Program-made: the position numbers and the translations under genes
Origin: Tabrizicola thermarum
GTDB lineage: Bacteria; Pseudomonadota; Alphaproteobacteria; Rhodobacterales; Rhodobacteraceae
Reading direction: 5' to 3'
Assembly: GCF_003574395.1 (NCBI RefSeq)
Contig: NZ_QMJY01000013.1
Location: 1-64,000 of the forward strand
Length of the DNA: 64,000 nt
Notes under the pieces: generated by a model
Databases searched by the model: none
What the model was told of the DNA's origin: nothing
What the model saw: only the letters and a program-made list of their open reading frames with translations
Shown: piece by piece, positions 1 to 64,000 of the stretch
Layout of the letters: every line of letters starts with the position of its first letter
Numbering within the stretch: position 1 is the first letter of the stretch

Positions 1-74
1 GCTGGAAAACACCAGCACAGGCCCTCGCCGAGGAACTCGAAAAAACAACAACAACCGTTGCACTTGGAACTTGA
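1..74 (+). mobile_element. C-terminal end of an IS30-like transposase, cut by the window edge
   Basis: Frame 3 from base 3 reads WKTPAQALAEELEK...VALGT and stops at TGA 72-74. The G-W-K-T-P-A sequence close to the stop is the usual end of the rve/DDE integrase domain of IS30-family transposases (family knowledge). Only about 23 codons lie inside the window. The sequence just after the stop (about 57-85, GTTGCACTTGGAACTTGAG) may be the right terminal inverted repeat, but the left partner is outside, so the element boundary cannot be fixed. Confidence 0.6.
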
Positions 75-196
75 GTTAACCTCCCCCTAACGCCCACAGC
101 CAACCCCTTGAAATCCCACACCTCACCCACAGCGCCGCGCGCGGCGCGGGCCAGAGCCCCTTGCGGCCCCCACCCCCGCCCCGCTACTCCTGCCCC

Positions 197-1276
197 ATGC
201 GCCAGACCCTGACCGAGATCTACGAGGCCCGCGTGGCCGAAGGCAGCTTGCGGGCCGACCCCGCCCAGCACGCGGTCCTGCCGAAACTCGAGGCCCTCCG
301 GTCTTGGCTCGAAGCGAACGCCACCCGCCGCGTCGGCCTCTTCGCCGGCCTCTTCGCCAGGCCGATCCAGCCCCCGCGCGGTCTCTACCTCTGGGGCGGC
401 GTCGGGCGCGGCAAGTCGATGCTGATGGACCTCTTCACCGAGGCGACCGCCATCCCCGGCAAACGCCGCGTCCACTTTCACGCCTTCATGCAGTCCGTCC
501 ACAAGGGCATGCACGCGGCCCGCCAACGGGGCGTCGAGGACCCCCTGACCCCCGTCGCCGATGACCTCTCCCGCGACCTCCGCCTCCTCGCCTTCGACGA
601 GATGCAGATCACCGACATCACCGACGCGATGATCGTGGGCCGCCTGTTCGAGAAACTCTTCGCCGCCGGGGTCCTCATCGTCACCACCTCGAACCGCCCG
701 CCGGTGGACCTTTACAAGGACGGCCTGAGCCGCGCGCTGTTCCTGCCCTTCATCGCAATGCTGGAGGAAAGGCTGGAGGTCGTGGAACTGGAAAGCCCGA
801 CCGACTATCGCCAGCACCGCCTGTCCGGCGCGCAGGTCTACTTCCACCCCGCCCGGTCGGCCACGGCGGACATCGCCGCAATCTGGACCGATCTCACCGG
901 CGGCGCCCCCGACCAGCCCCTGACGCTGGAGGTGAACGGCCGCCAGCTCACCCTGCCCCGCTTTGCGAACGGGGTCGGCCGGGCCAGCTTCTGGGACCTC
1001 TGCTCGAACCCCCTCGGCCCCGCCGACTACCTTGCCATCGCCCGCGCCGTCCGGGTCCTGATCCTGGAAGACATCCCGCAGCTCTCCTCGGCCAACTACA
1101 ACGAGGCGAAACGCTTCGTTACCCTGATCGACGCGCTCTACGAGGCGAAGGTCCGCCTCATCGCCTCGGCCGCCGACGTGCCGGAACGGCTCTACATCGA
1201 GGGCGAAGGCGCCTTCGAATTCGAACGCACCGCCAGCCGCCTGCGCGAGATGCAGGCCGCCGACTGGGGCGCCTAG
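197..1276 (+). CDS. zapE: Cell division protein ZapE (AFG1-like P-loop ATPase)
   Basis: The product is a 359-residue AFG1/ZapE family ATPase. In bacteria ZapE associates with the Z ring, and its mitochondrial relatives act on membrane proteins. The Walker A motif GGVGRGKSM lies near residue 70, the Walker B LLAFDEMQ near 135, and the sensor-like TTSNRPP follows. The frame is open from a TTG at 161, but the extra residues (RPPPPPRYSC) look non-native, so the ATG at 197 (MRQTLTEIYEARV) is preferred. The stop TAG sits in a CTAG that also supplies the stop of the convergent permease gene, so the genes overlap by 4 bases with no terminator between them. Confidence 0.93.
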   Translation: MRQTLTEIYEARVAEGSLRADPAQHAVLPKLEALRSWLEANATRRVGLFAGLFARPIQPPRGLYLWGGVGRGKSMLMDLFTEATAIPGKRRVHFHAFMQSVHKGMHAARQRGVEDPLTPVADDLSRDLRLLAFDEMQITDITDAMIVGRLFEKLFAAGVLIVTTSNRPPVDLYKDGLSRALFLPFIAMLEERLEVVELESPTDYRQHRLSGAQVYFHPARSATADIAAIWTDLTGGAPDQPLTLEVNGRQLTLPRFANGVGRASFWDLCSNPLGPADYLAIARAVRVLILEDIPQLSSANYNEAKRFVTLIDALYEAKVRLIASAADVPERLYIEGEGAFEFERTASRLREMQAADWGA

Positions 1277-2034
1277 GCCCAGGCCTGCCACAAGAGCCGC
1301 AGCGCCATCGCCGTCGAGGTGACGACGAGAAGCGGCTTTATCAGCCGCGCGCCCGCGCGCATCGCCAGCCGCGCGCCAAGGCTGGCCCCGGCGACCTGAG
1401 CGGCAGCCATCGCCATCCCGACATGCCACCAGGTGGCGCCCGAAAGCACGAAGACCAGAAGGCTTCCGATGTTCGAGGCAAAGTTGAGCATCTTGGTATG
1501 CGCGGTCGCCTTCAGCACGCCGTAGCCCGCCAGCAGCACGAAGCCCATCATGAAGAACGACCCCGTCCCCGGCCCGAAGAAACCGTCATAGGCCGCGATT
1601 GCCGGGACCGCCGTCACCGCAAAGACGGCGGGCCTTACCCGTTCCGCCCGGGCATCGTCCGACAGCCCCGGCTTCAGCGCGAAGAACGCCGCAACGCCGA
1701 TCAGCTCCACCGGCATCACGACCCGCAAGACCTCGGCCGGGATCAGATGCGCCACCATCGCCCCTGCGGCCCCGGCGACGGCACTGATCGCGGCCATCCC
1801 AAATTGGTCCTGCGGTCGGACATGTCCCGCCCGCGCATAGGTCAGCATCGCCGTCCCGGCACCAAAGGTCCCCTGCAACTTGTTCGTCGCAAGCGCCTCG
1901 ACCGGGGAAGCCCCCGCCAGCATGAGCGCCGGGACTGAAATCAGCCCGCCTCCGCCCGCGATGCTGTCGATGAACCCGGCGCAGAAGGCGGCAAGGATCA
2001 GAAACAGGGCAAGATGCGTGGCGACTTCGAACAT
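1273..2034 (-). CDS. TSUP family membrane transporter (TauE/SafE, YfcA-like)
   Basis: A 253-residue polytopic membrane protein of the sulfite exporter TauE/SafE family. It begins MFEVATHLALFLILAAFCAGFIDSIAGGGGLISVPAL; the D-x-I-A-G-G-G-G turn after the first helix is the family signature, and its half-repeat is seen again near YDGFFGPGTGSF. Members export sulfite, sulfoacetate or related anions, and the substrate here is unknown. An in-frame ATG 36 bases upstream adds only polar residues (MPPVLEPARRGH), so the internal ATG is chosen. The gene converges on zapE with interlocking stops. Confidence 0.88.
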   Translation of the reverse strand: MFEVATHLALFLILAAFCAGFIDSIAGGGGLISVPALMLAGASPVEALATNKLQGTFGAGTAMLTYARAGHVRPQDQFGMAAISAVAGAAGAMVAHLIPAEVLRVVMPVELIGVAAFFALKPGLSDDARAERVRPAVFAVTAVPAIAAYDGFFGPGTGSFFMMGFVLLAGYGVLKATAHTKMLNFASNIGSLLVFVLSGATWWHVGMAMAAAQVAGASLGARLAMRAGARLIKPLLVVTSTAMALRLLWQAWA

Positions 2035-2159
2035 GTGCCCTCTTCTGGCCGGTTCCAGAACAGGGGGCAAGGGTGAGCCGCCTCGGGGGCCATCGAGGCC
2101 CCGCTCGGCGGCGCTGCCGCGGACCTTGCGGCAGCGTGGCGATGACGGAACGGTCGGCG

Positions 2160-2243
2160 GCCTCCGGCGGGAGTATTTGGGAAAAGAGCAAATGTGCTTG
2201 CCTTTTTCCCAAATACTCTCGGGGGTTTGGGGGTGAAACCCCC
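2160..2243. repeat. Dispersed GAGTATTTGGG palindromic element, double copy
   Basis: GAGTATTTGGGAAAA (2171-2185) and its exact complement (2204-2218) form a 15-bp stem with an 18-nt loop. A second hairpin, GGGGGTTT/AAACCCCC (2221-2243), follows. The core recurs at 6225-6235, 20884-20894, 32566-32576 and 60244-60254, always between genes. It lies between serB (leftward, ends 2321) and the start of the TSUP gene, where it may stop serB transcription. The rest of 2071-2320 shows nothing recognisable. Confidence 0.8.
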
Positions 2244-2320
2244 ATCGCCCGAGGAGGAGGGCGCAAGCCCCGACGACGAGACGGAAGACCTGCGCGCCGG
2301 CGTTCCTACGGATCCGAAGG

Positions 2321-3199
2321 TCAGACCAGGGCGAAGTCGTCGCGAGAGTAGCCTTGCAGATAGAGCAGCGCCGTCAGGTCGCCGTGGTTGATCCTGACCT
2401 CGCATTCGGCCTGCACGCGGGGCTTGGCATGCAGGGCGACGCCGGTCCCGGCCGCCTTGAGCATCGGCAGGTCGTTCGCCCCGTCGCCCACGGCCAGCGC
2501 ATCGGCGGGCGTGATCCCCAGCCGCGCCGCGATCTCGGTCAGCGCCTGAAGCTTGGCTTCCTTGCCAAGGATCGGTTCTGCCACCGTCCCGGCCAGCTTG
2601 CCATCTGCCACATGCAGAGTATTGGCCCGGTTCTCGTCGAAGCCCAGCTGCGCCGCGACCGCCTGGGTGAAGGCCGTGAACCCGCCCGAGACCAGCGCGG
2701 CAAAGGCCCCATGCGCCTTCATCGTCGCCACAAGCACCCTGCCCCCCGGCATCAGCGAGATCCGGTCGCGCAGAACCTGCCCGATGACGCCCTCGGGCAG
2801 ACCCTTGAGCAAACCGACCCGTTCCCGTAGCGCGCCTTCGAAGTCGAGCTCGCCGTTCATTGCCCGCGCCGTGATCCCGGCCACCCGTGCGCCGACCCCG
2901 GCCTCGTCGGCCAGCTCGTCGATGCATTCCTGCCGGATCATCGTCGAATCCATGTCGGCGATGAGCAGGCGCTTCTTCCGGCCCTCGGCCCTTTGCAGCA
3001 CCATGTCGATGCACAGGCCTTGCAGGTCCTTCCAGACCTCCCAGCGGTTCTCGGGGATCCGGTCCAGGTCGAACTCTGCCGCCACGCCGGGATCGAGCCA
3101 GCGCGCCATGCCCCCGCCCCAGGCGTTGCGCAGGGATTCGACCGTCACCCGCTCCAGCACCGGGGTTTCGGGGTTGGTGAGGAGAGTGACGACGAACAT
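2321..3199 (-). CDS. serB: Phosphoserine phosphatase SerB
   Basis: Catalyses the last step of serine synthesis, O-phosphoserine to serine. The 292-residue protein has an N-terminal ACT-like region (about 1-70) followed by a HAD hydrolase domain. Motif I is DMDSTMI with nucleophile Asp82 and general acid Asp84; the SGGFTAF motif II, a conserved Lys and the DGANDLPML motif IV are all present. Start and length agree with alphaproteobacterial SerB. It is divergent from serC-serA, so all three enzymes of the phosphorylated serine pathway lie together. Confidence 0.96.
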
Positions 3200-3279
3200 G
3201 GGGCAGGTTTCCGATAGTGAACAGAGGCGTCGCTTTTTCGCGACGATGCGTCGGCCTATCGCGATTTTTCCGCTTGCAC

Positions 3280-3353
3280 CAGCCCAAGGCGGCCATTACC
3301 CACGGCGGCGGGACACCCTTCCCCAACGAAGGGCTTTTAGCTGGAAGGCTACC
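3280..3353 (+). ncRNA. serC leader RNA (serC motif-like) with competing hairpins over the ribosome binding site
   Basis: The 5' leader of serC in alphaproteobacteria carries a conserved structured element, the serC RNA motif (established knowledge; matched from memory, not by search). Directly visible: CCCTTC 3316-3321 can pair with GAAGGG 3328-3333, while the overlapping CCTTCC 3317-3322 can pair with GGAAGG 3343-3348. The latter is the Shine-Dalgarno sequence six bases before the serC ATG. The two pairings exclude each other, which would suit a translational switch. The ligand, if any, is unknown. Confidence 0.6.
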
Positions 3354-4511
3354 ATGACAGACCTGACCCCGCCGGCCAAGCGCCCGGCCAATCCGCGCTT
3401 CTCCTCCGGCCCCTGCGCCAAGATCCCCGGATATTCCCTCGACATGCTGGCCGACGCGCCTTTGGGCCGGTCGCACCGCGCCGCCGTCGGCAAGGCCAAG
3501 CTGAAGGAGGCGATCGACCTGACGCGCGAGATCCTCGGCATTCCCGCCGACTACCGGATCGGCATCGTTCCCGCATCCGACACCGGGGCGGTGGAAATGG
3601 CGATGTGGTCGCTTCTCGGGCAGCGCGGCGTCGAGATGCTGGCCTGGGAGAGCTTCGGCGAGGGCTGGGTGACGGACGTGGTCAAGCAGCTGAAACTGGA
3701 CGCGACGGTCCGCAAGGCGCCCTACGGGCAGATCGTGGACTTCGCCCAGGTCGATTTCGACAAGGACGTGGTCTTCACCTGGAACGGCACCACCTCCGGC
3801 GTCCGTCTGCCGAACGGCGATGCGATCCCGGCGAACCGTCAGGGCCTGACCATCTGCGACGCGACCAGCGCCGCCTTCGCGATGGACCTGCCCTGGGACA
3901 AGCTCGACGTCACCACCTTCTCCTGGCAGAAGGTGCTGGGCGGCGAGGGCGCGCATGGCATGCTGATCCTCAGCCCCCGCGCGGTGGAACGGCTGGAGAC
4001 CTACACCCCCGCCTGGCCCCTGCCGAAGATCTTCCGGCTGACCGCCAAGGGCAAGCTGATCGAAGGCATCTTCCAGGGCGAGACGATCAACACGCCCTCG
4101 ATGCTGGCGAACGAGGATTACCTAGTGGCACTGAAATGGGCGAAGTCCATCGGCGGCCTGCCGGCGCTGATCGCCCGCGCCAATGCCAACGCGCAGGTCG
4201 TCTGGGACTTCTGCGCCGCGAACCCCTGGATCGCCAATCTGGCGGAGGACCCGGCGACCGCCTCGACGACCTCGGTCTGCCTCAAGTTCACCGACCCGCG
4301 CGTCACCGACGGCGAGGCCTTTGCGAAAGCCGTCGCCAAGCGGATCGAGAAGGCGGGCGCGGGCTTCGACCTCGGCGCCTACCGCGACGCGCCGCCGGGC
4401 CTGCGGATCTGGTGCGGAAGCACGGTCGAGACCTCGGATGTCCAGGCGCTGATGCCCTGGATCGCGCATGCCTTCCACGCGGAAATCGCCGCGCTGTCGC
4501 AAGCCGCCTGA
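3354..4511 (+). CDS. serC: Phosphoserine aminotransferase SerC
   Basis: PLP-dependent transfer of the amino group from glutamate to 3-phosphohydroxypyruvate, the middle step of serine synthesis. The product has 385 residues; the PLP lysine is Lys193 in [16 protein letters not shown]. The protein is of the longer class found in alphaproteobacteria and archaea. The frame is open far upstream, but the ATG at 3354 has a good GGAAGG binding site at the right distance and starts the conserved region ([19 protein letters not shown]). serA follows 97 bases downstream, probably in one transcript. Confidence 0.95.
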
Positions 4512-4520
4512 GCACCCCCG

Positions 4521-4579
4521 CCCCGGACCTGATCCGGGGCCTCCCTTCATCTCACGAGGTCCCGGATCAAGTCCGGGAC
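4521..4579. repeat. Paired-palindrome intergenic repeat (two hairpins) between serC and serA
   Basis: Two short perfect hairpins lie 19 bases apart. The first is CCCCGGA/TCCGGGG with a 5-nt loop (4521-4539); the second is GTCCCGGA/TCCGGGAC with loop TCAAG (4559-4579). An element with the same layout, stem lengths and loop size lies at 12497-12556. No T-run follows, so it is not a standard terminator. It may instead stabilise the serC part of the message. Confidence 0.75.
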
Positions 4580-4608
4580 GCGATGTCCCCGAACACAGGT
4601 TCCGCAAA

Positions 4609-6201
4609 ATGCCCAAAGTCCTCGTTTCCGACGAACTTTCCGAAACCGCCGTCCAGATCTTCCGCGACCGGGGGGTCGAGGTGGACTACATGCCGAAGCT
4701 CGGCAAGGACAAGGAAAAGCTGGCCGAGATCATCGGCAACTACGACGGTCTGGCCATACGGTCTGCCACCAAGGTCACCGAGAAACTGCTGGAACGCGCC
4801 ACCAACCTGAAAGTGGTGGGCCGCGCCGGGATCGGGGTGGACAACGTCGACATCCCGGCAGCGTCCAGGAAGGGCGTCATCGTGATGAACACGCCCTTCG
4901 GCAACTCGATCACCACCGCCGAACATGCAATCGCCATGATGTTCGCCATCGCCCGGCAGATCCCCGAAGCCAATGCCTCGACCCATGCCGGAAAGTGGGA
5001 AAAGTCCCGCTTCATGGGGGTGGAACTGTTCAACAAGACCCTCGGCGTGATCGGGGCGGGCAACATCGGCGGCATCGTCTGCGACCGGGCGGTGGGCCTG
5101 CACATGAGGGTCATCGCCTACGACCCCTTCCTGTCGGACGAACGCGCAAAGCAGCTGGGCGTGACCAAGGTCGAGCTTGACGAGCTTCTCGCCCGCGCCG
5201 ATTTCATCACGCTGCACGTCCCCCTCACCGACAAGACCCGCAACATCCTGTCGCGCGAGACGCTGGCGAAGACGAAGAAGGGTGTGCGCATCATCAACTG
5301 CGCCCGCGGCGGGCTGATCGACGAGGCCGCACTCCTCGACGCGCTGAACTCCGGCCATGTCGCCGGGGCCGCGCTGGACGTGTTCGAGGTGGAACCCGCC
5401 ACCGAGAACCCGCTCTTCGGCCACCCGAACGTGGTCTGCACCCCGCATCTCGGCGCCTCGACCACCGAAGCGCAGGAGAACGTGGCGCTGCAAGTGGCCG
5501 AGCAGATGTCGGACTACCTGCTGACCGGCGCCGTGCAGAACGCGCTGAACATGCCGAACGTCACAGCGGAAGAGGCCGCCGTGATGGGCCCCTGGATCAG
5601 GCTGGCCTCCCACCTTGGCAGCTTCATCGGCCAGATGACGGACGAGCCGATCAAGGCGATCAACATCCTCTACGACGGCTCGGTCGCCGAGATGAACCTC
5701 GCGGCCCTGAACCAGGCGGTGATCGCCGGGGTACTGAAGGCGCAGAACCCGGATGTGAACCTCGTCTCCGCCCCCGTGGTGGCCAAGGAGAAGGGCATCC
5801 AGATCTCCACCACGCGGCAGGAAAAGACCGGGGTCTTCGACGCCTACATCAAGGTGACGATGGTCACCGACAAACGCGAACGCTCGGTCGCCGGGACCTG
5901 CTTCTCGGACGGCAAGCCGCGCTTCATCCAGATCAAGGGCATCAACATCGACGCCGAGATCGGCCAGCACATGCTGTACACCACCAACGAGGACGTGCCC
6001 GGCATCATCGGCCTTCTGGGGATGACCATGGGCAAGAACAACGTCAACATCGCGAACTTCACCCTTGGCCGGTCGGGCATCGGGCAGGACGCGATCGCGA
6101 TCCTCTACCTCGACCAGCCGATCGACCCCAAGGTGATCGAGACGCTGGAGGGAACGGGCATGTTCCAGCAGGTCAAGGCGCTTCAGTTCGACGTGGCCTG
6201 A
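4609..6201 (+). CDS. serA: D-3-phosphoglycerate dehydrogenase SerA
   Basis: Oxidises 3-phosphoglycerate with NAD to start serine synthesis. The 530-residue long form has a split substrate domain, a Rossmann NAD-binding domain with GVIGAGNIGG at about residue 150, and the catalytic Arg region (NCARGGLIDE), Glu and His (PHLGAST). An intervening domain and a C-terminal ACT domain (about 455-530, EDVPGIIGLLGMTMG) complete it; the ACT domain is the usual site of serine feedback. The ATG at 4609 (MPKVLVSDELSE) matches the family start. A GAGTATTTGGG element follows the gene. Confidence 0.97.
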   Translation: MPKVLVSDELSETAVQIFRDRGVEVDYMPKLGKDKEKLAEIIGNYDGLAIRSATKVTEKLLERATNLKVVGRAGIGVDNVDIPAASRKGVIVMNTPFGNSITTAEHAIAMMFAIARQIPEANASTHAGKWEKSRFMGVELFNKTLGVIGAGNIGGIVCDRAVGLHMRVIAYDPFLSDERAKQLGVTKVELDELLARADFITLHVPLTDKTRNILSRETLAKTKKGVRIINCARGGLIDEAALLDALNSGHVAGAALDVFEVEPATENPLFGHPNVVCTPHLGASTTEAQENVALQVAEQMSDYLLTGAVQNALNMPNVTAEEAAVMGPWIRLASHLGSFIGQMTDEPIKAINILYDGSVAEMNLAALNQAVIAGVLKAQNPDVNLVSAPVVAKEKGIQISTTRQEKTGVFDAYIKVTMVTDKRERSVAGTCFSDGKPRFIQIKGINIDAEIGQHMLYTTNEDVPGIIGLLGMTMGKNNVNIANFTLGRSGIGQDAIAILYLDQPIDPKVIETLEGTGMFQQVKALQFDVA

Positions 6202-6217
6202 GCCCGCTTGCAGCTTG

Positions 6218-6265
6218 CTCTTTTCCCAAATACTCCACGGGGGTCCGGGGGTGTGAAACCCCCGG
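6218..6265. repeat. GAGTATTTGGG element with C/G-rich hairpin
   Basis: CCCAAATACTC at 6225-6235 is preceded by CTCTTTT and followed by the hairpin CCGGGGG/CCCCCGG (6245-6251 with 6259-6265, loop TGTGAAA). This is the same arrangement as the 2160-2243 element. It lies 16 bases after the serA stop and before the phosphoesterase start, so it could act as an intercistronic stem-loop. Confidence 0.75.
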
Positions 6266-6287
6266 CGCTCTCCACCGGGGACGACGC

Positions 6288-7022
6288 ATGCATCTCTACG
6301 CCATCGGCGATATCCACGGGCATCTCGACCTGCTGCAACAGGCGCATGACCTGATCGCAGCCGACATGGCTCGGCACGGACCGGGCCAGGTCGTCCATCT
6401 GGGAGACCTCGTCGACCGTGGCCCCGACAGCCGGGGGGTGATCGACTTCCTGATGCAGGGACTGGCCGCCGGGCAGGACTGGGTCGTGCTCATGGGCAAC
6501 CACGACCGGATGTTCCGGCGCTTCGTGCAAGACCCGCACGAACCCGAACCGGGCCTGCGCGCCGATCTGGGCTGGCTGCATCCGAAACTCGGCGGGCCGG
6601 ACACGCTGCGCTCCTATGGCGTGGTGAATGCCGCCGACCGCCCGGTGGCCAAGGTCCATGCCGAGGCCCGCGCCGCCGTGCCGCAGGCCCATCTCGACTT
6701 CATCGCCACGCGCCCGACGCTCCATCTGGCCGGAGACTGCGCCTTCGTCCATGCCGGCATCCGCCCGGGCGTCGCGCTGGACCGCCAGACCGAGACCGAC
6801 CTGGTCTGGATCCGCGAACCCTTCCTCAGCGAGGGCACCAGCTTTGGGCCCCTGATCGTCCATGGCCATACCACGATCGACCAGGCGACGCATTACGGCA
6901 ACCGGCTCAACCTCGATTCCGGCGCGGCCTATGGCGGGCCGCTCTCGGCCGTGGTGATCGAAGGGCGCGAGGCTGCCCTGCTCACCCCGCAGGGGCGCCG
7001 GAAACTGGCAGTCCCGCGCTGA
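6288..7022 (+). CDS. Metallophosphoesterase, Ser/Thr phosphatase / ApaH-like
   Basis: A 244-residue calcineurin-like phosphoesterase. The metal ligands are in the standard order: GDIHGH (residues 7-12), GDLVDRGPDS (about 43-52), GNHDRMF (about 70), a His in FVHAGIRPG, and HGHT near the C-terminus. This arrangement is that of the PrpA/PrpB-type protein phosphatases and diadenosine tetraphosphatases; which substrate applies cannot be told from sequence. The binding site GGGGACGACGC before the ATG is only moderate. It stands alone on this strand after serA. Confidence 0.88.
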   Translation: MHLYAIGDIHGHLDLLQQAHDLIAADMARHGPGQVVHLGDLVDRGPDSRGVIDFLMQGLAAGQDWVVLMGNHDRMFRRFVQDPHEPEPGLRADLGWLHPKLGGPDTLRSYGVVNAADRPVAKVHAEARAAVPQAHLDFIATRPTLHLAGDCAFVHAGIRPGVALDRQTETDLVWIREPFLSEGTSFGPLIVHGHTTIDQATHYGNRLNLDSGAAYGGPLSAVVIEGREAALLTPQGRRKLAVPR

Positions 7023-7064
7023 AGCCCGCGCCGCGATCAGCGCCCGACAGGACGCGAACAGCGG

Positions 7065-7286
7065 TCACGGATGCTGGCGCCGGATCAACCGTTTGACCGA
7101 CCGGACGCCGAGATAGCCGAAGACCACCGTGGCCAGCCCGACGACCTCGGCAATCGCCGGGCCCTGCGGGAGGCCGCGCAGGAACAGGGCCACCGCCATC
7201 AGGCCGAAGCCACCGAGACTGACCCAAAGCCAGAACCACAGCTCGCCCCGGGTCGGGCCGAAGCGCCAGGGGTTCTTGTCGTCCAT
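7065..7286 (-). CDS. Small two-helix membrane protein, function unknown
   Basis: A 73-residue protein starting MDDKNPWRFGPTRGELW. Two hydrophobic segments (about 15-37 and 47-63) flank a short RGLPQGPA loop, and the tail is basic (KRLIRRQHP), a likely cytoplasmic C-terminus. An upstream in-frame ATG 12 codons earlier exists, but the internal ATG has a GAGGTGAGGATG context and is preferred. I recognise no family. It is divergent from the DUF2585 gene, with about 97 bases between starts. Confidence 0.6.
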   Translation of the reverse strand: MDDKNPWRFGPTRGELWFWLWVSLGGFGLMAVALFLRGLPQGPAIAEVVGLATVVFGYLGVRSVKRLIRRQHP

Positions 7287-7383
7287 CCTCACCTCCTGCG
7301 CCAGTGCCACAGCGGACCACAATCATCGACCGTAAGGCAGACCGCACTTTACCGCCAGCCCGGGCCATGATTGCCTTCGCGCC

Positions 7384-7956
7384 ATGACAGACCTTGCCCG
7401 GAACCGCCTGACGCCGATCCTGATCACCTTCGGGATCGTCCTTCTTACGGCTGCCTACCTCCTCTGGATCGGTCGCGAGCCGATCTGCAAGTGCGGCCAT
7501 GTAAAGCTCTGGCATGGCGAGGTGGTCAGCTCGGAAAACTCGCAGCACCTCACGGACTGGTACACCCCCAGCCACATCATCCACGGCTTCCTGTTCTTCG
7601 GCGCGCTCTGGCTCGTGGCGCGGCGGCTCGCCCTTGGCTGGCGGCTGGCCATCGCCACGCTGGTGGAATGCGCCTGGGAGATCGTCGAGAACTCCGATGC
7701 CGTCATCGAACGCTACCGCGCGGTGACGATCTCGCTGGACTACTACGGCGACAGCGTCATCAACACGGTCTGCGATGTGCTGGCGATGATCCTGGGGTTC
7801 TGGCTCGCCTCGAAACTGCCGGTCTGGGCGACGGTCGCCCTGATCCTCCTGTTCGAGGGGGTGACGATGTGGGTCATCCGCGACGGGCTGGCGCTGAACG
7901 TCCTGATGCTGCTCTACCCGCTGGACGGTGTGGCCACCTGGCAGGCGGCGCGCTGA
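7384..7956 (+). CDS. DUF2585 / UPF0314 family membrane protein
   Basis: A 190-residue protein with about five predicted membrane segments. Conserved features of DUF2585 are visible: the GREPICKCGHVKLWHGEV segment after the first helix, SQHLTDWYTPSHIIHG, and ECAWEIVENSDAVIERYR. The Cys, His and acidic residues next to membrane helices suggest a membrane-embedded metal or catalytic site, but no function is established. The family is widespread in alphaproteobacteria. It converges on the MFS gene, with 28 bases between stops. Confidence 0.85.
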   Translation: MTDLARNRLTPILITFGIVLLTAAYLLWIGREPICKCGHVKLWHGEVVSSENSQHLTDWYTPSHIIHGFLFFGALWLVARRLALGWRLAIATLVECAWEIVENSDAVIERYRAVTISLDYYGDSVINTVCDVLAMILGFWLASKLPVWATVALILLFEGVTMWVIRDGLALNVLMLLYPLDGVATWQAAR

Positions 7957-7984
7957 AGCGCCGGAAACCGGACGATTTCGGCGC

Positions 7985-9085
7985 TCAGACCCGCATGTGG
8001 CGCTGCGACATCAGGGCCGCGACGGACAGGGCCAGCGTCACCCCGGCCAGGATCCAGAAAAACCCCAGGGGCCCCATCCGCTCCATCAGCGGCGCAAGGA
8101 TCAGCGGCCCGCCGATCCCGCCCACCAGGCCCGAGGCGATGATCGTCGGCGGCACGCGCAGATCCTCGCCCATCTTTCCGCTTGCGGTGACGTAGAAGCC
8201 GGGGAAATACAGGCCCGCCGGGGCGCCGATCGCCACGAAGAACACCGCGGGCGACAGATGGATCGCCCCCAGCGCCAGCAGGGCAGTCACCACGATCGCG
8301 CCGGTGAACAGCACGAAGGCAGCGATCCGGTGGGCCACCAGCATCAGGGCCACCCGGGCCAGCAGGAAGACGACGAAGAAGGCGCTCAACAGCCGGGCGG
8401 CCGTCGCCTCGTCGATCCCGGCCCGGATCAGCGCGCTGGGGCCAAGGCCGATGAGGCAGGCCTCCAGCGCGATGGCGACCAGACCGAAGGCCATGATCCC
8501 CCAATGCGGACGGAAGGGACGCACCTGGCCCTCGGGCGCGGTCTGCGCGCGTCCGGCGGGACCCGCGAACAGCCAGACCGCCACCGCCAGCGCCGCCGTC
8601 AGCCCGAAGGACCAGCGCGGATCGCTGCCAAGGGCGACGAAGATCAGCGGTGCGGCGATGGCGCCGATCCCGAAGGTCGCGTTCAGCATGCTCAGCATCG
8701 AGGGCCCGAAGGCCCCGAAAGCCCGCAACACCCGCGGGTTGAAGACTGCCGTCGCCATCCCGTAGCCCGCGCCGAACACCGCAGCACCCGCAATCGTCAG
8801 CCACCAGCCGGCCAGCGCCGCAATCAGGGCCGCCCCCACGGCCATCATCGCCAGCGCATGGCGCGGCGTGACATGCGCCCCCCTCAGATACATGAAGCCC
8901 ACACCCAGGAAACACCCCACCCAATGCGAGGAGACAAGCACCCCGGCCTCGGCCAGGCTGACCGCGAACAGCCGGGAAAAGGCCGGCAGGGCCGGGCCAT
9001 ACAGGGACTGCCCCGCCCCCATCATCACGAAGGTCGCGATCCCGGCGAACAACAGGCCCGCATTGGCCCGGATCAGGTCTTTCAA
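7985..9085 (-). CDS. MFS transporter
   Basis: A 366-residue major facilitator with about 11-12 hydrophobic segments and glycine-rich turns such as GYGMATAVFNPRVLRA. It is short for the superfamily, with no long central loop. The N-terminal MKDLIRANAGLLFAGIATFVMMGAGQSLYGPALP is a normal first helix. Its substrate cannot be assigned. It is divergent from the thiolase gene (128 bases between starts), but nothing suggests a shared role. Confidence 0.8.
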   Translation of the reverse strand: MKDLIRANAGLLFAGIATFVMMGAGQSLYGPALPAFSRLFAVSLAEAGVLVSSHWVGCFLGVGFMYLRGAHVTPRHALAMMAVGAALIAALAGWWLTIAGAAVFGAGYGMATAVFNPRVLRAFGAFGPSMLSMLNATFGIGAIAAPLIFVALGSDPRWSFGLTAALAVAVWLFAGPAGRAQTAPEGQVRPFRPHWGIMAFGLVAIALEACLIGLGPSALIRAGIDEATAARLLSAFFVVFLLARVALMLVAHRIAAFVLFTGAIVVTALLALGAIHLSPAVFFVAIGAPAGLYFPGFYVTASGKMGEDLRVPPTIIASGLVGGIGGPLILAPLMERMGPLGFFWILAGVTLALSVAALMSQRHMRV

Positions 9086-9213
9086 GACTGGTCTCCCACT
9101 GATCCGCCCGACTTCTCGCGCCTGTTAGCGCATGTCAATGCCGCCCGTGACGCGACGTCGCCTGCGCAGCGGCCACGCTTTGGTGCATTCTGCCGAAAAC
9201 GCGCGAGGCCCCC

Positions 9214-10371
9214 ATGACCGACATCCACATCCTCTCGGCCGCCCGCACCGCCATCGGCGGCTTCGGCGGATCGCTCTCGTCCCTGCCGCCGATCGACATC
9301 GCCACCCATGCCGCGAAGGCCGCCCTCGCCCGGGCAGGCGTCGAGGGCGCGCAGATCGGCCAGGTCGTGATGGGCCATGTCATCAATACCGAACCGCGCG
9401 ACATGTATCTGTCCCGCGTCATGGCGATGAACGCGGGCATCCCCGAGACCACCCCGGCGATGAACGTCAACCGCCTCTGCGGCTCGGGCGCGCAGGCGAT
9501 CGTGTCCGCCGTCCAGGCGCTGATGCTGGGCGATGCCGAGATGGCCCTGGCCGGGGGCGCGGAGTGCATGAGCCGCTCGCCCTACATCCTGCCCGCCGCC
9601 CGCTTCGGGCAGAAGATGGGCGACACCCGGGCGCTGGACATGATGACCGGCGCGCTGACCTGTCCGTTCGGCACCGGCCACATGGGCGTGACGGCCGAGA
9701 ACGTCGCGGCCCGGCACGGCATCAGCCGCGAGGACCAGGACGCCTTCGCGCTGGAAAGCCAGACCCGCGCCGCCCGCGCGATTGCCGAAGGCCGGTTCGA
9801 AAGCCAGATCGTCCCGATCGAGATCGGCGGCAGGAAGGGTCCGGTGGTCTTCTCGGTCGACGAGCATCCGAAAGCCACCAGTGCCGCGGCTCTGGCGGGC
9901 CTGCGTCCGGCCTTCCAGAAGGACGGGACGGTGACGGCGGGCAATGCCTCGGGCATCAACGATGGGGCTGCGGCGCTGGTTCTGTCGCGGTCCGACAAGG
10001 GGTCGCGCGCGCGCATCATGGGCTATGCGCTGGCGGGGGTGGACCCGAAGGTCATGGGCCTTGGCCCGATCCCGGCGGTGCAGGCGCTGTGCCGGAAGCT
10101 GGGGATGAAACCTCAGTCCTTCGACGTCGTCGAATCGAACGAGGCTTTCGCGGCCCAGGCCCTCGCCGTCTCCCGCGCGCTGGACCTCGACCCGGCCCGG
10201 GTGAACCCCAACGGCGGAGCCATCGCGCTTGGCCATCCCGTCGGCGCCACGGGTGCGATCCTTGCGGTCAAGGCGCTGCACGAGCTGGAGCGGACTGGCG
10301 GCCGCACCGCGCTCATCACCCTGTGCATCGGCGGCGGTCAGGGCATCGCGCTGGCCATCGAGCGCGCCTGA
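9214..10371 (+). CDS. Thiolase (acetyl-CoA acetyltransferase / beta-ketothiolase)
   Basis: A 385-residue thiolase that condenses or cleaves acyl-CoA thioesters. The acyl-accepting Cys89 lies in NRLCGSGAQ, His341 in GHPVGATG and the second catalytic Cys371 in LCIGGGQG, so the triad is complete. Related proteins include PhaA, BktB and AtoB, and chain-length preference cannot be read from sequence. The gene stands alone, without the phaB or beta-oxidation partner genes often found beside it. It ends in a terminator-like repeat (10372-10446) that faces pbpC. Confidence 0.93.
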
Positions 10372-10446
10372 CGCCTGCTCGTGCGGCTTCCTCGTCTCGT
10401 CGGTGGTGCGCCAGCGAGAAGCGACGACGTCACCGACGAGCGGACC
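10372..10446 (-). repeat. 75-bp dispersed palindromic repeat, copy 1, between convergent thiolase and pbpC
   Basis: Arms CTCGTCGGTG (10396-10405) and CACCGACGAG (10431-10440) form a perfect 10-bp inverted repeat with a 25-nt loop. Read on the minus strand, the segment matches 45424-45496 in order along most of its length; shared blocks include CGCTGGCG, ACCGACG, GAGGAAG and CGCACGAG. It fills the whole gap between the two stops and could end transcription from both sides. Confidence 0.7.
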
Positions 10447-12486
10447 CTACCGCACCCGCACCGATGTCCGGGCCGAACGTCCCCGGGCGTCGATCACGCT
10501 TAGCGTCACGAACCCTTCCCCCGGCAGCGCCAGCATCGTCTCGCGCGCATCCATGCCGACGACCACCGGCACGCCGTCGGCGAGCCAGGTGAAGGGCGCC
10601 GTCCCTCCCGTCACCCGCACCTTCAGGCCCGCAGGCAGCAGTTCCACCTCTGCCCCATCCGGCGGGAAGGCCACGGCGGGGGCATCCGGCTCGGCCTGGA
10701 ACGCCGCCGTCCGCGACCGGAAGCGTTGCAGGGGCAGCGGCAGGTCGGCATTCGCCACCAGCAGGGTCGAGGCCGGGGCGGCAGGCTGCGGGTCCAGCTT
10801 GCCCTTCAGCCGGTTGAAGGCCTGGAACAGGACCGGCGCAGCCACATCCGCCCCGAAGGCCCCCGGCACCGGCGTGCCATCCGCCCGGCCCATCCAGACG
10901 CCCACCACATGGCGCCCGTCGAACCCGATCGCCCAGGCATCGCGGTGGCCATAGGAGGTCCCGGTCTTGTAGGCCAGCCGATTGCCTGGCGCCCCCGGCG
11001 GCGGCGCAAGGCCCGCGAGGATGTCGCCCACCTGCCAGGCCGCCACCGCAGAGACCACCCTCTGCCCCTTGGACCCTTCGGCGTCCAGCCGCCAGCGGAG
11101 CGGACGGGCCACCCCGCCGCGGGCGAGCATGGCGTAAAGCTGCACCATGTCGGTCAGCGTCACCCCCACGCCCCCCAGCGCGATTGCAAGCCCGGGCTGG
11201 TCGCCGGGAAAGACCGGCTTCATCCCGGCCTTCTCCATCGCCGAGATGAGCCTGGCCGGCCCCAGCGCATCGGTCAACGCCACCACGGGGATGTTGCGCG
11301 ACAGCTGCAAGGCCTCGCGCATGCGGATCGTGCCCAGGTAAAGCCTGTCGAAATTCTGCGGCGCATAGGCGCCAAAGCTCATCGGGCGGTCGTCGATCAT
11401 CGTTTCGGGATGACCCAGCCCTTCGTCGAAGGCCAGAGCATAGACCAGTGGCTTCAGCGTTGACCCGGGGGACCGCAGCGCCCGGGTCATGTCCACGAAC
11501 CCCTGCCGCAGATCGGCCTGATAGCCCGCCGATCCGACCGAGGCCAGGATCTCGCCCGAGGCATGGTCCGCCACCAGGATCGCCACCTGCAAGCGTTCGC
11601 CCCGGCCCTCGACGGCTTCCTGCGCCAGCGCCTCCAGCTTCTTCTGCACCTCGAGGTCAAGGGTCAGCCTGTGGCTCAGCGCCTGCGGGGCCTCCTCCCG
11701 GGCCCGGTCCGCCAGATGCGGGGCAAAGGCCGGGAAGGCCTTGCGCAGGCCCGGCACCTTCTCGCGCAGGGCGGCTGAGGCGTCATCCGCGTCAAGCACC
11801 CCTTCGGCCACGGCACGGGCAAGGACGCGGTTGCGCGCCGCCTCGGCCCGGTCGGCAGCGCGGTCGGGGCGGCGGGTTTCCGGGGATTGCGGAATGGCCA
11901 CCAGAAGGGCTGCTTCCGCCGGGGTCAGGCGGGCGGGCTCCTTGCCGAAATAGCTGATCGAAGCCGCGCGGACGCCTTCAAGGTTCCCGCCGAAGGGGGC
12001 GAGGTGCAGGTAGAGTTGCAGGATCTGGTCCTTGGACAGCCGCCGCTCCAGCGCCAGTGCCACCCGCATCTGGCGCAGCTTGCCGCCGACCTGGCCCGTG
12101 GTGCCCTCTTCCAGAAGCCGGGCCACCTGCATCGTCAGGGTGGACCCCCCCGACACGATCCGGCCGTTCTTCACCGCTTGCAGCACCGCGCGCGTCATCG
12201 ACCGGAGGTCTACCCCGCCGTGCCGGTAGAACCGCTTGTCCTCGTAGGCAAGAAGCATCCGCAGATATTTCGGGTCCACCTTGTCTGGCGGCAGCGCCAG
12301 CCGCCAGCGGCCATCGGCCACCGTATAGGCCCGCAACAGGTCGCCGTCGCGGTCCAGCACCTCGACGGACATCTCCACCGCCAGGGGCGGCAGGATCGTC
12401 GCGTCAATCCAGGCGTCGAACCTGTCACGCCCCAGGGCGGCAAGCCAGAGGACGAGAGCGATACCGATGATCCGGCGGGCGCGCAT
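10447..12486 (-). CDS. pbpC: Penicillin-binding protein 1C (bifunctional class A PBP)
   Basis: A 679-residue peptidoglycan glycosyltransferase/transpeptidase. It has an N-terminal membrane anchor (MRARRIIGIALVLWLAALG), a GT51 domain with the EDKRFYRHGGVD motif near residue 85, and a transpeptidase domain with the SxxK serine in SPGSTLKP, the SRN motif and YKTGTSYGHRDAW. A C-terminal PBP1C-type beta domain follows. The gene lies downstream of alpha-2-macroglobulin in the same direction; the two proteins are a known functional pair, with PBP1C thought to repair cell wall damage while the macroglobulin traps proteases. Confidence 0.95.
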   Translation of the reverse strand: MRARRIIGIALVLWLAALGRDRFDAWIDATILPPLAVEMSVEVLDRDGDLLRAYTVADGRWRLALPPDKVDPKYLRMLLAYEDKRFYRHGGVDLRSMTRAVLQAVKNGRIVSGGSTLTMQVARLLEEGTTGQVGGKLRQMRVALALERRLSKDQILQLYLHLAPFGGNLEGVRAASISYFGKEPARLTPAEAALLVAIPQSPETRRPDRAADRAEAARNRVLARAVAEGVLDADDASAALREKVPGLRKAFPAFAPHLADRAREEAPQALSHRLTLDLEVQKKLEALAQEAVEGRGERLQVAILVADHASGEILASVGSAGYQADLRQGFVDMTRALRSPGSTLKPLVYALAFDEGLGHPETMIDDRPMSFGAYAPQNFDRLYLGTIRMREALQLSRNIPVVALTDALGPARLISAMEKAGMKPVFPGDQPGLAIALGGVGVTLTDMVQLYAMLARGGVARPLRWRLDAEGSKGQRVVSAVAAWQVGDILAGLAPPPGAPGNRLAYKTGTSYGHRDAWAIGFDGRHVVGVWMGRADGTPVPGAFGADVAAPVLFQAFNRLKGKLDPQPAAPASTLLVANADLPLPLQRFRSRTAAFQAEPDAPAVAFPPDGAEVELLPAGLKVRVTGGTAPFTWLADGVPVVVGMDARETMLALPGEGFVTLSVIDARGRSARTSVRVR

Positions 12487-12496
12487 CAGAAACCCT

Positions 12497-12556
12497 GTCC
12501 CGGGCTCGACCCGGGACCCCGCGCATCGGCCCGAGGCCCCGGGTCAAGCCCGGGGC
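12497..12556. repeat. Paired-palindrome intergenic repeat between alpha-2-macroglobulin and pbpC
   Basis: GTCCCGGG/CCCGGGAC with loop CTCGA (12497-12517) is followed 18 bases later by GCCCCGGG/CCCGGGGC with loop TCAAG (12536-12556). Both have 8-bp stems and 5-nt loops, as in the 4521-4579 element. It lies in the 145-base gap between the two genes, so it may modulate their relative expression. Confidence 0.75.
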
Positions 12557-12631
12557 GGGTGATCCTTGCCCCGACCGACCGCCTTGCCGGGCGAAGGACG
12601 AAAGGCGCATATGCCCTTGCCCGATCCATCC

Positions 12632-15600
12632 CTAGGGCGTGATCGTCAGCGTCCCGGTCTCGCTCCGCGCGCGGTAATCGGGGCGGTACATGTCCTCGAC
12701 CGAGGCGGCAGGGTGGTGGAACGTGCCGGGGCTGACCGCGCGGACGACATAGGCCAGCTTGAACGGCTGATCCGAGCGCCAGTCGACCGCCGTCAGGAAG
12801 CGGTCCTGACGGAACTCGGAATGGCTCACGTCCTGCATGGCATCCAGCCAGCCCAGCTCCGAGGTCGATCCCGCCGACATCAGGTTCGGGTTGTCGATCT
12901 CGAACCCTGCGGGCAGGGGATCGCTGACCATCAGCCGCGCTTCGCCATAGCCGAACGGCTGGACCTCCAGCACCACGACCAGACGGGTTCCGGCAGCGAC
13001 ACCCTCGCGGGTGCTGACTTCCTGACCTTCCATCGTGTAATAGGTCCGCGTGATCGCATAGCCGTTGCCGCCCGCCGGTTCGGGGTCGGACGGCACGCCG
13101 TAGGCGGTGATGGTGACAGTCGTGCCGGCCCCGTCGTTCTTCACCACGACCGGAGTCACCGAGCCTGCGTCCAGCACGCGCACCAGCGGCCCCTCGGCAG
13201 GCTTGCCGTCGATGGTGATCCCTTCGGCTCCCGACCGGTCGATCAGCGCATTCGCTGCCAGAAGCGCCCAGGACGCCTCTTGCGTCGACAGGTTGGTGCC
13301 CTGACGCGCCAGCCGGTCGGTCAGCGCCTCACGGTCCACCGCCTGGCTTCCGGCCTCCACCGCCAGCGTCAGCAGTGCCGCCGCGTCGCGGTAGCGGGTG
13401 CCGTAGTCCACCCGCCAGACCTGCCCGACCTCGGGCGCCTCGGCCTCCATCCTGGCCACGGCCTTGCGGAACATCGCATCGGCCCGCGGCTGGTCGCCAT
13501 AACTCGCCAGCGCCGCCCCAAGCTGCGCCATCGCGATCGGGGTCGCAAAGTCATCGCCCTTCACGTCGACATAATAGCGCAGGTCGCCGACCGCCGCCGC
13601 ACCCTCGCGCGCCAGCACCATCAGAGCATAGGCCAGCGCCTCGCCGCCGCCGTTGGTCTGGGCGCTGAAGTCGGGCGCGTAGTTCACCTGGTTGCGCAGG
13701 TTCGACAGCGCCGACTTGAAGGCGATGTCCGGCACCTGATAGCCCTGCGCCCTGGCCCGGCTGAGGAAATCGGTGACATAGGCATCCAGCCACAGATCGC
13801 CGTCAGAGGGGCCCCAAAGCCCGAACCCGCCGGTCGAGGACTGGTTCGCCAGGATCTCGACCACCGCCTCGTCGATGCGCTTGCGGATGTTGTCGGCCCC
13901 CTTCAGGTCCATCACCTGCGCCACCTGATCGAAATACAGCAGAGGCAGCGCCTTCGAGATCATCTGCTCGGTGCAGCCATAGGGATAGCGGTCCAGCGCC
14001 GCCAGCAGGCCCGGCGCATTCAGCCGCGCCAAAGGCCCGACCGCCATCGTCGCCTTGCCCGATCCCGGGACCAGCCCGGCAAAGACATTCTCGTCGAAGG
14101 TGAAACTTTGCCCGCTGGCCAGCTCCACGCGGGAAATCCGCGCGATCTCGGGGTCGTTCACCTGCACCGGCACGGTCAGCGTCTTCTTCAGCACCTTGCC
14201 GTCCGGCGTGGTTAGGCTGACCTCGATGGTCTGCACCCCCACATCCCCCGCCGTCACCGGCACTTCGAACACCGCCTTGGCCTTGTCGTCCAGATCGAAG
14301 CCCGAAGGCACCTCGCCCAGCGTCAGACCGTTCGCGGTCACATCCAGGCTCATCCGGCCCGACGGCCCGGTGGCATGGACGATCTCCAGCAACAGCCGCG
14401 ACTGGTCTCCAGGAGACATGAACCGCGGCACCGAGGCTGTCACCACCACCGGATCGCGCACCAGCACGTCCGCGCTGGCCTGTCCGACCCCGGTCTTCGA
14501 CCAGGCCACGGCCATCACCTTCACGGTGCCGTTGAAGCTGGGCAGATCAAACGACGCCCGCGCATAGCCATCGGCCCCCACGGTCACCGGCCCGGTGAAA
14601 TAGGCCACCAGTTCCTCTGTGGGGGGCGGAGCCTGCAACCGCGCCTGCGCGCCCGCGTCCCCGCCGGACCGCACCTCGCCCGTGGCCCCGTTCATCCCGT
14701 CGATCAGCCGGCCATAGATGTCGCGGATGCCGACGCCCAGCCGCCGCTGACCGAAGTAATAGGCCGACGGATCGGGGGCCTTGAACCCGGTCAGGTTCAG
14801 GATGCCCACATCCACGGCGGCAATCGTGACATAGGCCGTCTCGCCCGCCGTCACCCCGTCAACCTTCACCGCCACGTCCAGCGGCCCGCGCGGGGCCGCC
14901 TCTGCCGCCACTTCGACCTTGGCGGACAAGGCCCGCGCGCCCGGATCGATGCTGGCATGGGTCAGCCCCAGGGCCCGCGCCGGATTGCGGCCCGCCGCCA
15001 CGTCCATCGGCCGCAGGACCGAGGCCGTGACATAGACCCCCGCGCCCCATTCGTCGGTCACGGGCAGGGAGATCAGGTTCTCGCCCTCCTTCACCTCGAC
15101 CGCCTGCATGGCGACCAGCCGGTTCGACAGCACCGTCACCAGCGCCGTGCCCGCCGCCCGGGGCACGATCCGCAGCGTCGCTGTCTCGCCCGGCTTGTAG
15201 GCAGGCTTGTCAAGGGACAGCTCCAGCGTGTCCGGCGTGGCCGAGGCATCCGCAGGCGCGTACCAGCCCGCGTAGAACTCCATCGAGCTTGCCGACTTCC
15301 CGCCATCCCGGCGTTCGACCACGATCTCGTAGGTGCCCCAGGTCACGTTGGCGGCGATTTCCACCGGCGCGGCACCCAGCGTCGCATCGCCCTCGTCCAC
15401 CAGCACGCGGCTGACCACCGGCTCCCAGCTCCAGTTGCCGTAGCTCTGATACCATTGATAGTCGTATTCGACGCGGCTGACCTTCCAGTGCACCGGCAGA
15501 TCGACCAGAGCCTCGCCCGCGCCGACCGCGATCAGCTGGAACCGCGCATCGCTACCCTCGGCCGCGACGCCATCGAACATCGGTTTGATCCCGATCATCG

Positions 15601-18082
15601 GTTCGGCCGGCGACAGCGCCTTGACGACCGATCGTTCCACCGGACGGCCCGAGCCTTCTGCGACCCGCACGGTGACCTTTGCCTCCAGCGGGCGGTGGGG
15701 ATCATCGACCTGCGGCAGAGAGACCGGCAGGATCGCCGTCCCGTCCGCAGCCGTCTCGGCACCGTCCAGCGACGCCATCTGCGCGCTGAAGGGCTGGTCG
15801 TGGCGCCCGAAGACATAGCCGGGGAACTTCTCCAGCCCCTCAGCCGCGCGCAACAGGACCTCGCCCTCGACGGCCAGCCCCGCGCCCGGAGCGCCGAAGA
15901 GATAGCGCGCGGCAAGGGTCAGATCGACCGGATCGCCGCCCAGAACCAGCGGCGCATCGGCCAGGCTCAGGTCGAAATCGATCCGTTCGGGCAGGAAATC
16001 CTCGACCAGGAAGGTCTTCGACGCCAGCGCCGGGGCCTGAAGATCGGCATACATCTCCAGCCGCCAGACCCCGCGCGGGGCAGACCCGGCGATGGGCAGG
16101 GCGAAGACATGACCGCCCGCGCCCTGATCCTCGACCAGCTGGCGCGAATATTCCACGCCGTCCGGCCGCGACAGGATCGCCGTCAGGGGCAGGCCGTCCA
16201 CGGCCTTCTGTTCCGGGTCGCGCGCCAGAGCGGTCACATAGACCGTCTCGCCGGCGCGATAGGCCCCGCGATCCGTGGTCACGAACACATCGACCGGAGG
16301 CGCGGCCTCGCGCCCCTCGACGCCCCGGTCGGACAGGTCGAACTCGGGATCGGTCAGCGACAGGAAGGCGATGTCGGTGTCCGCCTCCTTGACCACCACC
16401 ATCGCCGGGGCGGACCCGCCCGTGCCACGGGTCAGGCCCGCGTCAAAGCGGGCATAGCCCTGATCGTCGGTCGTTGCCGTGCCAAGCACCGCATTCGCGC
16501 GGTTCAGAAGCTCGACCGTCACACCCGGCTTGGCCCCTGCCGTGCCAAGGCTGCGCACAAAGACATGCAGCCCGTCCACGCCGGACATCGTGGTGATCCC
16601 GAGGTCCGAGATCACGAACCACTGCCACGCCGGCGGAATGGTGTAGGGGTCTACCCCCGGCACTTCGGCCTTCAGCGCATAGATGCCCGCCGAAAGCCCC
16701 TTGATCGCATCGCCCATCGGCAGGCGTGTGGTGACATCCCTGTTCACCTCCTGCCCGACCGTGGCCGCGCCGCTCCACAGCTTTTCCCCCACGCTGTCGG
16801 CGAAAGTCTCCTCGGAGTAGACGTTGATCGGCGCACCGAAATAGTAGTCCTGGATCGACCGCAGGATGTTCCGGTCGGTGACGCGATACAGCGTCAGGTC
16901 CAGCTTTTCGGTGTTCACCGTCTGCACCGGCAGCGCGGCATCGCCCGCCTTCGGCAGCACATAGCCGCGGCCCGGGAACTTCACCCCCGGCGCACGGTCG
17001 CGGATGTATTGCGCGATCTCGACCGACTTGGCCATGGTCTGCCCGTCCGCCGCCGGAAGCCCTTCGCGGAAGGTCACGGCATAGCGCTTGCCATGCTCCA
17101 GCCCCGCAACGCACAACTGCCGCCAGCCGCCGTTTTCCACGACAAGCCCCGGTTCGGTCATCTTGACAAAGCTCGCGTAATCGACGCCCGAGGCCGCCAG
17201 GTCCTCCGAGAAGGTGACGCAGAGCCGCGGACGCGCCAGATCGGATTGCACCTGCGTCTCGATGATGCGGAAGCCGTATTTCCCGATGGCATCGTCCAGC
17301 AAGGCCGCGGTATCCGTGCGCGGTTGCAAGGATTGCGCCAGCCGCAGCGCCTGCACCGTGTCGCGCCCGCGCCCGTTGCGTTCCAGGACCTCGCCCATCA
17401 CCACCAGGATCGAATGCCGCAGCGCAGGGCTTTCGGCCCGCAGGTAGGCGTTGATCGACGACAGGAAGGCCTGGTTCAGGAAATAGCCGAACTGATTCGC
17501 ATCCGCCTTCGACGCCTCAAGCTGGCGCCGCGCGAATTCGCCCCAGGTCGCCGCGTCGTCGGTCAGGTTCAACGCCGCCCCGGTGAAGGCCGCAGCCTCG
17601 GCCCAACTGCCCCGTGCCTCCGCCTCGGCCGCCGCCGCCAGATGCTCCTCGGCGCTCCACTGACCCGTGGTGTGCTGCCGCCCGAGGCCCTGGGCCTGCT
17701 CGAACGCGGGCTGGATGTCCCAGTCGGCCAGGAAGCCCAGTTCCCCCCGCCGCGCCCTGGCCGCCGCCAGCACCGCCTTGTCGGTCTGGATCACCGTGGC
17801 CGAGTAGGCCCCCGCAAAGAACGTGCCCGCGCCGGGGTCCTTCTTCACAAAGCACGACCCGTTCCGCGTGTTGAACACATAGGCATCGCAGCGCGCATTG
17901 GTCAGGCAGGCGCGCTCGCAGGCCTCGATCGTGGTGTCGAAGACCGACGCGATGTCGCCCCCCGGCAGGTCCTGGTCCTGGGTCACGACGAATCGACGCT
18001 CCGGGATCAGGTCCTGCGCCTGTGCCATCCCGAAACTGCCCAGAAACGCCACCGCCGCCGCAGCTTTCAGCAACAAACGCAT
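12632..18082 (-). CDS. Bacterial alpha-2-macroglobulin with N-terminal PAN domain
   Basis: A 1,816-residue secreted protease trap. The signal peptide MRLLLKAAAAVAFLGSFGMAQAQ ends with a signal peptidase I site rather than a lipobox, unlike the lipoprotein YfhM. A PAN/Apple-like cysteine-bearing segment (about 35-100, DTTIEACERACLTNARCDAYVF) comes next, followed by MG domains. The thioester motif PYGCTEQ has Cys1370 and Gln1373, then the alpha-helical domain (about 1390-1650). The start at 18082 has a GGGAGG site; upstream in-frame codons lack one. It lies upstream of pbpC in the same direction. Confidence 0.95.
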   Translation of the reverse strand: MRLLLKAAAAVAFLGSFGMAQAQDLIPERRFVVTQDQDLPGGDIASVFDTTIEACERACLTNARCDAYVFNTRNGSCFVKKDPGAGTFFAGAYSATVIQTDKAVLAAARARRGELGFLADWDIQPAFEQAQGLGRQHTTGQWSAEEHLAAAAEAEARGSWAEAAAFTGAALNLTDDAATWGEFARRQLEASKADANQFGYFLNQAFLSSINAYLRAESPALRHSILVVMGEVLERNGRGRDTVQALRLAQSLQPRTDTAALLDDAIGKYGFRIIETQVQSDLARPRLCVTFSEDLAASGVDYASFVKMTEPGLVVENGGWRQLCVAGLEHGKRYAVTFREGLPAADGQTMAKSVEIAQYIRDRAPGVKFPGRGYVLPKAGDAALPVQTVNTEKLDLTLYRVTDRNILRSIQDYYFGAPINVYSEETFADSVGEKLWSGAATVGQEVNRDVTTRLPMGDAIKGLSAGIYALKAEVPGVDPYTIPPAWQWFVISDLGITTMSGVDGLHVFVRSLGTAGAKPGVTVELLNRANAVLGTATTDDQGYARFDAGLTRGTGGSAPAMVVVKEADTDIAFLSLTDPEFDLSDRGVEGREAAPPVDVFVTTDRGAYRAGETVYVTALARDPEQKAVDGLPLTAILSRPDGVEYSRQLVEDQGAGGHVFALPIAGSAPRGVWRLEMYADLQAPALASKTFLVEDFLPERIDFDLSLADAPLVLGGDPVDLTLAARYLFGAPGAGLAVEGEVLLRAAEGLEKFPGYVFGRHDQPFSAQMASLDGAETAADGTAILPVSLPQVDDPHRPLEAKVTVRVAEGSGRPVERSVVKALSPAEPMIGIKPMFDGVAAEGSDARFQLIAVGAGEALVDLPVHWKVSRVEYDYQWYQSYGNWSWEPVVSRVLVDEGDATLGAAPVEIAANVTWGTYEIVVERRDGGKSASSMEFYAGWYAPADASATPDTLELSLDKPAYKPGETATLRIVPRAAGTALVTVLSNRLVAMQAVEVKEGENLISLPVTDEWGAGVYVTASVLRPMDVAAGRNPARALGLTHASIDPGARALSAKVEVAAEAAPRGPLDVAVKVDGVTAGETAYVTIAAVDVGILNLTGFKAPDPSAYYFGQRRLGVGIRDIYGRLIDGMNGATGEVRSGGDAGAQARLQAPPPTEELVAYFTGPVTVGADGYARASFDLPSFNGTVKVMAVAWSKTGVGQASADVLVRDPVVVTASVPRFMSPGDQSRLLLEIVHATGPSGRMSLDVTANGLTLGEVPSGFDLDDKAKAVFEVPVTAGDVGVQTIEVSLTTPDGKVLKKTLTVPVQVNDPEIARISRVELASGQSFTFDENVFAGLVPGSGKATMAVGPLARLNAPGLLAALDRYPYGCTEQMISKALPLLYFDQVAQVMDLKGADNIRKRIDEAVVEILANQSSTGGFGLWGPSDGDLWLDAYVTDFLSRARAQGYQVPDIAFKSALSNLRNQVNYAPDFSAQTNGGGEALAYALMVLAREGAAAVGDLRYYVDVKGDDFATPIAMAQLGAALASYGDQPRADAMFRKAVARMEAEAPEVGQVWRVDYGTRYRDAAALLTLAVEAGSQAVDREALTDRLARQGTNLSTQEASWALLAANALIDRSGAEGITIDGKPAEGPLVRVLDAGSVTPVVVKNDGAGTTVTITAYGVPSDPEPAGGNGYAITRTYYTMEGQEVSTREGVAAGTRLVVVLEVQPFGYGEARLMVSDPLPAGFEIDNPNLMSAGSTSELGWLDAMQDVSHSEFRQDRFLTAVDWRSDQPFKLAYVVRAVSPGTFHHPAASVEDMYRPDYRARSETGTLTITP

Positions 18083-18262
18083 CAAAATGCCTCCCTGACC
18101 GAACGGCTCGAGTGTCGCATGGCCCGCCCCGGCGAGGCAAGCGCAGGCGATCTGCCCTGGCGTTAAGCCTTGGTTCATCTCGAGTTGCGAAGCTAGTGGC
18201 GAAAACCGGATGTGCGGGGGCCGCTCCACCGCCAATGGGCAAGAAATGTCGGCTGGAACAGC

Positions 18263-20809
18263 ATGGATCTAACGGAACGTCTGGTCAGGGAACGTCGCGC
18301 CAGGCTCGCTGCGGAACGCCTGCTGGAACAGAAAAGCCGCGAACTCTTCGCCGCCAACGAGAAACTGGCGATCCATGCCCGTTCCCTGTCCGACCAGATC
18401 GTCGAACAGCGCCAGGTGGTCAGATCCGCCCTGACCGAGGCCGAGCTTCTGAAAGACCAGAACCTGCGCTTCGTCCAGGATCTGGACCGCGCCCACACCG
18501 CTGCCGTGATGGCCGAACGCAGGCTCTGGGATGCGATCAACACCATCCGCGACGGCTTTGCCGTCTTCGATCCCGAGATGAAGCTCGCCACCGCGAACGA
18601 GGCCTGCCTTGCCTGGTTCGTCGGCCATCCCGTGGCCCCCGGCATCCCCTATCACGACATGGTCAGCATCTTTGCCCGCACCATGATCGATCTCGGCGAC
18701 GAATCGCCGGAAGCCTTCACCACCCGCATGCTGGCCCGGGTGAACGCCGACAGGATCGAACCTGTCACCCTGAAGCTCAAGACCGGGAACTGGATCAAGG
18801 TCCAGGACCGCCGGGCCAATGACGGCGGCCTTGTGTCGCTGATTATCGACATCACCGAACAGATGCGCATCTGGGCGGCCATCGACGCGATCCCCGATGG
18901 CTTTGTCCTTTTCGACAGGGAGGACCGACTCGTGTTCTGCAACCAGCGCTATCGCGACATCCATCCGTCCAGCGCGGACATCATCACCCCCGGCGTGACC
19001 TTCGAGGAGATCCTGCGCCACGGGCTGAATCTCGGGAAGTATCCCGAGGCCGAGGGAAGAGAGGAGGACTGGCTGCAGGACCGGATGCAGCGTCACCTCT
19101 CACCGTCCTCGATCAGCGAACAGCAGATGCCGGACGGTCGCTGGCTGCGGGTCCTGGAACAGACAACGCCCGATGGCGGCCATGTCGGACTGCGCGTGGA
19201 CATCACCGAGGCCAAGCAGCAGCAGCAGGCTCTGGAAGAGGCCCGTATCGCCGCCGAGGCCGCCAATCGCGCCAAATCGGCCTTTCTGGCCAACATGAGC
19301 CACGAAATCCGCACGCCGATGAACGGCGTCGTCGGCATGGCGGAACTTCTCTGCGACACGTCCCTGACCGAGGAACAGCGGCTTTTCGCCGAGACCATCC
19401 GCTCCTCGGGCGAGGCGCTGCTGGTCATCATCAACGACATTCTCGACTATTCCAAGATCGAGGCGGAACGGCTGACGCTGCGCCCCGAACCCTTCGACCT
19501 CGAACGCACGATCCACGAGGTGACGATGCTCCTCCAGCCCCGTGCGAGGGAAAAGGGCATCGATCTGATGATCGACTTCGACATGTTCCTGCCCACCCGC
19601 TTTGTCGGCGACCCGGGCCGGTTGCGTCAGGTGCTCACGAACCTGATCGGCAACGCGGTGAAGTTCACCGAAAAGGGTCACGTCCTGACGCGCGTCGTCG
19701 GTGTGGATGCCGAAGACGGCACCCAGACCCTGCATGTCACCGTGGAAGACACCGGCATCGGCATCGCCCCGGAATACCTCGACCACATCTTCGGCGAGTT
19801 CAATCAGGTCGAGGATGAACGGAACCGCAAGTTCGAAGGCACCGGGCTTGGCCTTGCGATCACCCGGCGGCTGATCGAACACATGGGGGGGGCTGTCTGG
19901 GTCGACAGCGATCTGGGCAAGGGCTCCAGCTTCGGCTTCCGTGTGACGCTCCCGGTGGCCGAGGATTCGGCCCCGGTCCAGGTTCCGGTCGCGGTGAAAC
20001 GGATCATTGCGGTGGACGACCAGTTCATCAACCGGACCATTCTGGAACGCCAGCTCGCCCCCTGCGGGATCGAGGTCACGCTCTGCCGTTCGGGCGCCGA
20101 AGTGCTGGAGCGTCTGGCCGCGGACGCGGACTACGACGTGATCCTGACCGACCACGCCATGCCCGAGATGGACGGGGTGCAGCTTCTCGACGCGATCCGC
20201 GAGGCGGGCCACCGGATGCCGGTCATCCTGCTGTCGTCGAACCCGACGGGCCTTGGCAGCCTCGCCAACGACTTTGCCGCGATCCTGCAGAAACCGATCC
20301 TGCGGTCCGACCTCTACCGCAAACTGCAGGGCCTCTCCGCGCCCGCGGTCGAAGCCCCTGTGGCCCGCGTGCCGGTGGCTCCGGTCGAGTTGCGGCAGAT
20401 GCGGGTCCTCGCGGCCGAGGACAACCGCACCAACCAGCTTGTCTTCCAGAAGATGGTGCGCGACCTCGACATCGACCTCCGCTTTGCCGACAACGGCCGC
20501 ATCGCGGTCGAGATGTTCCAGGACTTCCAGCCGGACCTGATCTTCATGGACATCTCGATGCCCGAGATGGACGGCAAGGAGGCATCGCGCGCGATCCGGG
20601 CCCTTGGGGCATCGGTTCCCATCGTGGCGTTGACCGCGCACGCGATGGAGGGCGACAGCGAGGCGATCCTTGCCGCCGGGATCGACCGCTATCTGACGAA
20701 ACCCCTGCGCAAGACAGCGATTGAAGGTGCTCTGATGGAGTTCTGCCCCGAAGGCACCCGCCCCCCCGTCGCCGCGCCCGTCGCCACCCCCGCCGAGGAT
20801 GCCGCCTGA
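18263..20809 (+). CDS. Hybrid sensor histidine kinase with two receiver domains
   Basis: An 848-residue cytoplasmic sensor. A coiled coil occupies about 1-90, two PAS-like domains follow (about 95-205 and 210-320), then a HisKA domain with phospho-acceptor His347 in FLANMSHEIRTP. The HATPase region has NLIGNAVKF, DTGIGI and GTGLGLAI. Two receiver domains carry Asp630 (VILTDHAMPEMDG) and Asp763 (LIFMDISMPEMDG). No membrane segment is seen, and no Hpt domain is encoded nearby, so the output partner is elsewhere. The start (MDLTERLVRERR) is preferred over an upstream non-conserved extension. Confidence 0.92.
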   Translation: MDLTERLVRERRARLAAERLLEQKSRELFAANEKLAIHARSLSDQIVEQRQVVRSALTEAELLKDQNLRFVQDLDRAHTAAVMAERRLWDAINTIRDGFAVFDPEMKLATANEACLAWFVGHPVAPGIPYHDMVSIFARTMIDLGDESPEAFTTRMLARVNADRIEPVTLKLKTGNWIKVQDRRANDGGLVSLIIDITEQMRIWAAIDAIPDGFVLFDREDRLVFCNQRYRDIHPSSADIITPGVTFEEILRHGLNLGKYPEAEGREEDWLQDRMQRHLSPSSISEQQMPDGRWLRVLEQTTPDGGHVGLRVDITEAKQQQQALEEARIAAEAANRAKSAFLANMSHEIRTPMNGVVGMAELLCDTSLTEEQRLFAETIRSSGEALLVIINDILDYSKIEAERLTLRPEPFDLERTIHEVTMLLQPRAREKGIDLMIDFDMFLPTRFVGDPGRLRQVLTNLIGNAVKFTEKGHVLTRVVGVDAEDGTQTLHVTVEDTGIGIAPEYLDHIFGEFNQVEDERNRKFEGTGLGLAITRRLIEHMGGAVWVDSDLGKGSSFGFRVTLPVAEDSAPVQVPVAVKRIIAVDDQFINRTILERQLAPCGIEVTLCRSGAEVLERLAADADYDVILTDHAMPEMDGVQLLDAIREAGHRMPVILLSSNPTGLGSLANDFAAILQKPILRSDLYRKLQGLSAPAVEAPVARVPVAPVELRQMRVLAAEDNRTNQLVFQKMVRDLDIDLRFADNGRIAVEMFQDFQPDLIFMDISMPEMDGKEASRAIRALGASVPIVALTAHAMEGDSEAILAAGIDRYLTKPLRKTAIEGALMEFCPEGTRPPVAAPVATPAEDAA

Positions 20810-21121
20810 ACCGGGCGCCGCGCCCAGGGCCGGCGCCTCCTCCTCGCAAGACGAAATCTGCCCGGTCTGCCCCGGGCCGATCTCCGAAATACTCTCTGGG
20901 GTCAGGGGGGGGTGGAGGGGCGAAGCGCCCCCGACGACCAGGCCGCTTGACACGTCCCGCGCCAGAGGCAGGACAAAGCGGCTTTGCGCGTCAGTGCTCT
21001 GTTTGAAAGCCACCGGTCCCGGGGACCTCCGTCGGAAGTTCTTGCCAGACCGTTAATGCCCGCATCCAAACCATTGATTTCCTTGAAATCGAAAAGGTGA
21101 CCACGCGTGGACAGCCCGCGT
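20810..21121. other. Intergenic region with a degenerate GAGTATTTGGG element
   Basis: A 312-base gap between the convergent kinase and recQ genes. It holds CCGAAATACTC (20884-20894, one change from the repeat core) followed by a G-rich run and the hairpin GGGGCG/CGCCCC with loop AAG (20917-20931), the same order of parts as in the other copies. From about 20940 to 21121 I see no open frame with a usable start, no RNA gene and no clear terminator. Confidence 0.6.
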
Positions 21122-23167
21122 TCACCCGTCCCGCAGAACCGCCAGGAAGGCCTTGCCGAACCGCTCGACCTTCTGCTCTCCCATGCCCTGGATCGCCTGC
21201 AACTCCCCCAGCGTCGAAGGCCGCCGCTCGGCGATGGCCCGCAGCGTGGAATGGGTGCAGGTCAGATACTTCCCCGTCCCGTCCTCGCCCCGCGCCAGCG
21301 TCAGCTGGGCCTCGGCCAGCCGGTCGAAGAGCGCGCCTTCCGGCCGCCCCGCCAGCTTCATCCGCGCGGGATGCAGCCCCTCTGCCGCGCCGGTGATGAC
21401 CTCCAGAAAGGCCGCCCCGTAACTTTCCAGCTTCCGCGCCCCGACCCCGGTGATCCCCGCCATCTGGTCCAGGGTCGCGGGCTTCCTCTCTGCCATCTCG
21501 ATCAGCGTCCTGTCCGGGAAGACCACATAGGCCGGCACGTTCTGCGCCTCGGCCAGCGCCCGCCGCTTGGCCTTCAGCAGCGCCAGCAGCCCCAGATCCT
21601 CGTCCGCCACCTGCGCCCGTACCACCGGCTCCCGCTCTCCCGCGGCGACCACCGTGTCGCGGCGCAGGGTCACGGAGACCTCGCCCCGCAGCACCGGCCG
21701 CGCCGCCTCGGTCATCCGCAGCGCGCCGTGCCGGTCGGGGTCGGGACGGACGAGATCGCGGCCCATCATCTGCCGGAACACCGCCCCCCAGGCAGGTTTC
21801 GACAGGTCGCGCCCCACGGCGAAGGTCGGCAGCTGGTCATGCCCCTTCTCCCGCACCTTGGGCGTGGCCGTTCCGGTCAGGATGTCGATCAGATGCCCCG
21901 CCCCGAACCACTCCCCCGTCCGCAGGATCGCCGACAGAGCCTTCCGCACCGCCTCGGTCGCGTCGAACAGCTGCGCCGGGCGGTCGCAGAGATCGCAGTT
22001 GCCGCAAGGCTCGGCCGCCTCGCCGAAATAGCCCAGCAGCACCTGCCGGCGACAGCCCAGTGCCTCGGCCAGACCCAGAAGCGCGTTCAGCCGGGCGTGA
22101 TCGGCGGCCTTGCGGTCGGGCGGCGCGGCCCCCTCGTCGATCTGGCTGCGCCGCAGGCGGATGTCGTCGGGGCCATAGAGTGTCATCGTCTCGGCTGGAG
22201 ACCCGTCCCGCCCCGCGCGGCCGATTTCCTGATAGTAGGCCTCGATCGACTTCGGCAGGTCGGCATGGGCGACCCAGCGGATGTCGGGCTTGTCGATCCC
22301 CATCCCGAAGGCGATCGTCGCCACCACGATCAACCCGTCCTCGCGCTGGAAGCGGGTCTCGACCTGGCGGCGCTCCTCCGCCTCCATCCCGCCGTGATAG
22401 GCCACCGCCTCGTGCCGCGCCTCACGCAAGGCCTGGGCCAGCGTCTCGGTCTTGGCCCGCGTCGCGCAGTAGACGATGCCGGATTGGCCGCGACGGGCAG
22501 CGGCAAAGCGCAGGATCTGCTCACGCGGCTTGTCCTTGACCGCAAAGGCCAGGTGGATATTCGGCCGGTCGAAGCCGCGCAGGAAGGTGACCGGGGCCTC
22601 GCCGTCGAAGAGGCGGGTGACGATCTCTGCCCGGGTCTCCTCGTCCGCCGTGGCGGTGAAGGCGGCCAGAGGCACCCGCAGCGCCCGGCGCAGCTCGCCG
22701 ATGCGCAGGTAATCGGGGCGGAAGTCGTGGCCCCATTGGCTGACGCAATGCGCCTCGTCCACCGCGATCAGGCTGCATTTCGCCCGCCGCAGGAGCGCCA
22801 GCGCCCCGCCCGAGGCCAGCCGTTCCGGCGCCATGTAAAGCAGCTTCAGCCGACCTTCGTCGATGGCCTGAAAGACCTCTTCCGTCTCTTCCCCGGTATT
22901 GCCCGAGGTCAGCGCCCCGGCCTCTACCCCCGCGGCGCGCAAGGCGCGCACCTGGTCGCGCATCAGGGCGATCAGCGGAGAAATCACCACCGTCACCCCG
23001 TCCCTGCACAAGGCAGGCAGCTGGAAACACAGGGATTTTCCCCCACCCGTCGGCATGATGGCCAGGGTGTTCCGGCCCTGAAGCACGGATTGCACGATCT
23101 CCGCCTGGCCGGGACGGAACGCCGGAAAGCCGAAGACGGAGTGCAGAAGCTCGGCCGCGCGGTCCAA
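21122..23167 (-). CDS. recQ: ATP-dependent DNA helicase RecQ
   Basis: A 681-residue RecQ helicase acting in recombination and fork repair. Walker A PTGGGKSLCF is near residue 40, the DEAH box with VDEAHCVSQWGHDFRPDY near 135, and the helicase C region includes GMGIDKPDIRWVAH and YYQEIGRAGRDG. A zinc-binding Cys cluster (CGNCDLC), a winged-helix RQC domain and two successive HRDC-like segments complete the C-terminus, which accounts for the length above the usual 600-610. It starts 14 bases after the yggT stop and is probably co-transcribed with it. Confidence 0.95.
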   Translation of the reverse strand: MDRAAELLHSVFGFPAFRPGQAEIVQSVLQGRNTLAIMPTGGGKSLCFQLPALCRDGVTVVISPLIALMRDQVRALRAAGVEAGALTSGNTGEETEEVFQAIDEGRLKLLYMAPERLASGGALALLRRAKCSLIAVDEAHCVSQWGHDFRPDYLRIGELRRALRVPLAAFTATADEETRAEIVTRLFDGEAPVTFLRGFDRPNIHLAFAVKDKPREQILRFAAARRGQSGIVYCATRAKTETLAQALREARHEAVAYHGGMEAEERRQVETRFQREDGLIVVATIAFGMGIDKPDIRWVAHADLPKSIEAYYQEIGRAGRDGSPAETMTLYGPDDIRLRRSQIDEGAAPPDRKAADHARLNALLGLAEALGCRRQVLLGYFGEAAEPCGNCDLCDRPAQLFDATEAVRKALSAILRTGEWFGAGHLIDILTGTATPKVREKGHDQLPTFAVGRDLSKPAWGAVFRQMMGRDLVRPDPDRHGALRMTEAARPVLRGEVSVTLRRDTVVAAGEREPVVRAQVADEDLGLLALLKAKRRALAEAQNVPAYVVFPDRTLIEMAERKPATLDQMAGITGVGARKLESYGAAFLEVITGAAEGLHPARMKLAGRPEGALFDRLAEAQLTLARGEDGTGKYLTCTHSTLRAIAERRPSTLGELQAIQGMGEQKVERFGKAFLAVLRDG

Positions 23168-23181
23168 GGGGCAGGCCTGGA

Positions 23182-23469
23182 TCAGAGGAAGACCGCCACA
23201 TTGTTGCGCAGGATGATTTCCAGCGCGTAAATGCCGATCAGCACCACGAGGGGCGACAGGTCGATCCCCCCCATCGCTGGCATGATGCGGCGGATCGGGC
23301 CGTAAAGCGGCTCCAGCAGGCGGTTCAACCCGTACCAGACCTGCGCCACGAAGGGCTGGCGGATGTTCAGCACCTGGAAGCTGATGAGCCAGCTCATGAC
23401 GAAATGCGCAAGTATGAAGAACTTGGCCACACTCAGGATCAGCATCAGGATCTGGTAAAGCGAGGTCAT
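23182..23469 (-). CDS. YggT family integral membrane protein
   Basis: A 95-residue protein beginning MTSLYQILMLILSVAKFFILAHFVMSWL. It has two hydrophobic blocks and the conserved NRLLEPLYGPIRRIMPAMGGIDLSPLVVLI centre that defines the YggT family. Related proteins are linked with osmotic tolerance and, in other groups, with cell division or photosystem assembly. The frame remains open far upstream, but the family start is at 23469, just after a weak GAGCGCC region. It is the upstream partner of recQ. Confidence 0.9.
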   Translation of the reverse strand: MTSLYQILMLILSVAKFFILAHFVMSWLISFQVLNIRQPFVAQVWYGLNRLLEPLYGPIRRIMPAMGGIDLSPLVVLIGIYALEIILRNNVAVFL

Positions 23470-23595
23470 CGGGCGCTCCGTCTGGTGTGCGCCACAGGTA
23501 GCGGGCGGGGCGGCGAAGGGCAATGCTTTCCGCAGCGTTCCGCTTGACGCGGGCGGCAGGGCAGGCAAGTCACGTCGGGAAAGCGGAGTCGGCCG

Positions 23596-24162
23596 ATGTA
23601 TCCTTTCCTGCGCATGTTCAAAGAGATGGCCCGGGCCAGCCGGATGCCTCCCCTCGGTCTTTTCGACACCCATGTCAGCCATCACCTGTGCTGGCCCTGG
23701 GACCTGGACCCCTGGGTCGAGCTGAACAATGGCCGCACGCTGACGCTCTATGACCTCGGCCGCCTGCCGCTGGGCGCCCGGACCGGGCTGCACCGGGTGC
23801 TGAAGGCGAAGGGCTGGGGGATGACCGTCGCCGGGTCCTCGGTGCGCTACCGGCGCCGGGTGACGATGTTTGCGCGGATCACGACCTACAGCCGCTGTCT
23901 GGGCTGGGACGAACGGTTCCTTTACACCGAACAGTCGATGTGGACGGGCGGGGAATGCGCCTCGCAGGTGCTGATCCGCTCGGCCGTCGTGGGCAGCGGG
24001 AAGGGAGCGCGGACCGGGATCGTGCCGCCGTCGGAACTGGCCGTGGCCCTTGGCGCCGCGCCCGAAAGCCCGGAGCTGCCGGACTGGGTCAAGGCCTGGA
24101 TCGCGGCCGAAGCCACCCGCCCCTGGCCGCCCGAAGGCCCCGGAAGGCTCGGCGCTTCCTGA
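23596..24162 (+). CDS. Thioesterase-like (hot-dog fold) protein
   Basis: A 188-residue protein resembling the acyl-CoA thioesterase-like group related to Them6. The conserved part runs from FDTHVSHHLCWPWDLDPWVELNNGRTLTLYDLGR through SVRYRRRVTMFARITTYSRCLGWDERFLYTEQSMW, which matches the 4HBT fold pattern with an N-D-L-type acidic site replaced by ELNNGR. The tail is proline-rich. Substrate is unknown. It is transcribed away from yggT; the next gene, an MFS carrier, follows after 114 bases. Confidence 0.75.
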   Translation: MYPFLRMFKEMARASRMPPLGLFDTHVSHHLCWPWDLDPWVELNNGRTLTLYDLGRLPLGARTGLHRVLKAKGWGMTVAGSSVRYRRRVTMFARITTYSRCLGWDERFLYTEQSMWTGGECASQVLIRSAVVGSGKGARTGIVPPSELAVALGAAPESPELPDWVKAWIAAEATRPWPPEGPGRLGAS

Positions 24163-24276
24163 CGGCCGCTTCTCGCCGGGCGGCCCAGCGATGAGCAAGC
24201 GGCAGCGGCGCGAAGACCCGTCCCTTGCGCCAAGGCCGGTTTCCGGGTTCACTTCGCGCAAAAGCAGGGGGCAGGC

Positions 24277-25647
24277 ATGGTCAGCGCAAGGAAACGCATC
24301 TGGGGCTGGTACTTCTTCGACTGGGCCAGCCAGCCCTACAACACGCTTCTTCTGACCTTCATCTTCGGTCCGTATTTTGCCGAAGTCGCCCGCGGCCACT
24401 ACATGGGCACCGGGATGGACGAAGAGGCCGCCAAGGCCGCCGCACAGACCTATTGGGGCTGGGGGCTGGCCATTGCCTCGTTCACCATCGCCATCCTTGC
24501 GCCGATCCTGGGCGCCATCGCCGACGGCACCGGGCGCAGGCTGGTCTGGGTCTGGACCTTTTCGGCCTTCTACGTCGTCGGCTCCTGGGGCCTGTGGTGG
24601 GTGGCTCCCGGTGGCGGCGAGGCGATGCTGTTCTGGGCGGTCTGCCTGTTCGGCATCGGCTTCATCGGGATGGAGTTCGCGACGATCTTCACCAATGCGC
24701 TGATGCCCTCGCTGACCCAGGCCGACGATCTGGGGGCGATCTCCGGCTCTGGCTTTGCCTTCGGCTATCTCGGCGGGCTGCTGTCGCTGATCGTCATGCT
24801 TCTGTTCTTCGCGGAAGGCGCCGACAGCGGCAGGACGCTTCTGGGCACGCAACCCCTGTTCGGCCTTGACCCCGAGGCGCGCGAGGGCACGCGCTTTGTC
24901 GGGCCGTTCACCGCGCTGTGGTATGCGGTCTTCATGATCCCCTTCTTCCTCTGGGTGAAGGAACCGCACACCGACCGCCGGCCGCTGCACCTGGGCCGGG
25001 CCTTCGCCAGCCTGAAGGACCTGATCCGGTCGCTGCGCTATCGGAAAAGCCTGTCGGCCTATCTGGCCTCGTCCCTGTTCTACCGCGACGCGCTGAACGC
25101 GCTGTACGGCTTCGGCGGGGTCTATGCTTCGGGCGTGCTGGGCTGGTCGATCATCCAGATCGGGATTTTCGGGATCGTGGGGGCGGTCACCGCCATGGTC
25201 GCATCCTTCATCGGCGGGCGCGCGGACCGGGCCTTCGGGCCGAAGCCGGTCATCACCGTCTCGATCCTGGTGCTGATCTTCGTGTGCCTCGTCATCGTCG
25301 GGATGACACGGGAAAGCGTCTGGGGCATCGCGATGGACCCTGCCTCGGGCCTGCCGGACCAGATCTTCTTTGCCTGCGGTGCCCTGATCGGAGCGGCGGG
25401 CGGGTCGCTTCAGGCCGCAAGCCGCACGATGATGGCCCGCCACACCAGCCCGGACCGCGCGACCGAGGCCTTCGGCCTGTTCGCCCTGTCCGGCAAGGTG
25501 GCAAGTTTCATGGCCCCCGCCCTGATCGCGCTGGCCACGCAACTTAGCGGATCACAGCGGATCGGAATTGCTCCGCTGGTTGTGTTGTTCCTCATCGGGC
25601 TCGTTCTGCTAGTCTGGGTCCGACCCAAAGGCGAGCTGCCCGCATGA
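24277..25647 (+). CDS. MFS transporter, UMF1 (Atg22-like) family
   Basis: A 456-residue carrier with about 12 hydrophobic segments. The N-terminal WGWYFFDWASQPYNTLLLTFIFGPYF and the APILGAIADGTGRR loop are characteristic of the UMF1/vacuole effluxer family; bacterial substrates are not established. Start ATG has GCAGGGGGC upstream. The last bases overlap the mepA start (ATGA), so the two are translationally coupled. Confidence 0.87.
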   Translation: MVSARKRIWGWYFFDWASQPYNTLLLTFIFGPYFAEVARGHYMGTGMDEEAAKAAAQTYWGWGLAIASFTIAILAPILGAIADGTGRRLVWVWTFSAFYVVGSWGLWWVAPGGGEAMLFWAVCLFGIGFIGMEFATIFTNALMPSLTQADDLGAISGSGFAFGYLGGLLSLIVMLLFFAEGADSGRTLLGTQPLFGLDPEAREGTRFVGPFTALWYAVFMIPFFLWVKEPHTDRRPLHLGRAFASLKDLIRSLRYRKSLSAYLASSLFYRDALNALYGFGGVYASGVLGWSIIQIGIFGIVGAVTAMVASFIGGRADRAFGPKPVITVSILVLIFVCLVIVGMTRESVWGIAMDPASGLPDQIFFACGALIGAAGGSLQAASRTMMARHTSPDRATEAFGLFALSGKVASFMAPALIALATQLSGSQRIGIAPLVVLFLIGLVLLVWVRPKGELPA

Positions 25648-26540
25648 CATTTGCCCGCGCCCTGATCCTGTGCCTCTTTGTTGCCGCGCCCGCACAGGCG
25701 GAAACGCTGGCCAACAAGCTGTTCGGTGCGAAGGAGAGCCCGTCGCGGCAGGAATCGATGCCCATCGGCTCGTACGCCAGGGGCTGCGCGGCGGGGCTGG
25801 TGGAGCTGCCGGAAACCGGACCCACCTGGCAGGTGATGCGGCTGAGCCGAAACCGCAACTACGGCCAGCCCGAGATGGTGCAGTTCCTGATGGACCTGTC
25901 GGCCACCGCCCGCGATATCGGCTTTGGCCGGGGCCTTTACATCGGTGACATCAGCCAGCCGCGCGGCGGACCGATGACCTCGGGTCACGCCAGCCACCAG
26001 ATCGGACTGGACGCCGATATCTGGATGCTGCCGCCGCGCCGTCTGGACCTGACGCCTGCCGAACGCGAGGACATCAGCTCGATCCCCGTCCGGTCGGCGG
26101 ATCAGCGGTCGGTGACCGAGAACTGGACGAAGGTCCACCACCGCCTGTTGAAAGAGGCCGCCCTTGATCCACGCGTGGACCGGATCTTCGTCGCTGCGGC
26201 GGTCAAGATCGAGATGTGCAAGACCGCGAAGAAGGCCGACAGGAAATGGCTGCAGAAGATCCGCCCCGTGGCTGGCCATGACACGCATTTCCATGTCCGC
26301 CTGAAATGCCCCAGGGGTGCCCGCCTGTGCGAGACGCAGACCCCCACGGTGGACGAATTGTCCAAGGGTGGCGACGGCTGCGACGAGACGCTGATGTGGT
26401 GGGTGACCGATTACCTGAACCCGCCGAAATCCGACGGCAAGAAGCCGAAGGACGAGGACGCGCCCAAGAAGAAGGGCCCGCGCGAGTTCACGATGGCCGA
26501 CCTGCCGAAGCAATGCGCGGGAGTCCTTGCCGCGGACTAG
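25644..26540 (+). CDS. mepA: Penicillin-insensitive murein endopeptidase MepA
   Basis: A 298-residue periplasmic D-alanyl-meso-DAP endopeptidase that cleaves peptide cross-links in peptidoglycan. Signal peptide is residues 1-20 (cleavage after PAQA). LAS-family zinc ligands are seen in SGHASHQIGLDADIW and HDTHFHVRLKCP, and cysteines occur at sites typical for the family's disulfides. The C-terminal Lys-rich extension (KSDGKKPKDEDAPKKKG) is a likely disordered linker. Overlaps the MFS gene by 4 bases. Confidence 0.93.
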   Translation: MTFARALILCLFVAAPAQAETLANKLFGAKESPSRQESMPIGSYARGCAAGLVELPETGPTWQVMRLSRNRNYGQPEMVQFLMDLSATARDIGFGRGLYIGDISQPRGGPMTSGHASHQIGLDADIWMLPPRRLDLTPAEREDISSIPVRSADQRSVTENWTKVHHRLLKEAALDPRVDRIFVAAAVKIEMCKTAKKADRKWLQKIRPVAGHDTHFHVRLKCPRGARLCETQTPTVDELSKGGDGCDETLMWWVTDYLNPPKSDGKKPKDEDAPKKKGPREFTMADLPKQCAGVLAAD

Positions 26541-26554
26541 TTGACGGGCCCGGC

Positions 26555-26609
26555 GACAAGGTATAGGCCGCCCCAGTCCCCACCGGGGCCAAGTCTCCGC
26601 GACCTTGTC
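26555..26609 (+). promoter_or_regulatory. Leader hairpin between mepA and the queuosine-precursor transporter
   Basis: GACAAGGT (26555-26562) and ACCTTGTC (26602-26609) are exact complements enclosing about 39 bases with an inner CCCC/GGGG pair (26571-26574 with 26585-26588). The structure ends 15 bases before the transporter ATG. It could be the mepA terminator, lacking a T-run, or a structured leader of the transporter. Confidence 0.4.
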
Positions 26610-26624
26610 AAAACGGAAACCCGC

Positions 26625-27245
26625 ATGCGCATCCTTCTTCGTGGCGTTGTCGCCATGGCGGCCATTGTCGTCGCCTCGAATATCCTTGTTCAGTATCCTC
26701 TGGGCACCTTCCTGACCTGGGGGGCGATCAGTTATCCCTTCGCCTTCCTGGTCACCGATCTGGTGAACCGGCTGGAAGGCCCCTCCGCCGCGCGTCGTGT
26801 GGTGTTCGTGGGTTTTGTGACCGGCATCGCCTGTTCCTTCGTCGGCACCCGGATCGTCGGTGAGTTCGGCCCGCTTGTCACCCTGCGCATCGCCATCGGC
26901 TCGGGCCTGGCGTTCCTTTGCGCGCAGCTTCTGGACATCTCGGTCTTCAACCGGCTCCGGAAGGGCAACTGGTGGATGGCGCCGCTTGTGTCGACGCTTG
27001 TCTCTTCGACGCTCGACACCGCGATCTTCTTCACCATTGCCTTCTCGGCCGCCCTGACGGTGCTGGAACCCGGCAACGACGTGTCCTGGGCCACCGCCCC
27101 GATGCCGCTGCTGGGCCTGGGGCCCGAGGCGCCATTCTGGGTCTCGCTCGCCATCGGAGACTGGCTGGTCAAGCTTGTGATGGCGTTGGTGGCACTTGTG
27201 CCTTTCAGATTGGCGATTGCCAAACTCACGGCAAAGGTAGCGTGA
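26625..27245 (+). CDS. Queuosine precursor transporter, YhhQ family
   Basis: A 206-residue membrane protein with about six helices. The motifs SNILVQYP, ISYPFAFLVTDLVNR and LVSTLVSSTLDTAIFFTIAF match the VUT_1/YhhQ family (COG1738), which takes up queuosine precursors such as preQ0 and preQ1 for tRNA modification. The frame is open from 26541, but the ATG at 26625 begins the first helix (MRILLRGVVAMAAIVVASN). A strong TTGACA box occurs just after the stop, belonging to the next transcription unit. Confidence 0.88.
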   Translation: MRILLRGVVAMAAIVVASNILVQYPLGTFLTWGAISYPFAFLVTDLVNRLEGPSAARRVVFVGFVTGIACSFVGTRIVGEFGPLVTLRIAIGSGLAFLCAQLLDISVFNRLRKGNWWMAPLVSTLVSSTLDTAIFFTIAFSAALTVLEPGNDVSWATAPMPLLGLGPEAPFWVSLAIGDWLVKLVMALVALVPFRLAIAKLTAKVA

Positions 27246-27251
27246 TTTGTT

Positions 27252-27257
27252 TTGACA
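27252..27257 (+). promoter_or_regulatory. Candidate -35 box of the RNA upstream of arfB
   Basis: A perfect TTGACA lies at 27252-27257, seven bases after the YhhQ stop. The best -10 match downstream is weak (around 27276-27287, within GGCTCACCTTAT), as is common in this family of organisms. It would place the RNA 5' end near 27290-27295, just before the extended Shine-Dalgarno sequence. The start site is inferred, not seen. Confidence 0.45.
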
Positions 27258-27315
27258 AACACAAAATCTGTGGCAGGCTCACCTTATCGGCAACCATTTG
27301 AAAGGAGGTGATCCA

Positions 27316-27372
27316 GTGTCTAGAGTGATATTGGAGAGAGGTGTCGGGACAGTCGGAGGGCGTGTTTTCTAA
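27316..27372 (+). CDS. 18-codon leader ORF behind an extended Shine-Dalgarno sequence
   Basis: GTG start, then SRVILERGVGTVGGRVF and TAA. The AGGAGG lies 8 bases before the GTG within a 15-nt match to the full anti-Shine-Dalgarno region, far stronger than any other ribosome binding site in the window. The ORF covers the 5' arms of P2 and P3 and part of P4 of the RNA, so its translation would open them. Whether the peptide itself matters is unknown; the ORF may only load a ribosome. Confidence 0.5.
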   Translation: MSRVILERGVGTVGGRVF

Positions 27373-27441
27373 GGGCAGCCCCTGGAAAATAGACCACCGA
27401 TTGGATTTGGATGCCTAACTGGCCCATCTCCTTGGATCTCG

Positions 27442-27480
27442 GAAAGGGTTGTCTGAGCAGGGCAACCCTTTCTCTATTCT
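27442..27480 (+). terminator. Hairpin before arfB, possible attenuator
   Basis: GAAAGGGTTG (27442-27451) pairs perfectly with CAACCCTTTC (27463-27472), loop of 11 nt. It is followed by TCTATTCT, only moderately T-rich. Its position between the structured RNA and the arfB ATG (27504) allows it to end the RNA or to attenuate arfB. Confidence 0.6.
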
Positions 27481-27503
27481 GCGCCCTCGAACGGCCTGCC
27501 GAC

Positions 27504-27926
27504 ATGCTCCACATCACCGAAACCCTGGCCATCGCCGAATGGGAACTGTCCGAAAGCTTCATGCGCGCCTCGGGGCCCGGCGGGCAGAACGTCAACAAGG
27601 TCTCGACCGCCGTCGAACTGCGGTTCGAGGCCGAACGGTCCCCGCATCTGGCCACCGGCGTGAAGGCGCGGCTGAAAAGGCTGGCCGGGCGGCGCTGGAC
27701 GAACGAAGGCGCCATCGTCCTTCAGATCGATGAAACCCGCAGCCAGGCCCGCAACCGTGACATCGCGCGCGAGCGGCTGGTGGAGCTGATCCGCGCCGCT
27801 CTGGTCACTCCGAAACGCCGGATCGCCACCAAGCCCACTCTGGGCAGTCAGCGCCGCCGCATCGCCGCCAAGACCCAACGCGGCGAGGTCAAGGCGCTGC
27901 GTGGCAAGGTGGGGGACGAGGAGTGA
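27504..27926 (+). CDS. arfB: Alternative ribosome-rescue factor B (peptidyl-tRNA hydrolase)
   Basis: A 140-residue protein, the same length as E. coli ArfB (YaeJ). It releases stalled nascent chains from ribosomes on non-stop mRNA. The catalytic GGQ (Gly26-Gly27-Gln28) lies in ASGPGGQNVNK, and the C-terminal tail is long and basic (KPTLGSQRRRIAAKTQRGEVKALRGK), which occupies the mRNA channel. No Shine-Dalgarno sequence precedes the ATG, in contrast to the preceding leader ORF. The stop overlaps the following gene (GTGA). Confidence 0.95.
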   Translation: MLHITETLAIAEWELSESFMRASGPGGQNVNKVSTAVELRFEAERSPHLATGVKARLKRLAGRRWTNEGAIVLQIDETRSQARNRDIARERLVELIRAALVTPKRRIATKPTLGSQRRRIAAKTQRGEVKALRGKVGDEE

Positions 27927-28825
27927 CCCCCGCCGAGGAGGCCGCCGCCCATTGGGACGGCCGGATCGTCCGCCTCTTGCGTGACCGGGAGAACCAAGTC
28001 CTCGAACTTGCCACCCCGAAGGGACGCGCCGCCCTGCGCCTGCACCGGGCGGGCTATCAGTCCGCGGCGGCGATCCGGTCCGAACTTTGGTGGTGCGCCG
28101 AACTGGCCCGCGCCGGACTGCCGGTCCCGGCCGCCCTGCCCGCCCGCGACGGCGCGCTTCTGGTGCCCTTGTCCGACGGTCGCCATGCCTCGGTCATCGC
28201 CTGGATGGACGGCGAGGCGCTGGGTGAGGCGGCGAGGCCCAATGCCCGCCCGCTGCCGCAGGTGCTGGACCTTTACCACGCGCTGGGGTCGCTTCTGGCG
28301 CGGGTCCACAAGACGACCGATAGCCTGACCCTGCCCGCAGATTTCACCCGCCCGCGCTGGGACCGCGAAGGTCTGGTGGGCGACGATCCGCTGTGGGGCC
28401 GGTTCTGGGACCATCCGGCGGCCAGCGCCGATCAACGCGCCACGCTGATCCGCGCCCGCGATGCGCTGCGCGAAAGGCTGTCGGGCGAGATCGGCCTGAT
28501 CCACGCCGATGTCCTGCGGGAAAACGTGCTGGTGAACGGTCGTTCGGTATCGCTGATCGACTTCGACGACAGCGGCTTCGGCTACCGCCTGCACGACCTG
28601 GGCACCGCGCTGGTGCAGACCGTGCAGCACCCCGAACACCCCCAGCTGCGCGATGCGCTGATGGCGGGCTATGGCACGACCGATGCAGCGATGGTCGAGG
28701 CCTTCACGCTGGCCCGCAGCCTGGCCTCGGTCGGCTGGACGATGCCGCGTCTGGCGCCAGGGGATCCGATCCACCAAAGCCACATCGCCCGCGCGCTGTA
28801 TTGCGCCGCGCGCGTGCTGGGCTAG
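27923..28825 (+). CDS. APH/HSK-fold phosphotransferase (kinase-like)
   Basis: A 300-residue aminoglycoside phosphotransferase-fold protein. Brenner-type motif [14 protein letters not shown] (catalytic Asp in HAD) and the metal site [17 protein letters not shown] are intact, so it should be active. It resembles the homoserine kinase/SrkA group more than antibiotic-modifying enzymes; the substrate is unknown. It starts at GTG overlapping the arfB stop by 4 bases, and its stop interlocks with the convergent pncB stop in a CTAG. Confidence 0.8.
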
Positions 28826-30114
28826 ACGACCACCTCAAGCACCTCCTGCTGGCCCACGCCGAATACGCGTTTGTAGCGTTCCACTTCCTCCGGCGGCCCC
28901 ATGGCCTTGGCGGGGTTGTCGGACAGTTTCACCGTGGGCCGCCCGTTCGCCGACAGGGCCTTGCAGACCAGGCTGAACGGCGCCAGGGCGTCATCGGCCA
29001 CCAGCCCGCGGAAATCGTTCGTCAACATCGTGCCCCAGCCGAAGGACACCTTCACCCGGCCGTTGAATTGGGCATACAGTTCCTCGATCTTCTCGACATC
29101 CAGCCCGTCCGAGAAGATCACCAGCTTCTCGCGCGGGTCCTCGCCGCGGTCCTGCCACCAGCGGATCGCCGTCTCGGCCCCCTTGGCCGGATCGCCGGAG
29201 TCGATCCTGATGCCGGTCCAGCCCGCAAGCCAATCGGGCGCGTTCTTCAGGAAACCCTCGGTGCCGTAGGTGTCCGGCAGCATGATCCGCAGGTTTCCGT
29301 CGTGTTCCTCGTGCCAGTCGGCCAGAACCTTGTAGGGCGCTTGGCGCAGCTCCTCGTCCGTGTCGGCCAAGGCACTGTAAACCATCGGCAATTCATGCGC
29401 GTTGGTGCCGATCGCCTCGACATCGCGGTTCTTGGCGATCAGGCAGTTCGAGGTGCCGATGAACTTGGCCCCCAACCCCTCCTGCATCGCCTGCACGCAC
29501 CAGTCCTGCCAAAGGAACCCGTGCCGCCGCCGCGTGCCGAAGTCGGCAATGCGCAGGCCCTCGATCCCGCGCAGCCGTTCGATCTTTTCCCACAGCCGCG
29601 TCATCGCGCGGGCGTAAAGGACCTGAATCTCGAACCGCCCCATGTCGTGCAGCACGGCGCGCGACCGCAGCTCCATCAGCACCGACAGGGCCGGGATTTC
29701 CCACAGCATGACCTCGGGCCAGCGGCCTTCGAAGGTCAGCTCGAACTGGCCGTCGCGCTTTTCCAGGTGGTAGGCCGGCAGGCGCAGGCCCTCGAACCAT
29801 TCCATGAAGTCGGGGCGGAACATCTGGCGCTTGCCGTAGAAGGTGTTCCCGCGCAGCCAGGTGCTTTCGCCGCGGGTGAGCGACAGGGACCGCACATGGT
29901 CCAGCTGTTCGCGCAACTCGCCCTCGTCGATCAGATCGGCAAGGCGCACCTTGGTGGAGCGGTTGATGAGGCTGAAGACGACCGTCGTCTCCGGCTTGTT
30001 GCGGAAAATCGACTGGCACATCAAAAGCTTGTAGAAATCGGTGTCGATCAGCGACCGCACGATCGGGTCGATCTTCCACTTGTGGTTCCAGACCCGTGTT
30101 GCGATGTCGACCAT
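28822..30114 (-). CDS. pncB: Nicotinate phosphoribosyltransferase
   Basis: A 430-residue enzyme that converts nicotinate and PRPP to nicotinate mononucleotide for NAD salvage. The N-terminal [14 protein letters not shown] and the phosphoribosyl-binding region near FGTRRRHGF and GTSNCLIAK (with the usual His phosphorylation site in the vicinity) are characteristic of PncB. It lies immediately downstream of pncA (one base between), so nicotinamide is first deamidated and then recycled by the same operon. Confidence 0.95.
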
Positions 30115-30115
30115 C

Positions 30116-30724
30116 TTACGCCTCCAGCGCGACGCCGGCCGCGCGCATCTTGTCCCGCGCCTCGGCGAGGCTTCCGTTCAGGTCGATGGCGCGGGCTGCA
30201 CCCTCCAGCACCATGGCCTTGAACCCCAGCCGTGCCGCATCCAGCGCGGAATAGGCAACGCAGTAGTCGGTGGCGAGGCCGACCAGCGTCACCGCCGTCA
30301 CCCCCCGGCTGCGGAGATAGCCCTCAAGGCCGGTGGGGGTGGCATGGTCGTTCTCGAAGAAGGCGGAATAGCTGTCGACTTCGGGGCGAAAGCCTTTGCG
30401 GACAATCAGTTGCGCGGGATCGGTGCGCAGCGCCTTGTGGAAGGCTGCCCCTTCGGTCCCCTGCACGCAATGGGTGGGCCACAGAACCTGCGGGCCATAG
30501 GGCATCGTTGTCAGGCTGAAGGGTGCGGCGCCAGGGTGGTTCGCCGCGAATGATGCGTGGTTGGCCGGATGCCAGTCCTGCGTCAGGACCACGGTGGAGA
30601 AGTCGTCCATCAACTCGTTGATCCGGTTGATGATTTCATCGCCTCCGGCCACGGCCAGCGCGCCGCCGGGGCAGAAGTCGTTCTGCACGTCGATCACGAT
30701 CAGGGCTTGGTTCGCAGGCTTCAT
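30116..30724 (-). CDS. pncA: Nicotinamidase / pyrazinamidase
   Basis: A 202-residue isochorismatase-fold amidase that makes nicotinate from nicotinamide. The catalytic triad is Asp12 ([12 protein letters not shown]), Lys110 and Cys155 ([13 protein letters not shown]); metal ligands Asp50, His52 and His85 (WPTHCVQGT) are present. It is upstream of pncB in one operon and divergent from trhO across about 100 bases. Confidence 0.96.
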
Positions 30725-30823
30725 CGCGGCCTCCCGGTGCTGATCCCTCTTGCGTAAGTGCGGGGGCGGGGGGCGTCAAGCGAAGCGCTTGAAATTCCCG
30801 AGGCTTCGGCGCAAAGGGGGGCG

Positions 30824-31735
30824 ATGCTGACCGTCGCTGCGCTGTATCATTTCACCCGTTTCCCGGACCCCGCCGCTTTGAAACCGGGGCTTCTGGAGGT
30901 TTGCGTCGCGCAGGGGGTCAGGGGCTCGCTGCTGCTGGCGCCCGAGGGGATCAACGGCACCATTGCGGGGACCCGCGAAGGGATCGACGCGGCGTTGGCG
31001 GCGATCCGGGCGCTGCCGGGCTGCGAGGCGCTGGAGTGGAAGGAAAGTTTCGCAGACTCAATGCCTTTCGGGCGGATGAAGGTGAAGCTGAAGCGCGAGA
31101 TCGTAACCATGGGGCAGCCCGATGTGGACCCTCTGGCCCGGGTCGGGAACTATGTTTCGGCGCGGGACTGGAACGCGCTGATCCGGGACCCCGATACCGT
31201 GGTGATCGACACGCGGAACGACTACGAGGTCGCCATCGGCACCTTTCAGGGCGCGGTGGACCCCGGAACGCGGGCGTTCGGCGAGTTTCCCGACTGGTGG
31301 CAGAAGAACCGCGACAGGTTCGCGGGCAAGCAGATTGCGATGTTCTGCACCGGCGGCATCCGCTGCGAGAAATCGACGAATTACCTTCTGGGTCAAGGGG
31401 TCAACCAGGTCTTCCACCTGAAGGGCGGGATCCTGAAATATCTGGAAGAGGTGCCGGAAGAGGAAAGCCTCTGGCAGGGGCAATGCTTTGTCTTCGACGA
31501 CCGCGTGTCGGTCGGGCATGGGCTGAAGCCCGGCGGCCTCAAGGTCTGCGGGGCCTGCCGGAGGCCGGTCACGCCGCAGGATCAGGCCGATCCGGCCTAT
31601 GAGGAGGGCGTCTGCTGCCCTGCCTGTGTGGACGAATATTCCGCCGCCGACCGGGAGCGGTTCCGCGAACGGCATCGCCAGATGTTGCTTGCCGCAAAGC
31701 GCGGAACACAACATCTGGGGAATGGTGCGCTGTAG
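30824..31735 (+). CDS. trhO: tRNA uridine(34) hydroxylase TrhO (rhodanese-like, UPF0176)
   Basis: A 303-residue protein of the YceA/TrhO family, which makes 5-hydroxyuridine at tRNA position 34. An N-terminal acylphosphatase-like region (about 1-95) is followed by a rhodanese domain with Cys175 in [17 protein letters not shown]-terminal segment has paired cysteines ([13 protein letters not shown]) that may bind zinc. The ATG at 30824 has AAAGGGGGGC upstream; an earlier in-frame ATG at 30758 adds an unconserved stretch. The stop codon sits inside a short palindromic repeat (31724-31745). Confidence 0.92.
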
Positions 31736-31745
31736 CGCACCCTAC
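31724..31745 (-). repeat. GTAGGGTG-type palindrome spanning the trhO stop
   Basis: GGTGCGC (31724-31730) and GCGCACC (31735-31741) form a 7-bp stem with loop TGTA, followed by CTAC. On the minus strand it reads GTAGGGTGCGC..., matching the start of the 60315-60337 palindrome. The trhO TAG stop overlaps the stem, so the last codons are supplied by the repeat. Confidence 0.6.
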
Positions 31746-31750
31746 GATGA

Positions 31751-31918
31751 TTATTTGGCCTTGTCGGCGAGAATGTCCTGCACGATCGGGATGACCTTTT
31801 CTCCATAAAGGCGGATGCTGGCCTTCAGGTCGGCATGCGGCACGGGGCCGGTGAAATACTTCATGTCGAACCGCTGGATGCCCGGGATCTGCATCGGCGC
31901 GATGTCGGCGTCTGCCTC
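31751..31918 (-). pseudogene. C-terminal remnant of a luciferase-like monooxygenase
   Basis: About 55 codons ending ...MQIPGIQRFDMKYFTGPVPHADLKASIRLYGEKVIPIVQDILADK. The pattern of a mixed beta strand, a P-H/N-x-D-L-K-x-S-I-R-L-x-G-E-K-V-I-P helix and the stop is that of the end of bacterial luciferase-like (LLM) flavin monooxygenases. The preceding 300 residues of such a protein are missing; upstream the frame runs antisense through the RidA gene without similarity. It is bordered by the GTAGGGTG repeat. Probable deletion relic; the assignment is from memory. Confidence 0.42.
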
Positions 31919-31993
31919 TCGCCTTGCATCCGTCGGGCATACTTCGGGCCGTCGCAGGGGGTTAACATTGTCGGGCGACTCAGCGAGTGACCG

Positions 31994-32476
31994 ATGACCA
32001 ACCCGGAACTGCTGGCCATCCGGATGGGCCACGACGTCCCCGACTTTGACAGGACGGGCTATTGCGGCGCGGGTTTTGGCACGATGAAACCCTTTCACCG
32101 GGTGGGCAGCCTGCTGTTCCTGTCCGGCCATGTCGCGCAGATCGGGGCAGAGATCACCGACAGGGGTCGGCTTGGCGCGGATGTGACGGTCGAGGAGGGC
32201 TATCAGACAGCGCGGCGGACGGGGCTGAACGTGCTGGGCGGCATCCGGCAGGCGGTGGGGTCGCTGGACCGGGTCAAGGGGATCGTGCGGAGCCTGAACT
32301 TCGTCGTCTGCACACCGGAATTTCAGGAGGTGCACAGGGTGTCCTCGGGCCTGTCGGACCTGTTCGTCGAGGTCTTCGAGCCCGAGCGCGGACTTGGCGG
32401 ACGGGCGACGATCGGGGTGATGGCGCTGGAGAACGGGGTCTGTTTCGAGACCTGGGTGACGGTGGAGGTGGAGTGA
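31994..32476 (+). CDS. RidA (YjgF/YER057c/UK114) family protein
   Basis: A 160-residue RidA-like protein; the family hydrolyses reactive enamine/imine intermediates or catalyses related deaminations. The region FHRVGSLLFLSGHVAQIGAEITDRGRLGADVTVEEGYQTARRTGLNVLGGIRQAVGSLDRVKGIVR and the final ENGVCFETWVTVEVE are family-like. The archetypal catalytic arginine position (usually in C-x-R) is replaced by a stretch with FVVCTPEFQEVHRVSSGLSDLF, so it belongs to a longer subgroup and activity is uncertain. It sits alone beside the LLM remnant. Confidence 0.85.
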   Translation: MTNPELLAIRMGHDVPDFDRTGYCGAGFGTMKPFHRVGSLLFLSGHVAQIGAEITDRGRLGADVTVEEGYQTARRTGLNVLGGIRQAVGSLDRVKGIVRSLNFVVCTPEFQEVHRVSSGLSDLFVEVFEPERGLGGRATIGVMALENGVCFETWVTVEVE

Positions 32477-32532
32477 CGGCTCCGGCGTCGCGCCGCGGGC
32501 TTCCTGTCGCGGGCGGCTGCGCCCTTGACCGG

Positions 32533-32587
32533 CCCCGGGGGCGCTTCGCCCCCCGGACCCCCCGAGAGTATTTGGGAAATGGGCAAA
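32533..32587. repeat. GAGTATTTGGG element after the RidA gene
   Basis: The hairpin GGGGGCG/CGCCCCC with loop CTT (32537-32553) is followed by CGGACCCCCC and GAGTATTTGGG (32566-32576), the same two-part layout as the other copies but in the opposite order relative to gene direction. It fills the space between the convergent RidA gene and the 65-codon ORF. Confidence 0.75.
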
Positions 32588-32785
32588 TCAGGAAAGGCGT
32601 TCGGCGCAGGCTTGCGGGGCGGGCACGGAGCGGCGGACGAATAGGCTGCGCAGCCGGGCAAGTCGGCCCTGCCAGAGCTGGCGGCGGGCGGCGCGCAGGT
32701 CGGCCCGATGCGCGGCGCGGTGGTGGGCGTGGGGGTCGGGCTGGCGGGCGACGGCGCGGAGGAGGTCGAGGTTGACGCTGTGCAT
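32588..32785 (-). CDS. Small hypothetical protein, divergent from LysR gene
   Basis: A 65-residue ORF, MHSVNLDLLRAVARQPDPHAHHRAAHRADLRAARR..., rich in Arg, His and Ala, probably an amphipathic basic helix. No family is recognised. Support comes from position: it is divergent from a LysR regulator, and an 11-bp sequence just upstream of its start recurs as an inverted copy before the regulator (see 32787-32871). The stop abuts the GAGTATTTGGG element. It could also be a chance frame in GC-rich DNA. Confidence 0.45.
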   Translation of the reverse strand: MHSVNLDLLRAVARQPDPHAHHRAAHRADLRAARRQLWQGRLARLRSLFVRRSVPAPQACAERLS

Positions 32786-32786
32786 G

Positions 32787-32871
32787 GCTTACGTCCCGGA
32801 TGGAAGTTCTGCACCTTCAGTGCCACAAAGCATAGGAGAATTCGAATCAGGAAAATCCCTGGGACGTAAGC
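32787..32871. promoter_or_regulatory. Divergent promoter with 11-bp inverted repeat 74 bp apart
   Basis: GCTTACGTCCC (32787-32797) and its exact complement GGGACGTAAGC (32861-32871) border the divergent promoter. The first ends one base before the 65-codon ORF start, the second nine bases before the LysR start. Centres are 74 bp apart, close to seven helical turns. Between them is ATTCGAAT, a small palindrome. LysR proteins often bind such sites and bend DNA. Confidence 0.55.
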
Positions 32872-32880
32872 TGGAGTTAC

Positions 32881-33747
32881 ATGTCGAGATGGCGTGACCT
32901 TCCCTCGCTTGCCGCGTTGCGGGCTTTCGATGCCACCGCACGGGAAGGCAGTTTTGCCGAGGCGGGGCGGGCGCTGAATGTGACCCATGCCGCCGTGGCG
33001 CAGCAGGTCCGAGCGCTGGAGGCCGAGTTGGGCGTGGCGCTTGTGCGACGGGCCGGGCGCCGGGTGGGTCTGACAGCGGCGGGCGAGCGTCTGGCCCGGG
33101 CGCTGGACGACGGGTTCGGCGCGATGGCCGACGGACTGGCCGATCTGCGCCGAGGCGAGGCGCGCCGCGTGGTGCGGGTGGCGACGACGACCTTCATCGC
33201 CGAGACCTGGATCATGCCGCGCCTGCCGGACTTCTGGGCGCGCCATCCGGGTGTGGAGGTGGCGATGTCGCCCAGTCCGGCCCTGGCCGACTTTGCCCGT
33301 GACGGCTTTGACATGGCGGTTCGCGCGCTGGCCGATGGCTGGACCGAGCGCCCGGAAGAGGAGATCAGGCCGCTGTGCCGGTCGCAGGTGGTGGCGGTCT
33401 GTGCGCCGTCCCTGGCGGCCTCGGGGCTTGACCCGCAGGAGATGCCCTGGGTGATCGGGGCCGACAGCAAGTGGGAGATGGAGGAAGTCGCGCGGACCGG
33501 GCTGGATGTGACGCGGCTGAAGCTGGTGAAACTGGGCAGCCCGCATCTGGAGCTGTCGGCCTGCCGGCAGGGCCTGGGCGCGGCCACCGCGACCGAGATC
33601 ATCTGTCGCGCCGATCTGGAGGCCGGGCGGCTGGTCGTGCTGCCGCTGGCGGGACTGCCGGTTGTCACCTATGCCGTGGTGCTGCCGAAGGGGCCGCGCC
33701 GTCCGGCGGTGGAGGCCTTCGCGGGCTGGCTGGCGACGATCTTCTGA
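32881..33747 (+). CDS. LysR family transcriptional regulator (GcvA-like)
   Basis: A 288-residue regulator with an N-terminal winged HTH (DLPSLAALRAFDATAREGSFAEAGRALNVTHAAVAQQVRALEAELG, residues about 5-50) and a C-terminal periplasmic-binding-like effector domain. The pattern V-T-H-A-A-V-A-Q-Q and the WIMPRLPDFW segment are of the GcvA/AmpR subgroup. The effector is unknown. The likely target is its own divergent promoter. Its stop lies 4 bases from that of the NYN gene. Confidence 0.92.
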   Translation: MSRWRDLPSLAALRAFDATAREGSFAEAGRALNVTHAAVAQQVRALEAELGVALVRRAGRRVGLTAAGERLARALDDGFGAMADGLADLRRGEARRVVRVATTTFIAETWIMPRLPDFWARHPGVEVAMSPSPALADFARDGFDMAVRALADGWTERPEEEIRPLCRSQVVAVCAPSLAASGLDPQEMPWVIGADSKWEMEEVARTGLDVTRLKLVKLGSPHLELSACRQGLGAATATEIICRADLEAGRLVVLPLAGLPVVTYAVVLPKGPRRPAVEAFAGWLATIF

Positions 33748-33751
33748 GGCC

Positions 33752-34498
33752 TTACGCCTTGTCGCGGACCATCAGCTGCGAGGAGCCCTCGCCCTTCTGG
33801 ACCTCGAAGCGTCCCGTCCGTTTGAGCAGGTCGGAAAGCCGGGCGCAGCCATAGCTGCGGCTGTCGAAATCGGGGTAGAGCTGAGTCAGCACCTGGCCCA
33901 GCTGACCGAGAGGATAGCTGTCTTCCTCGATCCCGATCTTCTTCATCGCGGCCAGGATCAGCGGGATCGCCTTGGAGGGCGGGTCCTTTTCGGCTTTGGC
34001 GGGCTCTTTCGCCGGTTTCGCGGGCGCTGGCATGTCGGCGGCCGGTTCCGGCGCGGCGGTCAGGTTTTCCAGGAAGAGAAAGCGGTTGCAGACGTTGCGC
34101 AGCGATTCGGGCGTCTTCTTTTCGCCCACGCCGATGACCTGGAGCCCGTCCTCGCGGATGCGCGAGGCCAAGCGGGTGAAATCGCTGTCCGAGGAGACCA
34201 GCACGAAGCCATCGACCTTGCCGGCGTGCAGGATGTCCATGGCGTCGATCACCAGGCCGATGTCGCTGGCGTTCTTGCCCTTGGTGTTGGCCGATTGCTG
34301 GTGCATCACGAGGCCCAGGTTGCGGGCCTTTTCCTTCCACTGGCCAAGCGCCGAGGAGGACCAGTCGCCATAGACCCGGCGGACCGAGGGTTCGCCGTAG
34401 GCGGCAAGTTCGTCGAGCACGGCCTCGATATGGCGGGCTGGGATGTTGTCGGCGTCGATCAGGACGGCGAGGCGGGATGAGCGGGTATCGGCGGGCAT
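33752..34498 (-). CDS. NYN domain protein with C-terminal OST-HTH/LOTUS-like domain (LabA/DUF88)
   Basis: A 248-residue protein with a PIN-like NYN nuclease fold: LAVLIDADNIPA (first acidic residues), NASDIGLVIDAMDIL and VSSDSDFTRLASRIRE (catalytic acidic cluster). A low-complexity linker rich in A, P and K (about 165-190) leads to an OST-HTH-type domain (SKAIPLILAAMKKIG to LKRTGRFEV). Family members are thought to be RNases; the target is unknown. The frame is open to 34657, but the ATG at 34498 has a perfect AGGAGG. Confidence 0.88.
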   Translation of the reverse strand: MPADTRSSRLAVLIDADNIPARHIEAVLDELAAYGEPSVRRVYGDWSSSALGQWKEKARNLGLVMHQQSANTKGKNASDIGLVIDAMDILHAGKVDGFVLVSSDSDFTRLASRIREDGLQVIGVGEKKTPESLRNVCNRFLFLENLTAAPEPAADMPAPAKPAKEPAKAEKDPPSKAIPLILAAMKKIGIEEDSYPLGQLGQVLTQLYPDFDSRSYGCARLSDLLKRTGRFEVQKGEGSSQLMVRDKA

Positions 34499-34617
34499 GG
34501 AACCTCCTGTAGTTGACCCCTTTTGGCCGAGCCAAAGCCGCAAGGAAAGCGCAATTGTCTGATTGACTTGGCTTCGGTCGCGGGCGACATCCCGCGCGGA
34601 CAGGCAGGGATTGGCGA

Positions 34618-35604
34618 ATGATCGGCGGATTGCAGATGTTGCGCGGGGTGGCCGCAACTCTGGTCGTGCTGTTCCATCTGCAGGCCGCGGCGGTGTCCGA
34701 GGGGCAGGAGCCGGGCATCCTGGGCTGGTTCAAAGGCGGCGAGATCGGGGTGGACATCTTCTTCGTGCTGTCCGGCTTCGTGATCTTTCACGCGATTCGG
34801 GGGCGTGAGGCTCTGGGGCCGGGCTGGTTCCTGCGGCAGCGGTTCTGGCGGATCGTGCCGCCCTACTGGGCGGTGCTTGCGTTGACTCTGGTTGCGCTGG
34901 CGGGTCTGGCGGTGTTGCGGGGCGACTGGTCGGACTGGCCGGGGCTGGGGCGGATCGTGCTGTCCTTCCTCTTGTTGCCGCTGCCGGGTCATGTGATGGC
35001 CGTGGCCTGGACGTTGACGGTCGAGGCGATGTTTTACCTGGTGTTTGCCGCGACCTATTTCCGCCATGGCGTGCGCGGCACGATTCTAGCGCTGGCCCTG
35101 TGGTCGGCGGTCACGTCGGGGCTGAAGTTCGTCCACCCGGGCCTGCCGCCGGTCTTTGGTATCGTCCTTTATTCCGGGGTGATCGAGTTCCTGTATGGCG
35201 GGCTGATCTCGGCGGCGGTCGCGTCGGGCTGGCGGGCGGGCGCGGTGCCTGCGCTGGTGATCGGGGCGGCGGGGCTGGCCGTGGTTGTCTCGGGCCATGT
35301 CAGCATCAATGTCGGCCGAGCCTGGGTGGCGGGGCTTCCGGCCGCGGCGGTGGTCTACGGGCTGGCGGCGGGGGACTGGAGGATGCCGGGCTGGGTGATG
35401 CTGTGGGGCGAATCCTCCTACCTGCTGTATCTTCTGCACCTGCTGGTCTTTTCCAGCGTCGGCACGCTGATGCGGATGGCGGGGATCGCGCCCTACGGCT
35501 CGGTCACGGCGATGCTGGGGCTGGGGTCCCTGTCGGTCGCGGTGTCGGTTGCGGCGACGCTGTGGCTGGAGCGGCCCTATCTGCGCTGGGCGAAGGGGCG
35601 TTAG
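34618..35604 (+). CDS. Acyltransferase 3 family membrane protein
   Basis: A 328-residue membrane acyltransferase (OafA/YrhL/NodX type) with about ten helices. The N-terminal LRGVAATLVVLFHLQAA with its conserved His, GVDIFFVLSGFVIFH, and RFWRIVPPYWAV are signatures. These proteins acylate sugars or polysaccharides; no glycan genes lie beside it, so the substrate is unknown. The stop interlocks with the convergent gene (TTAG). Confidence 0.85.
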   Translation: MIGGLQMLRGVAATLVVLFHLQAAAVSEGQEPGILGWFKGGEIGVDIFFVLSGFVIFHAIRGREALGPGWFLRQRFWRIVPPYWAVLALTLVALAGLAVLRGDWSDWPGLGRIVLSFLLLPLPGHVMAVAWTLTVEAMFYLVFAATYFRHGVRGTILALALWSAVTSGLKFVHPGLPPVFGIVLYSGVIEFLYGGLISAAVASGWRAGAVPALVIGAAGLAVVVSGHVSINVGRAWVAGLPAAAVVYGLAAGDWRMPGWVMLWGESSYLLYLLHLLVFSSVGTLMRMAGIAPYGSVTAMLGLGSLSVAVSVAATLWLERPYLRWAKGR

Positions 35605-36002
35605 CTGTCAGGGTTCGCGGCGCAGCGCGGGCCGTCCAGCAGGGCCTGCAACGCGTCGACGCGGGCGATGTCGGTGTCGGAGATCACGAACTGCGCGACA
35701 GTGATCGGCGCGTTCAGATAGGGTTCGACCGCCAGCTGGTTGCAGATCAGAAGTTTGCCCGTCTCGCCGACATGGGCCGACGTCAGGTCGAACATCAGCC
35801 GGTCAAAGCTGTCCGACAGCCGGATGACCAGCGCCGAGCCGCGGTCGCCTTCGTCGATGCGGCGGACCGAGCGGATGTCCTCGGGGGCGGCGTTCAGCGC
35901 GTCGCTGCCGAAGATCAGCGAGATGCGGGGGCCGTCGGCCTGTGCCAGCGTGGCGGTCAGGATCAGGGCCGGGAACGCAAGGGAGGCGGTGCGGCGGGGC
36001 AT
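35601..36002 (-). CDS. Secreted protein with SecD P1-head-like fold
   Basis: A 133-residue protein. The signal peptide MPRRTASLAFPALILTATLAQA precedes a domain, LIFGSDALNAAPEDIRSVRRIDEGDRGSALVIRLSDSFDRLMFDLTSAHVGETGKLLICNQLAVEPYLNAPIT, that resembles the P1 head subdomain of SecD/SecDF (aggregate of V-x-I-x-L-x-x-x-G-x-x-F, G-x-x-L, V-L-x-A-P). It has no membrane segments, so it is a free-standing version. An in-frame ATG at 36056 is less likely. Similarity is by eye and not strong. Confidence 0.6.
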   Translation of the reverse strand: MPRRTASLAFPALILTATLAQADGPRISLIFGSDALNAAPEDIRSVRRIDEGDRGSALVIRLSDSFDRLMFDLTSAHVGETGKLLICNQLAVEPYLNAPITVAQFVISDTDIARVDALQALLDGPRCAANPDS

Positions 36003-36057
36003 GGTCCTCTCCGCTTGGGGACCCGGGAAGGATAGCGTTGCGGGGGGTGAGGGCAAG

Positions 36058-36528
36058 TCAGGCGATCAGCGGCAGGGCCTTGGCAGTCAGCGCCCGAAGC
36101 GCGGCCTCGGGGGGCAGCGACAGCAGCAGCCCGCGCTGACCGGCGTTGATCCAGACGCGGGGGGCGGTGCAGGCAGTGGTCTCGATGGCGGTGGGGACGG
36201 CGCGCTTCTGCCCGAAGGGAGAGATGCCGCCGACGTGGTAGCCGGTCAGCCTTTCCGCCTTGGGCGCGGGCATCATCGCGGCGGACTTGCCCCCGAAGGC
36301 CACCGCCACGCGTTTCATCGAGAGCTGCCGGTCCGAGGGAATGACGCAGCAGGCGGGTTTGCCGTCAACCTCGACCATCAGGGTCTTGAGCATCACGGCG
36401 GGGTCGATCCCCAGGGCCTGCGCCGCTTGCAGGCCTGTCGCCTCGGCCTTCGGGTCATAGGCGTAGGGATGCAGCGAAACCTCGATGCCAAGGGCGGCCA
36501 GCGCGCGGAGGGCGGGGGTGGAGGTCAT
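36058..36528 (-). CDS. ybaK: Cys-tRNA(Pro)/Cys-tRNA deacylase YbaK
   Basis: A 156-residue editing enzyme that hydrolyses Cys wrongly attached to tRNA(Pro). The conserved Lys48 (AVMLKTLMVEVDGKPA) and the FGGKSAAMM and TGYHVGGISPFGQK motifs are intact. A start five codons upstream (36543) is possible, but MTSTPALRALAALG is the family start. It lies 69 bases downstream of the ATP-grasp gene in the same direction, with no sign of a functional link. Confidence 0.93.
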   Translation of the reverse strand: MTSTPALRALAALGIEVSLHPYAYDPKAEATGLQAAQALGIDPAVMLKTLMVEVDGKPACCVIPSDRQLSMKRVAVAFGGKSAAMMPAPKAERLTGYHVGGISPFGQKRAVPTAIETTACTAPRVWINAGQRGLLLSLPPEAALRALTAKALPLIA

Positions 36529-36597
36529 GGGCCTGCCTGTCACGGATCGGCGAAAGGGTGGCCGAACCTGCGCGAGGCGGCAAGCACCGAACCGTCG

Positions 36598-37599
36598 TCA
36601 GGCCGCAGCGGAAAGGGGGCGCGCGGACTCGACGAGGAAATCGGCGAAGGTATCGGCCAGGGGCAGGCCCGACATGCCTTCGATGAACAGGAATTGACCC
36701 TGCGGGTTGACCTCCAGCCACCAGACCTGGCCCCGGGAGTCGATCTTCAGGTCGAAGATACCCATCCGCAGGTCAAGCGCCGCCATCACGCTGCGAAGCC
36801 GCGCTTCGATCTCGGGGGCAAGGCGGGTCTGCGTGACGATGGTCTTTTCGAGGTGGACCCGCCAGTCGAGCTCGGGACAGGCGAGGTGGGCGGCCACGAT
36901 GTGCTGGCCGAAGATGTGGACGCGCAGGTGTTCGGTGCCATCCACCCGTTCCTGCCAGATCGCGGGAGAGAGGCGAAGGGCGGCGTCACTGGCCAGCAGC
37001 GCGGGCGTCACGTCCTGCGCCATGAGCGGGGTCTTTACTGTGCCCGCGATGGCTTTCACGATCACACGGCGCCCGGCACAGAAGGCGCGGATTTCCTCGG
37101 GGTCCTGGCTGATAAGGGTGCGTGGCACGGCAAGCCCGGCCTCGTGCGCGGCGCGAAGCTGGACGAATTTCATCTCGGCCCGGCGCGTTGCCTCGGGGTG
37201 GTTGACCCAGATGCCGCGGAAGTCGGCCTGGACGATCCCGTTCAGCGCGGCGACGCAGTCGTTGTAGATCAGGTCGCGGGCGGCCTCGTCCGTGACGCTG
37301 GCAAGAAAGCCTGAGTTCGGGTTCCAGCCCTTGCCCGAGGGCCGCCGCCACCAGAGGAGGTCAAGCGCGGCAAGGTTCACCGGGCGCCCGTCGCAATCGG
37401 GCAGGACCGCGGAGCGGCTGGCATCGGCGGACCAGTTCACTAGGCCGGTGGCAGCGAGCCGGTCGGAGTGGATGATGGCAAGATCGACCGCGTGACGGTC
37501 GCGCAGCACCTTGCGCAGGACAAGAGCGTGCAGGTCGTCGGCCACGGTGACGACGGCAAGGCGGGGGGCAAGGCGGGGGGCAAGGCGGGCATCGGTCAT
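36598..37599 (-). CDS. ATP-grasp ligase of the MvdC/MvdD (graspetide macrocyclase) group
   Basis: A 333-residue ATP-grasp enzyme. Features of the microviridin-type macrocyclases are seen in order: LLWWRRPSG near residue 80, WVNHPEATRRAEMKFVQLRAAHEAGL (about 130-155), the ATP-binding VIVKAIAG, QERVDGTEHLRVHIFG (about 215-230), and the Mg-ATP site GIFDLKIDSRGQVWWLEVNPQGQFLFIE (about 275-305). Such enzymes join Asp/Glu side chains to Ser/Thr or Lys in a precursor peptide. The N-terminus has a tandem RLAP repeat. A probable precursor gene lies directly upstream. Confidence 0.8.
   Translation of the reverse strand: MTDARLAPRLAPRLAVVTVADDLHALVLRKVLRDRHAVDLAIIHSDRLAATGLVNWSADASRSAVLPDCDGRPVNLAALDLLWWRRPSGKGWNPNSGFLASVTDEAARDLIYNDCVAALNGIVQADFRGIWVNHPEATRRAEMKFVQLRAAHEAGLAVPRTLISQDPEEIRAFCAGRRVIVKAIAGTVKTPLMAQDVTPALLASDAALRLSPAIWQERVDGTEHLRVHIFGQHIVAAHLACPELDWRVHLEKTIVTQTRLAPEIEARLRSVMAALDLRMGIFDLKIDSRGQVWWLEVNPQGQFLFIEGMSGLPLADTFADFLVESARPLSAAA
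37562..37590. repeat. 12-bp tandem repeat within the ATP-grasp gene start
   Basis: On the minus strand, CGCCTTGCCCCC occurs twice and then as the partial CGCCTTGCC, encoding RLAP-RLAP-RLA right after MTDA. Units of 12 bp keep the frame, so unit gain or loss would only change the length of the N-terminal extension. Confidence 0.6.
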
Positions 37600-37622
37600 G
37601 AGTTCGGGTCCTTTGCTGAACG

Positions 37623-37650
37623 GGGCGCGCGCCCGGGCGGACGCGCGCCC
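37623..37650 (-). terminator. Strong GC hairpin between precursor and ATP-grasp gene (attenuator-like)
   Basis: GGGCGCGCG (37623-37631) pairs with CGCGCGCCC (37642-37650), 9 bp, 10-nt loop, just after the precursor stop. No T-run follows. In ribosomal peptide operons such a stem typically allows more precursor than enzyme transcript; this is inference. Confidence 0.5.
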
Positions 37651-37656
37651 TTCTGG

Positions 37657-37974
37657 TCAGAAGCAGTCGCTGTCGTCCCAGCCCGAGCGGCAGCCCGAGG
37701 TCGTGCCGCAGCGGTTCACCGGCTCGTCTCCGAACAGCCAGTCGAGGAAACGCATGGCAACCTGCGTCTCCTCGGCTTTCGCCTTTTCATAGGCCGCCAG
37801 CCGGTCGGGAAGGCGGAAGTCCTGCGGCAGGCTGTGCATCGCGGCGGGACGCGCATCCGTGGCGGGCAGCGTGGCAGGGACCGCCGCCGCAGCCGGTTCG
37901 GCCAGCGCAAGGGCCGAGGTCATGAGGACGATGGGAAGAAGGCCGGGCGCAAGGCCCGAAGGGGTGTCTGACAT
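37657..37974 (-). CDS. Candidate graspetide-like precursor peptide
   Basis: A 105-residue protein just upstream of the ATP-grasp ligase. Residues 8-33 (GLAPGLLPIVLMTSALALAEPAAAA) form a signal-like hydrophobic segment, unusual for this class of leader. A helical stretch (about 57-82, DRLAAYEKAKAEETQVAMRFLDWLFG) recalls the RFLE-type recognition helix of microviridin leaders. The C-terminal core CGTTSGCRSGWDDSDCF (89-105) has hydroxyl donors T91, T92, S93, S97, S102, acids D100, D101, D103 and three Cys. GGAG precedes the ATG with 7-base spacing. Function is inferred from context and composition. Confidence 0.6.
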   Translation of the reverse strand: MSDTPSGLAPGLLPIVLMTSALALAEPAAAAVPATLPATDARPAAMHSLPQDFRLPDRLAAYEKAKAEETQVAMRFLDWLFGDEPVNRCGTTSGCRSGWDDSDCF

Positions 37975-38102
37975 GTCATTCTCCAATGCTTCGTGCAAAT
38001 CCGCCGATGCATGATCGGCAGGAGCAGCGAACTCTCGTGGCGGGAGTCGGACAAGTCAGGTTTCCCGACGCGGGCACCCCGCGCCGGGAGGCTGGCCCCG
38101 GA

Positions 38103-39233
<1,131 letters not shown>

Positions 39234-39306
39234 ATGGTATTCCCTCCCTTATGGTCGGCGGAAGGCTGTGCCAAAGATGGCCAGAATGCAATTCAGGAAA
39301 CGACCC

Positions 39307-39597
39307 ATGAAACATGCTTATAGCCTGCTCGCCTTCGCGCCGGTCCTGCTGGCGGCCTGTGTCGAGACCGACATCGGTCCGCAAGTTCCGATCGACCCGA
39401 CGCCCATCGATTCCTGCGGCGCGGTTCCCTATCAGAACCTTGTCGGCAAGCCCGGCGTCATCCTGGACGGGATGCGCTTCAGCCAGGAGGTCCGGGTGAT
39501 CCAGTACGGAATGGCGGTGACGATGGACTATCGCGCCGACCGGCTGAACTTCTGGCTGGACCGCCGCGACGTGATCGAGCGGGTGGTCTGCGGCTGA
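39307..39597 (+). CDS. Lipoprotein of the I78 peptidase-inhibitor family
   Basis: A 96-residue lipoprotein: MKHAYSLLAFAPVLLAAC with lipobox LAAC, then a short I78 domain. The signatures CGAVPYQNLVGKPG, RVIQYGMAVTMDYRADRLNFWLD and the terminal RVVCG, where two Cys probably form a disulfide, define the family, whose members inhibit subtilisin-like and chymotrypsin-like proteases. It faces the periplasm. It is followed by a terminator shared with cytochrome c'. Confidence 0.9.
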   Translation: MKHAYSLLAFAPVLLAACVETDIGPQVPIDPTPIDSCGAVPYQNLVGKPGVILDGMRFSQEVRVIQYGMAVTMDYRADRLNFWLDRRDVIERVVCG

Positions 39598-39604
39598 CAT
39601 GCAA

Positions 39605-39632
39605 AAGGCCCCGGACCTGCGCCCGGGGCCTT
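39605..39632. terminator. Bidirectional terminator hairpin
   Basis: AAGGCCCCGG (39605-39614) and CCGGGGCCTT (39623-39632) form a 10-bp stem with an 8-nt loop between the I78 gene and the convergent cytochrome c' gene. A TTGG tract rather than a T-run follows. It can serve both strands. Confidence 0.75.
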
Positions 39633-39656
39633 GGTTCGTCCCGCCGGGGGGCAGTC

Positions 39657-40097
39657 CTAGTTCATCACTCGGAATTCGCTGTGGCACTCCTTGCAGGTGC
39701 CGCCGAGCGTGCCCATGCCCGCGCCGATCATCTCGGCCGAGCTGACATCCATCGCGCCGGCAGCATCGCCGAGCTTCTTGGCATCGGCCAGGAACTCATC
39801 CCAATTCGCCCAGATCTCGGGCTTGGCTTCCGAGGCGGGGTCCGCGCCGCCCTGATCCTTGAACGCGGTCTCGATCTGGCCAGCAGCCTCGACGATGGCG
39901 GCCTTGGCGGCTTCGGCGGCGGCGGCGTCATAGGCGGCCTTGCCACCCGCCATGTCGCCGAGGATTCCGGTGTTCTTGCCGACAATCCGCATCAGGTCCG
40001 ACCGGGCCTTGGCGTTCGGATCGGTGCGGTCGCCCTTGGCATAGGCTGCCCCGGAGATCAGGACGGCACCGATTGCTACGGCTTTGACAAACTTCAT
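39657..40097 (-). CDS. Cytochrome c' (cytochrome c556-like)
   Basis: A 146-residue periplasmic heme protein. The signal peptide is MKFVKAVAIGAVLISGAAYA. The four-helix region ends with the heme site C135-K-E-C138-H139, near the C-terminus as in cytochrome c' proteins. These bind NO and CO and are linked with nitrosative stress; the sixth-ligand side usually lies near the N-terminus and cannot be judged here. It is divergent from imuB, sharing a 193-base region that contains two direct repeats. Confidence 0.92.
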   Translation of the reverse strand: MKFVKAVAIGAVLISGAAYAKGDRTDPNAKARSDLMRIVGKNTGILGDMAGGKAAYDAAAAEAAKAAIVEAAGQIETAFKDQGGADPASEAKPEIWANWDEFLADAKKLGDAAGAMDVSSAEMIGAGMGTLGGTCKECHSEFRVMN

Positions 40098-40170
40098 CTA
40101 CTGGCTCCCTCGCTGGCTTGTGCGAACACTATAGCCGCGTCATTCCGTCGCGGTAATCCTGGTTCTGTGC

Positions 40171-40223
40171 CCTCACGCACTTGTCATCTGCGGTTGTGCG
40201 GCGACCCTCACACAGTTGTCATC
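40171..40223. promoter_or_regulatory. Pair of direct repeats in the cytochrome c' / imuB intergenic region
   Basis: CCTCACGCACTTGTCATC (40171-40188) and CCTCACACAGTTGTCATC (40206-40223) match at 16 of 18 positions, 35 bp apart. They lie 74-126 bases upstream of the cytochrome c' start. They may bind a regulator of that gene, because the imuB side already has its LexA site; which protein is unknown. Confidence 0.45.
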
Positions 40224-40265
40224 ATGGGCGGGACTCGACAGGGGCGCGGCGGGCTGGCATCACTG

Positions 40266-40280
40266 GAACATATAGCGAAC
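40266..40280. promoter_or_regulatory. LexA (SOS) box of imuB
   Basis: GAAC-ATATAGC-GAAC, an exact match on the reverse strand to the alphaproteobacterial consensus GTTC-N7-GTTC. It ends 10 bases before the imuB start, where bound LexA would block transcription or elongation. Confidence 0.85.
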
Positions 40281-40290
40281 AAATGAGTCG

Positions 40291-41970
40291 ATGATGGCGG
40301 GTCGGCGCATCCTGTCCCTGTGGTTTCCGCGCCTTGCGGCCGAACGCTTGGCGCGGCGGCGGGGCGATGCGGTGCCTATGCCGCTGGCCGTGGTGGGGGA
40401 TCGCAACGGCGCACAGGTGCTGGTGTCGCTGTCGGCAGAGGCTGAGGCGGAAGGGCTGAGCCTGGGCCAGCCCCTGCGCGATGCGACCGCGATCTGCCCG
40501 GCGCTTCTGACCGTGCCCGCCGACCCTCCGGGCGAGGCGCAGTTCCTGTTGACCCTGCGCCGCTGGGCGGGCCGCTTTTCGCCCTGGGTGGCGGATGAAG
40601 CCCCGGCGGGCCTGATGATCGACCTGACCGGCTCGGCGCATCTTCACGGCGGGGAAGAAGGCGTGCTGGCCCGGGTGGCCGAGGATTGCGAAGCCCTGGG
40701 CCTGACCGTCCGCGCGGCGATTGCCGACACGCCCGGCGCGGCCTGGGCCCTGGCGCGCTATGCCCGGGCCGGAGTGGCGCCCCTGCGGTCCGGCGACGCC
40801 ATCGACCAGGAGGCGCGGGCGACCCGGTCCCGCGCGGCCAAGCGTCGGGGCTGGGAGAGGGGCGGCAACCTGCCCCGCGCGGTCACGGCCCGGGGGGCCG
40901 AGGCGGCGGTGATCGTGCCGCCCGGTCGGCTTTACGACGCCTTGGCCGACCTGCCCCTGCCCGCGCTGCGGCTGGCCCCGGACGTGGTCGACCGGCTGAC
41001 CCGGCTTGGCCTGCGCCGAGTGGGCGATATCATGGGCCTGCCCCGCGCCGCCCTTGCCCGCCGCTTCGGCGCCGACACGCTGCGCCGTCTGGATCAGGCG
41101 CTGGGGCTGGAGCCCGAACCCGTCAGCCCCGCCCGCCCGCCGATGCATTTCGCCGTACGGCTGACCCTGCCCGACCCCATCGGCCTGCGGTCCGATGTCG
41201 AGGCGGCGCTGGACCGGCTGCTCCCGCCCTTCTGCGACAAGCTGAAAGCCAGGGGGCGCGGCGTGCGGCGGGTGCTGTTCCAGGGCTTCCGCGCCGACGG
41301 CGGGGTGGCCTCGGTCGAGGTGGGGCTTGCCCGCGCCAGCGACAGCCCCGACCGCATCCGCCCGCTGCTGCACCTGAAGCTCGATCAGATCGACGCCGGT
41401 TTCGGGATCGACTGCCTGCGGCTGGAGGCCCTGGCCACCGAAGCGGTCAGCGCCGTCCAGCATCGCGGGCAGATCGAGGTGACCGAACAGGCGCTGGCCA
41501 ATGCCGGGCGGGTGCCGGTGGGCTCTGCCCAGGCGCTGGAGGATCTGATCGGGCGGCTTGGCGCAAGGCTTAGCACCGAGGCGGTGTTGCGCCTGCACCC
41601 CGCCGACAGCCATGTGCCCGCGAAATCCGCCAAGGTCCTGATGGCCGCCTGGAGCCAGCCGCATGACGGGCCCTGGCCCGCCCCGCCCGGCCCCCGCCCG
41701 CTGGTGATGTTCCGCCCCGAACCCGTCGATGCCCCCGGCGTCCCCGACCTGCCGACCCGGTTCCGCTGGCGGCGGCGCGCGTTCCGCCTGCGGATGGCGG
41801 CGGGGCCGGAACGGCTGCAACCGGAATGGTGGCTCGAGGACCCCGACTGGCGCGGCGGCACCCGGGATTACTGGCGGGTCGAGACGGAAGGCGGCGAAAG
41901 GCTCTGGCTGTTCTACGGGCGCGGCGGGGCGGTGACCGACCAGTGGTATTGCGAGGGGGTGTTTTCCTGA
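40291..41970 (+). CDS. imuB: ImuB (Y-family polymerase-like) DNA damage mutagenesis protein
   Basis: A 559-residue Y-family-like protein. ILSLWFPRLAAERL (N-terminal), LTLRRWAGRFSPWVADEAPAGLMIDLTGSAHLHGGE and the helix-hairpin region RLGLRRVGDIMGLPRAALARRFG follow ImuB order. ImuB lacks polymerase catalytic residues in known members and recruits DnaE2 through the clamp. Here the ATG at 40291 follows a LexA box. Neither imuA nor dnaE2, its usual partners, is next to it: upstream is cytochrome c' and downstream is rpoN. Confidence 0.9.
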   Translation: MMAGRRILSLWFPRLAAERLARRRGDAVPMPLAVVGDRNGAQVLVSLSAEAEAEGLSLGQPLRDATAICPALLTVPADPPGEAQFLLTLRRWAGRFSPWVADEAPAGLMIDLTGSAHLHGGEEGVLARVAEDCEALGLTVRAAIADTPGAAWALARYARAGVAPLRSGDAIDQEARATRSRAAKRRGWERGGNLPRAVTARGAEAAVIVPPGRLYDALADLPLPALRLAPDVVDRLTRLGLRRVGDIMGLPRAALARRFGADTLRRLDQALGLEPEPVSPARPPMHFAVRLTLPDPIGLRSDVEAALDRLLPPFCDKLKARGRGVRRVLFQGFRADGGVASVEVGLARASDSPDRIRPLLHLKLDQIDAGFGIDCLRLEALATEAVSAVQHRGQIEVTEQALANAGRVPVGSAQALEDLIGRLGARLSTEAVLRLHPADSHVPAKSAKVLMAAWSQPHDGPWPAPPGPRPLVMFRPEPVDAPGVPDLPTRFRWRRRAFRLRMAAGPERLQPEWWLEDPDWRGGTRDYWRVETEGGERLWLFYGRGGAVTDQWYCEGVFS

Positions 41971-42100
41971 CACCGCGCACCGCCGGAATCTTCGAAAACT
42001 CCGGATCGGAGCCTTTGCAGGCTCCGGCACGATTTCTTCGAAGAAATCGTTTCCAGATCGGTGCTTGCCGCAAGAGACCATCCGTGGGAACCATCACCCC

Positions 42101-43348
42101 ATGAAGTCCAGAACCCGAATTTCCGTCACCCAGACCCAGCGCATGGCGCTGACCACGGGACTTGCGACCTCGATCCGCATCCTGCGCGCCGATGCGGCGG
42201 GCCTCAGCCGCTATCTGGAGGAAGCGGCGGCCGAGAACCCCCAGATCCTCCTGACCAGGCCCCAGGTGCAGGACTGGATCCCGCGCTGGAAATCCGCCTT
42301 CGCCTGGGACGCCGAACGGCCGGAACAGGAAGCCGCGGGACCAAGCCTCATCGCCCATGTCCTGGGCCTGATCGAGAGCCTGCGCCTGAACCCGCAAGAG
42401 GCGCGCATCGCCATGGTGCTGGCCGAGGCGCTGGAGCCATCGGGCTGGCTGGGCCGCCCCCCGGCCGCGATTGCCGGGCAGCTGGGCGTCACCGTGGCGG
42501 CTGTGGACGGCATCCTTGACCGGCTGCAGAAACAGGCCGAACCGACGGGGCTTTTCGCCCGCAACCTTGCCGACTGCCTGCGGCTTCAGGCCGAGGAGGC
42601 CGGGCAGCTTGACAAGCCGATGCGGGCGCTTCTGGACCGGCTGGACCTTCTGGCCAAGGGCGAGATCGACCGCATCGCGCGCGAGGCGGGACTTGAACCG
42701 TCGGACCTGCGCCAGGCTTTCGGACGGCTGCGCAGCTATGACCCGAAGCCCGGCGCGGGGTTCGAGCCTTTTGCCGCCCCGGTCCGCGAGCCCGACCTGA
42801 TCGCCGAAAAGGGTCAGGCGGGCTGGATCATATCGCTGAACCGATCCGCCCTGCCCTCGGTTTCTGTGGCCGAGGGGCGCGCCAAGGGCCGGGCCGAGGC
42901 GCGGGCGCTGATCAAGATGATCGAGGGGCGGAATGCAACGCTGCTGTCGGTCGGGCAGGACATCCTGACGCGGCAGGAGGCGGCGCTGGAGGAGGGTCTG
43001 GGCGCGCTGGTTCCGATGACGATGGCCGATGTGGCCCAATCGTTGGGTCTGCATGAAAGCACGATCAGCCGGGTCGTCGCCGGGACAGCCGTAGACACCC
43101 CGCGCGGCACCTGGTGGCTGCGGACCCTGTTCACCAAGGCCGTGCATGAAGGCGGCCCGGCGGCGGGGGCGCTGCGCGACCGGCTGGCGCGGCTGGTGGC
43201 CGAGGAGGACCCCGACCACCCGCTGTCGGACGAGGCGCTGGCGGTAGCCCTGGCCGAGGGCGGCGCCCCCATCGCCCGGCGCACGGTGGCGAAATACCGT
43301 GCCATGCTGAACCTGCCCCCCGCGCATCGGCGCAAGCGGCGGGCCTGA
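42101..43348 (+). CDS. rpoN: RNA polymerase sigma-54 factor paralogue (RpoN)
   Basis: A 415-residue sigma-54. Region I (MKSRTRISVTQTQRMALTTGLATSIRILRADAAGLSRYL) is divergent and poor in Q-L repeats. The core-binding region and the C-terminal HTH (MADVAQSLGLHESTISRVVAGTAVDTPRGTWWL) follow, and the RpoN box ARRTVAKYR is intact, so -24 recognition should remain. Rhodobacter species carry several specialised rpoN genes. It starts at 42101 (MKSRT), 130 bases after imuB. Its cognate activators or targets are not visible here. Confidence 0.9.
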   Translation: MKSRTRISVTQTQRMALTTGLATSIRILRADAAGLSRYLEEAAAENPQILLTRPQVQDWIPRWKSAFAWDAERPEQEAAGPSLIAHVLGLIESLRLNPQEARIAMVLAEALEPSGWLGRPPAAIAGQLGVTVAAVDGILDRLQKQAEPTGLFARNLADCLRLQAEEAGQLDKPMRALLDRLDLLAKGEIDRIAREAGLEPSDLRQAFGRLRSYDPKPGAGFEPFAAPVREPDLIAEKGQAGWIISLNRSALPSVSVAEGRAKGRAEARALIKMIEGRNATLLSVGQDILTRQEAALEEGLGALVPMTMADVAQSLGLHESTISRVVAGTAVDTPRGTWWLRTLFTKAVHEGGPAAGALRDRLARLVAEEDPDHPLSDEALAVALAEGGAPIARRTVAKYRAMLNLPPAHRRKRRA

Positions 43349-43421
43349 TGTCGTTTCCGGGGCTGACAGGCGGATGATCCTGCACTAGCTGGCAAGAGGT
43401 TGCGCAGGATCAGAGGCGGGC

Positions 43422-45422
43422 ATGGCGATCTTTCTGGGTGTCGATACCGGGGGCACCTATACCGATGCGGTGATCCTGGACGATGAGGCGAATGCCGTCC
43501 TTGGCAAGGCCAAGGCGCTGACCTCGCGGCACGATCTGGCCGTGGGGATCGGGCAGGCCGTCGATGCCGCGATTGCGGCGGCGGGGGTCAGCGCGTCGGA
43601 CGTGGCGCTGGTGTCGCTGTCCACAACGCTGGCGACGAACGCGCTGGTCGAGGGCCAGGGCGCGCGTGTGGCTTTGGTCTTCATCGGCTTTGACGAGGCC
43701 GACCTTGGCCGCAGCGGGCTCATCGAGGCGCTGAAGGGCGATCCGGTCGTGCAGCTGCCCGGCGGCCATACCCACGCCGGAACCGAAGTCGCCCCCTTGG
43801 ACCTTGACGCGCTGGAGGCGCAGGTCCGCGCTTTGGGGCACGAGGTATCGGGCTTTGCCGTGGCGGCGCAGTTCGCCACCCGCAACCCCGCGCACGAGGT
43901 CGCCGCCCGCGATCTGATCCGCCGCGTCACCGGGCGGCCCGTGACCTGTTCGCACGAACTGTCGGCCAATCTGAACGGCCCGAAACGCGCGCTGACGGCC
44001 GTGCTGAACGCCCGGCTGATCGGGATGATCGACCGGCTGGTCGCCGCCTGCGAGCGGCATCTGGCGGCGGTGGGCATCGACGCCCCGCTGATGGCCGTGC
44101 GCGGCGACGGGGCGCTGATCTCGGCGGCGATGGTGCGGGAACGGCCCATCGAGACGATCCTCTCCGGCCCTGCCGCAAGCATCGTCGGCGCGCGCTGGCT
44201 GACCGGGGCCACGGACGCGCTGGTCAGCGACATCGGCGGGACGACGACCGATGTTGCGCTCCTTCGCAACGGATTGCCCGAGATCGACCCGCAGGGCGCC
44301 CGCGTCGGCGGGTTCCGCACCATGGTCGAGGCGGTGGCGATGCGCACGACCGGCCTTGGCGGCGACAGCGAGGTGCATCTGGTCACCGAAGGTCTGACGG
44401 GCGGGTTGCGCCTTGGACCACGGCGGCTGATGCCGGTGTCGCTCCTCGCCGTGGATCATGGCCCGATGGTCCATGCCGCCCTTGACCGCTGGCTGTCCTC
44501 GGAGGCCGTGGGCGAGATGGACGGTCGCTTTGTCGTGCCGATGTCGGGCCAGCGCGGCGGCCTGAATGCGCGCGAACTGGCCGTGCTGGACCGGATCACC
44601 GCGCCGATGCCGATGGCGGCCTGCCTGACCTCGCGGCTGGAGGTCGCGGCGCTGGAACGGCTGGTGGCGCGGGGGCTGGTGATGATCTCGGGCGTGACAC
44701 CTTCGGATGCGGCGCATGTGCTGGGCCGGCTTGACAGTTGGGATGCGGCGGCGGCGGACAAGGCGCTGCGGCTGATTGCCAGGCGGCGGACGGGGGCGGG
44801 CGACCGCTTTGCCTCGGGGCCCGAGGCCTTTGCGCAGGCGATCGTGGACCAGCTGACGCAACAGACGGTGGACTGTCTGCTGGAAGCCGCCTTCGGTGAG
44901 GATGCGGCCTTTGCGGGCGAGGCCCCCCAGGCGCTCGCCCTCCACAGGCTGACCCGCGCCGGCCTTGGCCCGCATCGCGGCGTGGTCGAGGTCAGCGTCA
45001 GGCTGGGCGTCCCGGTCATCGGCCTTGGCGCTTCGGCCCCGTCCTATTACGGCGCGGTGGGAGAAAGGCTGCGCTGCCCGATGATCCTGCCCGAACACGC
45101 CGGGGTGGCAAATGCCATCGGCGCGGTGGCAGGTCAGGTCAGCCAGCGCGCGACGGCCACGGTCTCCTCGCCCGCCGAAGGTCGGTTCGTCGCGCATCTG
45201 GCCGATGGGTTGCAGGTCTTTGCCAGCGCCGAGGACGCCCTGGCCACAACCGAGGCGGCGGTTGTCGCCGAAGCCTCCCGCCGCGCCCGGGACGCCGGGG
45301 CGGTGGACCTGCGGCTCAGCGTCGAGCGCGCGGTGAAGGAGGTCGAGATCGAGGGCCGACCGATGTTCATCGAGGCCAGGGTGACGGCAACCGCGTCCGG
45401 GCGCCCCCGCGTGGCGCATTGA
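43422..45422 (+). CDS. Hydantoinase/oxoprolinase family protein (HyuA-like)
   Basis: A 666-residue ATP-dependent hydantoinase/5-oxoprolinase-type subunit. The nucleotide-binding N-terminus GVDTGGTYTDAVI and the SLSTTLATNALVEGQGARVALVFIGF segment are family hallmarks, with DIGGTTTDVALL in the middle (about 270). The usual HyuB/hydantoinase B partner is not encoded in the window. A role near the catabolic operon at 45710-53075 is possible but not proven, since a tRNA and a repeat lie between. The stop is followed by the 45424-45496 repeat. Confidence 0.88.
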   Translation: MAIFLGVDTGGTYTDAVILDDEANAVLGKAKALTSRHDLAVGIGQAVDAAIAAAGVSASDVALVSLSTTLATNALVEGQGARVALVFIGFDEADLGRSGLIEALKGDPVVQLPGGHTHAGTEVAPLDLDALEAQVRALGHEVSGFAVAAQFATRNPAHEVAARDLIRRVTGRPVTCSHELSANLNGPKRALTAVLNARLIGMIDRLVAACERHLAAVGIDAPLMAVRGDGALISAAMVRERPIETILSGPAASIVGARWLTGATDALVSDIGGTTTDVALLRNGLPEIDPQGARVGGFRTMVEAVAMRTTGLGGDSEVHLVTEGLTGGLRLGPRRLMPVSLLAVDHGPMVHAALDRWLSSEAVGEMDGRFVVPMSGQRGGLNARELAVLDRITAPMPMAACLTSRLEVAALERLVARGLVMISGVTPSDAAHVLGRLDSWDAAAADKALRLIARRRTGAGDRFASGPEAFAQAIVDQLTQQTVDCLLEAAFGEDAAFAGEAPQALALHRLTRAGLGPHRGVVEVSVRLGVPVIGLGASAPSYYGAVGERLRCPMILPEHAGVANAIGAVAGQVSQRATATVSSPAEGRFVAHLADGLQVFASAEDALATTEAAVVAEASRRARDAGAVDLRLSVERAVKEVEIEGRPMFIEARVTATASGRPRVAH

Positions 45423-45423
45423 C

Positions 45424-45496
45424 GGGACGCTCATCGTGTCCTGCGGTCACTTTCGCTGGCGACACCGACGGGAAGAGGAAGTCGCACGAGGAGGCC
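45424..45496 (+). repeat. 75-bp dispersed palindromic repeat, copy 2
   Basis: It matches the minus strand of 10372-10446 in order through the blocks CGCTGGCG, ACCGACG, GAGGAAG and CGCACGAG, with about a two-base length difference. Its own arms (around TCATCGTGTC and GACACCGACG) form an imperfect stem. It starts two bases after the hydantoinase-like gene ends and could end its transcript before the tRNA. Confidence 0.7.
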
Positions 45497-45556
45497 GGGC
45501 GCCTGCGCGATTCACCCTTGACCTCTTCCCGCCGCACCCTTAATCCGCCCGCCAGT

Positions 45557-45633
45557 GGCTAGGTAGCTCAGCTGGTTAGAGCGTGCGACTCATAATCGCA
45601 AGGTCGAGGGTTCGAGTCCCTCCCTCGCCACCA
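45557..45633 (+). tRNA. tRNA with CAT anticodon, probably elongator tRNA-Met
   Basis: 77 nt with encoded CCA. D-stem GCTC/GAGC, anticodon stem TGCGA/TCGCA with loop CTCATAA, T-stem GAGGG/CCCTC and loop TTCGAGT. The acceptor is GGCTAGG/CCTCGCC, perfect except for a U4:C69 mismatch. It lacks initiator features (C1:A72-type mismatch and GGG/CCC anticodon-stem pairs). A tRNA-Ile2 with lysidine at C34 cannot be excluded, as its anticodon loop is similar. Confidence 0.92.
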
Positions 45634-45663
45634 TTCCCGATCCTCGGCAAATGGCCAGTCGCC

Positions 45664-45678
45664 CCCGATCGCATCGGG
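45664..45678. terminator. Short hairpin after the tRNA gene
   Basis: CCCGAT (45664-45669) and ATCGGG (45673-45678) with a 3-nt loop, 30 bases after the tRNA and before the convergent creatininase-like stop. The stem is short and the T-run weak (GTGTT), so this is a tentative terminator. Confidence 0.4.
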
Positions 45679-45709
45679 TGTTCACAGGCCCTGTTCCTGC
45701 CCTGCGCCC

Positions 45710-46486
45710 TTACCGCTGGTGGCCCGGCAAGGGTTCCGCCGCGACCTTGCGCAAAAGGCCGATGACGTCGGCGACGATGTGCTCGGCTGTCAGCCTGCCC
45801 TTTTCCGCCGTGGCCAGATGCGCCTCGCCCACCACGCCGGCGGGGTTGAGGTCCGAGGAGATCCAGGCCTGCGCCACCGCTCCGATGGGCGGGATCGGGG
45901 CGGTCTCGGCGGTGGACCGGAAGTCGCGCGCCGCCGCCATGTCCACAGTGTCGGGGCGGAAGTGGAGGAGGAGCGAGGTCTCCATGTCGCCGCCATGGAT
46001 GCCGAAGCGGGTTTCCTGATCGGAAAAAAGCCCCGGCGGCATCCCCATCGCCCCCCAGCCCAGGCGCACGGCCAGCATCCCGGCCTGCACCCGCAACTCG
46101 CGCGACAGGATGGATATCAGATCGGCATTGCCGCCGTGGCTGTTCAGGATGACGATCTTCTTCACGCCTGCACGGGCGACGGAAAGGCCGATCTCGGTCC
46201 AGGCGGCAAGGGCGGTGGCGGCAGTGAGGGTCAGCGTGCCGGGGGCCCAGAGGTGCTCGTTCGACTTGCCTACCGCCATCACCGGCAGGATGCGCAGGTC
46301 AAGGTCCTGCGGAGCGCGCTCGGCCAGAAGGCGGCAGAGATGGGTGGCTATGATCGTGTCCGTGCCGACGGGCAGGTGTGGCCCGTGCTGCTCCACCGCC
46401 GCCGTGGGCAGGATCGCGATGGTGCGCATGGGGTCGATGGCGGAGAAATCGGGGGCGCGGAAGTCGGCCCAGTCGCGGATGGTCAT
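45710..46486 (-). CDS. Creatininase family amidohydrolase
   Basis: A 258-residue metal-dependent hydrolase. EQHGPHLPVGTDTIIA (residues about 33-48) and NSHGGNADLI carry the metal-binding residues of the family. Members open cyclic amides such as creatinine or act in pterin, flavin and inositol pathways. It is the last gene of the leftward operon and overlaps the next gene upstream (4 bases). The context of a deaminase-type amidohydrolase and flavin enzymes points to a nitrogen-containing ring as substrate, which is inference. Confidence 0.9.
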   Translation of the reverse strand: MTIRDWADFRAPDFSAIDPMRTIAILPTAAVEQHGPHLPVGTDTIIATHLCRLLAERAPQDLDLRILPVMAVGKSNEHLWAPGTLTLTAATALAAWTEIGLSVARAGVKKIVILNSHGGNADLISILSRELRVQAGMLAVRLGWGAMGMPPGLFSDQETRFGIHGGDMETSLLLHFRPDTVDMAAARDFRSTAETAPIPPIGAVAQAWISSDLNPAGVVGEAHLATAEKGRLTAEHIVADVIGLLRKVAAEPLPGHQR

Positions 46487-47136
46487 TCGGCGGCCTCGGG
46501 TCGCAGGGAGGGCGGTTCGGGCAATGGGACGGGGACGGGGCGGCCGATCAGCTTGTCCATCTGCGCGGCGACCCGGGCCAGGTGCGCCCGGCGGCTTTCA
46601 GCGGTTGAGCTGTCCATCAGGTAATGCGCCGCGAAGGCCCTGCGATGGAACGGGGTCAGCAGGAACCCCACCCCGCGGCGCAGGGTCCGCCGTCCGGGGG
46701 CGCCCACGATGAAGGTCAGCCAGCGGCTGGCCCCGCAGGTGGTGAAGACGCCCAGCCGCGTGATGTGGCGCAGGCCGGGGCGGATCGTCTTGTGCGCCCC
46801 GTCGGGCATCAGGAAGGCCACATCCGGCAAGAGCACCCGGTCCAGCCAGCCCTTCAGCATCGCCGGCAGGCCATACCACCAGGTCGGATAGACGAAGATC
46901 AGCGTGTCGCACCAGCGGATGTCCTCGACCTCGCGGCGAACGGGGGCGCAGTTGTCGGGACAGGTCAGATAACCCTCCCATTCCTCGCGAGTCAGGACGG
47001 GCGAGAAGCCGCTGGCGTATAGATCGTGCAGGCGGACCTCGGCCCCGGCAGAGCCGAGTTTGGCCAGCACGAGGTCGCGGACGGCGGCGTTGAAGCTGTA
47101 GGGGGAGGGGTGACAATAGACGACAAGGGCGCGCAT
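46483..47136 (-). CDS. Flavodoxin-fold NAD(P)H dehydrogenase (quinone)-like
   Basis: A 217-residue flavodoxin-like protein, MRALVVYCHPSPYSFNAAVRDLVLAKLGS, with P-loop-like H-P/Y-C-H region and the LIFVYPTWWYGLPAMLKGWLDRV motif of the NQO1/NAD(P)H dehydrogenase group. It transfers electrons via FMN or FAD. It is paralogous to the next gene (47136-47720), with a longer C-terminus. The start shares one base with the stop of that gene, a tight operon junction. Confidence 0.88.
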   Translation of the reverse strand: MRALVVYCHPSPYSFNAAVRDLVLAKLGSAGAEVRLHDLYASGFSPVLTREEWEGYLTCPDNCAPVRREVEDIRWCDTLIFVYPTWWYGLPAMLKGWLDRVLLPDVAFLMPDGAHKTIRPGLRHITRLGVFTTCGASRWLTFIVGAPGRRTLRRGVGFLLTPFHRRAFAAHYLMDSSTAESRRAHLARVAAQMDKLIGRPVPVPLPEPPSLRPEAAE

Positions 47137-47720
47137 CAGAAATGCCTCATCTTCTGTTGCACGCGGGCAAGATAGTCCGCGCGCTGGCGCTGGTCGGCAC
47201 GGTTCATGTCGTAAAGCGCCATGTAGAGAAAGCTATCCGGTTGGCAGGCGTGACGGAAGGCCCGCGACATGACCTTGCGGGGCGGATCGCCAGCCAGGAA
47301 AGCCCGCGTCCGGTTCGCGCCATAGGTGGTGACGGACGCGAGCTTGCGGATATGGGTCATCGCGGGCTTCACCTTGCCGTTTTCCAGACGGAAGGTGATG
47401 CCGGGAAGGAAGACGCGGTCGGTGTAGCCCTTCAGGATCGCGGGGAAGCCGAAGTTCCAGACCGGATGCACGAAGATCAGCGCCTGGGCGGCGCGCAGGC
47501 GATCGACATGCGACTGCACGGGCTGCGTGTTGGTGGCGGTGTCGTGGTAGCCCCGGCGTTCCTCGGCCCCCATCACCGGGTCGAAGCCCTCGGCGTAAAG
47601 GTCGCAGAGATCGACATCCCAGCCCCTCTCGGTCAGCGTGCCGGTCACGGTGTCGCGCAGGGCCGCCGCGAAACTTTCGCCGCAGGGATGGGCGTAAAGG
47701 ACCAGCGCCCGGGTCGTCAT
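47136..47720 (-). CDS. Flavodoxin-fold NAD(P)H dehydrogenase (quinone)-like, second copy
   Basis: A 194-residue paralogue of the preceding protein: LVLYAHPCGESFAAALRDTVTGTL at the N-terminus and ALIFVHPVWNFGFPAILKGYTDRVFLPGITF in the middle. Two adjacent related enzymes could form a heterodimer or act on successive intermediates. The stop overlaps the start of the next gene by one base and its start overlaps the FAD enzyme by 4 bases. Confidence 0.88.
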   Translation of the reverse strand: MTTRALVLYAHPCGESFAAALRDTVTGTLTERGWDVDLCDLYAEGFDPVMGAEERRGYHDTATNTQPVQSHVDRLRAAQALIFVHPVWNFGFPAILKGYTDRVFLPGITFRLENGKVKPAMTHIRKLASVTTYGANRTRAFLAGDPPRKVMSRAFRHACQPDSFLYMALYDMNRADQRQRADYLARVQQKMRHF

Positions 47721-49111
47721 CCGGCCGCCTTCATCCCGGGATAGGCATACATGCGGGAGTAATCCCAGTCCGGCGCGTCCCAGGCGATCATCTTGCCGGG
47801 GTTCAGGATGCCCTTGGGGTCCGCCTGGCGCTTGAAGTCAAGTTGCGTCGCGTCGGTCGACTGACGCCCGCCTTCCTCCAGCGTGTAGCGGTGGGGGTTG
47901 AAGACGTGGCAGCCCATCGCCTCGTGCGCGGCCACGATCTCGTCCAGCCGCGCCTCGGTGGTGAACTTGACCAGCGTCAGGCCCGCAAAGCCCAGCTGCC
48001 CGCCCATCCGCATCGCCTCCAGATGCTGGATCAGCTCGCCCGGGAAGGCGGCGCGGATGGCGGCGATCTTCTCCTCATAGACGCCGGGGGCATAGGCGAC
48101 CTGAAGATAGGTGATCGAGGGGTCGATCTTCAACGCCCTGAGGGTGGTGTGGTTCCAGCCGTATTCGAAGACCGGGCCGGGTTCGCGGTCCCACTTCGTC
48201 CGGTCGCTGCGGTATATGAGTTCGGCGCCGGGATAGCGGGCGAGGAAGGTCACGAACCCGTCCATCGACTGCGGCGCGATCATCAGGCCCAGAAGGTTGT
48301 CCTCGGGCGCGACGTGCGGGGCGACGCGCTGGAAATAGGCGCTGGCGGTGGGGGCCTCGTAGACCGAGATCAGCTTTTTCAGGATGCCGTCCTGATGGCC
48401 GAGGTCCCCGGCCAGTTGCACTGCCGTGGCAAAGTCGCGGTGGGTGACGAAGATCTCCACCCAGTCATAGGCCGGGGCCAGCGGCATCTCGATTTCGGTG
48501 ATGACGCCATTGGTGCCATAGGCGTGGGAGACGCGGTGCAGCTCCTCGCCGGTGAAGTCGTGGACCTGCGGCGTCGCCTCGGCGGTGACGACCCGCAGGC
48601 GCAGGATGTTGCCAAGGTCGCGCAGGACGCCCCAGGTGCAAGAGCCAACCCCGCCCGAACCGCCACCGATGAAGCCGCCGATCGTGGCGGTGGCCCAGGT
48701 GGAGGGGTGCATCCGCAGTTCCTGCCCGGAATGGGCGCGGGTGGCGGCGTCGAGGTCCTTGATGAGGCAGCCGGGTTCGACGATCACCCGACCGGGGTGG
48801 ATTTCCTTAACCGCCGTCATGTTCTTCATGTGCATTATGATCCCGCCCCTCAAAGGGATCGCCTGGCCATAGTTCCCGGTCCCTGCCCCGCGCACGGTGA
48901 CGGGCACGTCATGGGCGTGGGCGGCGGCCAGAACCTCGATCACCTCGGCCTCGGTGCGGGGCGAGACGACGAAATCGGCGGTCAGGTGGTCCATCCGCGC
49001 CTTCAGGACCGGGGAATACCAGAAGAAATCGCGCGACTTGGCGCGGACCGAGATCGGATTCTCGTCGATCTCCAGGTGGCCGAGGGCGGCTTTCAGGGCT
49101 TCGGTGGTCAT
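47717..49111 (-). CDS. FAD-binding oxidoreductase (GlcD/VAO type)
   Basis: A 464-residue enzyme with an N-terminal PCMH-type FAD-binding domain (DHLTADFVVSPRTEAEVIEVLAAAH, VPVTVRGAGTGNYGQAIPLRGG, and MHPSTWATATIGGFIGGGSGGVGSC, about 55-165) and a C-terminal oxidase domain. Related proteins oxidise 2-hydroxy acids or aromatic alcohols. It overlaps its neighbours by 4 bases on both sides. No membrane segment or iron-sulfur subunit accompanies it, so electrons may pass to the flavodoxin-fold proteins. Confidence 0.87.
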   Translation of the reverse strand: MTTEALKAALGHLEIDENPISVRAKSRDFFWYSPVLKARMDHLTADFVVSPRTEAEVIEVLAAAHAHDVPVTVRGAGTGNYGQAIPLRGGIIMHMKNMTAVKEIHPGRVIVEPGCLIKDLDAATRAHSGQELRMHPSTWATATIGGFIGGGSGGVGSCTWGVLRDLGNILRLRVVTAEATPQVHDFTGEELHRVSHAYGTNGVITEIEMPLAPAYDWVEIFVTHRDFATAVQLAGDLGHQDGILKKLISVYEAPTASAYFQRVAPHVAPEDNLLGLMIAPQSMDGFVTFLARYPGAELIYRSDRTKWDREPGPVFEYGWNHTTLRALKIDPSITYLQVAYAPGVYEEKIAAIRAAFPGELIQHLEAMRMGGQLGFAGLTLVKFTTEARLDEIVAAHEAMGCHVFNPHRYTLEEGGRQSTDATQLDFKRQADPKGILNPGKMIAWDAPDWDYSRMYAYPGMKAAG

Positions 49112-50373
49112 GCGGTCCTCATCAGGTCGTCAAGCTCGGCATAGTCGGGAAGAGTGCGGTCGATGGGCCGCCCGGCGCGCAGGACGGTGCGGTCGGACTG
49201 CGGGCGGGAGAAAAGCTCGGTCCAGGTCCGCGCGCGGAAGATCACCAGATCGGCAGGGGCACCGGGGGCGAGCGAGGGCGCGGGGAAGGCGCACATCGCG
49301 GCGGGCACGGTCAGGACGGACTGCACCCAGTCGGTCGCGGAGTGGTCCAGATGGGCGATCCGCGTTGCCTCACGCAGGACCTCGACCATGTCGAGATCGC
49401 CATAGGCATAGAACGGATCACGGGTGTTGTCGGAAGCAAAGGCCACCGGGATGCCGCGCGCGCGGGCCTCATGCACCAGCGTGATGCCCCGGTTGCGGGG
49501 GGTGCGGGCGGGGTGGCGGTCTTGCAGATAAAGGTTGCACATCGGCAGGCTGACGATCCCGATCCCGGCCTTGGCGCAAAGGTCCAAGGTCCGCAGCGCC
49601 TGCCCCTCGGGCATGGTGGAAAGCGAGCAGCAGTGCCCCGCAACGATGCGGCCTTGAAAGCCCGTTTCAATAGCCGCCTCGGCAATCTGGGCGAGGGTGT
49701 TGACCGAAGGATCCATCGTCTCGTCTGCGTGGAAATCGGCATCAAGGCCCCGGTCCGCAGCCAGCCGGAAGAAGTACCGCAGGCGGTCGGGCATATCGGG
49801 CATGGGATAGGTGAACAGGCCCAAGGTGCCGCGATGCGCTGCCACCCGGTCGGCCAGCGCCTCGAAGGCCGGGTCCAGCACCAGGTCGCAACCCGCAAGC
49901 GATGAGGCCTGAAGGTCGATCCGCCCCGCCCATTCCTCCCGGATTTCGGCGAAAAGCGGCCACGAAATCGCATCCTGCGGCGGGATGCTGTCCAGATGCG
50001 TGCGGATCGCGCGGGTCCCATGCGCGAAGGCCCCACGAAGCGCGAAGTCCATCCGGCGGCGCACATCCTCGGCCGACCAATGCCTTTCCCGGTCCGCCCC
50101 CGCCGCCTCAAGCGCGCCCAGAAAGGTGCCGTCCGGGTTGGGGCTCCGGCCCCAGATCTGGCCCTTGTCGAGGTGGGTGTGCATGTCGATGAAGGCAGGC
50201 AGCACCATCGCGCCCTTCAAGTCCACCTCGGCCATCCCGGGTGCCGGCGCGACCAGCTTGCCACCCTCTAGCCCCAGGTCCACCCGCACGAGGTCCCCGG
50301 CCCCGCCGATCAGGCAGGCGGGCACGTTCGCGTTGCGCAACACCACACGACCGTCGGGCAGCGCCAGAGTCAT
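49108..50373 (-). CDS. Cytosine-deaminase-like amidohydrolase
   Basis: A 421-residue metal-dependent hydrolase. HMTH-type ligands His65 and His67 (FIDMHTHLDKGQIWGR), a third His in LDADFHADETMD, GHCCSLSTM and the Asp in FASDNTRDPFYAYGDLDM match the cytosine/isoguanine deaminase group of the amidohydrolases. An upstream in-frame ATG (50421) gives MAFPAQVARKRAAGRA, but that lies inside the permease gene; ATG 50373 overlaps it by 4 bases. It sits in the importer operon and likely processes the imported ring compound. Confidence 0.9.
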   Translation of the reverse strand: MTLALPDGRVVLRNANVPACLIGGAGDLVRVDLGLEGGKLVAPAPGMAEVDLKGAMVLPAFIDMHTHLDKGQIWGRSPNPDGTFLGALEAAGADRERHWSAEDVRRRMDFALRGAFAHGTRAIRTHLDSIPPQDAISWPLFAEIREEWAGRIDLQASSLAGCDLVLDPAFEALADRVAAHRGTLGLFTYPMPDMPDRLRYFFRLAADRGLDADFHADETMDPSVNTLAQIAEAAIETGFQGRIVAGHCCSLSTMPEGQALRTLDLCAKAGIGIVSLPMCNLYLQDRHPARTPRNRGITLVHEARARGIPVAFASDNTRDPFYAYGDLDMVEVLREATRIAHLDHSATDWVQSVLTVPAAMCAFPAPSLAPGAPADLVIFRARTWTELFSRPQSDRTVLRAGRPIDRTLPDYAELDDLMRTA

Positions 50374-51224
50374 TGCCCGCCCCGCAGCGCGCTTTCGTGC
50401 CACTTGCGCAGGAAAAGCCACGACACGAAACTCGTCAGCGCGAAGATCGCCACCCCCACCACGGCGATCAGGGCGAGCGCGGCGAACATGCGGGGGATAT
50501 TGAGGCGGTAGGACGCCTCAAGGATGCGGAAGGCCAGACCCGACCCCGCGCCCCCGGTGCCCACGACATATTCCGCCACGATGGCCCCGATCAGCGCCAG
50601 CCCCCCGGCAATGCGCAACCCCCCCAGGAAATAGGGCAGCGCCGAGGGGAGTTGCAGGAACAGAAGCCGCTGCACCCGGCTGGCCCCGTAGATCGAGAAC
50701 AGGTCGCGCAGGTTGTGGTCGGTGGATTTGAGGCCTAGGGTCGTGTTCGACAGGATCGGGAAGAAGGCCACGATCCAGGCACAGATCAGGACGCGCGCGG
50801 TCGGCTCCTTGACGTAGATGAAGATCAGGGGCGCGATGGAGACGATGGGGGTGACCTGAAGGATCACCGCGTAGGGATAGAAAACCAGTTCGGCAAAGCG
50901 GCTCTGGTCGAAAAGGATCGCCAGCAGCACCCCGCCGATCACCGCAACGGCCAGGGCCATCAGCGTGATCCGCAGCGTGACCAGCAGCGCATCGCCCAGG
51001 ATCGCCCGATCCTCGACCAGCTGCTGCCAGACCCGGACGGGAGAGGGCAGGATGTAATGCGGCACTTCGTTGGCCACAACAAACCATTGCCAGAGACCAA
51101 GCGTGGCGAAGACGACGGCGATGGGGACAAGCCAGCGCGCCACTGCCTCGACCCTAGCGGCACGGGCGCGGGCGCGTTCCTCGGCATCCCAGACGGCGGC
51201 GGCGCGATCATCGGCAAGGGTCAT
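50370..51224 (-). CDS. ABC transporter permease (SsuC/NitT/TauT-type)
   Basis: A 284-residue inner-membrane permease with about six helices. The EAA-like loop is IYGASRVQRLLFLQLPSALPYFLGGLRIAGGLALIGAIVAEYV, typical of the NitT/TauT importer class. The start at 51224 (MTLADDRAAAVW) overlaps the ATPase gene by 4 bases. A hydrophobic cap (PIAVVFATLGLWQWFV) follows a cytosolic, charged N-terminus. Confidence 0.93.
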   Translation of the reverse strand: MTLADDRAAAVWDAEERARARAARVEAVARWLVPIAVVFATLGLWQWFVVANEVPHYILPSPVRVWQQLVEDRAILGDALLVTLRITLMALAVAVIGGVLLAILFDQSRFAELVFYPYAVILQVTPIVSIAPLIFIYVKEPTARVLICAWIVAFFPILSNTTLGLKSTDHNLRDLFSIYGASRVQRLLFLQLPSALPYFLGGLRIAGGLALIGAIVAEYVVGTGGAGSGLAFRILEASYRLNIPRMFAALALIAVVGVAIFALTSFVSWLFLRKWHESALRGGQ

Positions 51225-52018
51225 GCGGGCTCTCCCATCGCCTGGGCCAGGGCCTCGGACACCACCTGCGCATGGGCGGCATAGGTGGCCGAGGTGCGAA
51301 ACTCCATCGTGCGGGGATAGGGAGCGTCGACCTGGACTTCCCGCACCACCCGGCCAGGGCGCGGGGCCATCACGACGATGCGGTCGGACAGGAAGACGCT
51401 TTCGAACACGGAATGCGTGACGAAGATCACCGTGCAGCCGATCTTTTCGCGCATGGCGAGAAGGTCGTTGTTCAGCTTCTGCCGAGTGATCTCGTCCAGC
51501 GCGGCAAAGGGTTCGTCCATCAGGATCAGCCGCGGGCCGGTCACCAGCGCGCGGGCGATGGAGACGCGCATCTTCATGCCCCCCGACAGCTCGCGCGGGT
51601 AGGCGTCGTGAAAGTTTGACAGACCCACAAGGTCCAAGGCCTCGGCCACCCGTGACCGCACCGTGTCGAACCCCTGCCCGCGCAGGCGGAACGGCAGGTA
51701 GACGTTCTGCGCAACGGTCGCCCAGGGCATCAGCGTCGGTTCCTGGAAGACGACCCCCAGGTCGCCCTTCTGCTGCCCGCCGGTCCACAGGATGCGGCCC
51801 TGCGTCGGTTGCATCAGCCCCGCGATCAGCCGCAGAGCCGTGGATTTGCCGCAGCCCGAGGGGCCGAGAAGCGACAGGAAATCGCCCTCGTTCAGCTCAA
51901 GGTTCATGCCCTGAAGCGCGGTCACGGTGCCGTTGAAGACCTTGGCAATCCCCTGCATTTCCAGAAGTTTGCGGCGGGTGCCCAGCGGGCGGATGGTGCG
52001 ATGGGCCAGTTCGGTCAT
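51221..52018 (-). CDS. ABC transporter ATP-binding protein (NitT/TauT-type)
   Basis: A 265-residue ATPase. Walker A GPSGCGKST, Q-loop VVFQEPTLMPWATV, signature LSGGMKMRV, Walker B LILMDEPFAALD and the switch His in VTHSVFESVF are all present. With the permease and the NMT1-type binding protein it forms one importer for a nitrogen- or sulfur-containing heterocyclic or sulfonate-like substrate. Stop overlaps the permease start. Confidence 0.95.
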   Translation of the reverse strand: MTELAHRTIRPLGTRRKLLEMQGIAKVFNGTVTALQGMNLELNEGDFLSLLGPSGCGKSTALRLIAGLMQPTQGRILWTGGQQKGDLGVVFQEPTLMPWATVAQNVYLPFRLRGQGFDTVRSRVAEALDLVGLSNFHDAYPRELSGGMKMRVSIARALVTGPRLILMDEPFAALDEITRQKLNNDLLAMREKIGCTVIFVTHSVFESVFLSDRIVVMAPRPGRVVREVQVDAPYPRTMEFRTSATYAAHAQVVSEALAQAMGEPA

Positions 52019-52067
52019 GGCGGTCCCCGAAAGCGGGCGAAGGCCGGAGGCCCCCGCCCTGCCCGCC

Positions 52068-53075
52068 TTACTCAGCCGGCTTCAGATCAAGGCCGGTCTT
52101 CTTGTTCACGAACTGCAAGGTGTAACCCTTCTTGATGTCCACGCCCTCGGGCAGCACGCCCGCCTTCACCATCGAGGCGTAGAATGCGTCCATATGCGCG
52201 TCCGTCATCGCGCCGATGCCCAGCGTCAGCGCATCGCCGCTGTCGACAATTCCGTGTTCCTTCATCGCCGCGATGGAATAGGCGATCGCCTCGTCCGACA
52301 TGTCGGGGTTGTCGGCCTTGATCATTTCGATGGCCTTGGCGTTGTCACCGTACAGGAAGTTGTACCAGCCGATGGCCGAGCCATCGACAAAGCACTGCAC
52401 AACCTCGGGCCGGTTCGCCACGGTGTCGGCCATCGTCTCGATGATGGTCGAATAGGCGTCATAGCCCGCGTCCGCGATCAGCCAGGCGTCGGGTTTGAAG
52501 CCTGCTTCCTTCTCCACGAAAAATGGCTCGGAGGTGAGATACCCCTGCATCCCCCAGGTGGGGTTGGCGATCAGCGGGGCGGCGTTGAAGGTGTAAACCT
52601 CGCGCTGTTCCGGCTTGAAGCCATAGGCGCTGATCATCCAGGCCCAGAAGGTCGTCACTCCGCCGTCCGAGATCAGGATTTTGTCCAGCTTGGTAAGGTC
52701 GGCAAAGGACTTGGCAACACCCGGATGGGTCACGATGACCTGAGGGTCCTTCTGGAACGTTGCCGCGACCGTTACGATGGGCAGCCCTTCTATGACGGCA
52801 TTGATCGTGTCCAGCGACGAGCCGCCCATGTTGAAATCGACCTGGCCTGCCAGCATCAGCGCGCGGTTGTTGACCTGCGGGCCGCCCGGCAGGATCTTCA
52901 CGTCCAGCCCGCAGGCCGCATAGGTCCCGTCGGCCACGGCCTGATAGTAGCCCCCGTGTTCGGCCTGCGCGACCCAGTTGGTCCCGAAGGTGACCGCGAC
53001 GTTCTGGGCGGCGACTGGTGCTGCGGTCAGCGCGGCAACTGCCGTGACAAGCAAGCAACGCGAGTTCAAGTGCAT
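52068..53075 (-). CDS. ABC transporter substrate-binding protein (NMT1/THI5-like)
   Basis: A 335-residue periplasmic binding protein. The signal peptide MHLNSRCLLVTAVAALTAAPVAAQ ends at an AxA site. The mature part begins VAVTFGTNWVAQAEHGGYYQAVADGTYAACGLDVKILPGGPQVNNRALMLAGQVDFNMGG, as in NMT1/THI5 proteins that bind thiamine precursors and other pyrimidine-like or sulfonate compounds. A longer frame to 53141 adds a region without a signal. It is the first gene of the leftward operon, with a 49-base gap to the ATPase gene. Confidence 0.92.
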   Translation of the reverse strand: MHLNSRCLLVTAVAALTAAPVAAQNVAVTFGTNWVAQAEHGGYYQAVADGTYAACGLDVKILPGGPQVNNRALMLAGQVDFNMGGSSLDTINAVIEGLPIVTVAATFQKDPQVIVTHPGVAKSFADLTKLDKILISDGGVTTFWAWMISAYGFKPEQREVYTFNAAPLIANPTWGMQGYLTSEPFFVEKEAGFKPDAWLIADAGYDAYSTIIETMADTVANRPEVVQCFVDGSAIGWYNFLYGDNAKAIEMIKADNPDMSDEAIAYSIAAMKEHGIVDSGDALTLGIGAMTDAHMDAFYASMVKAGVLPEGVDIKKGYTLQFVNKKTGLDLKPAE

Positions 53076-53337
53076 GGATCGGCTCTCCTGTTGGTGTATC
53101 CCCCGGCGCATTCGTCTGGCCGCGGCGTGACGGTAGGGCAATCCTTGCAGAGCGAGAGTGGCACAGACAGCGATTCTGGCCGATCCTGCGGCTGCGAGTG
53201 CCCAAATCTAGCGCAAGACACGGCATCAGGGAAACTTTTGCACAAGGTTCAGGCAGCCTGACAAGCGACTTGGCGGTGGATTTGCCAGGACTGCCCGCTT
53301 CGGCGCAGGATGGGGTGCCAGACTCGGAGAGATTTCG

Positions 53338-53727
53338 ATGCGCGCCCTAAGCCCTTCCGCCATCCGACCACCCTTTGCCGCCTATGCTCTTGGGGTCGAG
53401 GTGCCCGCCGGATTGCGCTGGGTCTGCACCTCGGGGCAACTTGGCGTGGCCGCGGACGACAGCCTGCCCGAAGGGGCCTATGCCCAGGCGATCCAATGCT
53501 TCGCCAACTGCGCGGCGATCCTGGCCGAGGCCGGGATGGGCCCCGCCGACGTGGTGCGGATCAATGCCTTCGTCACCGACCGGGCCCATATGGCAGGCTA
53601 CATGCGGGCGCGCGACGAATGGCTTGCGGGACTGACGCGCCTGCCCGCCTCGACCCTGGTGATCGTCTCGGGCTTTACCCGGCCGGAATTCCTGGTCGAG
53701 GTCGAAGTCACCGCCGCAGCACCCTGA
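53338..53727 (+). CDS. RidA family protein, divergent from the importer operon
   Basis: A 129-residue RidA/YjgF protein: PPFAAYALGVEVPAGLRWVCTSGQLGVAADDSLPEGAYAQAIQCFANCAAILAEAGMGPADVVRINAFVTD. The central Q-x-x-x-x-x-N-x-x-x-x-L pattern is present, but the usual catalytic C-x-R is not clear (the end reads STLVIVSGFTRPEFLVEVE), so it may be a divergent deaminase or hydrolase. Position divergent from the heterocycle operon (262 bases) suggests a role on a reactive enamine product. Confidence 0.87.
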   Translation: MRALSPSAIRPPFAAYALGVEVPAGLRWVCTSGQLGVAADDSLPEGAYAQAIQCFANCAAILAEAGMGPADVVRINAFVTDRAHMAGYMRARDEWLAGLTRLPASTLVIVSGFTRPEFLVEVEVTAAAP

Positions 53728-53884
53728 CGGTCCGGTATTGGCGGCCTTCCGCCGCTGGTACTCTGCCTGCCCCATGATGCGCTGCTACCGCGCCTGGCGC
53801 TTCCGGGCCGCGGCATGTCGCTTTCCGTCTTGCCAGCCCGGGCGTTCCGGCGCAGAAAAAGGGCGATGGTTCCCGGCATGACGC

Positions 53885-54066
53885 AAAGCGCCGCCGGGTG
53901 AAAAGGGAACGGGGTGAGGTGTAGGCATCAGCCGCCAAGTCCCCGACTGCCCCCGCAACTGTAAGCGGCGAGCGACCCCTCATTGCCACTGGCCGGATGG
54001 CCGGGAAGGCGGGGGGAAGCGGCGACCCGCGAAGTCAGGAGACCTGCCATCGGATCAGTCAGCCGC
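53885..54066 (+). promoter_or_regulatory. Cobalamin riboswitch
   Basis: Class I core elements are visible in order: AAAAGGGAACGGGGTG (53901-53936 region), the GACTGCCCCCGCAACTGTAA block (53945-53964), GCCACTGG and GGGAAGGCGGG arms (53985-54014), and the B12 box GAAGTCAGGAGACCTGCC (54031-54048). It precedes DUF1636 by 30 bases and controls the cobalamin transport and salvage operon to 60212. The region 53728-53884 before it holds no gene that I can support. Confidence 0.95.
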
Positions 54067-54095
54067 CGGGCGGGGTGTCCCGGAAGGAGTGTTCG

Positions 54096-54545
54096 ATGGA
54101 AAAGACCCCGAGGCCGACGGCCTCACCCCCCTATGCCGTGGCGCAGTCCGCGCCGCATCAGATTCTGGTCTGCAAGGCCTGCAAGCACAAGGATCAGCCC
54201 TGCAAGCCGGGGTTCGAGCTCTTGAAGACGCTGCGCGCCGCCATCGCCGCGGCCGACCTTGGCGAGGCGTTCGAGGTCTCGGGCACCGCCTGCCTCGCCG
54301 GTTGCGTGCCCGCCCATGGGGCGCCCTGCGTGGTAGGCTACCGCGCAACCGGCAAGGCGACCTGGCTCTTCGGCGACATCGACCCCGACCAGCCACTGGA
54401 CGAGCTGATCGAATTCTCGCGTCTCTATGCCGCGCTGGAGGACGGCTGGATGGGCGGCCGCGATCTGCCACCGCGCCTTTGTGATACGACGCTTGCCCGC
54501 ATCCCCGCCGCGATCATCGTGACCCGCGAGGGCCCGGTCCAATGA
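54096..54545 (+). CDS. DUF1636 family, ferredoxin-like protein linked with cobalamin
   Basis: A 149-residue protein with clustered cysteines: ILVCKACKHKDQPCKPG (residues about 23-40) and TACLAGCVPAHGAPC (about 70-85), which could bind a 2Fe-2S cluster or another metal as in thioredoxin-like ferredoxins. DUF1636 genes often lie behind cobalamin riboswitches. Its start at 54096 has GGAAGGAG. It overlaps the ABC ATPase by 4 bases. Confidence 0.9.
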   Translation: MEKTPRPTASPPYAVAQSAPHQILVCKACKHKDQPCKPGFELLKTLRAAIAAADLGEAFEVSGTACLAGCVPAHGAPCVVGYRATGKATWLFGDIDPDQPLDELIEFSRLYAALEDGWMGGRDLPPRLCDTTLARIPAAIIVTREGPVQ

Positions 54546-55309
54546 CCCCGGTCGTCGAACTGTCCCGCGTCCACTGGGGGCCGAAGCGCCAGGCGGACAT
54601 CCTGCACGACCTGACATTCTCGGTCACTGCAGGAGAGGTGCTGGCGATCTGCGGGGCGAACGGGGCGGGGAAGTCCTCGCTCCTCCGGCTGCTTTACCGC
54701 CACCAGGCGCCGCGCAAGGGCACGGTGCGGCTGATGGGCCGCGACCTCTGGCTGATGAAGGCGCCCGAGTCCGCCCGCATCGTTGCCGCCGTGTTGCAGG
54801 AACAGCCGACCGACTTCGCCCTGACCACAAGGCAGATCGTAGCCCTGGGCCGACTGCCGCACCGCAAGGGCTTTGGCCCCGGCACGCTGGACAACGCCGT
54901 GGTCGAGGCCTCGCTTCGGCGGATGGACCTGACCGCCTTCGCCGACCGGCCCTTCGGCACGCTCTCGGGCGGCGAGCGTCAGCGCGTGATGGTCGCCCGG
55001 GCGCTGGCGCAGGAACCGCAGGTGATCGTGCTGGACGAGCCCACGAACCACCTCGACATCCGCCACCAGCTGGAGCTTCTGGCGCTGCTGCGCGGCCTTG
55101 GCCTGACGGTCATTGCCACGCTGCACGACCTGACCCTGGCGGCGGACTTCGCCGACCGGGTGCTGGTTCTGCATCAGGGCCGCATCGTCGCCGATGCCCC
55201 GCCCGACCAGGCCCTGACCGAGGCGACCATCGCCCGGGCCTTCAACGTCACCGCCCGCGTGGACCGTTCCGGCCCCGCGCCGCGCTTTTCCTTTCAACTG
55301 CACGGATGA
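54542..55309 (+). CDS. ABC transporter ATP-binding protein (BtuD/FecE-like)
   Basis: A 255-residue ATPase of the iron-siderophore/cobalamin (FecCD/BtuCD) type. Walker A CGANGAGKSSLL, LSGGERQRVMVARAL signature, Walker B VIVLDEPTNHLD and the switch His in ATLHDLTLAADF are complete. Riboswitch control and cobQ in the same operon point to cobalamin or cobinamide uptake. Confidence 0.93.
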   Translation: MTPVVELSRVHWGPKRQADILHDLTFSVTAGEVLAICGANGAGKSSLLRLLYRHQAPRKGTVRLMGRDLWLMKAPESARIVAAVLQEQPTDFALTTRQIVALGRLPHRKGFGPGTLDNAVVEASLRRMDLTAFADRPFGTLSGGERQRVMVARALAQEPQVIVLDEPTNHLDIRHQLELLALLRGLGLTVIATLHDLTLAADFADRVLVLHQGRIVADAPPDQALTEATIARAFNVTARVDRSGPAPRFSFQLHG

Positions 55310-55314
55310 CCTGC

Positions 55315-56244
55315 ATGAAACACGCCATCATCGCCCTGCTGCTGTCCGCCACTCCCGCGCTGGCCTATCCGGTCACGGTGAAAAGCTGCAACCGCGAGGT
55401 GACCTTCGACGCATCCCCCGCCCACGCGATCTCGAACGACGTGAACCTGACCGAGATGATGCTGGTCCTTGGCCTGCGCGACCGGATGATCGGCTATACC
55501 GGCATCTCGGGCTGGAAGACCCTGGACGAGGAGATGCGCGCGGGCGTCGCCGAACTGCCGGAACTCTCGGCCAAGTATCCGACGAAGGAAGTCCTTGCGG
55601 GCGCCGAACCGGATTTCTTCTTCGCCGGCTGGAACTACGGCATGAAGGTCGGCGGCGAGGTCACGCCTGAAACGCTGGAGCCTCTGGGGATCAAGACCTA
55701 CGAGCTCACCGAAAGCTGCATCCACATCGGCCCCAAGGGCAGGTCCAGCATGGATGACATGTACAACGACATCCTGAACCTCGGCACGATCTTCGGGGTC
55801 GAAGCGAAGGCGCAGGAACTGGTCGCGGGCTGGAAGGCCCGGCTTGCGGAAGTGACGGCGGGAATCGACCGCAGCAAACCCCTGCGCGTCTTCGTCTATG
55901 ACAGCGGCGAGGAAACCCCCTTCACCGCCGGGGCCTATGCCATGCCGACCGCGATGATCGAGGCGGCGGGCGGGGTGAACATCATGGACGACCTGGAGAA
56001 AAGCTGGGCCACTGTGGCGTGGGAGCCGGTGGTGGAGAGGAACCCCGAGGTGATCGTGATCGTCAACTACGGCGACGTGACGGCCGAGGAGAAGATCGCC
56101 TTCCTGGAGGGCAACCCCGCCTTCGCCAATGTCGACGCGGTGAAGAATGACCGGTATGTGGTCCTGGAATATGTCGAGGCCACGCCCGGCCCCCGCAACA
56201 TCCGCGCGGTGGAAAAGCTGGTGAAAGGCTTCTGGGGGAACTGA
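55315..56244 (+). CDS. ABC transporter substrate-binding protein (BtuF-like)
   Basis: A 309-residue periplasmic protein with the signal peptide MKHAIIALLLSATPALA, then a TroA/BtuF-type helical-backbone fold (PVTVKSCNREVTFDASPAHAISNDVNLTEMMLVLGL). It is expected to bind a corrinoid in line with the riboswitch, though iron-siderophore binding cannot be excluded. The stop shares one base with the amine oxidase start. Confidence 0.9.
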   Translation: MKHAIIALLLSATPALAYPVTVKSCNREVTFDASPAHAISNDVNLTEMMLVLGLRDRMIGYTGISGWKTLDEEMRAGVAELPELSAKYPTKEVLAGAEPDFFFAGWNYGMKVGGEVTPETLEPLGIKTYELTESCIHIGPKGRSSMDDMYNDILNLGTIFGVEAKAQELVAGWKARLAEVTAGIDRSKPLRVFVYDSGEETPFTAGAYAMPTAMIEAAGGVNIMDDLEKSWATVAWEPVVERNPEVIVIVNYGDVTAEEKIAFLEGNPAFANVDAVKNDRYVVLEYVEATPGPRNIRAVEKLVKGFWGN

Positions 56245-57593
56245 TGCACCGCCGCGCCGCCCTGTCCCTGATCCCCGCCGCGCTTCTGGCGCGGGGCGCG
56301 CGCGCGCAACAGGCGCCGCGCCGGATCGTCGTCATCGGCGCGGGGCTCTCCGGTTTGTCCGCCGCCCGCACGTTGCAGGCAGCCGGGCATGAGGTCACCG
56401 TCGTGGAGGCCCGCGACCGCATCGGCGGCCGCATCTGGACCTCGCGCCTCTGGCCCGACCTGCCGATGGACCTTGGGGCCAACTGGGTCCACGGGGTCAG
56501 GGGCAACCCGATCACCGCTCTGGCCGATGAGGCCGGGGCAGACCGCGCAGGCACCTCCTACGACCGGAGCATCGCACTGGGACCCGACGGCGGGGACCTC
56601 GACCTCACCCAAGCGATGGAGGAAGCCGAAGCCCTGATCGACGCCGCCCGCGAGGTTGCCGAGGAAGGGGCTGAGGACATCTCACTCGCCGAGGCCGTGC
56701 AGTCCCATCCCGACTGGCTGTCCGCCGATCCCCAGACCCGCCGCCTGACCCGCCACTATGTCAACGCCATGTTCGAACAGGAATACTTCGGCGACTGGGC
56801 CGACGCCTCGGCCTGGCACATCGACGATCTGGGCGGGTTCAGGGGCGGTGACGTAATCTTCCCGGGCGGCTACGACCAGATCCCCACGCATCTTGCCCGG
56901 GGCCTGACGATTCACCTGAACCAGGCTGTCTCCGAACTGGCCTCCTCGCCAGATGGCATAACCATCACCCTTGCCGATGGCAGCACCCTGACCACCGACC
57001 ATGCCGTGGTCACCCTGCCCCTCGGTGTCCTGCAATCCGGCGCGGTCACCTTCGCCGAGCCGCTGAACTCCGCCCGCCAGGGGGCCATCGACAGCCTCGG
57101 CATGGGTCTTCTGAATAAGTGCTGGCTACGGTTCGACCGCATCGCCTGGGACGCATCCGCCGACTGGATCGAATGGCTGGGGCCCAGGGACGGCCATTTC
57201 TCGCAATGGGTCAGCCTTTCCCGCGCGACTAACGCGCCCGTCCTTCTTGCCTTACACGCCGGGTCCCAGGCCCGGGAAAAGGAAGCCCTTGACGACGCCG
57301 CGATGCAGGCCGCCGCCCATGACGCGCTGAAAACCATGTTCGGCACCGCCTTCCCCGCCCCGCTGGCCGCGCAAGTCACCCGCTGGTCGCAGGACCCCTT
57401 CGCCCGTGGCTCCTACTCCTTCCACGCCACCGGCTCCTCCCCCGCTACCCGCCGCGCGATGGCCGGGGCCGACTGGCACGGCCGCCTGATCTTCGCCGGC
57501 GAGGCGACAGAACCCATCTACGCCGGGACCGCCCATGGGGCCTACCTGTCGGGTCAGACTGCAGCCCGGACCATGCTGGAGCACGCCGGATGA
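56244..57593 (+). CDS. FAD-dependent amine oxidase, embedded in the cobalamin operon
   Basis: A 449-residue flavin monoamine-oxidase family protein. The N-terminus MHRRAALSLIPAALLARGARA has two Arg before a hydrophobic stretch, possibly a Tat signal. The Rossmann motif VVIGAGLSGLSAARTLQ and GGRIWTSRL follow, and the C-terminal FAD site is LIFAGEATEPIYAGTAHGAYLSGQTAARTML. Location between the binding protein and permease of an importer is unusual. The substrate is unknown. Confidence 0.88.
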   Translation: MHRRAALSLIPAALLARGARAQQAPRRIVVIGAGLSGLSAARTLQAAGHEVTVVEARDRIGGRIWTSRLWPDLPMDLGANWVHGVRGNPITALADEAGADRAGTSYDRSIALGPDGGDLDLTQAMEEAEALIDAAREVAEEGAEDISLAEAVQSHPDWLSADPQTRRLTRHYVNAMFEQEYFGDWADASAWHIDDLGGFRGGDVIFPGGYDQIPTHLARGLTIHLNQAVSELASSPDGITITLADGSTLTTDHAVVTLPLGVLQSGAVTFAEPLNSARQGAIDSLGMGLLNKCWLRFDRIAWDASADWIEWLGPRDGHFSQWVSLSRATNAPVLLALHAGSQAREKEALDDAAMQAAAHDALKTMFGTAFPAPLAAQVTRWSQDPFARGSYSFHATGSSPATRRAMAGADWHGRLIFAGEATEPIYAGTAHGAYLSGQTAARTMLEHAG

Positions 57594-57717
57594 CCCGCCG
57601 CTTCCCCAGCGAGGAGCGCCCCGCCACACTGCTCATCGCACGGCTGCGCCGTTCTTCGCTGCCCCCAACGCAAGGAGAATCCGAAGGCGCAGGACGAGCC
57701 TCCCCCCGGGGCCGAGC

Positions 57718-58773
57718 ATGACCGAAACGCCCCTCACTACCCCGGTCTCCACGACCCTGCGCCTCACCCGCCGCGCCAGCCTCGCGCTTGGCGGCGGCGC
57801 GGCACTCTTCCTCGCGATCCTCATCGCCGTCTCGGTCGGCGCCGTCCCCGTCCCGTTGTCCACCGTCTGGGGCGTGCTGGCCAATCACCTGATCCCCGGC
57901 CTCGTCACCCCCGACTGGACCGAAGGCCGCGAGGCCATCGTCTGGAACATCCGCTTCCCCCGCGCCCTTCTCGCCGCCCTCGTCGGGGCGGGCCTCGGGA
58001 TCACCGGCGCCGCTCTGCAATCCGTCACCCGCAATCCCCTCGCCGACCCCCACCTCCTCGGCATCTCCTCGGGCGGGGCCTTCGGCGCCATCGCGGCGCT
58101 GCTGCACACCGGCCTCTTCCTCGGCCTCCTCACCGTGCCGCTGATGGCCTTCGGGGGCGCTCTGGCCGCAACCTTCCTCGTCCTGATGATCGCCCGGGTG
58201 ACCGGAGCCACCAGCGCCGACCGGCTGGTCCTCGCCGGCGTCGCCGTCAGCTTCATCATCATGGCCGGGGCCAACGTGTTGATCTTCCTCGGCGACCCCA
58301 GAGCCACCCACACGGTCGTCTTCTGGATGCTCGGCGGCCTCGGCCTCGCGCAGTGGAGCCACCTGATCTACCCCCTCGCCGTCCTTGTCCCTGCCGGCCT
58401 CTGGCTCTGGTCCAAGGCCCCGGCCCTCAACGCCATGTCGCTGGGCGACGAAACCGCTGCCTCCCTCGGCATCCCCGTCGCCCGTTTCCGCCTGTCGGTC
58501 TTCGTCGCAGGCGCGCTCATCACCGGCGTGATGGTTGCCTTCTCGGGCCTGATCGGCTTTGTCGGCCTGATGATGCCCCATCTCGTCCGCTTCGTGGCCG
58601 GAGGCGACAACGCCCGCGTCCTGCCGCTTTCCGCCCTGTTCGGAGCGATCTTTCTTGTCGCCGCCGATACCGTCGCCCGCGTGGTCATGGCGCCCGAGGA
58701 CATGCCGATCGGCGTCGTCACCGGCCTGGTCGGCGGGGTCTGCTTCCTCTGGCTGATGGCGCGCAAGTCATGA
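57718..58773 (+). CDS. ABC transporter permease (FecCD/BtuC-like)
   Basis: A 351-residue permease with about ten helices. [46 protein letters not shown] is the FecCD signature, and the C-terminus [40 protein letters not shown] matches the ATPase-contact segment. The frame is open from 57535; the ATG at 57718 is chosen, but a longer N-terminus is possible because no good Shine-Dalgarno sequence is seen. It is 124 bases after the amine oxidase. Confidence 0.9.
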
Positions 58774-60212
58774 GGATCATGATCCAGGGCGCGGGCTCCA
58801 ACGTCGGCAAGTCGCTGCTGGTCGCGGGCCTCTGCCGCCATTTCACCCGGACCGGCCTGACCGTCCGCCCCTTCAAGCCGCAGAACATGTCGAACAATGC
58901 CGCCGTGGCGGTGGGCGGCGAAATCGGCCGCGCCCAGGCGCTTCAGGCCCGCGCCTGCGGGGTCGCGCCGCAGGTGGACATGAACCCGGTCCTGCTGAAG
59001 CCCGAGTCCGAGACCGGCGCGCAGGTGATCGTGCAGGGGAAACGGCTGACCACGGTGCGCGCGAAGGAATATGCCGCGCTGAAGCCACAGCTGATGGCGC
59101 CCGTCCTCGACAGTTTCCGCCGCCTCAAGGCAGAGGCGGATCTCGTCATCGTCGAAGGCGCGGGCAGCCCGGCCGAGGTCAACCTGCGCGCGAACGACAT
59201 CGCCAACATGGGCTTCGCCTTGGCCTCCGACACCCCGGTGATCCTGACCGGCGACATCGACCGAGGCGGCGTCATCGCGCAACTCGTTGGCACCCAAGCC
59301 GTTCTCGACCCCACCGACAACGCCATGATCCGCGGCTTCCTGATCAACAAGTTCCGCGGCGACCCGCGCCTCTTCGACGACGGCTACCGCCTTATCGAAC
59401 AGCGCACCGGCTGGCCCGGCCTCGGCGTCATCCCCTGGTTCCCGGACGCCCACAAACTCCCCGCCGAAGACGCCGCCGACCTCGGCGGCACCCGTGGCAG
59501 CGGGGGCTTCCTCATCGCCGTCCCGCACCTCAACCGCATCGCCAATTTCGACGACCTCGACCCCCTGGCGCAGGAACCCGGCGTCACGCTAAGGATCATC
59601 AAACCCGGCAAGCCCCTGCCGGTCGAGGCCGACCTCGTCATCCTGCCCGGCTCCAAGGCCACCATCGCCGACCTTGCCCATTTCCGCGCCCAGGGCTGGG
59701 ACATCGACCTCGCCGCCGCCCTGCGCCGAGGCACACGCGTCCTCGGCCTCTGCGGCGGCTACCAGATGCTGGGGCGCGAGATTGCCGACCCCGAGGGCAT
59801 CGAGGGCAAACCGGGCTCCGTCCCCGGCCTCGGCCTGCTCGACCTCACCACCACCATGACCCCCGACAAGCGCGTGACCGAGACCGAAGCGATCCACCCC
59901 ACCTCCGGCACCAAGGTCAAAGGCTACGAGATCCACCTCGGCCGCACCCAAGGGCCCGACCGGGCCAACCCGCTGTTCACCGTGAACGGCAAGCCTGAAG
60001 GTGCCATCCGCGCCGATGGCAGGGTGATGGGCAGCTACCTCCACGGCATGTTCACCGAAGACGCCTTCCGCCGCGCCTTCCTCGCCAGCCTCGGCGCAAC
60101 TCCGGGCAACCTAAGCTACGACCAGACCGTCGAGGACACGCTCGACGCCCTCGCCGACCACCTTGCGGCCCATGTCGATTGCGATCGACTGCTGCAACTC
60201 GCGCAAGCGTAG
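58770..60212 (+). CDS. cobQ: Cobyric acid synthase CobQ
   Basis: A 480-residue glutamine amidotransferase that amidates adenosylcobyrinic acid a,c-diamide at b, d, e and g. The P-loop [17 protein letters not shown] is near the N-terminus, [16 protein letters not shown] follows, and the class I amidotransferase-like domain carries Cys328 in [10 protein letters not shown] and a His in GSYLHGMF. The ATG overlaps the permease stop (ATGA). It is the last gene of the riboswitch operon, so salvage and uptake are co-regulated. Confidence 0.96.
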
Positions 60213-60241
60213 CGACCTTCCGTCACCAACGTCTTGCCCAT

Positions 60242-60337
60242 GTCCCAAATACTCCCGCCGGAGGCGTCCGCCGCCAAGTCACAATGACCACCGACTTCAC
60301 ACACCCGCGCGGGCGTAGGGTGGGCAATCTGCCCACC
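60242..60337. repeat. GAGTATTTGGG core and GTAGGGTG palindrome between cobQ and znuA
   Basis: CCCAAATACTC (60244-60254), with the CCGCCGGAGGC context also seen at 2160, is followed by GTAGGGTGGGCA (60315-60326) whose GGTGGGCA stem pairs with TGCCCACC (60330-60337), loop ATC. The latter can terminate both the riboswitch operon and znuA, which converge here. Confidence 0.65.
60319..60337. terminator. 8-bp hairpin between convergent cobQ and znuA
   Basis: GGTGGGCA (60319-60326) with TGCCCACC (60330-60337), triloop. Strong stem, no clear T-run on either side. It is part of the GTAGGGTG repeat. Confidence 0.55.
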
Positions 60338-60341
60338 GCCC

Positions 60342-61286
60342 TCAGCCAGCCGCACAATCCGAAATCGACTGCGCAATCCCGCGCAGCAGCGCCGCATAGG
60401 CCCCCGGTCCCGGCTCCAGCGAGGACCCCACTGGGTCCAGCGCCGCGCCGATCTTCGCGCCGGTCCCCTCGGCCATCCGGGTCACCAGCGCGGGGTCATG
60501 CTGCACCTCGGGGAAGATGCACAGCACCTGCCCGGCCTCCATCCGCGACCGCAGCTCTTTCAGTCGTGCCGCCCCGGGCGACGAGGCATCCCCAAGCGCG
60601 ATGCTGCCCACGATGTCGACCCCGTAGTGATCCGCGAAATAGCCGAAGGCATCGTGGAACGACACCAAAGGCTTGCCCTTGACCGGGGCAAGGATCGCCG
60701 CGACCTCGGCATCCAGCGCCGTGATCCGCTCACTGGCTGCCGTGGCGTTTGCCGCATAAACCGCCGCATTCCCGGGGTCCAGTCGCCCAAGCTCAGCGGC
60801 GATCAGCCCCAGCCAGACCCGCGCGTTGCCCGGATCAAGCCAGGCATGCGGGTCCTCGCCGCTGTGCGAATGGCCCTCGTGGTCGTGACCCTGTTGGGCG
60901 TCGTGATCGTGGCCTGCCTCGGCGGTATGGTCGTGCCCGTCGCCCTCCTCCCCCGCCGCATAGTCCCGGCGCTTGGTCCCCTCGGCGTCCAGCAGCGCCA
61001 GCGCCGCGGCACCGCTGGGGCGGTTCTTCATCGCGGTGTCCAGCCAGGGGGTCAGCTCCGGCCCGATCCAGACCACCAGGTCCGCGCCCGCCACCGTGCC
61101 GGCCTGGCTTGGCTTGAGCTGGAAGTCGTGCTCGTCCGCCCCTTTGGCCAGCAGAAGCACCGGCTGGCCAAGGTCGCCCATGACCTGCGCCACCAGGGCA
61201 TGGACCGGCGGAATATCGGTCACCACCTTCGGGACTTCAGCAAAAGCGGGGGTGGCGGCGGCAAGAAGAGTAATGATATAACGCAT
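60342..61286 (-). CDS. znuA: Zinc ABC transporter substrate-binding protein ZnuA
   Basis: A 314-residue TroA-fold zinc-binding protein. Signal peptide MRYIITLLAAATPAFA; metal ligands in VTDIPPVHALVAQVMG (His), DPHAWLDPGNAR (His) and FHDAFGYFADHYG (His). A long His-rich loop (about 125-160, GHDHTAEAGHDHDAQQGHDHEGHSHS) is typical of ZnuA and may sense or capture zinc. The ATG at 61286 overlaps a Zur-like box. It is divergent from zur-znuC-znuB. Confidence 0.95.
   Translation of the reverse strand: MRYIITLLAAATPAFAEVPKVVTDIPPVHALVAQVMGDLGQPVLLLAKGADEHDFQLKPSQAGTVAGADLVVWIGPELTPWLDTAMKNRPSGAAALALLDAEGTKRRDYAAGEEGDGHDHTAEAGHDHDAQQGHDHEGHSHSGEDPHAWLDPGNARVWLGLIAAELGRLDPGNAAVYAANATAASERITALDAEVAAILAPVKGKPLVSFHDAFGYFADHYGVDIVGSIALGDASSPGAARLKELRSRMEAGQVLCIFPEVQHDPALVTRMAEGTGAKIGAALDPVGSSLEPGPGAYAALLRGIAQSISDCAAG
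61270..61282. promoter_or_regulatory. Zur-like box inside the first codons of znuA
   Basis: GTAATGATATAAC, read on the minus strand as GTTATATCATTAC, covers codons 2-6 of znuA. It has the same GTTAT-NNN-ATTAC layout as the box at 61325-61337. Confidence 0.5.
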
Positions 61287-61324
61287 CGGTCGGCTTCCTT
61301 TTCGGGTCGGCGCGATGTATGTAT

Positions 61325-61337
61325 GTAATATCATAAC
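61325..61337. promoter_or_regulatory. Zur-like box in the znuA / zur intergenic region
   Basis: GTAATATCATAAC, minus strand GTTATGATATTAC, inside an AT-rich stretch 16 bases before the zur start. It resembles alphaproteobacterial Zur operators. With the box in znuA it could control both divergent units. Confidence 0.6.
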
Positions 61338-61352
61338 ACGTCAAGAGCTCCG

Positions 61353-61862
61353 ATGTCCGCCCCCCAAGATTGCCCCGGCTGCGCGGCCCCCGACCTCGCC
61401 TTTGCGGCGCATGACCACGCCCATTGCGCGCAGGACGCCCTGGCGCGGGCCGAGGCCTTGACCGCCACGACAGGGGCGCGGCTGACCCCGGTCCGCCGCC
61501 GGGTGCTGGAGATCCTCTTGGAGGAACACAAGGCGCTTGGTGCCTACGATGTGCTCGCCCGCCTTGCGACCGAAGGATTCGGCAACCAGCCCCCCGTGGC
61601 CTATCGCGCACTGGAATTCCTGGTGGAACAGGGGCTTGCCCATCGCATCCAGCGGCTGAACGCCTTCACCGCCTGCGTCCACCCCGGCGAGGATCACGCC
61701 CCCGCCTTCCTGATCTGCCGGACCTGCCACACTGTCGCCGAGGCCGAAGCCACCGCCGCCCGCGCCGCATTGGACACCGAGGCCGCCCGCACCGGCTTTC
61801 AGGTCGAACGCTCCACCATCGAGGCGCTCGGCCTCTGCCCAAACTGCCGGGGGCAGGCATGA
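61353..61862 (+). CDS. zur: Zinc uptake regulator Zur (Fur family)
   Basis: A 169-residue Fur-family repressor. The winged-helix region GARLTPVRRRVLEILLEEHKALGAYDVLARLATEG is followed by VAYRALEFLVEQGLAHRIQRLN. Regulatory ligands include CVHPGEDHAPAFLICRTCHTVAE, and the C-terminal GLCPNCRGQA holds the second Cys pair of the structural zinc site. Extra Cys/His (CPGCAAPDLAFAAHDHAHC) at the N-terminus is unusual and may bind metal. It starts the zur-znuC-znuB operon (4-base overlap with znuC). Confidence 0.93.
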   Translation: MSAPQDCPGCAAPDLAFAAHDHAHCAQDALARAEALTATTGARLTPVRRRVLEILLEEHKALGAYDVLARLATEGFGNQPPVAYRALEFLVEQGLAHRIQRLNAFTACVHPGEDHAPAFLICRTCHTVAEAEATAARAALDTEAARTGFQVERSTIEALGLCPNCRGQA

Positions 61863-62611
61863 GCCTGATCGCCGCCGACCATGTCTGCGTCCGCTTCGGC
61901 AGCGACGAAGTGCTGCATGACATCTCGCTCCGGGTGGACCCGGGCGAGATCGTGACGATCCTTGGGCCCAACGGTTCTGGCAAGTCCACCTTGCTGCGCG
62001 CGCTGCTCGGCATCGTCCCGGTTGCCGAAGGCCGCATCCTGCGCGAGGCGGGCCTGCGCGTCGGCTATGTGCCGCAAAAGCTGACCATCGACCGGACCAT
62101 GCCGATCACCGTCCGCCGCTTCCTGTCGCTGCCGACCCGCGTTTCGGACGCCGCCGCCGCAGAGGCGCTGGCCCGCGTCGGCATGGCGGGACAAGGGGGC
62201 GAGCAGATGACCACGCTCTCGGGCGGCCAGCAGCAGCGCGTCCTTCTGGCCCGCGCGCTTCTGGGCAAGCCGCAGCTTCTGATGCTGGACGAGCCGACCT
62301 CGGGTCTGGACCAGCCAGGCGAAGCCGCCTTCTACCGACTGATCGAGGAGGTGCGGACACAGACCGGCGCAGCGGTCCTGATGGTCAGCCACGACCTGCA
62401 TGTGGTGATGGCGGCAAGCGACCGGGTGATCTGCCTCAACGGCCACATCTGCTGCGAGGGCACACCGCGCGTCGTGTCGACTGCGCCGGAATACCGCGCG
62501 CTGTTCGGCCTTGGCACCCAGGGCGCGCTTGCGCTGTATCGCCATGAGCACGACCACGACCACAAGGACGGCCACCCGCATCATCACCACCACGACCACG
62601 ATCATGCTTGA
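61859..62611 (+). CDS. znuC: Zinc ABC transporter ATP-binding protein ZnuC
   Basis: A 250-residue ATPase. Walker A GPNGSGKSTLL, signature TLSGGQQQRVLLARAL, Walker B LLMLDEPTSGLD and the switch His in MVSHDLHVVM are complete. A His/Asp-rich C-terminal tail (about 230-250, HEHDHDHKDGHPHHHHHDHDHA) is longer than in E. coli ZnuC and may bind zinc in the cytoplasm. The last eight bases overlap the znuB start. Confidence 0.94.
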   Translation: MSLIAADHVCVRFGSDEVLHDISLRVDPGEIVTILGPNGSGKSTLLRALLGIVPVAEGRILREAGLRVGYVPQKLTIDRTMPITVRRFLSLPTRVSDAAAAEALARVGMAGQGGEQMTTLSGGQQQRVLLARALLGKPQLLMLDEPTSGLDQPGEAAFYRLIEEVRTQTGAAVLMVSHDLHVVMAASDRVICLNGHICCEGTPRVVSTAPEYRALFGLGTQGALALYRHEHDHDHKDGHPHHHHHDHDHA

Positions 62612-63386
62612 CGATTTCCTGGTCCGGGCCGGGCTTGCCGCCGTCGGCCTGTCGCTGGCCACCGGGCCGCTTGGGTCCTTCGTGATCTGGCGGCGGATGG
62701 CCTATTTCGGCGATGCAACGGCGCATGCCGCCGTCCTGGGCGTGGCGCTGGCGCTTGCGACCGACCTGCCGATCGGCCTTGGCACCCTGACTGTCGCGCT
62801 GGCGATGGCCGTCACCGTCGCGGGCCTGTCCGCGCGGGGCTGGGCGATGGATACCACGCTTGGCGTGCTTGCACATTCCGCGCTGGCCTTCGGCCTGGTC
62901 GCCGTCAGCTTCTTTCCCACCGTCCGCACCGACCTGTCGAGCTATCTTTTCGGCGACATCCTGGCCGTCTCGCGTCTTGAACTCGCGCTGGTCTGGCTGG
63001 GGGCGCTGGCTGTGCTTGCGCTTCTGGCCTGGCGCTGGCAGGCGCTGCTGACCGCCACCCTGTCCGAGGATCTGGCCCATGCCGCAGGCTTGCGACCTAA
63101 CCGCGAACGGTTGATCCTCGTCATCGCCCTGGCCCTGGTCGTCGCCGTGGCGCTGAAGATCGTCGGCGCGCTGCTCATCGCCGCGATGCTTATCATCCCC
63201 GCCGCTGCCGCCCGCAGCTTTGCCCGCACACCCGAGGCCATGGCCGCCCTCGCCATCGCGGTCGGGGCCGTCTCGGGCCTGGGCGGGCTTGGCCTGTCGC
63301 TCTGGCAGGACACGCCGACCGGGCCGTCGATCATCGTGGTTGCGGCGGGTCTTTTCGCGCTGACGTCGCTGCGTCATCGGGCCTGA
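62604..63386 (+). CDS. znuB: Zinc ABC transporter permease ZnuB
   Basis: A 260-residue permease with about eight helices. It starts MLDDFLVRAGLAAVGLSLATGPLGSFVIWRRMAYFGDATAHAAVLGVALALA, and LIVIALALVVAVALKIVGALLIAAMLIIPAAAARSFARTPEAM is the ABC-3 family ATPase-contact segment. An in-frame extension upstream is a Thr-rich shadow of the znuC tail, so the ATG at 62604 is used. Confidence 0.94.
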   Translation: MLDDFLVRAGLAAVGLSLATGPLGSFVIWRRMAYFGDATAHAAVLGVALALATDLPIGLGTLTVALAMAVTVAGLSARGWAMDTTLGVLAHSALAFGLVAVSFFPTVRTDLSSYLFGDILAVSRLELALVWLGALAVLALLAWRWQALLTATLSEDLAHAAGLRPNRERLILVIALALVVAVALKIVGALLIAAMLIIPAAAARSFARTPEAMAALAIAVGAVSGLGGLGLSLWQDTPTGPSIIVVAAGLFALTSLRHRA

Positions 63387-63467
63387 GTGCGATATTTCTT
63401 CCGCCTTCGCCCGAAGGTTGCCAAAATTCCGGGCTAGACCGGGGCGCGCGCAGACAAGGACCAAACC

Positions 63468-64000
63468 GTGATACGGCTGATCGCCACCCTTCTGATGCTG
63501 ACCACCATGGCAGGTGGCTACATGTACTACGACTTCCGGATGTCCGCGCGCCTTGCCGGCCGCGCGGATGCCGACGGGCTGAGCTTTGCCGAATACCTGT
63601 CGGGCCTCACCGACCGTCTTGCCGGGTTGTCTGACGCGGCCAGCGCCGGGGGAATGCCGACGCGCCTTGCCGACATGTTGCCCAAGGCACCCGAAGGCTG
63701 GAAACTGCGCGCCGCCTCGGCCGAGGATCTGAGGCCGTTCCTGCCGAAATCCCTGGCCAAGGCCGACAAGGCTGCCGTCGCCGCGCTTGAGGCGCTGCTC
63801 TCGGGCGTTTCCGGCAACGGCACCGAAGTCGCGATCCGGGCCTACCAGAAAGGCGACCGGACCGTGCTGGTCCAGGCGGTGCGTTATCCCAACCTGATCT
63901 TCACCAGCAGCGCCGCGCTCAAGGAACGGGCCGCGCTGCAGGCGATCTCGGCCCAGTTCGGCGCTGCCGACGTGATGACGGTCCGCGGGCTGGACGTGAC
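63468..64000 (+). CDS. Hypothetical membrane-anchored protein, truncated by the window end
   Basis: An open frame from GTG 63468 runs to the right edge (177 codons, no stop). Residues 3-23 (RLIATLLMLTTMAGGYMYYDF) form a membrane anchor. The rest, RMSARLAGRADADGLSFAEYLSGLTDRLAGL..., is soluble, with AIRAYQKGDRTVLVQAVRYPNLIF. ACAAGGACC lies before the start. I recognise no family. Third-position base use is like the neighbours, so it is probably real. Confidence 0.65.
   Translation, partial: MIRLIATLLMLTTMAGGYMYYDFRMSARLAGRADADGLSFAEYLSGLTDRLAGLSDAASAGGMPTRLADMLPKAPEGWKLRAASAEDLRPFLPKSLAKADKAAVAALEALLSGVSGNGTEVAIRAYQKGDRTVLVQAVRYPNLIFTSSAALKERAALQAISAQFGAADVMTVRGLDV

Follow-up and report, generated by a model that had tools for sequence, protein, structure and literature searches.

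The nearest described relative of the RNA treated here is the Caulobacter RNA CC2171 (RF01867), which Rfam types as an sRNA gene and which was reportedly first described by Landt et al. in 2008. For its homologue in Mesorhizobium huakuii, MH_s33, an RNA-seq transcript of 215 nt is listed (PMC5596092), one covarying pair was added to the family in Rfam 15 (PMC11701678), and in Caulobacter two previously predicted ncRNAs, named in the supplement, were found to be translated (PMC4117421). A literature search for the function of CC2171 or RF01867, with supplements outside its reach, found no paper.

Further systems invite comparison. The extended Shine-Dalgarno (SD) sites of S. aureus likewise pair past the canonical SD towards the start codon, tolerate G:U and often belong to small ORFs, but they gain two further pairs on ordinary mRNAs, whereas here up to 17 nt are involved on a dedicated RNA (PMC13009471). 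Among the dual-function RNAs, the alphaproteobacterial rnTrpL/peTrpL of Sinorhizobium is also a small RNA with a tiny ORF; it is, however, leaderless and part of the trp attenuator, and the available portion of its account mentions no extended anti-16S stretch (PMC10117765). Nor does the available text on Pos19 of Rhodobacter sphaeroides, another dual-function small RNA with a tiny ORF, mention such a stretch. The aSD-loop sRNAs of the SmelA075 / RS0680a group resemble our RNA in having an anti-SD-like sequence, yet they expose it in CCUCCUCCC loops, whereas the mimic described below pairs with the RNA's own SD; a perfect SD with an ORF goes unmentioned in the accessible part of that source (PMC3927594).

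How does the present locus compare? Within the window, by which we mean the whole stretch of 64,000 nucleotides analysed, the RNA lies on the plus strand, as do all of its features and both adjoining genes, a yhhQ-type gene (26625..27245) immediately upstream and an arfB-type rescue gene (27504..27926), a neighbour outside the RNA gene; both gene names are those of the initial annotation. Against RF01867 the RNA scores 30.3 bits (E 8.2e-5), below the curated cut-off of 75, and a gathering-threshold scan of the window gave no CC2171 match. When the two are aligned, they have an identical 5' block (GAAAGGAGGUGAUCCAGUGUCU / CAACAAUCGAAAGGAGGUGAUCCAGUGUCU), and they agree in being free-standing genes with a terminal hairpin (27441-27473 in the window RNA); CC2171-type elements also contain a short in-frame ORF. 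In contrast, the CAUUGUC/GACAAUG helix of CC2171 is missing here, its 5' strand being deleted and the middle unaligned, no GACAATGG occurs in 27292-27480, and the peptide, the helices and the neighbours are all different. Judged by alignment, the window RNA is a relative of CC2171 and not a member of its family. Elsewhere on the plus strand the window holds a cobalamin riboswitch (53850-54065; RF00174, 120.6 bits), a serC leader (3306-3357; RF00517, 67.4 bits) and a tRNA gene (45557-45630; RF00005, 69.9 bits). An isrA match on the minus strand, at 20 bits against a cut-off of 51, was attributed to chance, and a plasmid search yielded no match.

The anti-16S stretch and the fold around it

The 17-nt extended SD GAAAGGAGGTGATCCAG (27300..27316), the last base of which is the G of a GTG start, complements the alphaproteobacterial 16S end CTGGATCACCTCCTTTC at every base. 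A 16S 3' end was not found in the organism's own assembly, and complementarity was judged against the tails of relatives; in G391 and G421, two alphaproteobacterial genomes, the tail reads GGCTGGATCACCTCCTTTCTAAGG, to which the stretch is complementary along its full 17 nt. As initially proposed, the stretch is unique in the window, being the sole match with up to 3 mismatches (shuffled windows gave a mean of 0.11 matches, and at least one in 10 of 100), and the 12-mer AAAGGAGGTGAT occurs a single time in the assembly, at this RNA. At position -5, 147 elements of the family (Rhodobacteraceae in the GTDB sense) have A in 114, G in 27, C in 6 and T in none, the main change, A to G, being tolerated by wobble pairing. 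One family member in the same place, L109, has a decayed extended SD (AAAGGAGGTGCCTATG) and a different ORF, of 23 codons. In some alphaproteobacterial genomes the extended SD also precedes a few ordinary small genes, whose products are about 55-59 residues long and begin like signal peptides (L067, L085, L150, L151, L259), so it can simply mean strong translation. Further upstream, just 3' of the yhhQ stop, lies a possible -35 element, TTGACA (27252..27257), for which we recognised no good -10. The surrounding TTGACAAACACAAAATCTGTG is present in most of the close relatives compared, and a promoter scan did not pick it up, its single promoter-like site overlapping the RNA element itself.

The RNA is predicted to be highly structured, with z-scores of -4.29 for 27285-27480 and -4.32 for 27295-27436 and, for both segments, 0 of 200 shuffles as stable. 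Just as first drawn, P1 in the predicted fold and the family alignment joins 27302..27310 of the SD to an anti-SD mimic, CATCTCCTT, at 27425..27433; a wider 16S-tail mimic, CTGGCCCATCTCCTT (27419..27433), complements most of the anti-16S stretch. The start codon would sit in the hairpin P2 (27312-27320 with 27327-27335), P4 joins 27350-27356 to 27397-27403, and the apical hairpin P5 (27363..27391), drawn from the predicted fold, contains the stop codon and a post-stop motif, GGGCAGCCC, that is kept in the family alignment. A terminator-like hairpin (27441..27473) follows.

Covariation was assessed for P1, P2, P4 and the terminator-like hairpin in an alignment of 33 family sequences (A1). Its cells are paired in 94.1% of cases, 17 pairs have two-sided changes against 9.3 in shuffles, and the covariation score of 0.326 exceeds both the shuffled value of 0.190, none of 500 shuffles reaching it, and the best slid version (0.143). 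Together with the fold, this argues for the conserved structured RNA that had been suggested. The compensatory changes asked for in the initial annotation exist, and the individual stems differ in them: two-sided changes occur in 6 of the 8 pairs of P4 (helix 3) and 9 of the 12 of the terminator-like hairpin (helix 4), but in 2 of 9 in P2 (94.9% of cells paired) and in none in P1 (96.5%). The latter is to be expected if the SD strand is fixed by 16S pairing, in which case covariation is uninformative. As for termination, the hairpin itself stands, but in the window its U tract is poor (TCTATTCTG) and a terminator scan found no site; relatives' hairpins have longer T runs.

In the initial annotation the SD of this RNA is hidden in P1; is it so in general? 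In the models of 158 family elements the median unpaired probability of AAGGAGG is 0.183, compared with 0.415 in shuffles, which supports sequestration in P1 within the family. The accessibility of the CC2171-like, MSSD-like, Sphingomonadales and Gemmatimonadota elements is close to that of shuffles, and sequestration as a general property was rejected. The mimic is similarly restricted. Its duplex with the anti-16S stretch has a median z of -2.17 in the family, 61% of the 158 elements reaching p <= 0.05 (the window mimic being CTGGCCCATCTCC), a pattern search finds the motif in 120 of the 158, and in L288 it pairs 14/14. Elsewhere p <= 0.05 is reached by 40% of CC2171-like, 22% of MSSD-like and 0% of both Sphingomonadales and Gemmatimonadota elements, limiting the mimic to the family and part of the CC2171-like elements. 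Both tests include a mixed class 'other' (28 elements), with a few duplicates from the window's genus, and leave out twenty entries specified below. The -5 base was also tabulated against the mimic, and any covariation of the two is too weak to claim, 38 of the 158 elements having no pattern match.

Occurrence in Alphaproteobacteria and beyond

A DNA search of 101 relatives found matches in 58. In the genus the RNA is matched in 31 of 32 genomes, its own included (G018 matches in the 3' part only), and relatives' matches often end where the hairpin ends, not continuing into arfB. The core, with at most 2 mismatches, occurs once each in 115 of 149 family genomes (one per genus). As a pattern it was found in 75 of 385 sampled genomes of the class, a reversed-pattern control giving 0 in every row, and in a sample of the phylum in 50 of 86 alphaproteobacterial versus 7 of 213 other genomes; the non-alphaproteobacterial matches in G639, G589, G600 and G668 were discarded, as they start ordinary long ORFs, with the 200 residues shown all open. 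A scan of named genomes gave at least 118 loci, at least 99 of them assigned to Alphaproteobacteria. The RF01867 model itself, run on 289 class genomes, detects 61 with E <= 0.001, of which 9 exceed its cut-off; at the gathering threshold it finds 4 of 18 scanned named loci. By sequence comparison, the same initiation region is seen at the head of free-standing short-ORF RNAs across Alphaproteobacteria, among them the sRNA CC2171.

The encoded peptides are order-specific: VSRxxLExGVGT (18 codons), MSHGSxxRSV (18) and KRCHLAGIAR (14, in Bradyrhizobium), with the further types VSHC..TWI (the CC2171 type, mostly 20-26 codons) and MSSD/MSNE (22-30). One genome, G072, carries both a CC2171-like element (MSHCH..., L045/L139) and one of the Sphingomonadales type (MSHGS..., L140), and as these differ they may be sibling RNAs.

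Two groups outside the class have comparable elements. In Gemmatimonadota (L165, L206, L229, L245), AAGGAGGTGATCC is followed by a TTG-started frame of 20-22 codons, with a WAS(D/G)R-like core common to three of the four peptides; two of these four loci score weakly against CC2171. The analogues of Alteromonadaceae (L399, L400, L216) have TAAGGAGGTGATC / TAAGGAGGTGATCATATG, matching their own 16S end CCTTA, then exactly 18 codons (e.g. MSRVKVFGQAAMSEGRSS) and a hairpin with a T run. The elements thus each fit their own 16S end, with TAAGG here and GAAAGG in the alphaproteobacterial ones. The Alteromonadaceae analogue is rare, with 2 of 79 family genomes and, by a looser pattern, 2 of 229 class genomes, one of which was examined.

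Selection on the tiny ORF

The ORF noticed behind the extended SD runs in the window from GTG (27316-27318) to TAA (27370-27372) and encodes VSRVILERGVGTVGGRVF. Its 18 codons recur in relatives, exactly so in 147 of 158 distinct family elements, despite the variable length of the RNA's downstream half. In these 147, codon 19 is TGA 62 times, TAG 49 times and TAA 36 times. Recounted over all 158, since the 147 had been chosen for their 18 codons, TGG occurs in none, where independence of the two variable bases would predict about 20. Along a 141-row tree built from the upstream gene, there were at least 38 switches of the stop. Before the TG of the start, 230 sites that were not deduplicated have G in 164, A in 62, T in 4 and C in none. 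Outside the family, 151 elements, including loci fetched with a pattern that excludes CTG, which the 230 sites do not, begin with ATG (83), GTG (63) or TTG (5) and stop at TGA (85), TAA (45) or TAG (21). This set leaves out the four Gemmatimonadota loci, the Rhodobacteraceae-type elements and twenty entries, namely genes with longer ORFs (L067, L071, L085, L150, L151, L259), contig ends (L116, L175) and loci of other groups (L166, L170, L200 twice, L212, L216, L219, L227, L247, L253, L254, L273). Sphingomonadales-type elements have 18 codons in 27 of 29 cases, the others being one of 20 codons and one contig end, and the TGG of the CC2171-type 16S mimic lies in frame in 25 of 26 elements, at four different spacings. 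These are strong signatures of selection, by which the ORF is maintained in its start, frame, length and stop.

The amino acids are under less uniform constraint. Codons 2-12 in the family have a pN/pS of 0.51 (bootstrap 0.38-0.67), clearly lower than the 0.99 and 0.87 of the other frames, whereas codons 13-18 stand at 0.96, and codons 2-18 together, at 0.72, are no lower than frame +1 (0.69). These ratios show moderate constraint on the first segment and none on the second. In Sphingomonadales the in-frame pN/pS exceeds that of the other frames, though in only 11 pairs, so that no amino-acid constraint is visible. Frame and length are thus retained, and the peptide partly and in the family only.

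Could the RNA then be a functional micropeptide gene, a very strongly translated mini-mRNA whose product is the peptide, with an SRxxLE[RK]GVGT core in the family? Codons 2-12 make this a serious alternative, the start, frame and stop are kept, and the same extended SD serves further small genes. Yet the peptides differ completely between orders, the number of codons is fixed even though codons 13-18 are unconstrained, the small Sphingomonadales sample lacks amino-acid constraint, and the RNA structure covaries in the untranslated half too. On balance, we regard a role of the peptide alone as somewhat unlikely. Improbable, by comparison, is that the ORF is incidental and the RNA a noncoding one whose anti-16S stretch binds or titrates 30S subunits; full complementarity to the tail, the wobble-tolerant change at -5 and the match of each lineage to its own 16S end would suit it, but not the selection on start, stop, frame and length.

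Neighbouring genes and a possible role

Where flanking DNA sufficed for assessment, 150 of 157 family loci have a yhhQ homologue upstream of the RNA and on its strand, and 117 of 152 have arfB no more than 500 nt downstream. A further 30 of the 152 have the RNA without arfB in the flank examined (about 1.5 kb downstream in most), and outside the family an arfB homologue is near just 1 of 153 elements (1.7-8 kb examined). Neighbours there differ, the largest shared cluster comprising 4 loci, which, with arfB mostly absent, argues that the RNA is its own gene. The predicted conservation upstream of arfB is therefore a property of the family and does not extend beyond it, and the placement always in front of a regulated gene that marks leader attenuators is lacking. 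As the post-stop motif resembles the 3' arm of the hairpin, we also drew an antiterminator in which GGCAGCCC pairs with the 5' arm; it does not covary, 55 of 500 shuffles reach its score, and it pairs no better within than between elements (-12.3 versus -13.0 kcal/mol), so this one candidate pairing gives no support for mutually exclusive terminator and antiterminator forms. The proposal that the RNA is a leader attenuating arfB by ribosome sensing or leader-peptide stalling, attractive for the family synteny and for the hairpin standing between ORF and arfB, is on these grounds highly improbable. The alternative offered beside it in the initial annotation, a separate regulatory RNA engaging 30S subunits, may hold.

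The comparisons among genomes show conservation of the RNA, its pairing potential, the structure of P4 and the hairpin, selection on start, frame, length and stop, and independence of arfB. The reading we tentatively prefer, at a little less than even confidence, is that the RNA, about 180-190 nt long and related to CC2171, is a free-standing and structured mini-mRNA, that selection acts on the loading of ribosomes and on their transit through an ORF of fixed length, and that the RNA may have a dual function. A 30S subunit would be drawn in as its entire 16S 3' tail pairs with the 17-nt extended SD; in the family it would have to open P1 and P2, the helices that contain both halves of the stretch and the internal 16S-tail mimic. 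The ribosome would then translate the fixed-length ORF, which has 18 codons in the window RNA, unfold P2-P5 on its way and finish within the apical hairpin P5. If loading and transit, rather than the peptide alone, are the function, the RNA would alternate between two forms, closed when free of ribosomes and open when engaged by one, and would act in trans; sensing or modulating free 30S subunits is a plausible role. Counting against this preferred reading are the constraint on codons 2-12, which favours a peptide function, the restriction of SD sequestration and mimic to some lineages, the lack of two-sided changes in P1, and the ordinary small genes that share the extended SD.

A more specific version, which we consider rather doubtful, is that of a widespread RNA device that reads the ribosome itself: it would carry a full complement of the 16S 3' tail and, in several lineages, its own mimic of that tail, so that free mature 30S subunits compete with the mimic by strand displacement and transit of a fixed-length, largely sequence-free ORF reports or sets the translation state. 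If it were true, the exact 18 codons with unrelated peptides in Rhodobacteraceae, Sphingomonadales and Alteromonadaceae would be the footprint of the device. The preferred reading, if correct, would turn an RNA listed by Rfam as noncoding into a broad group of translated mini-messages. Such a group would offer a clean natural system in which to follow the effect of an ultra-extended Shine-Dalgarno sequence and the displacement of RNA structure by ribosomes, and it would also address whether bacteria monitor their free 30S subunits with an RNA.
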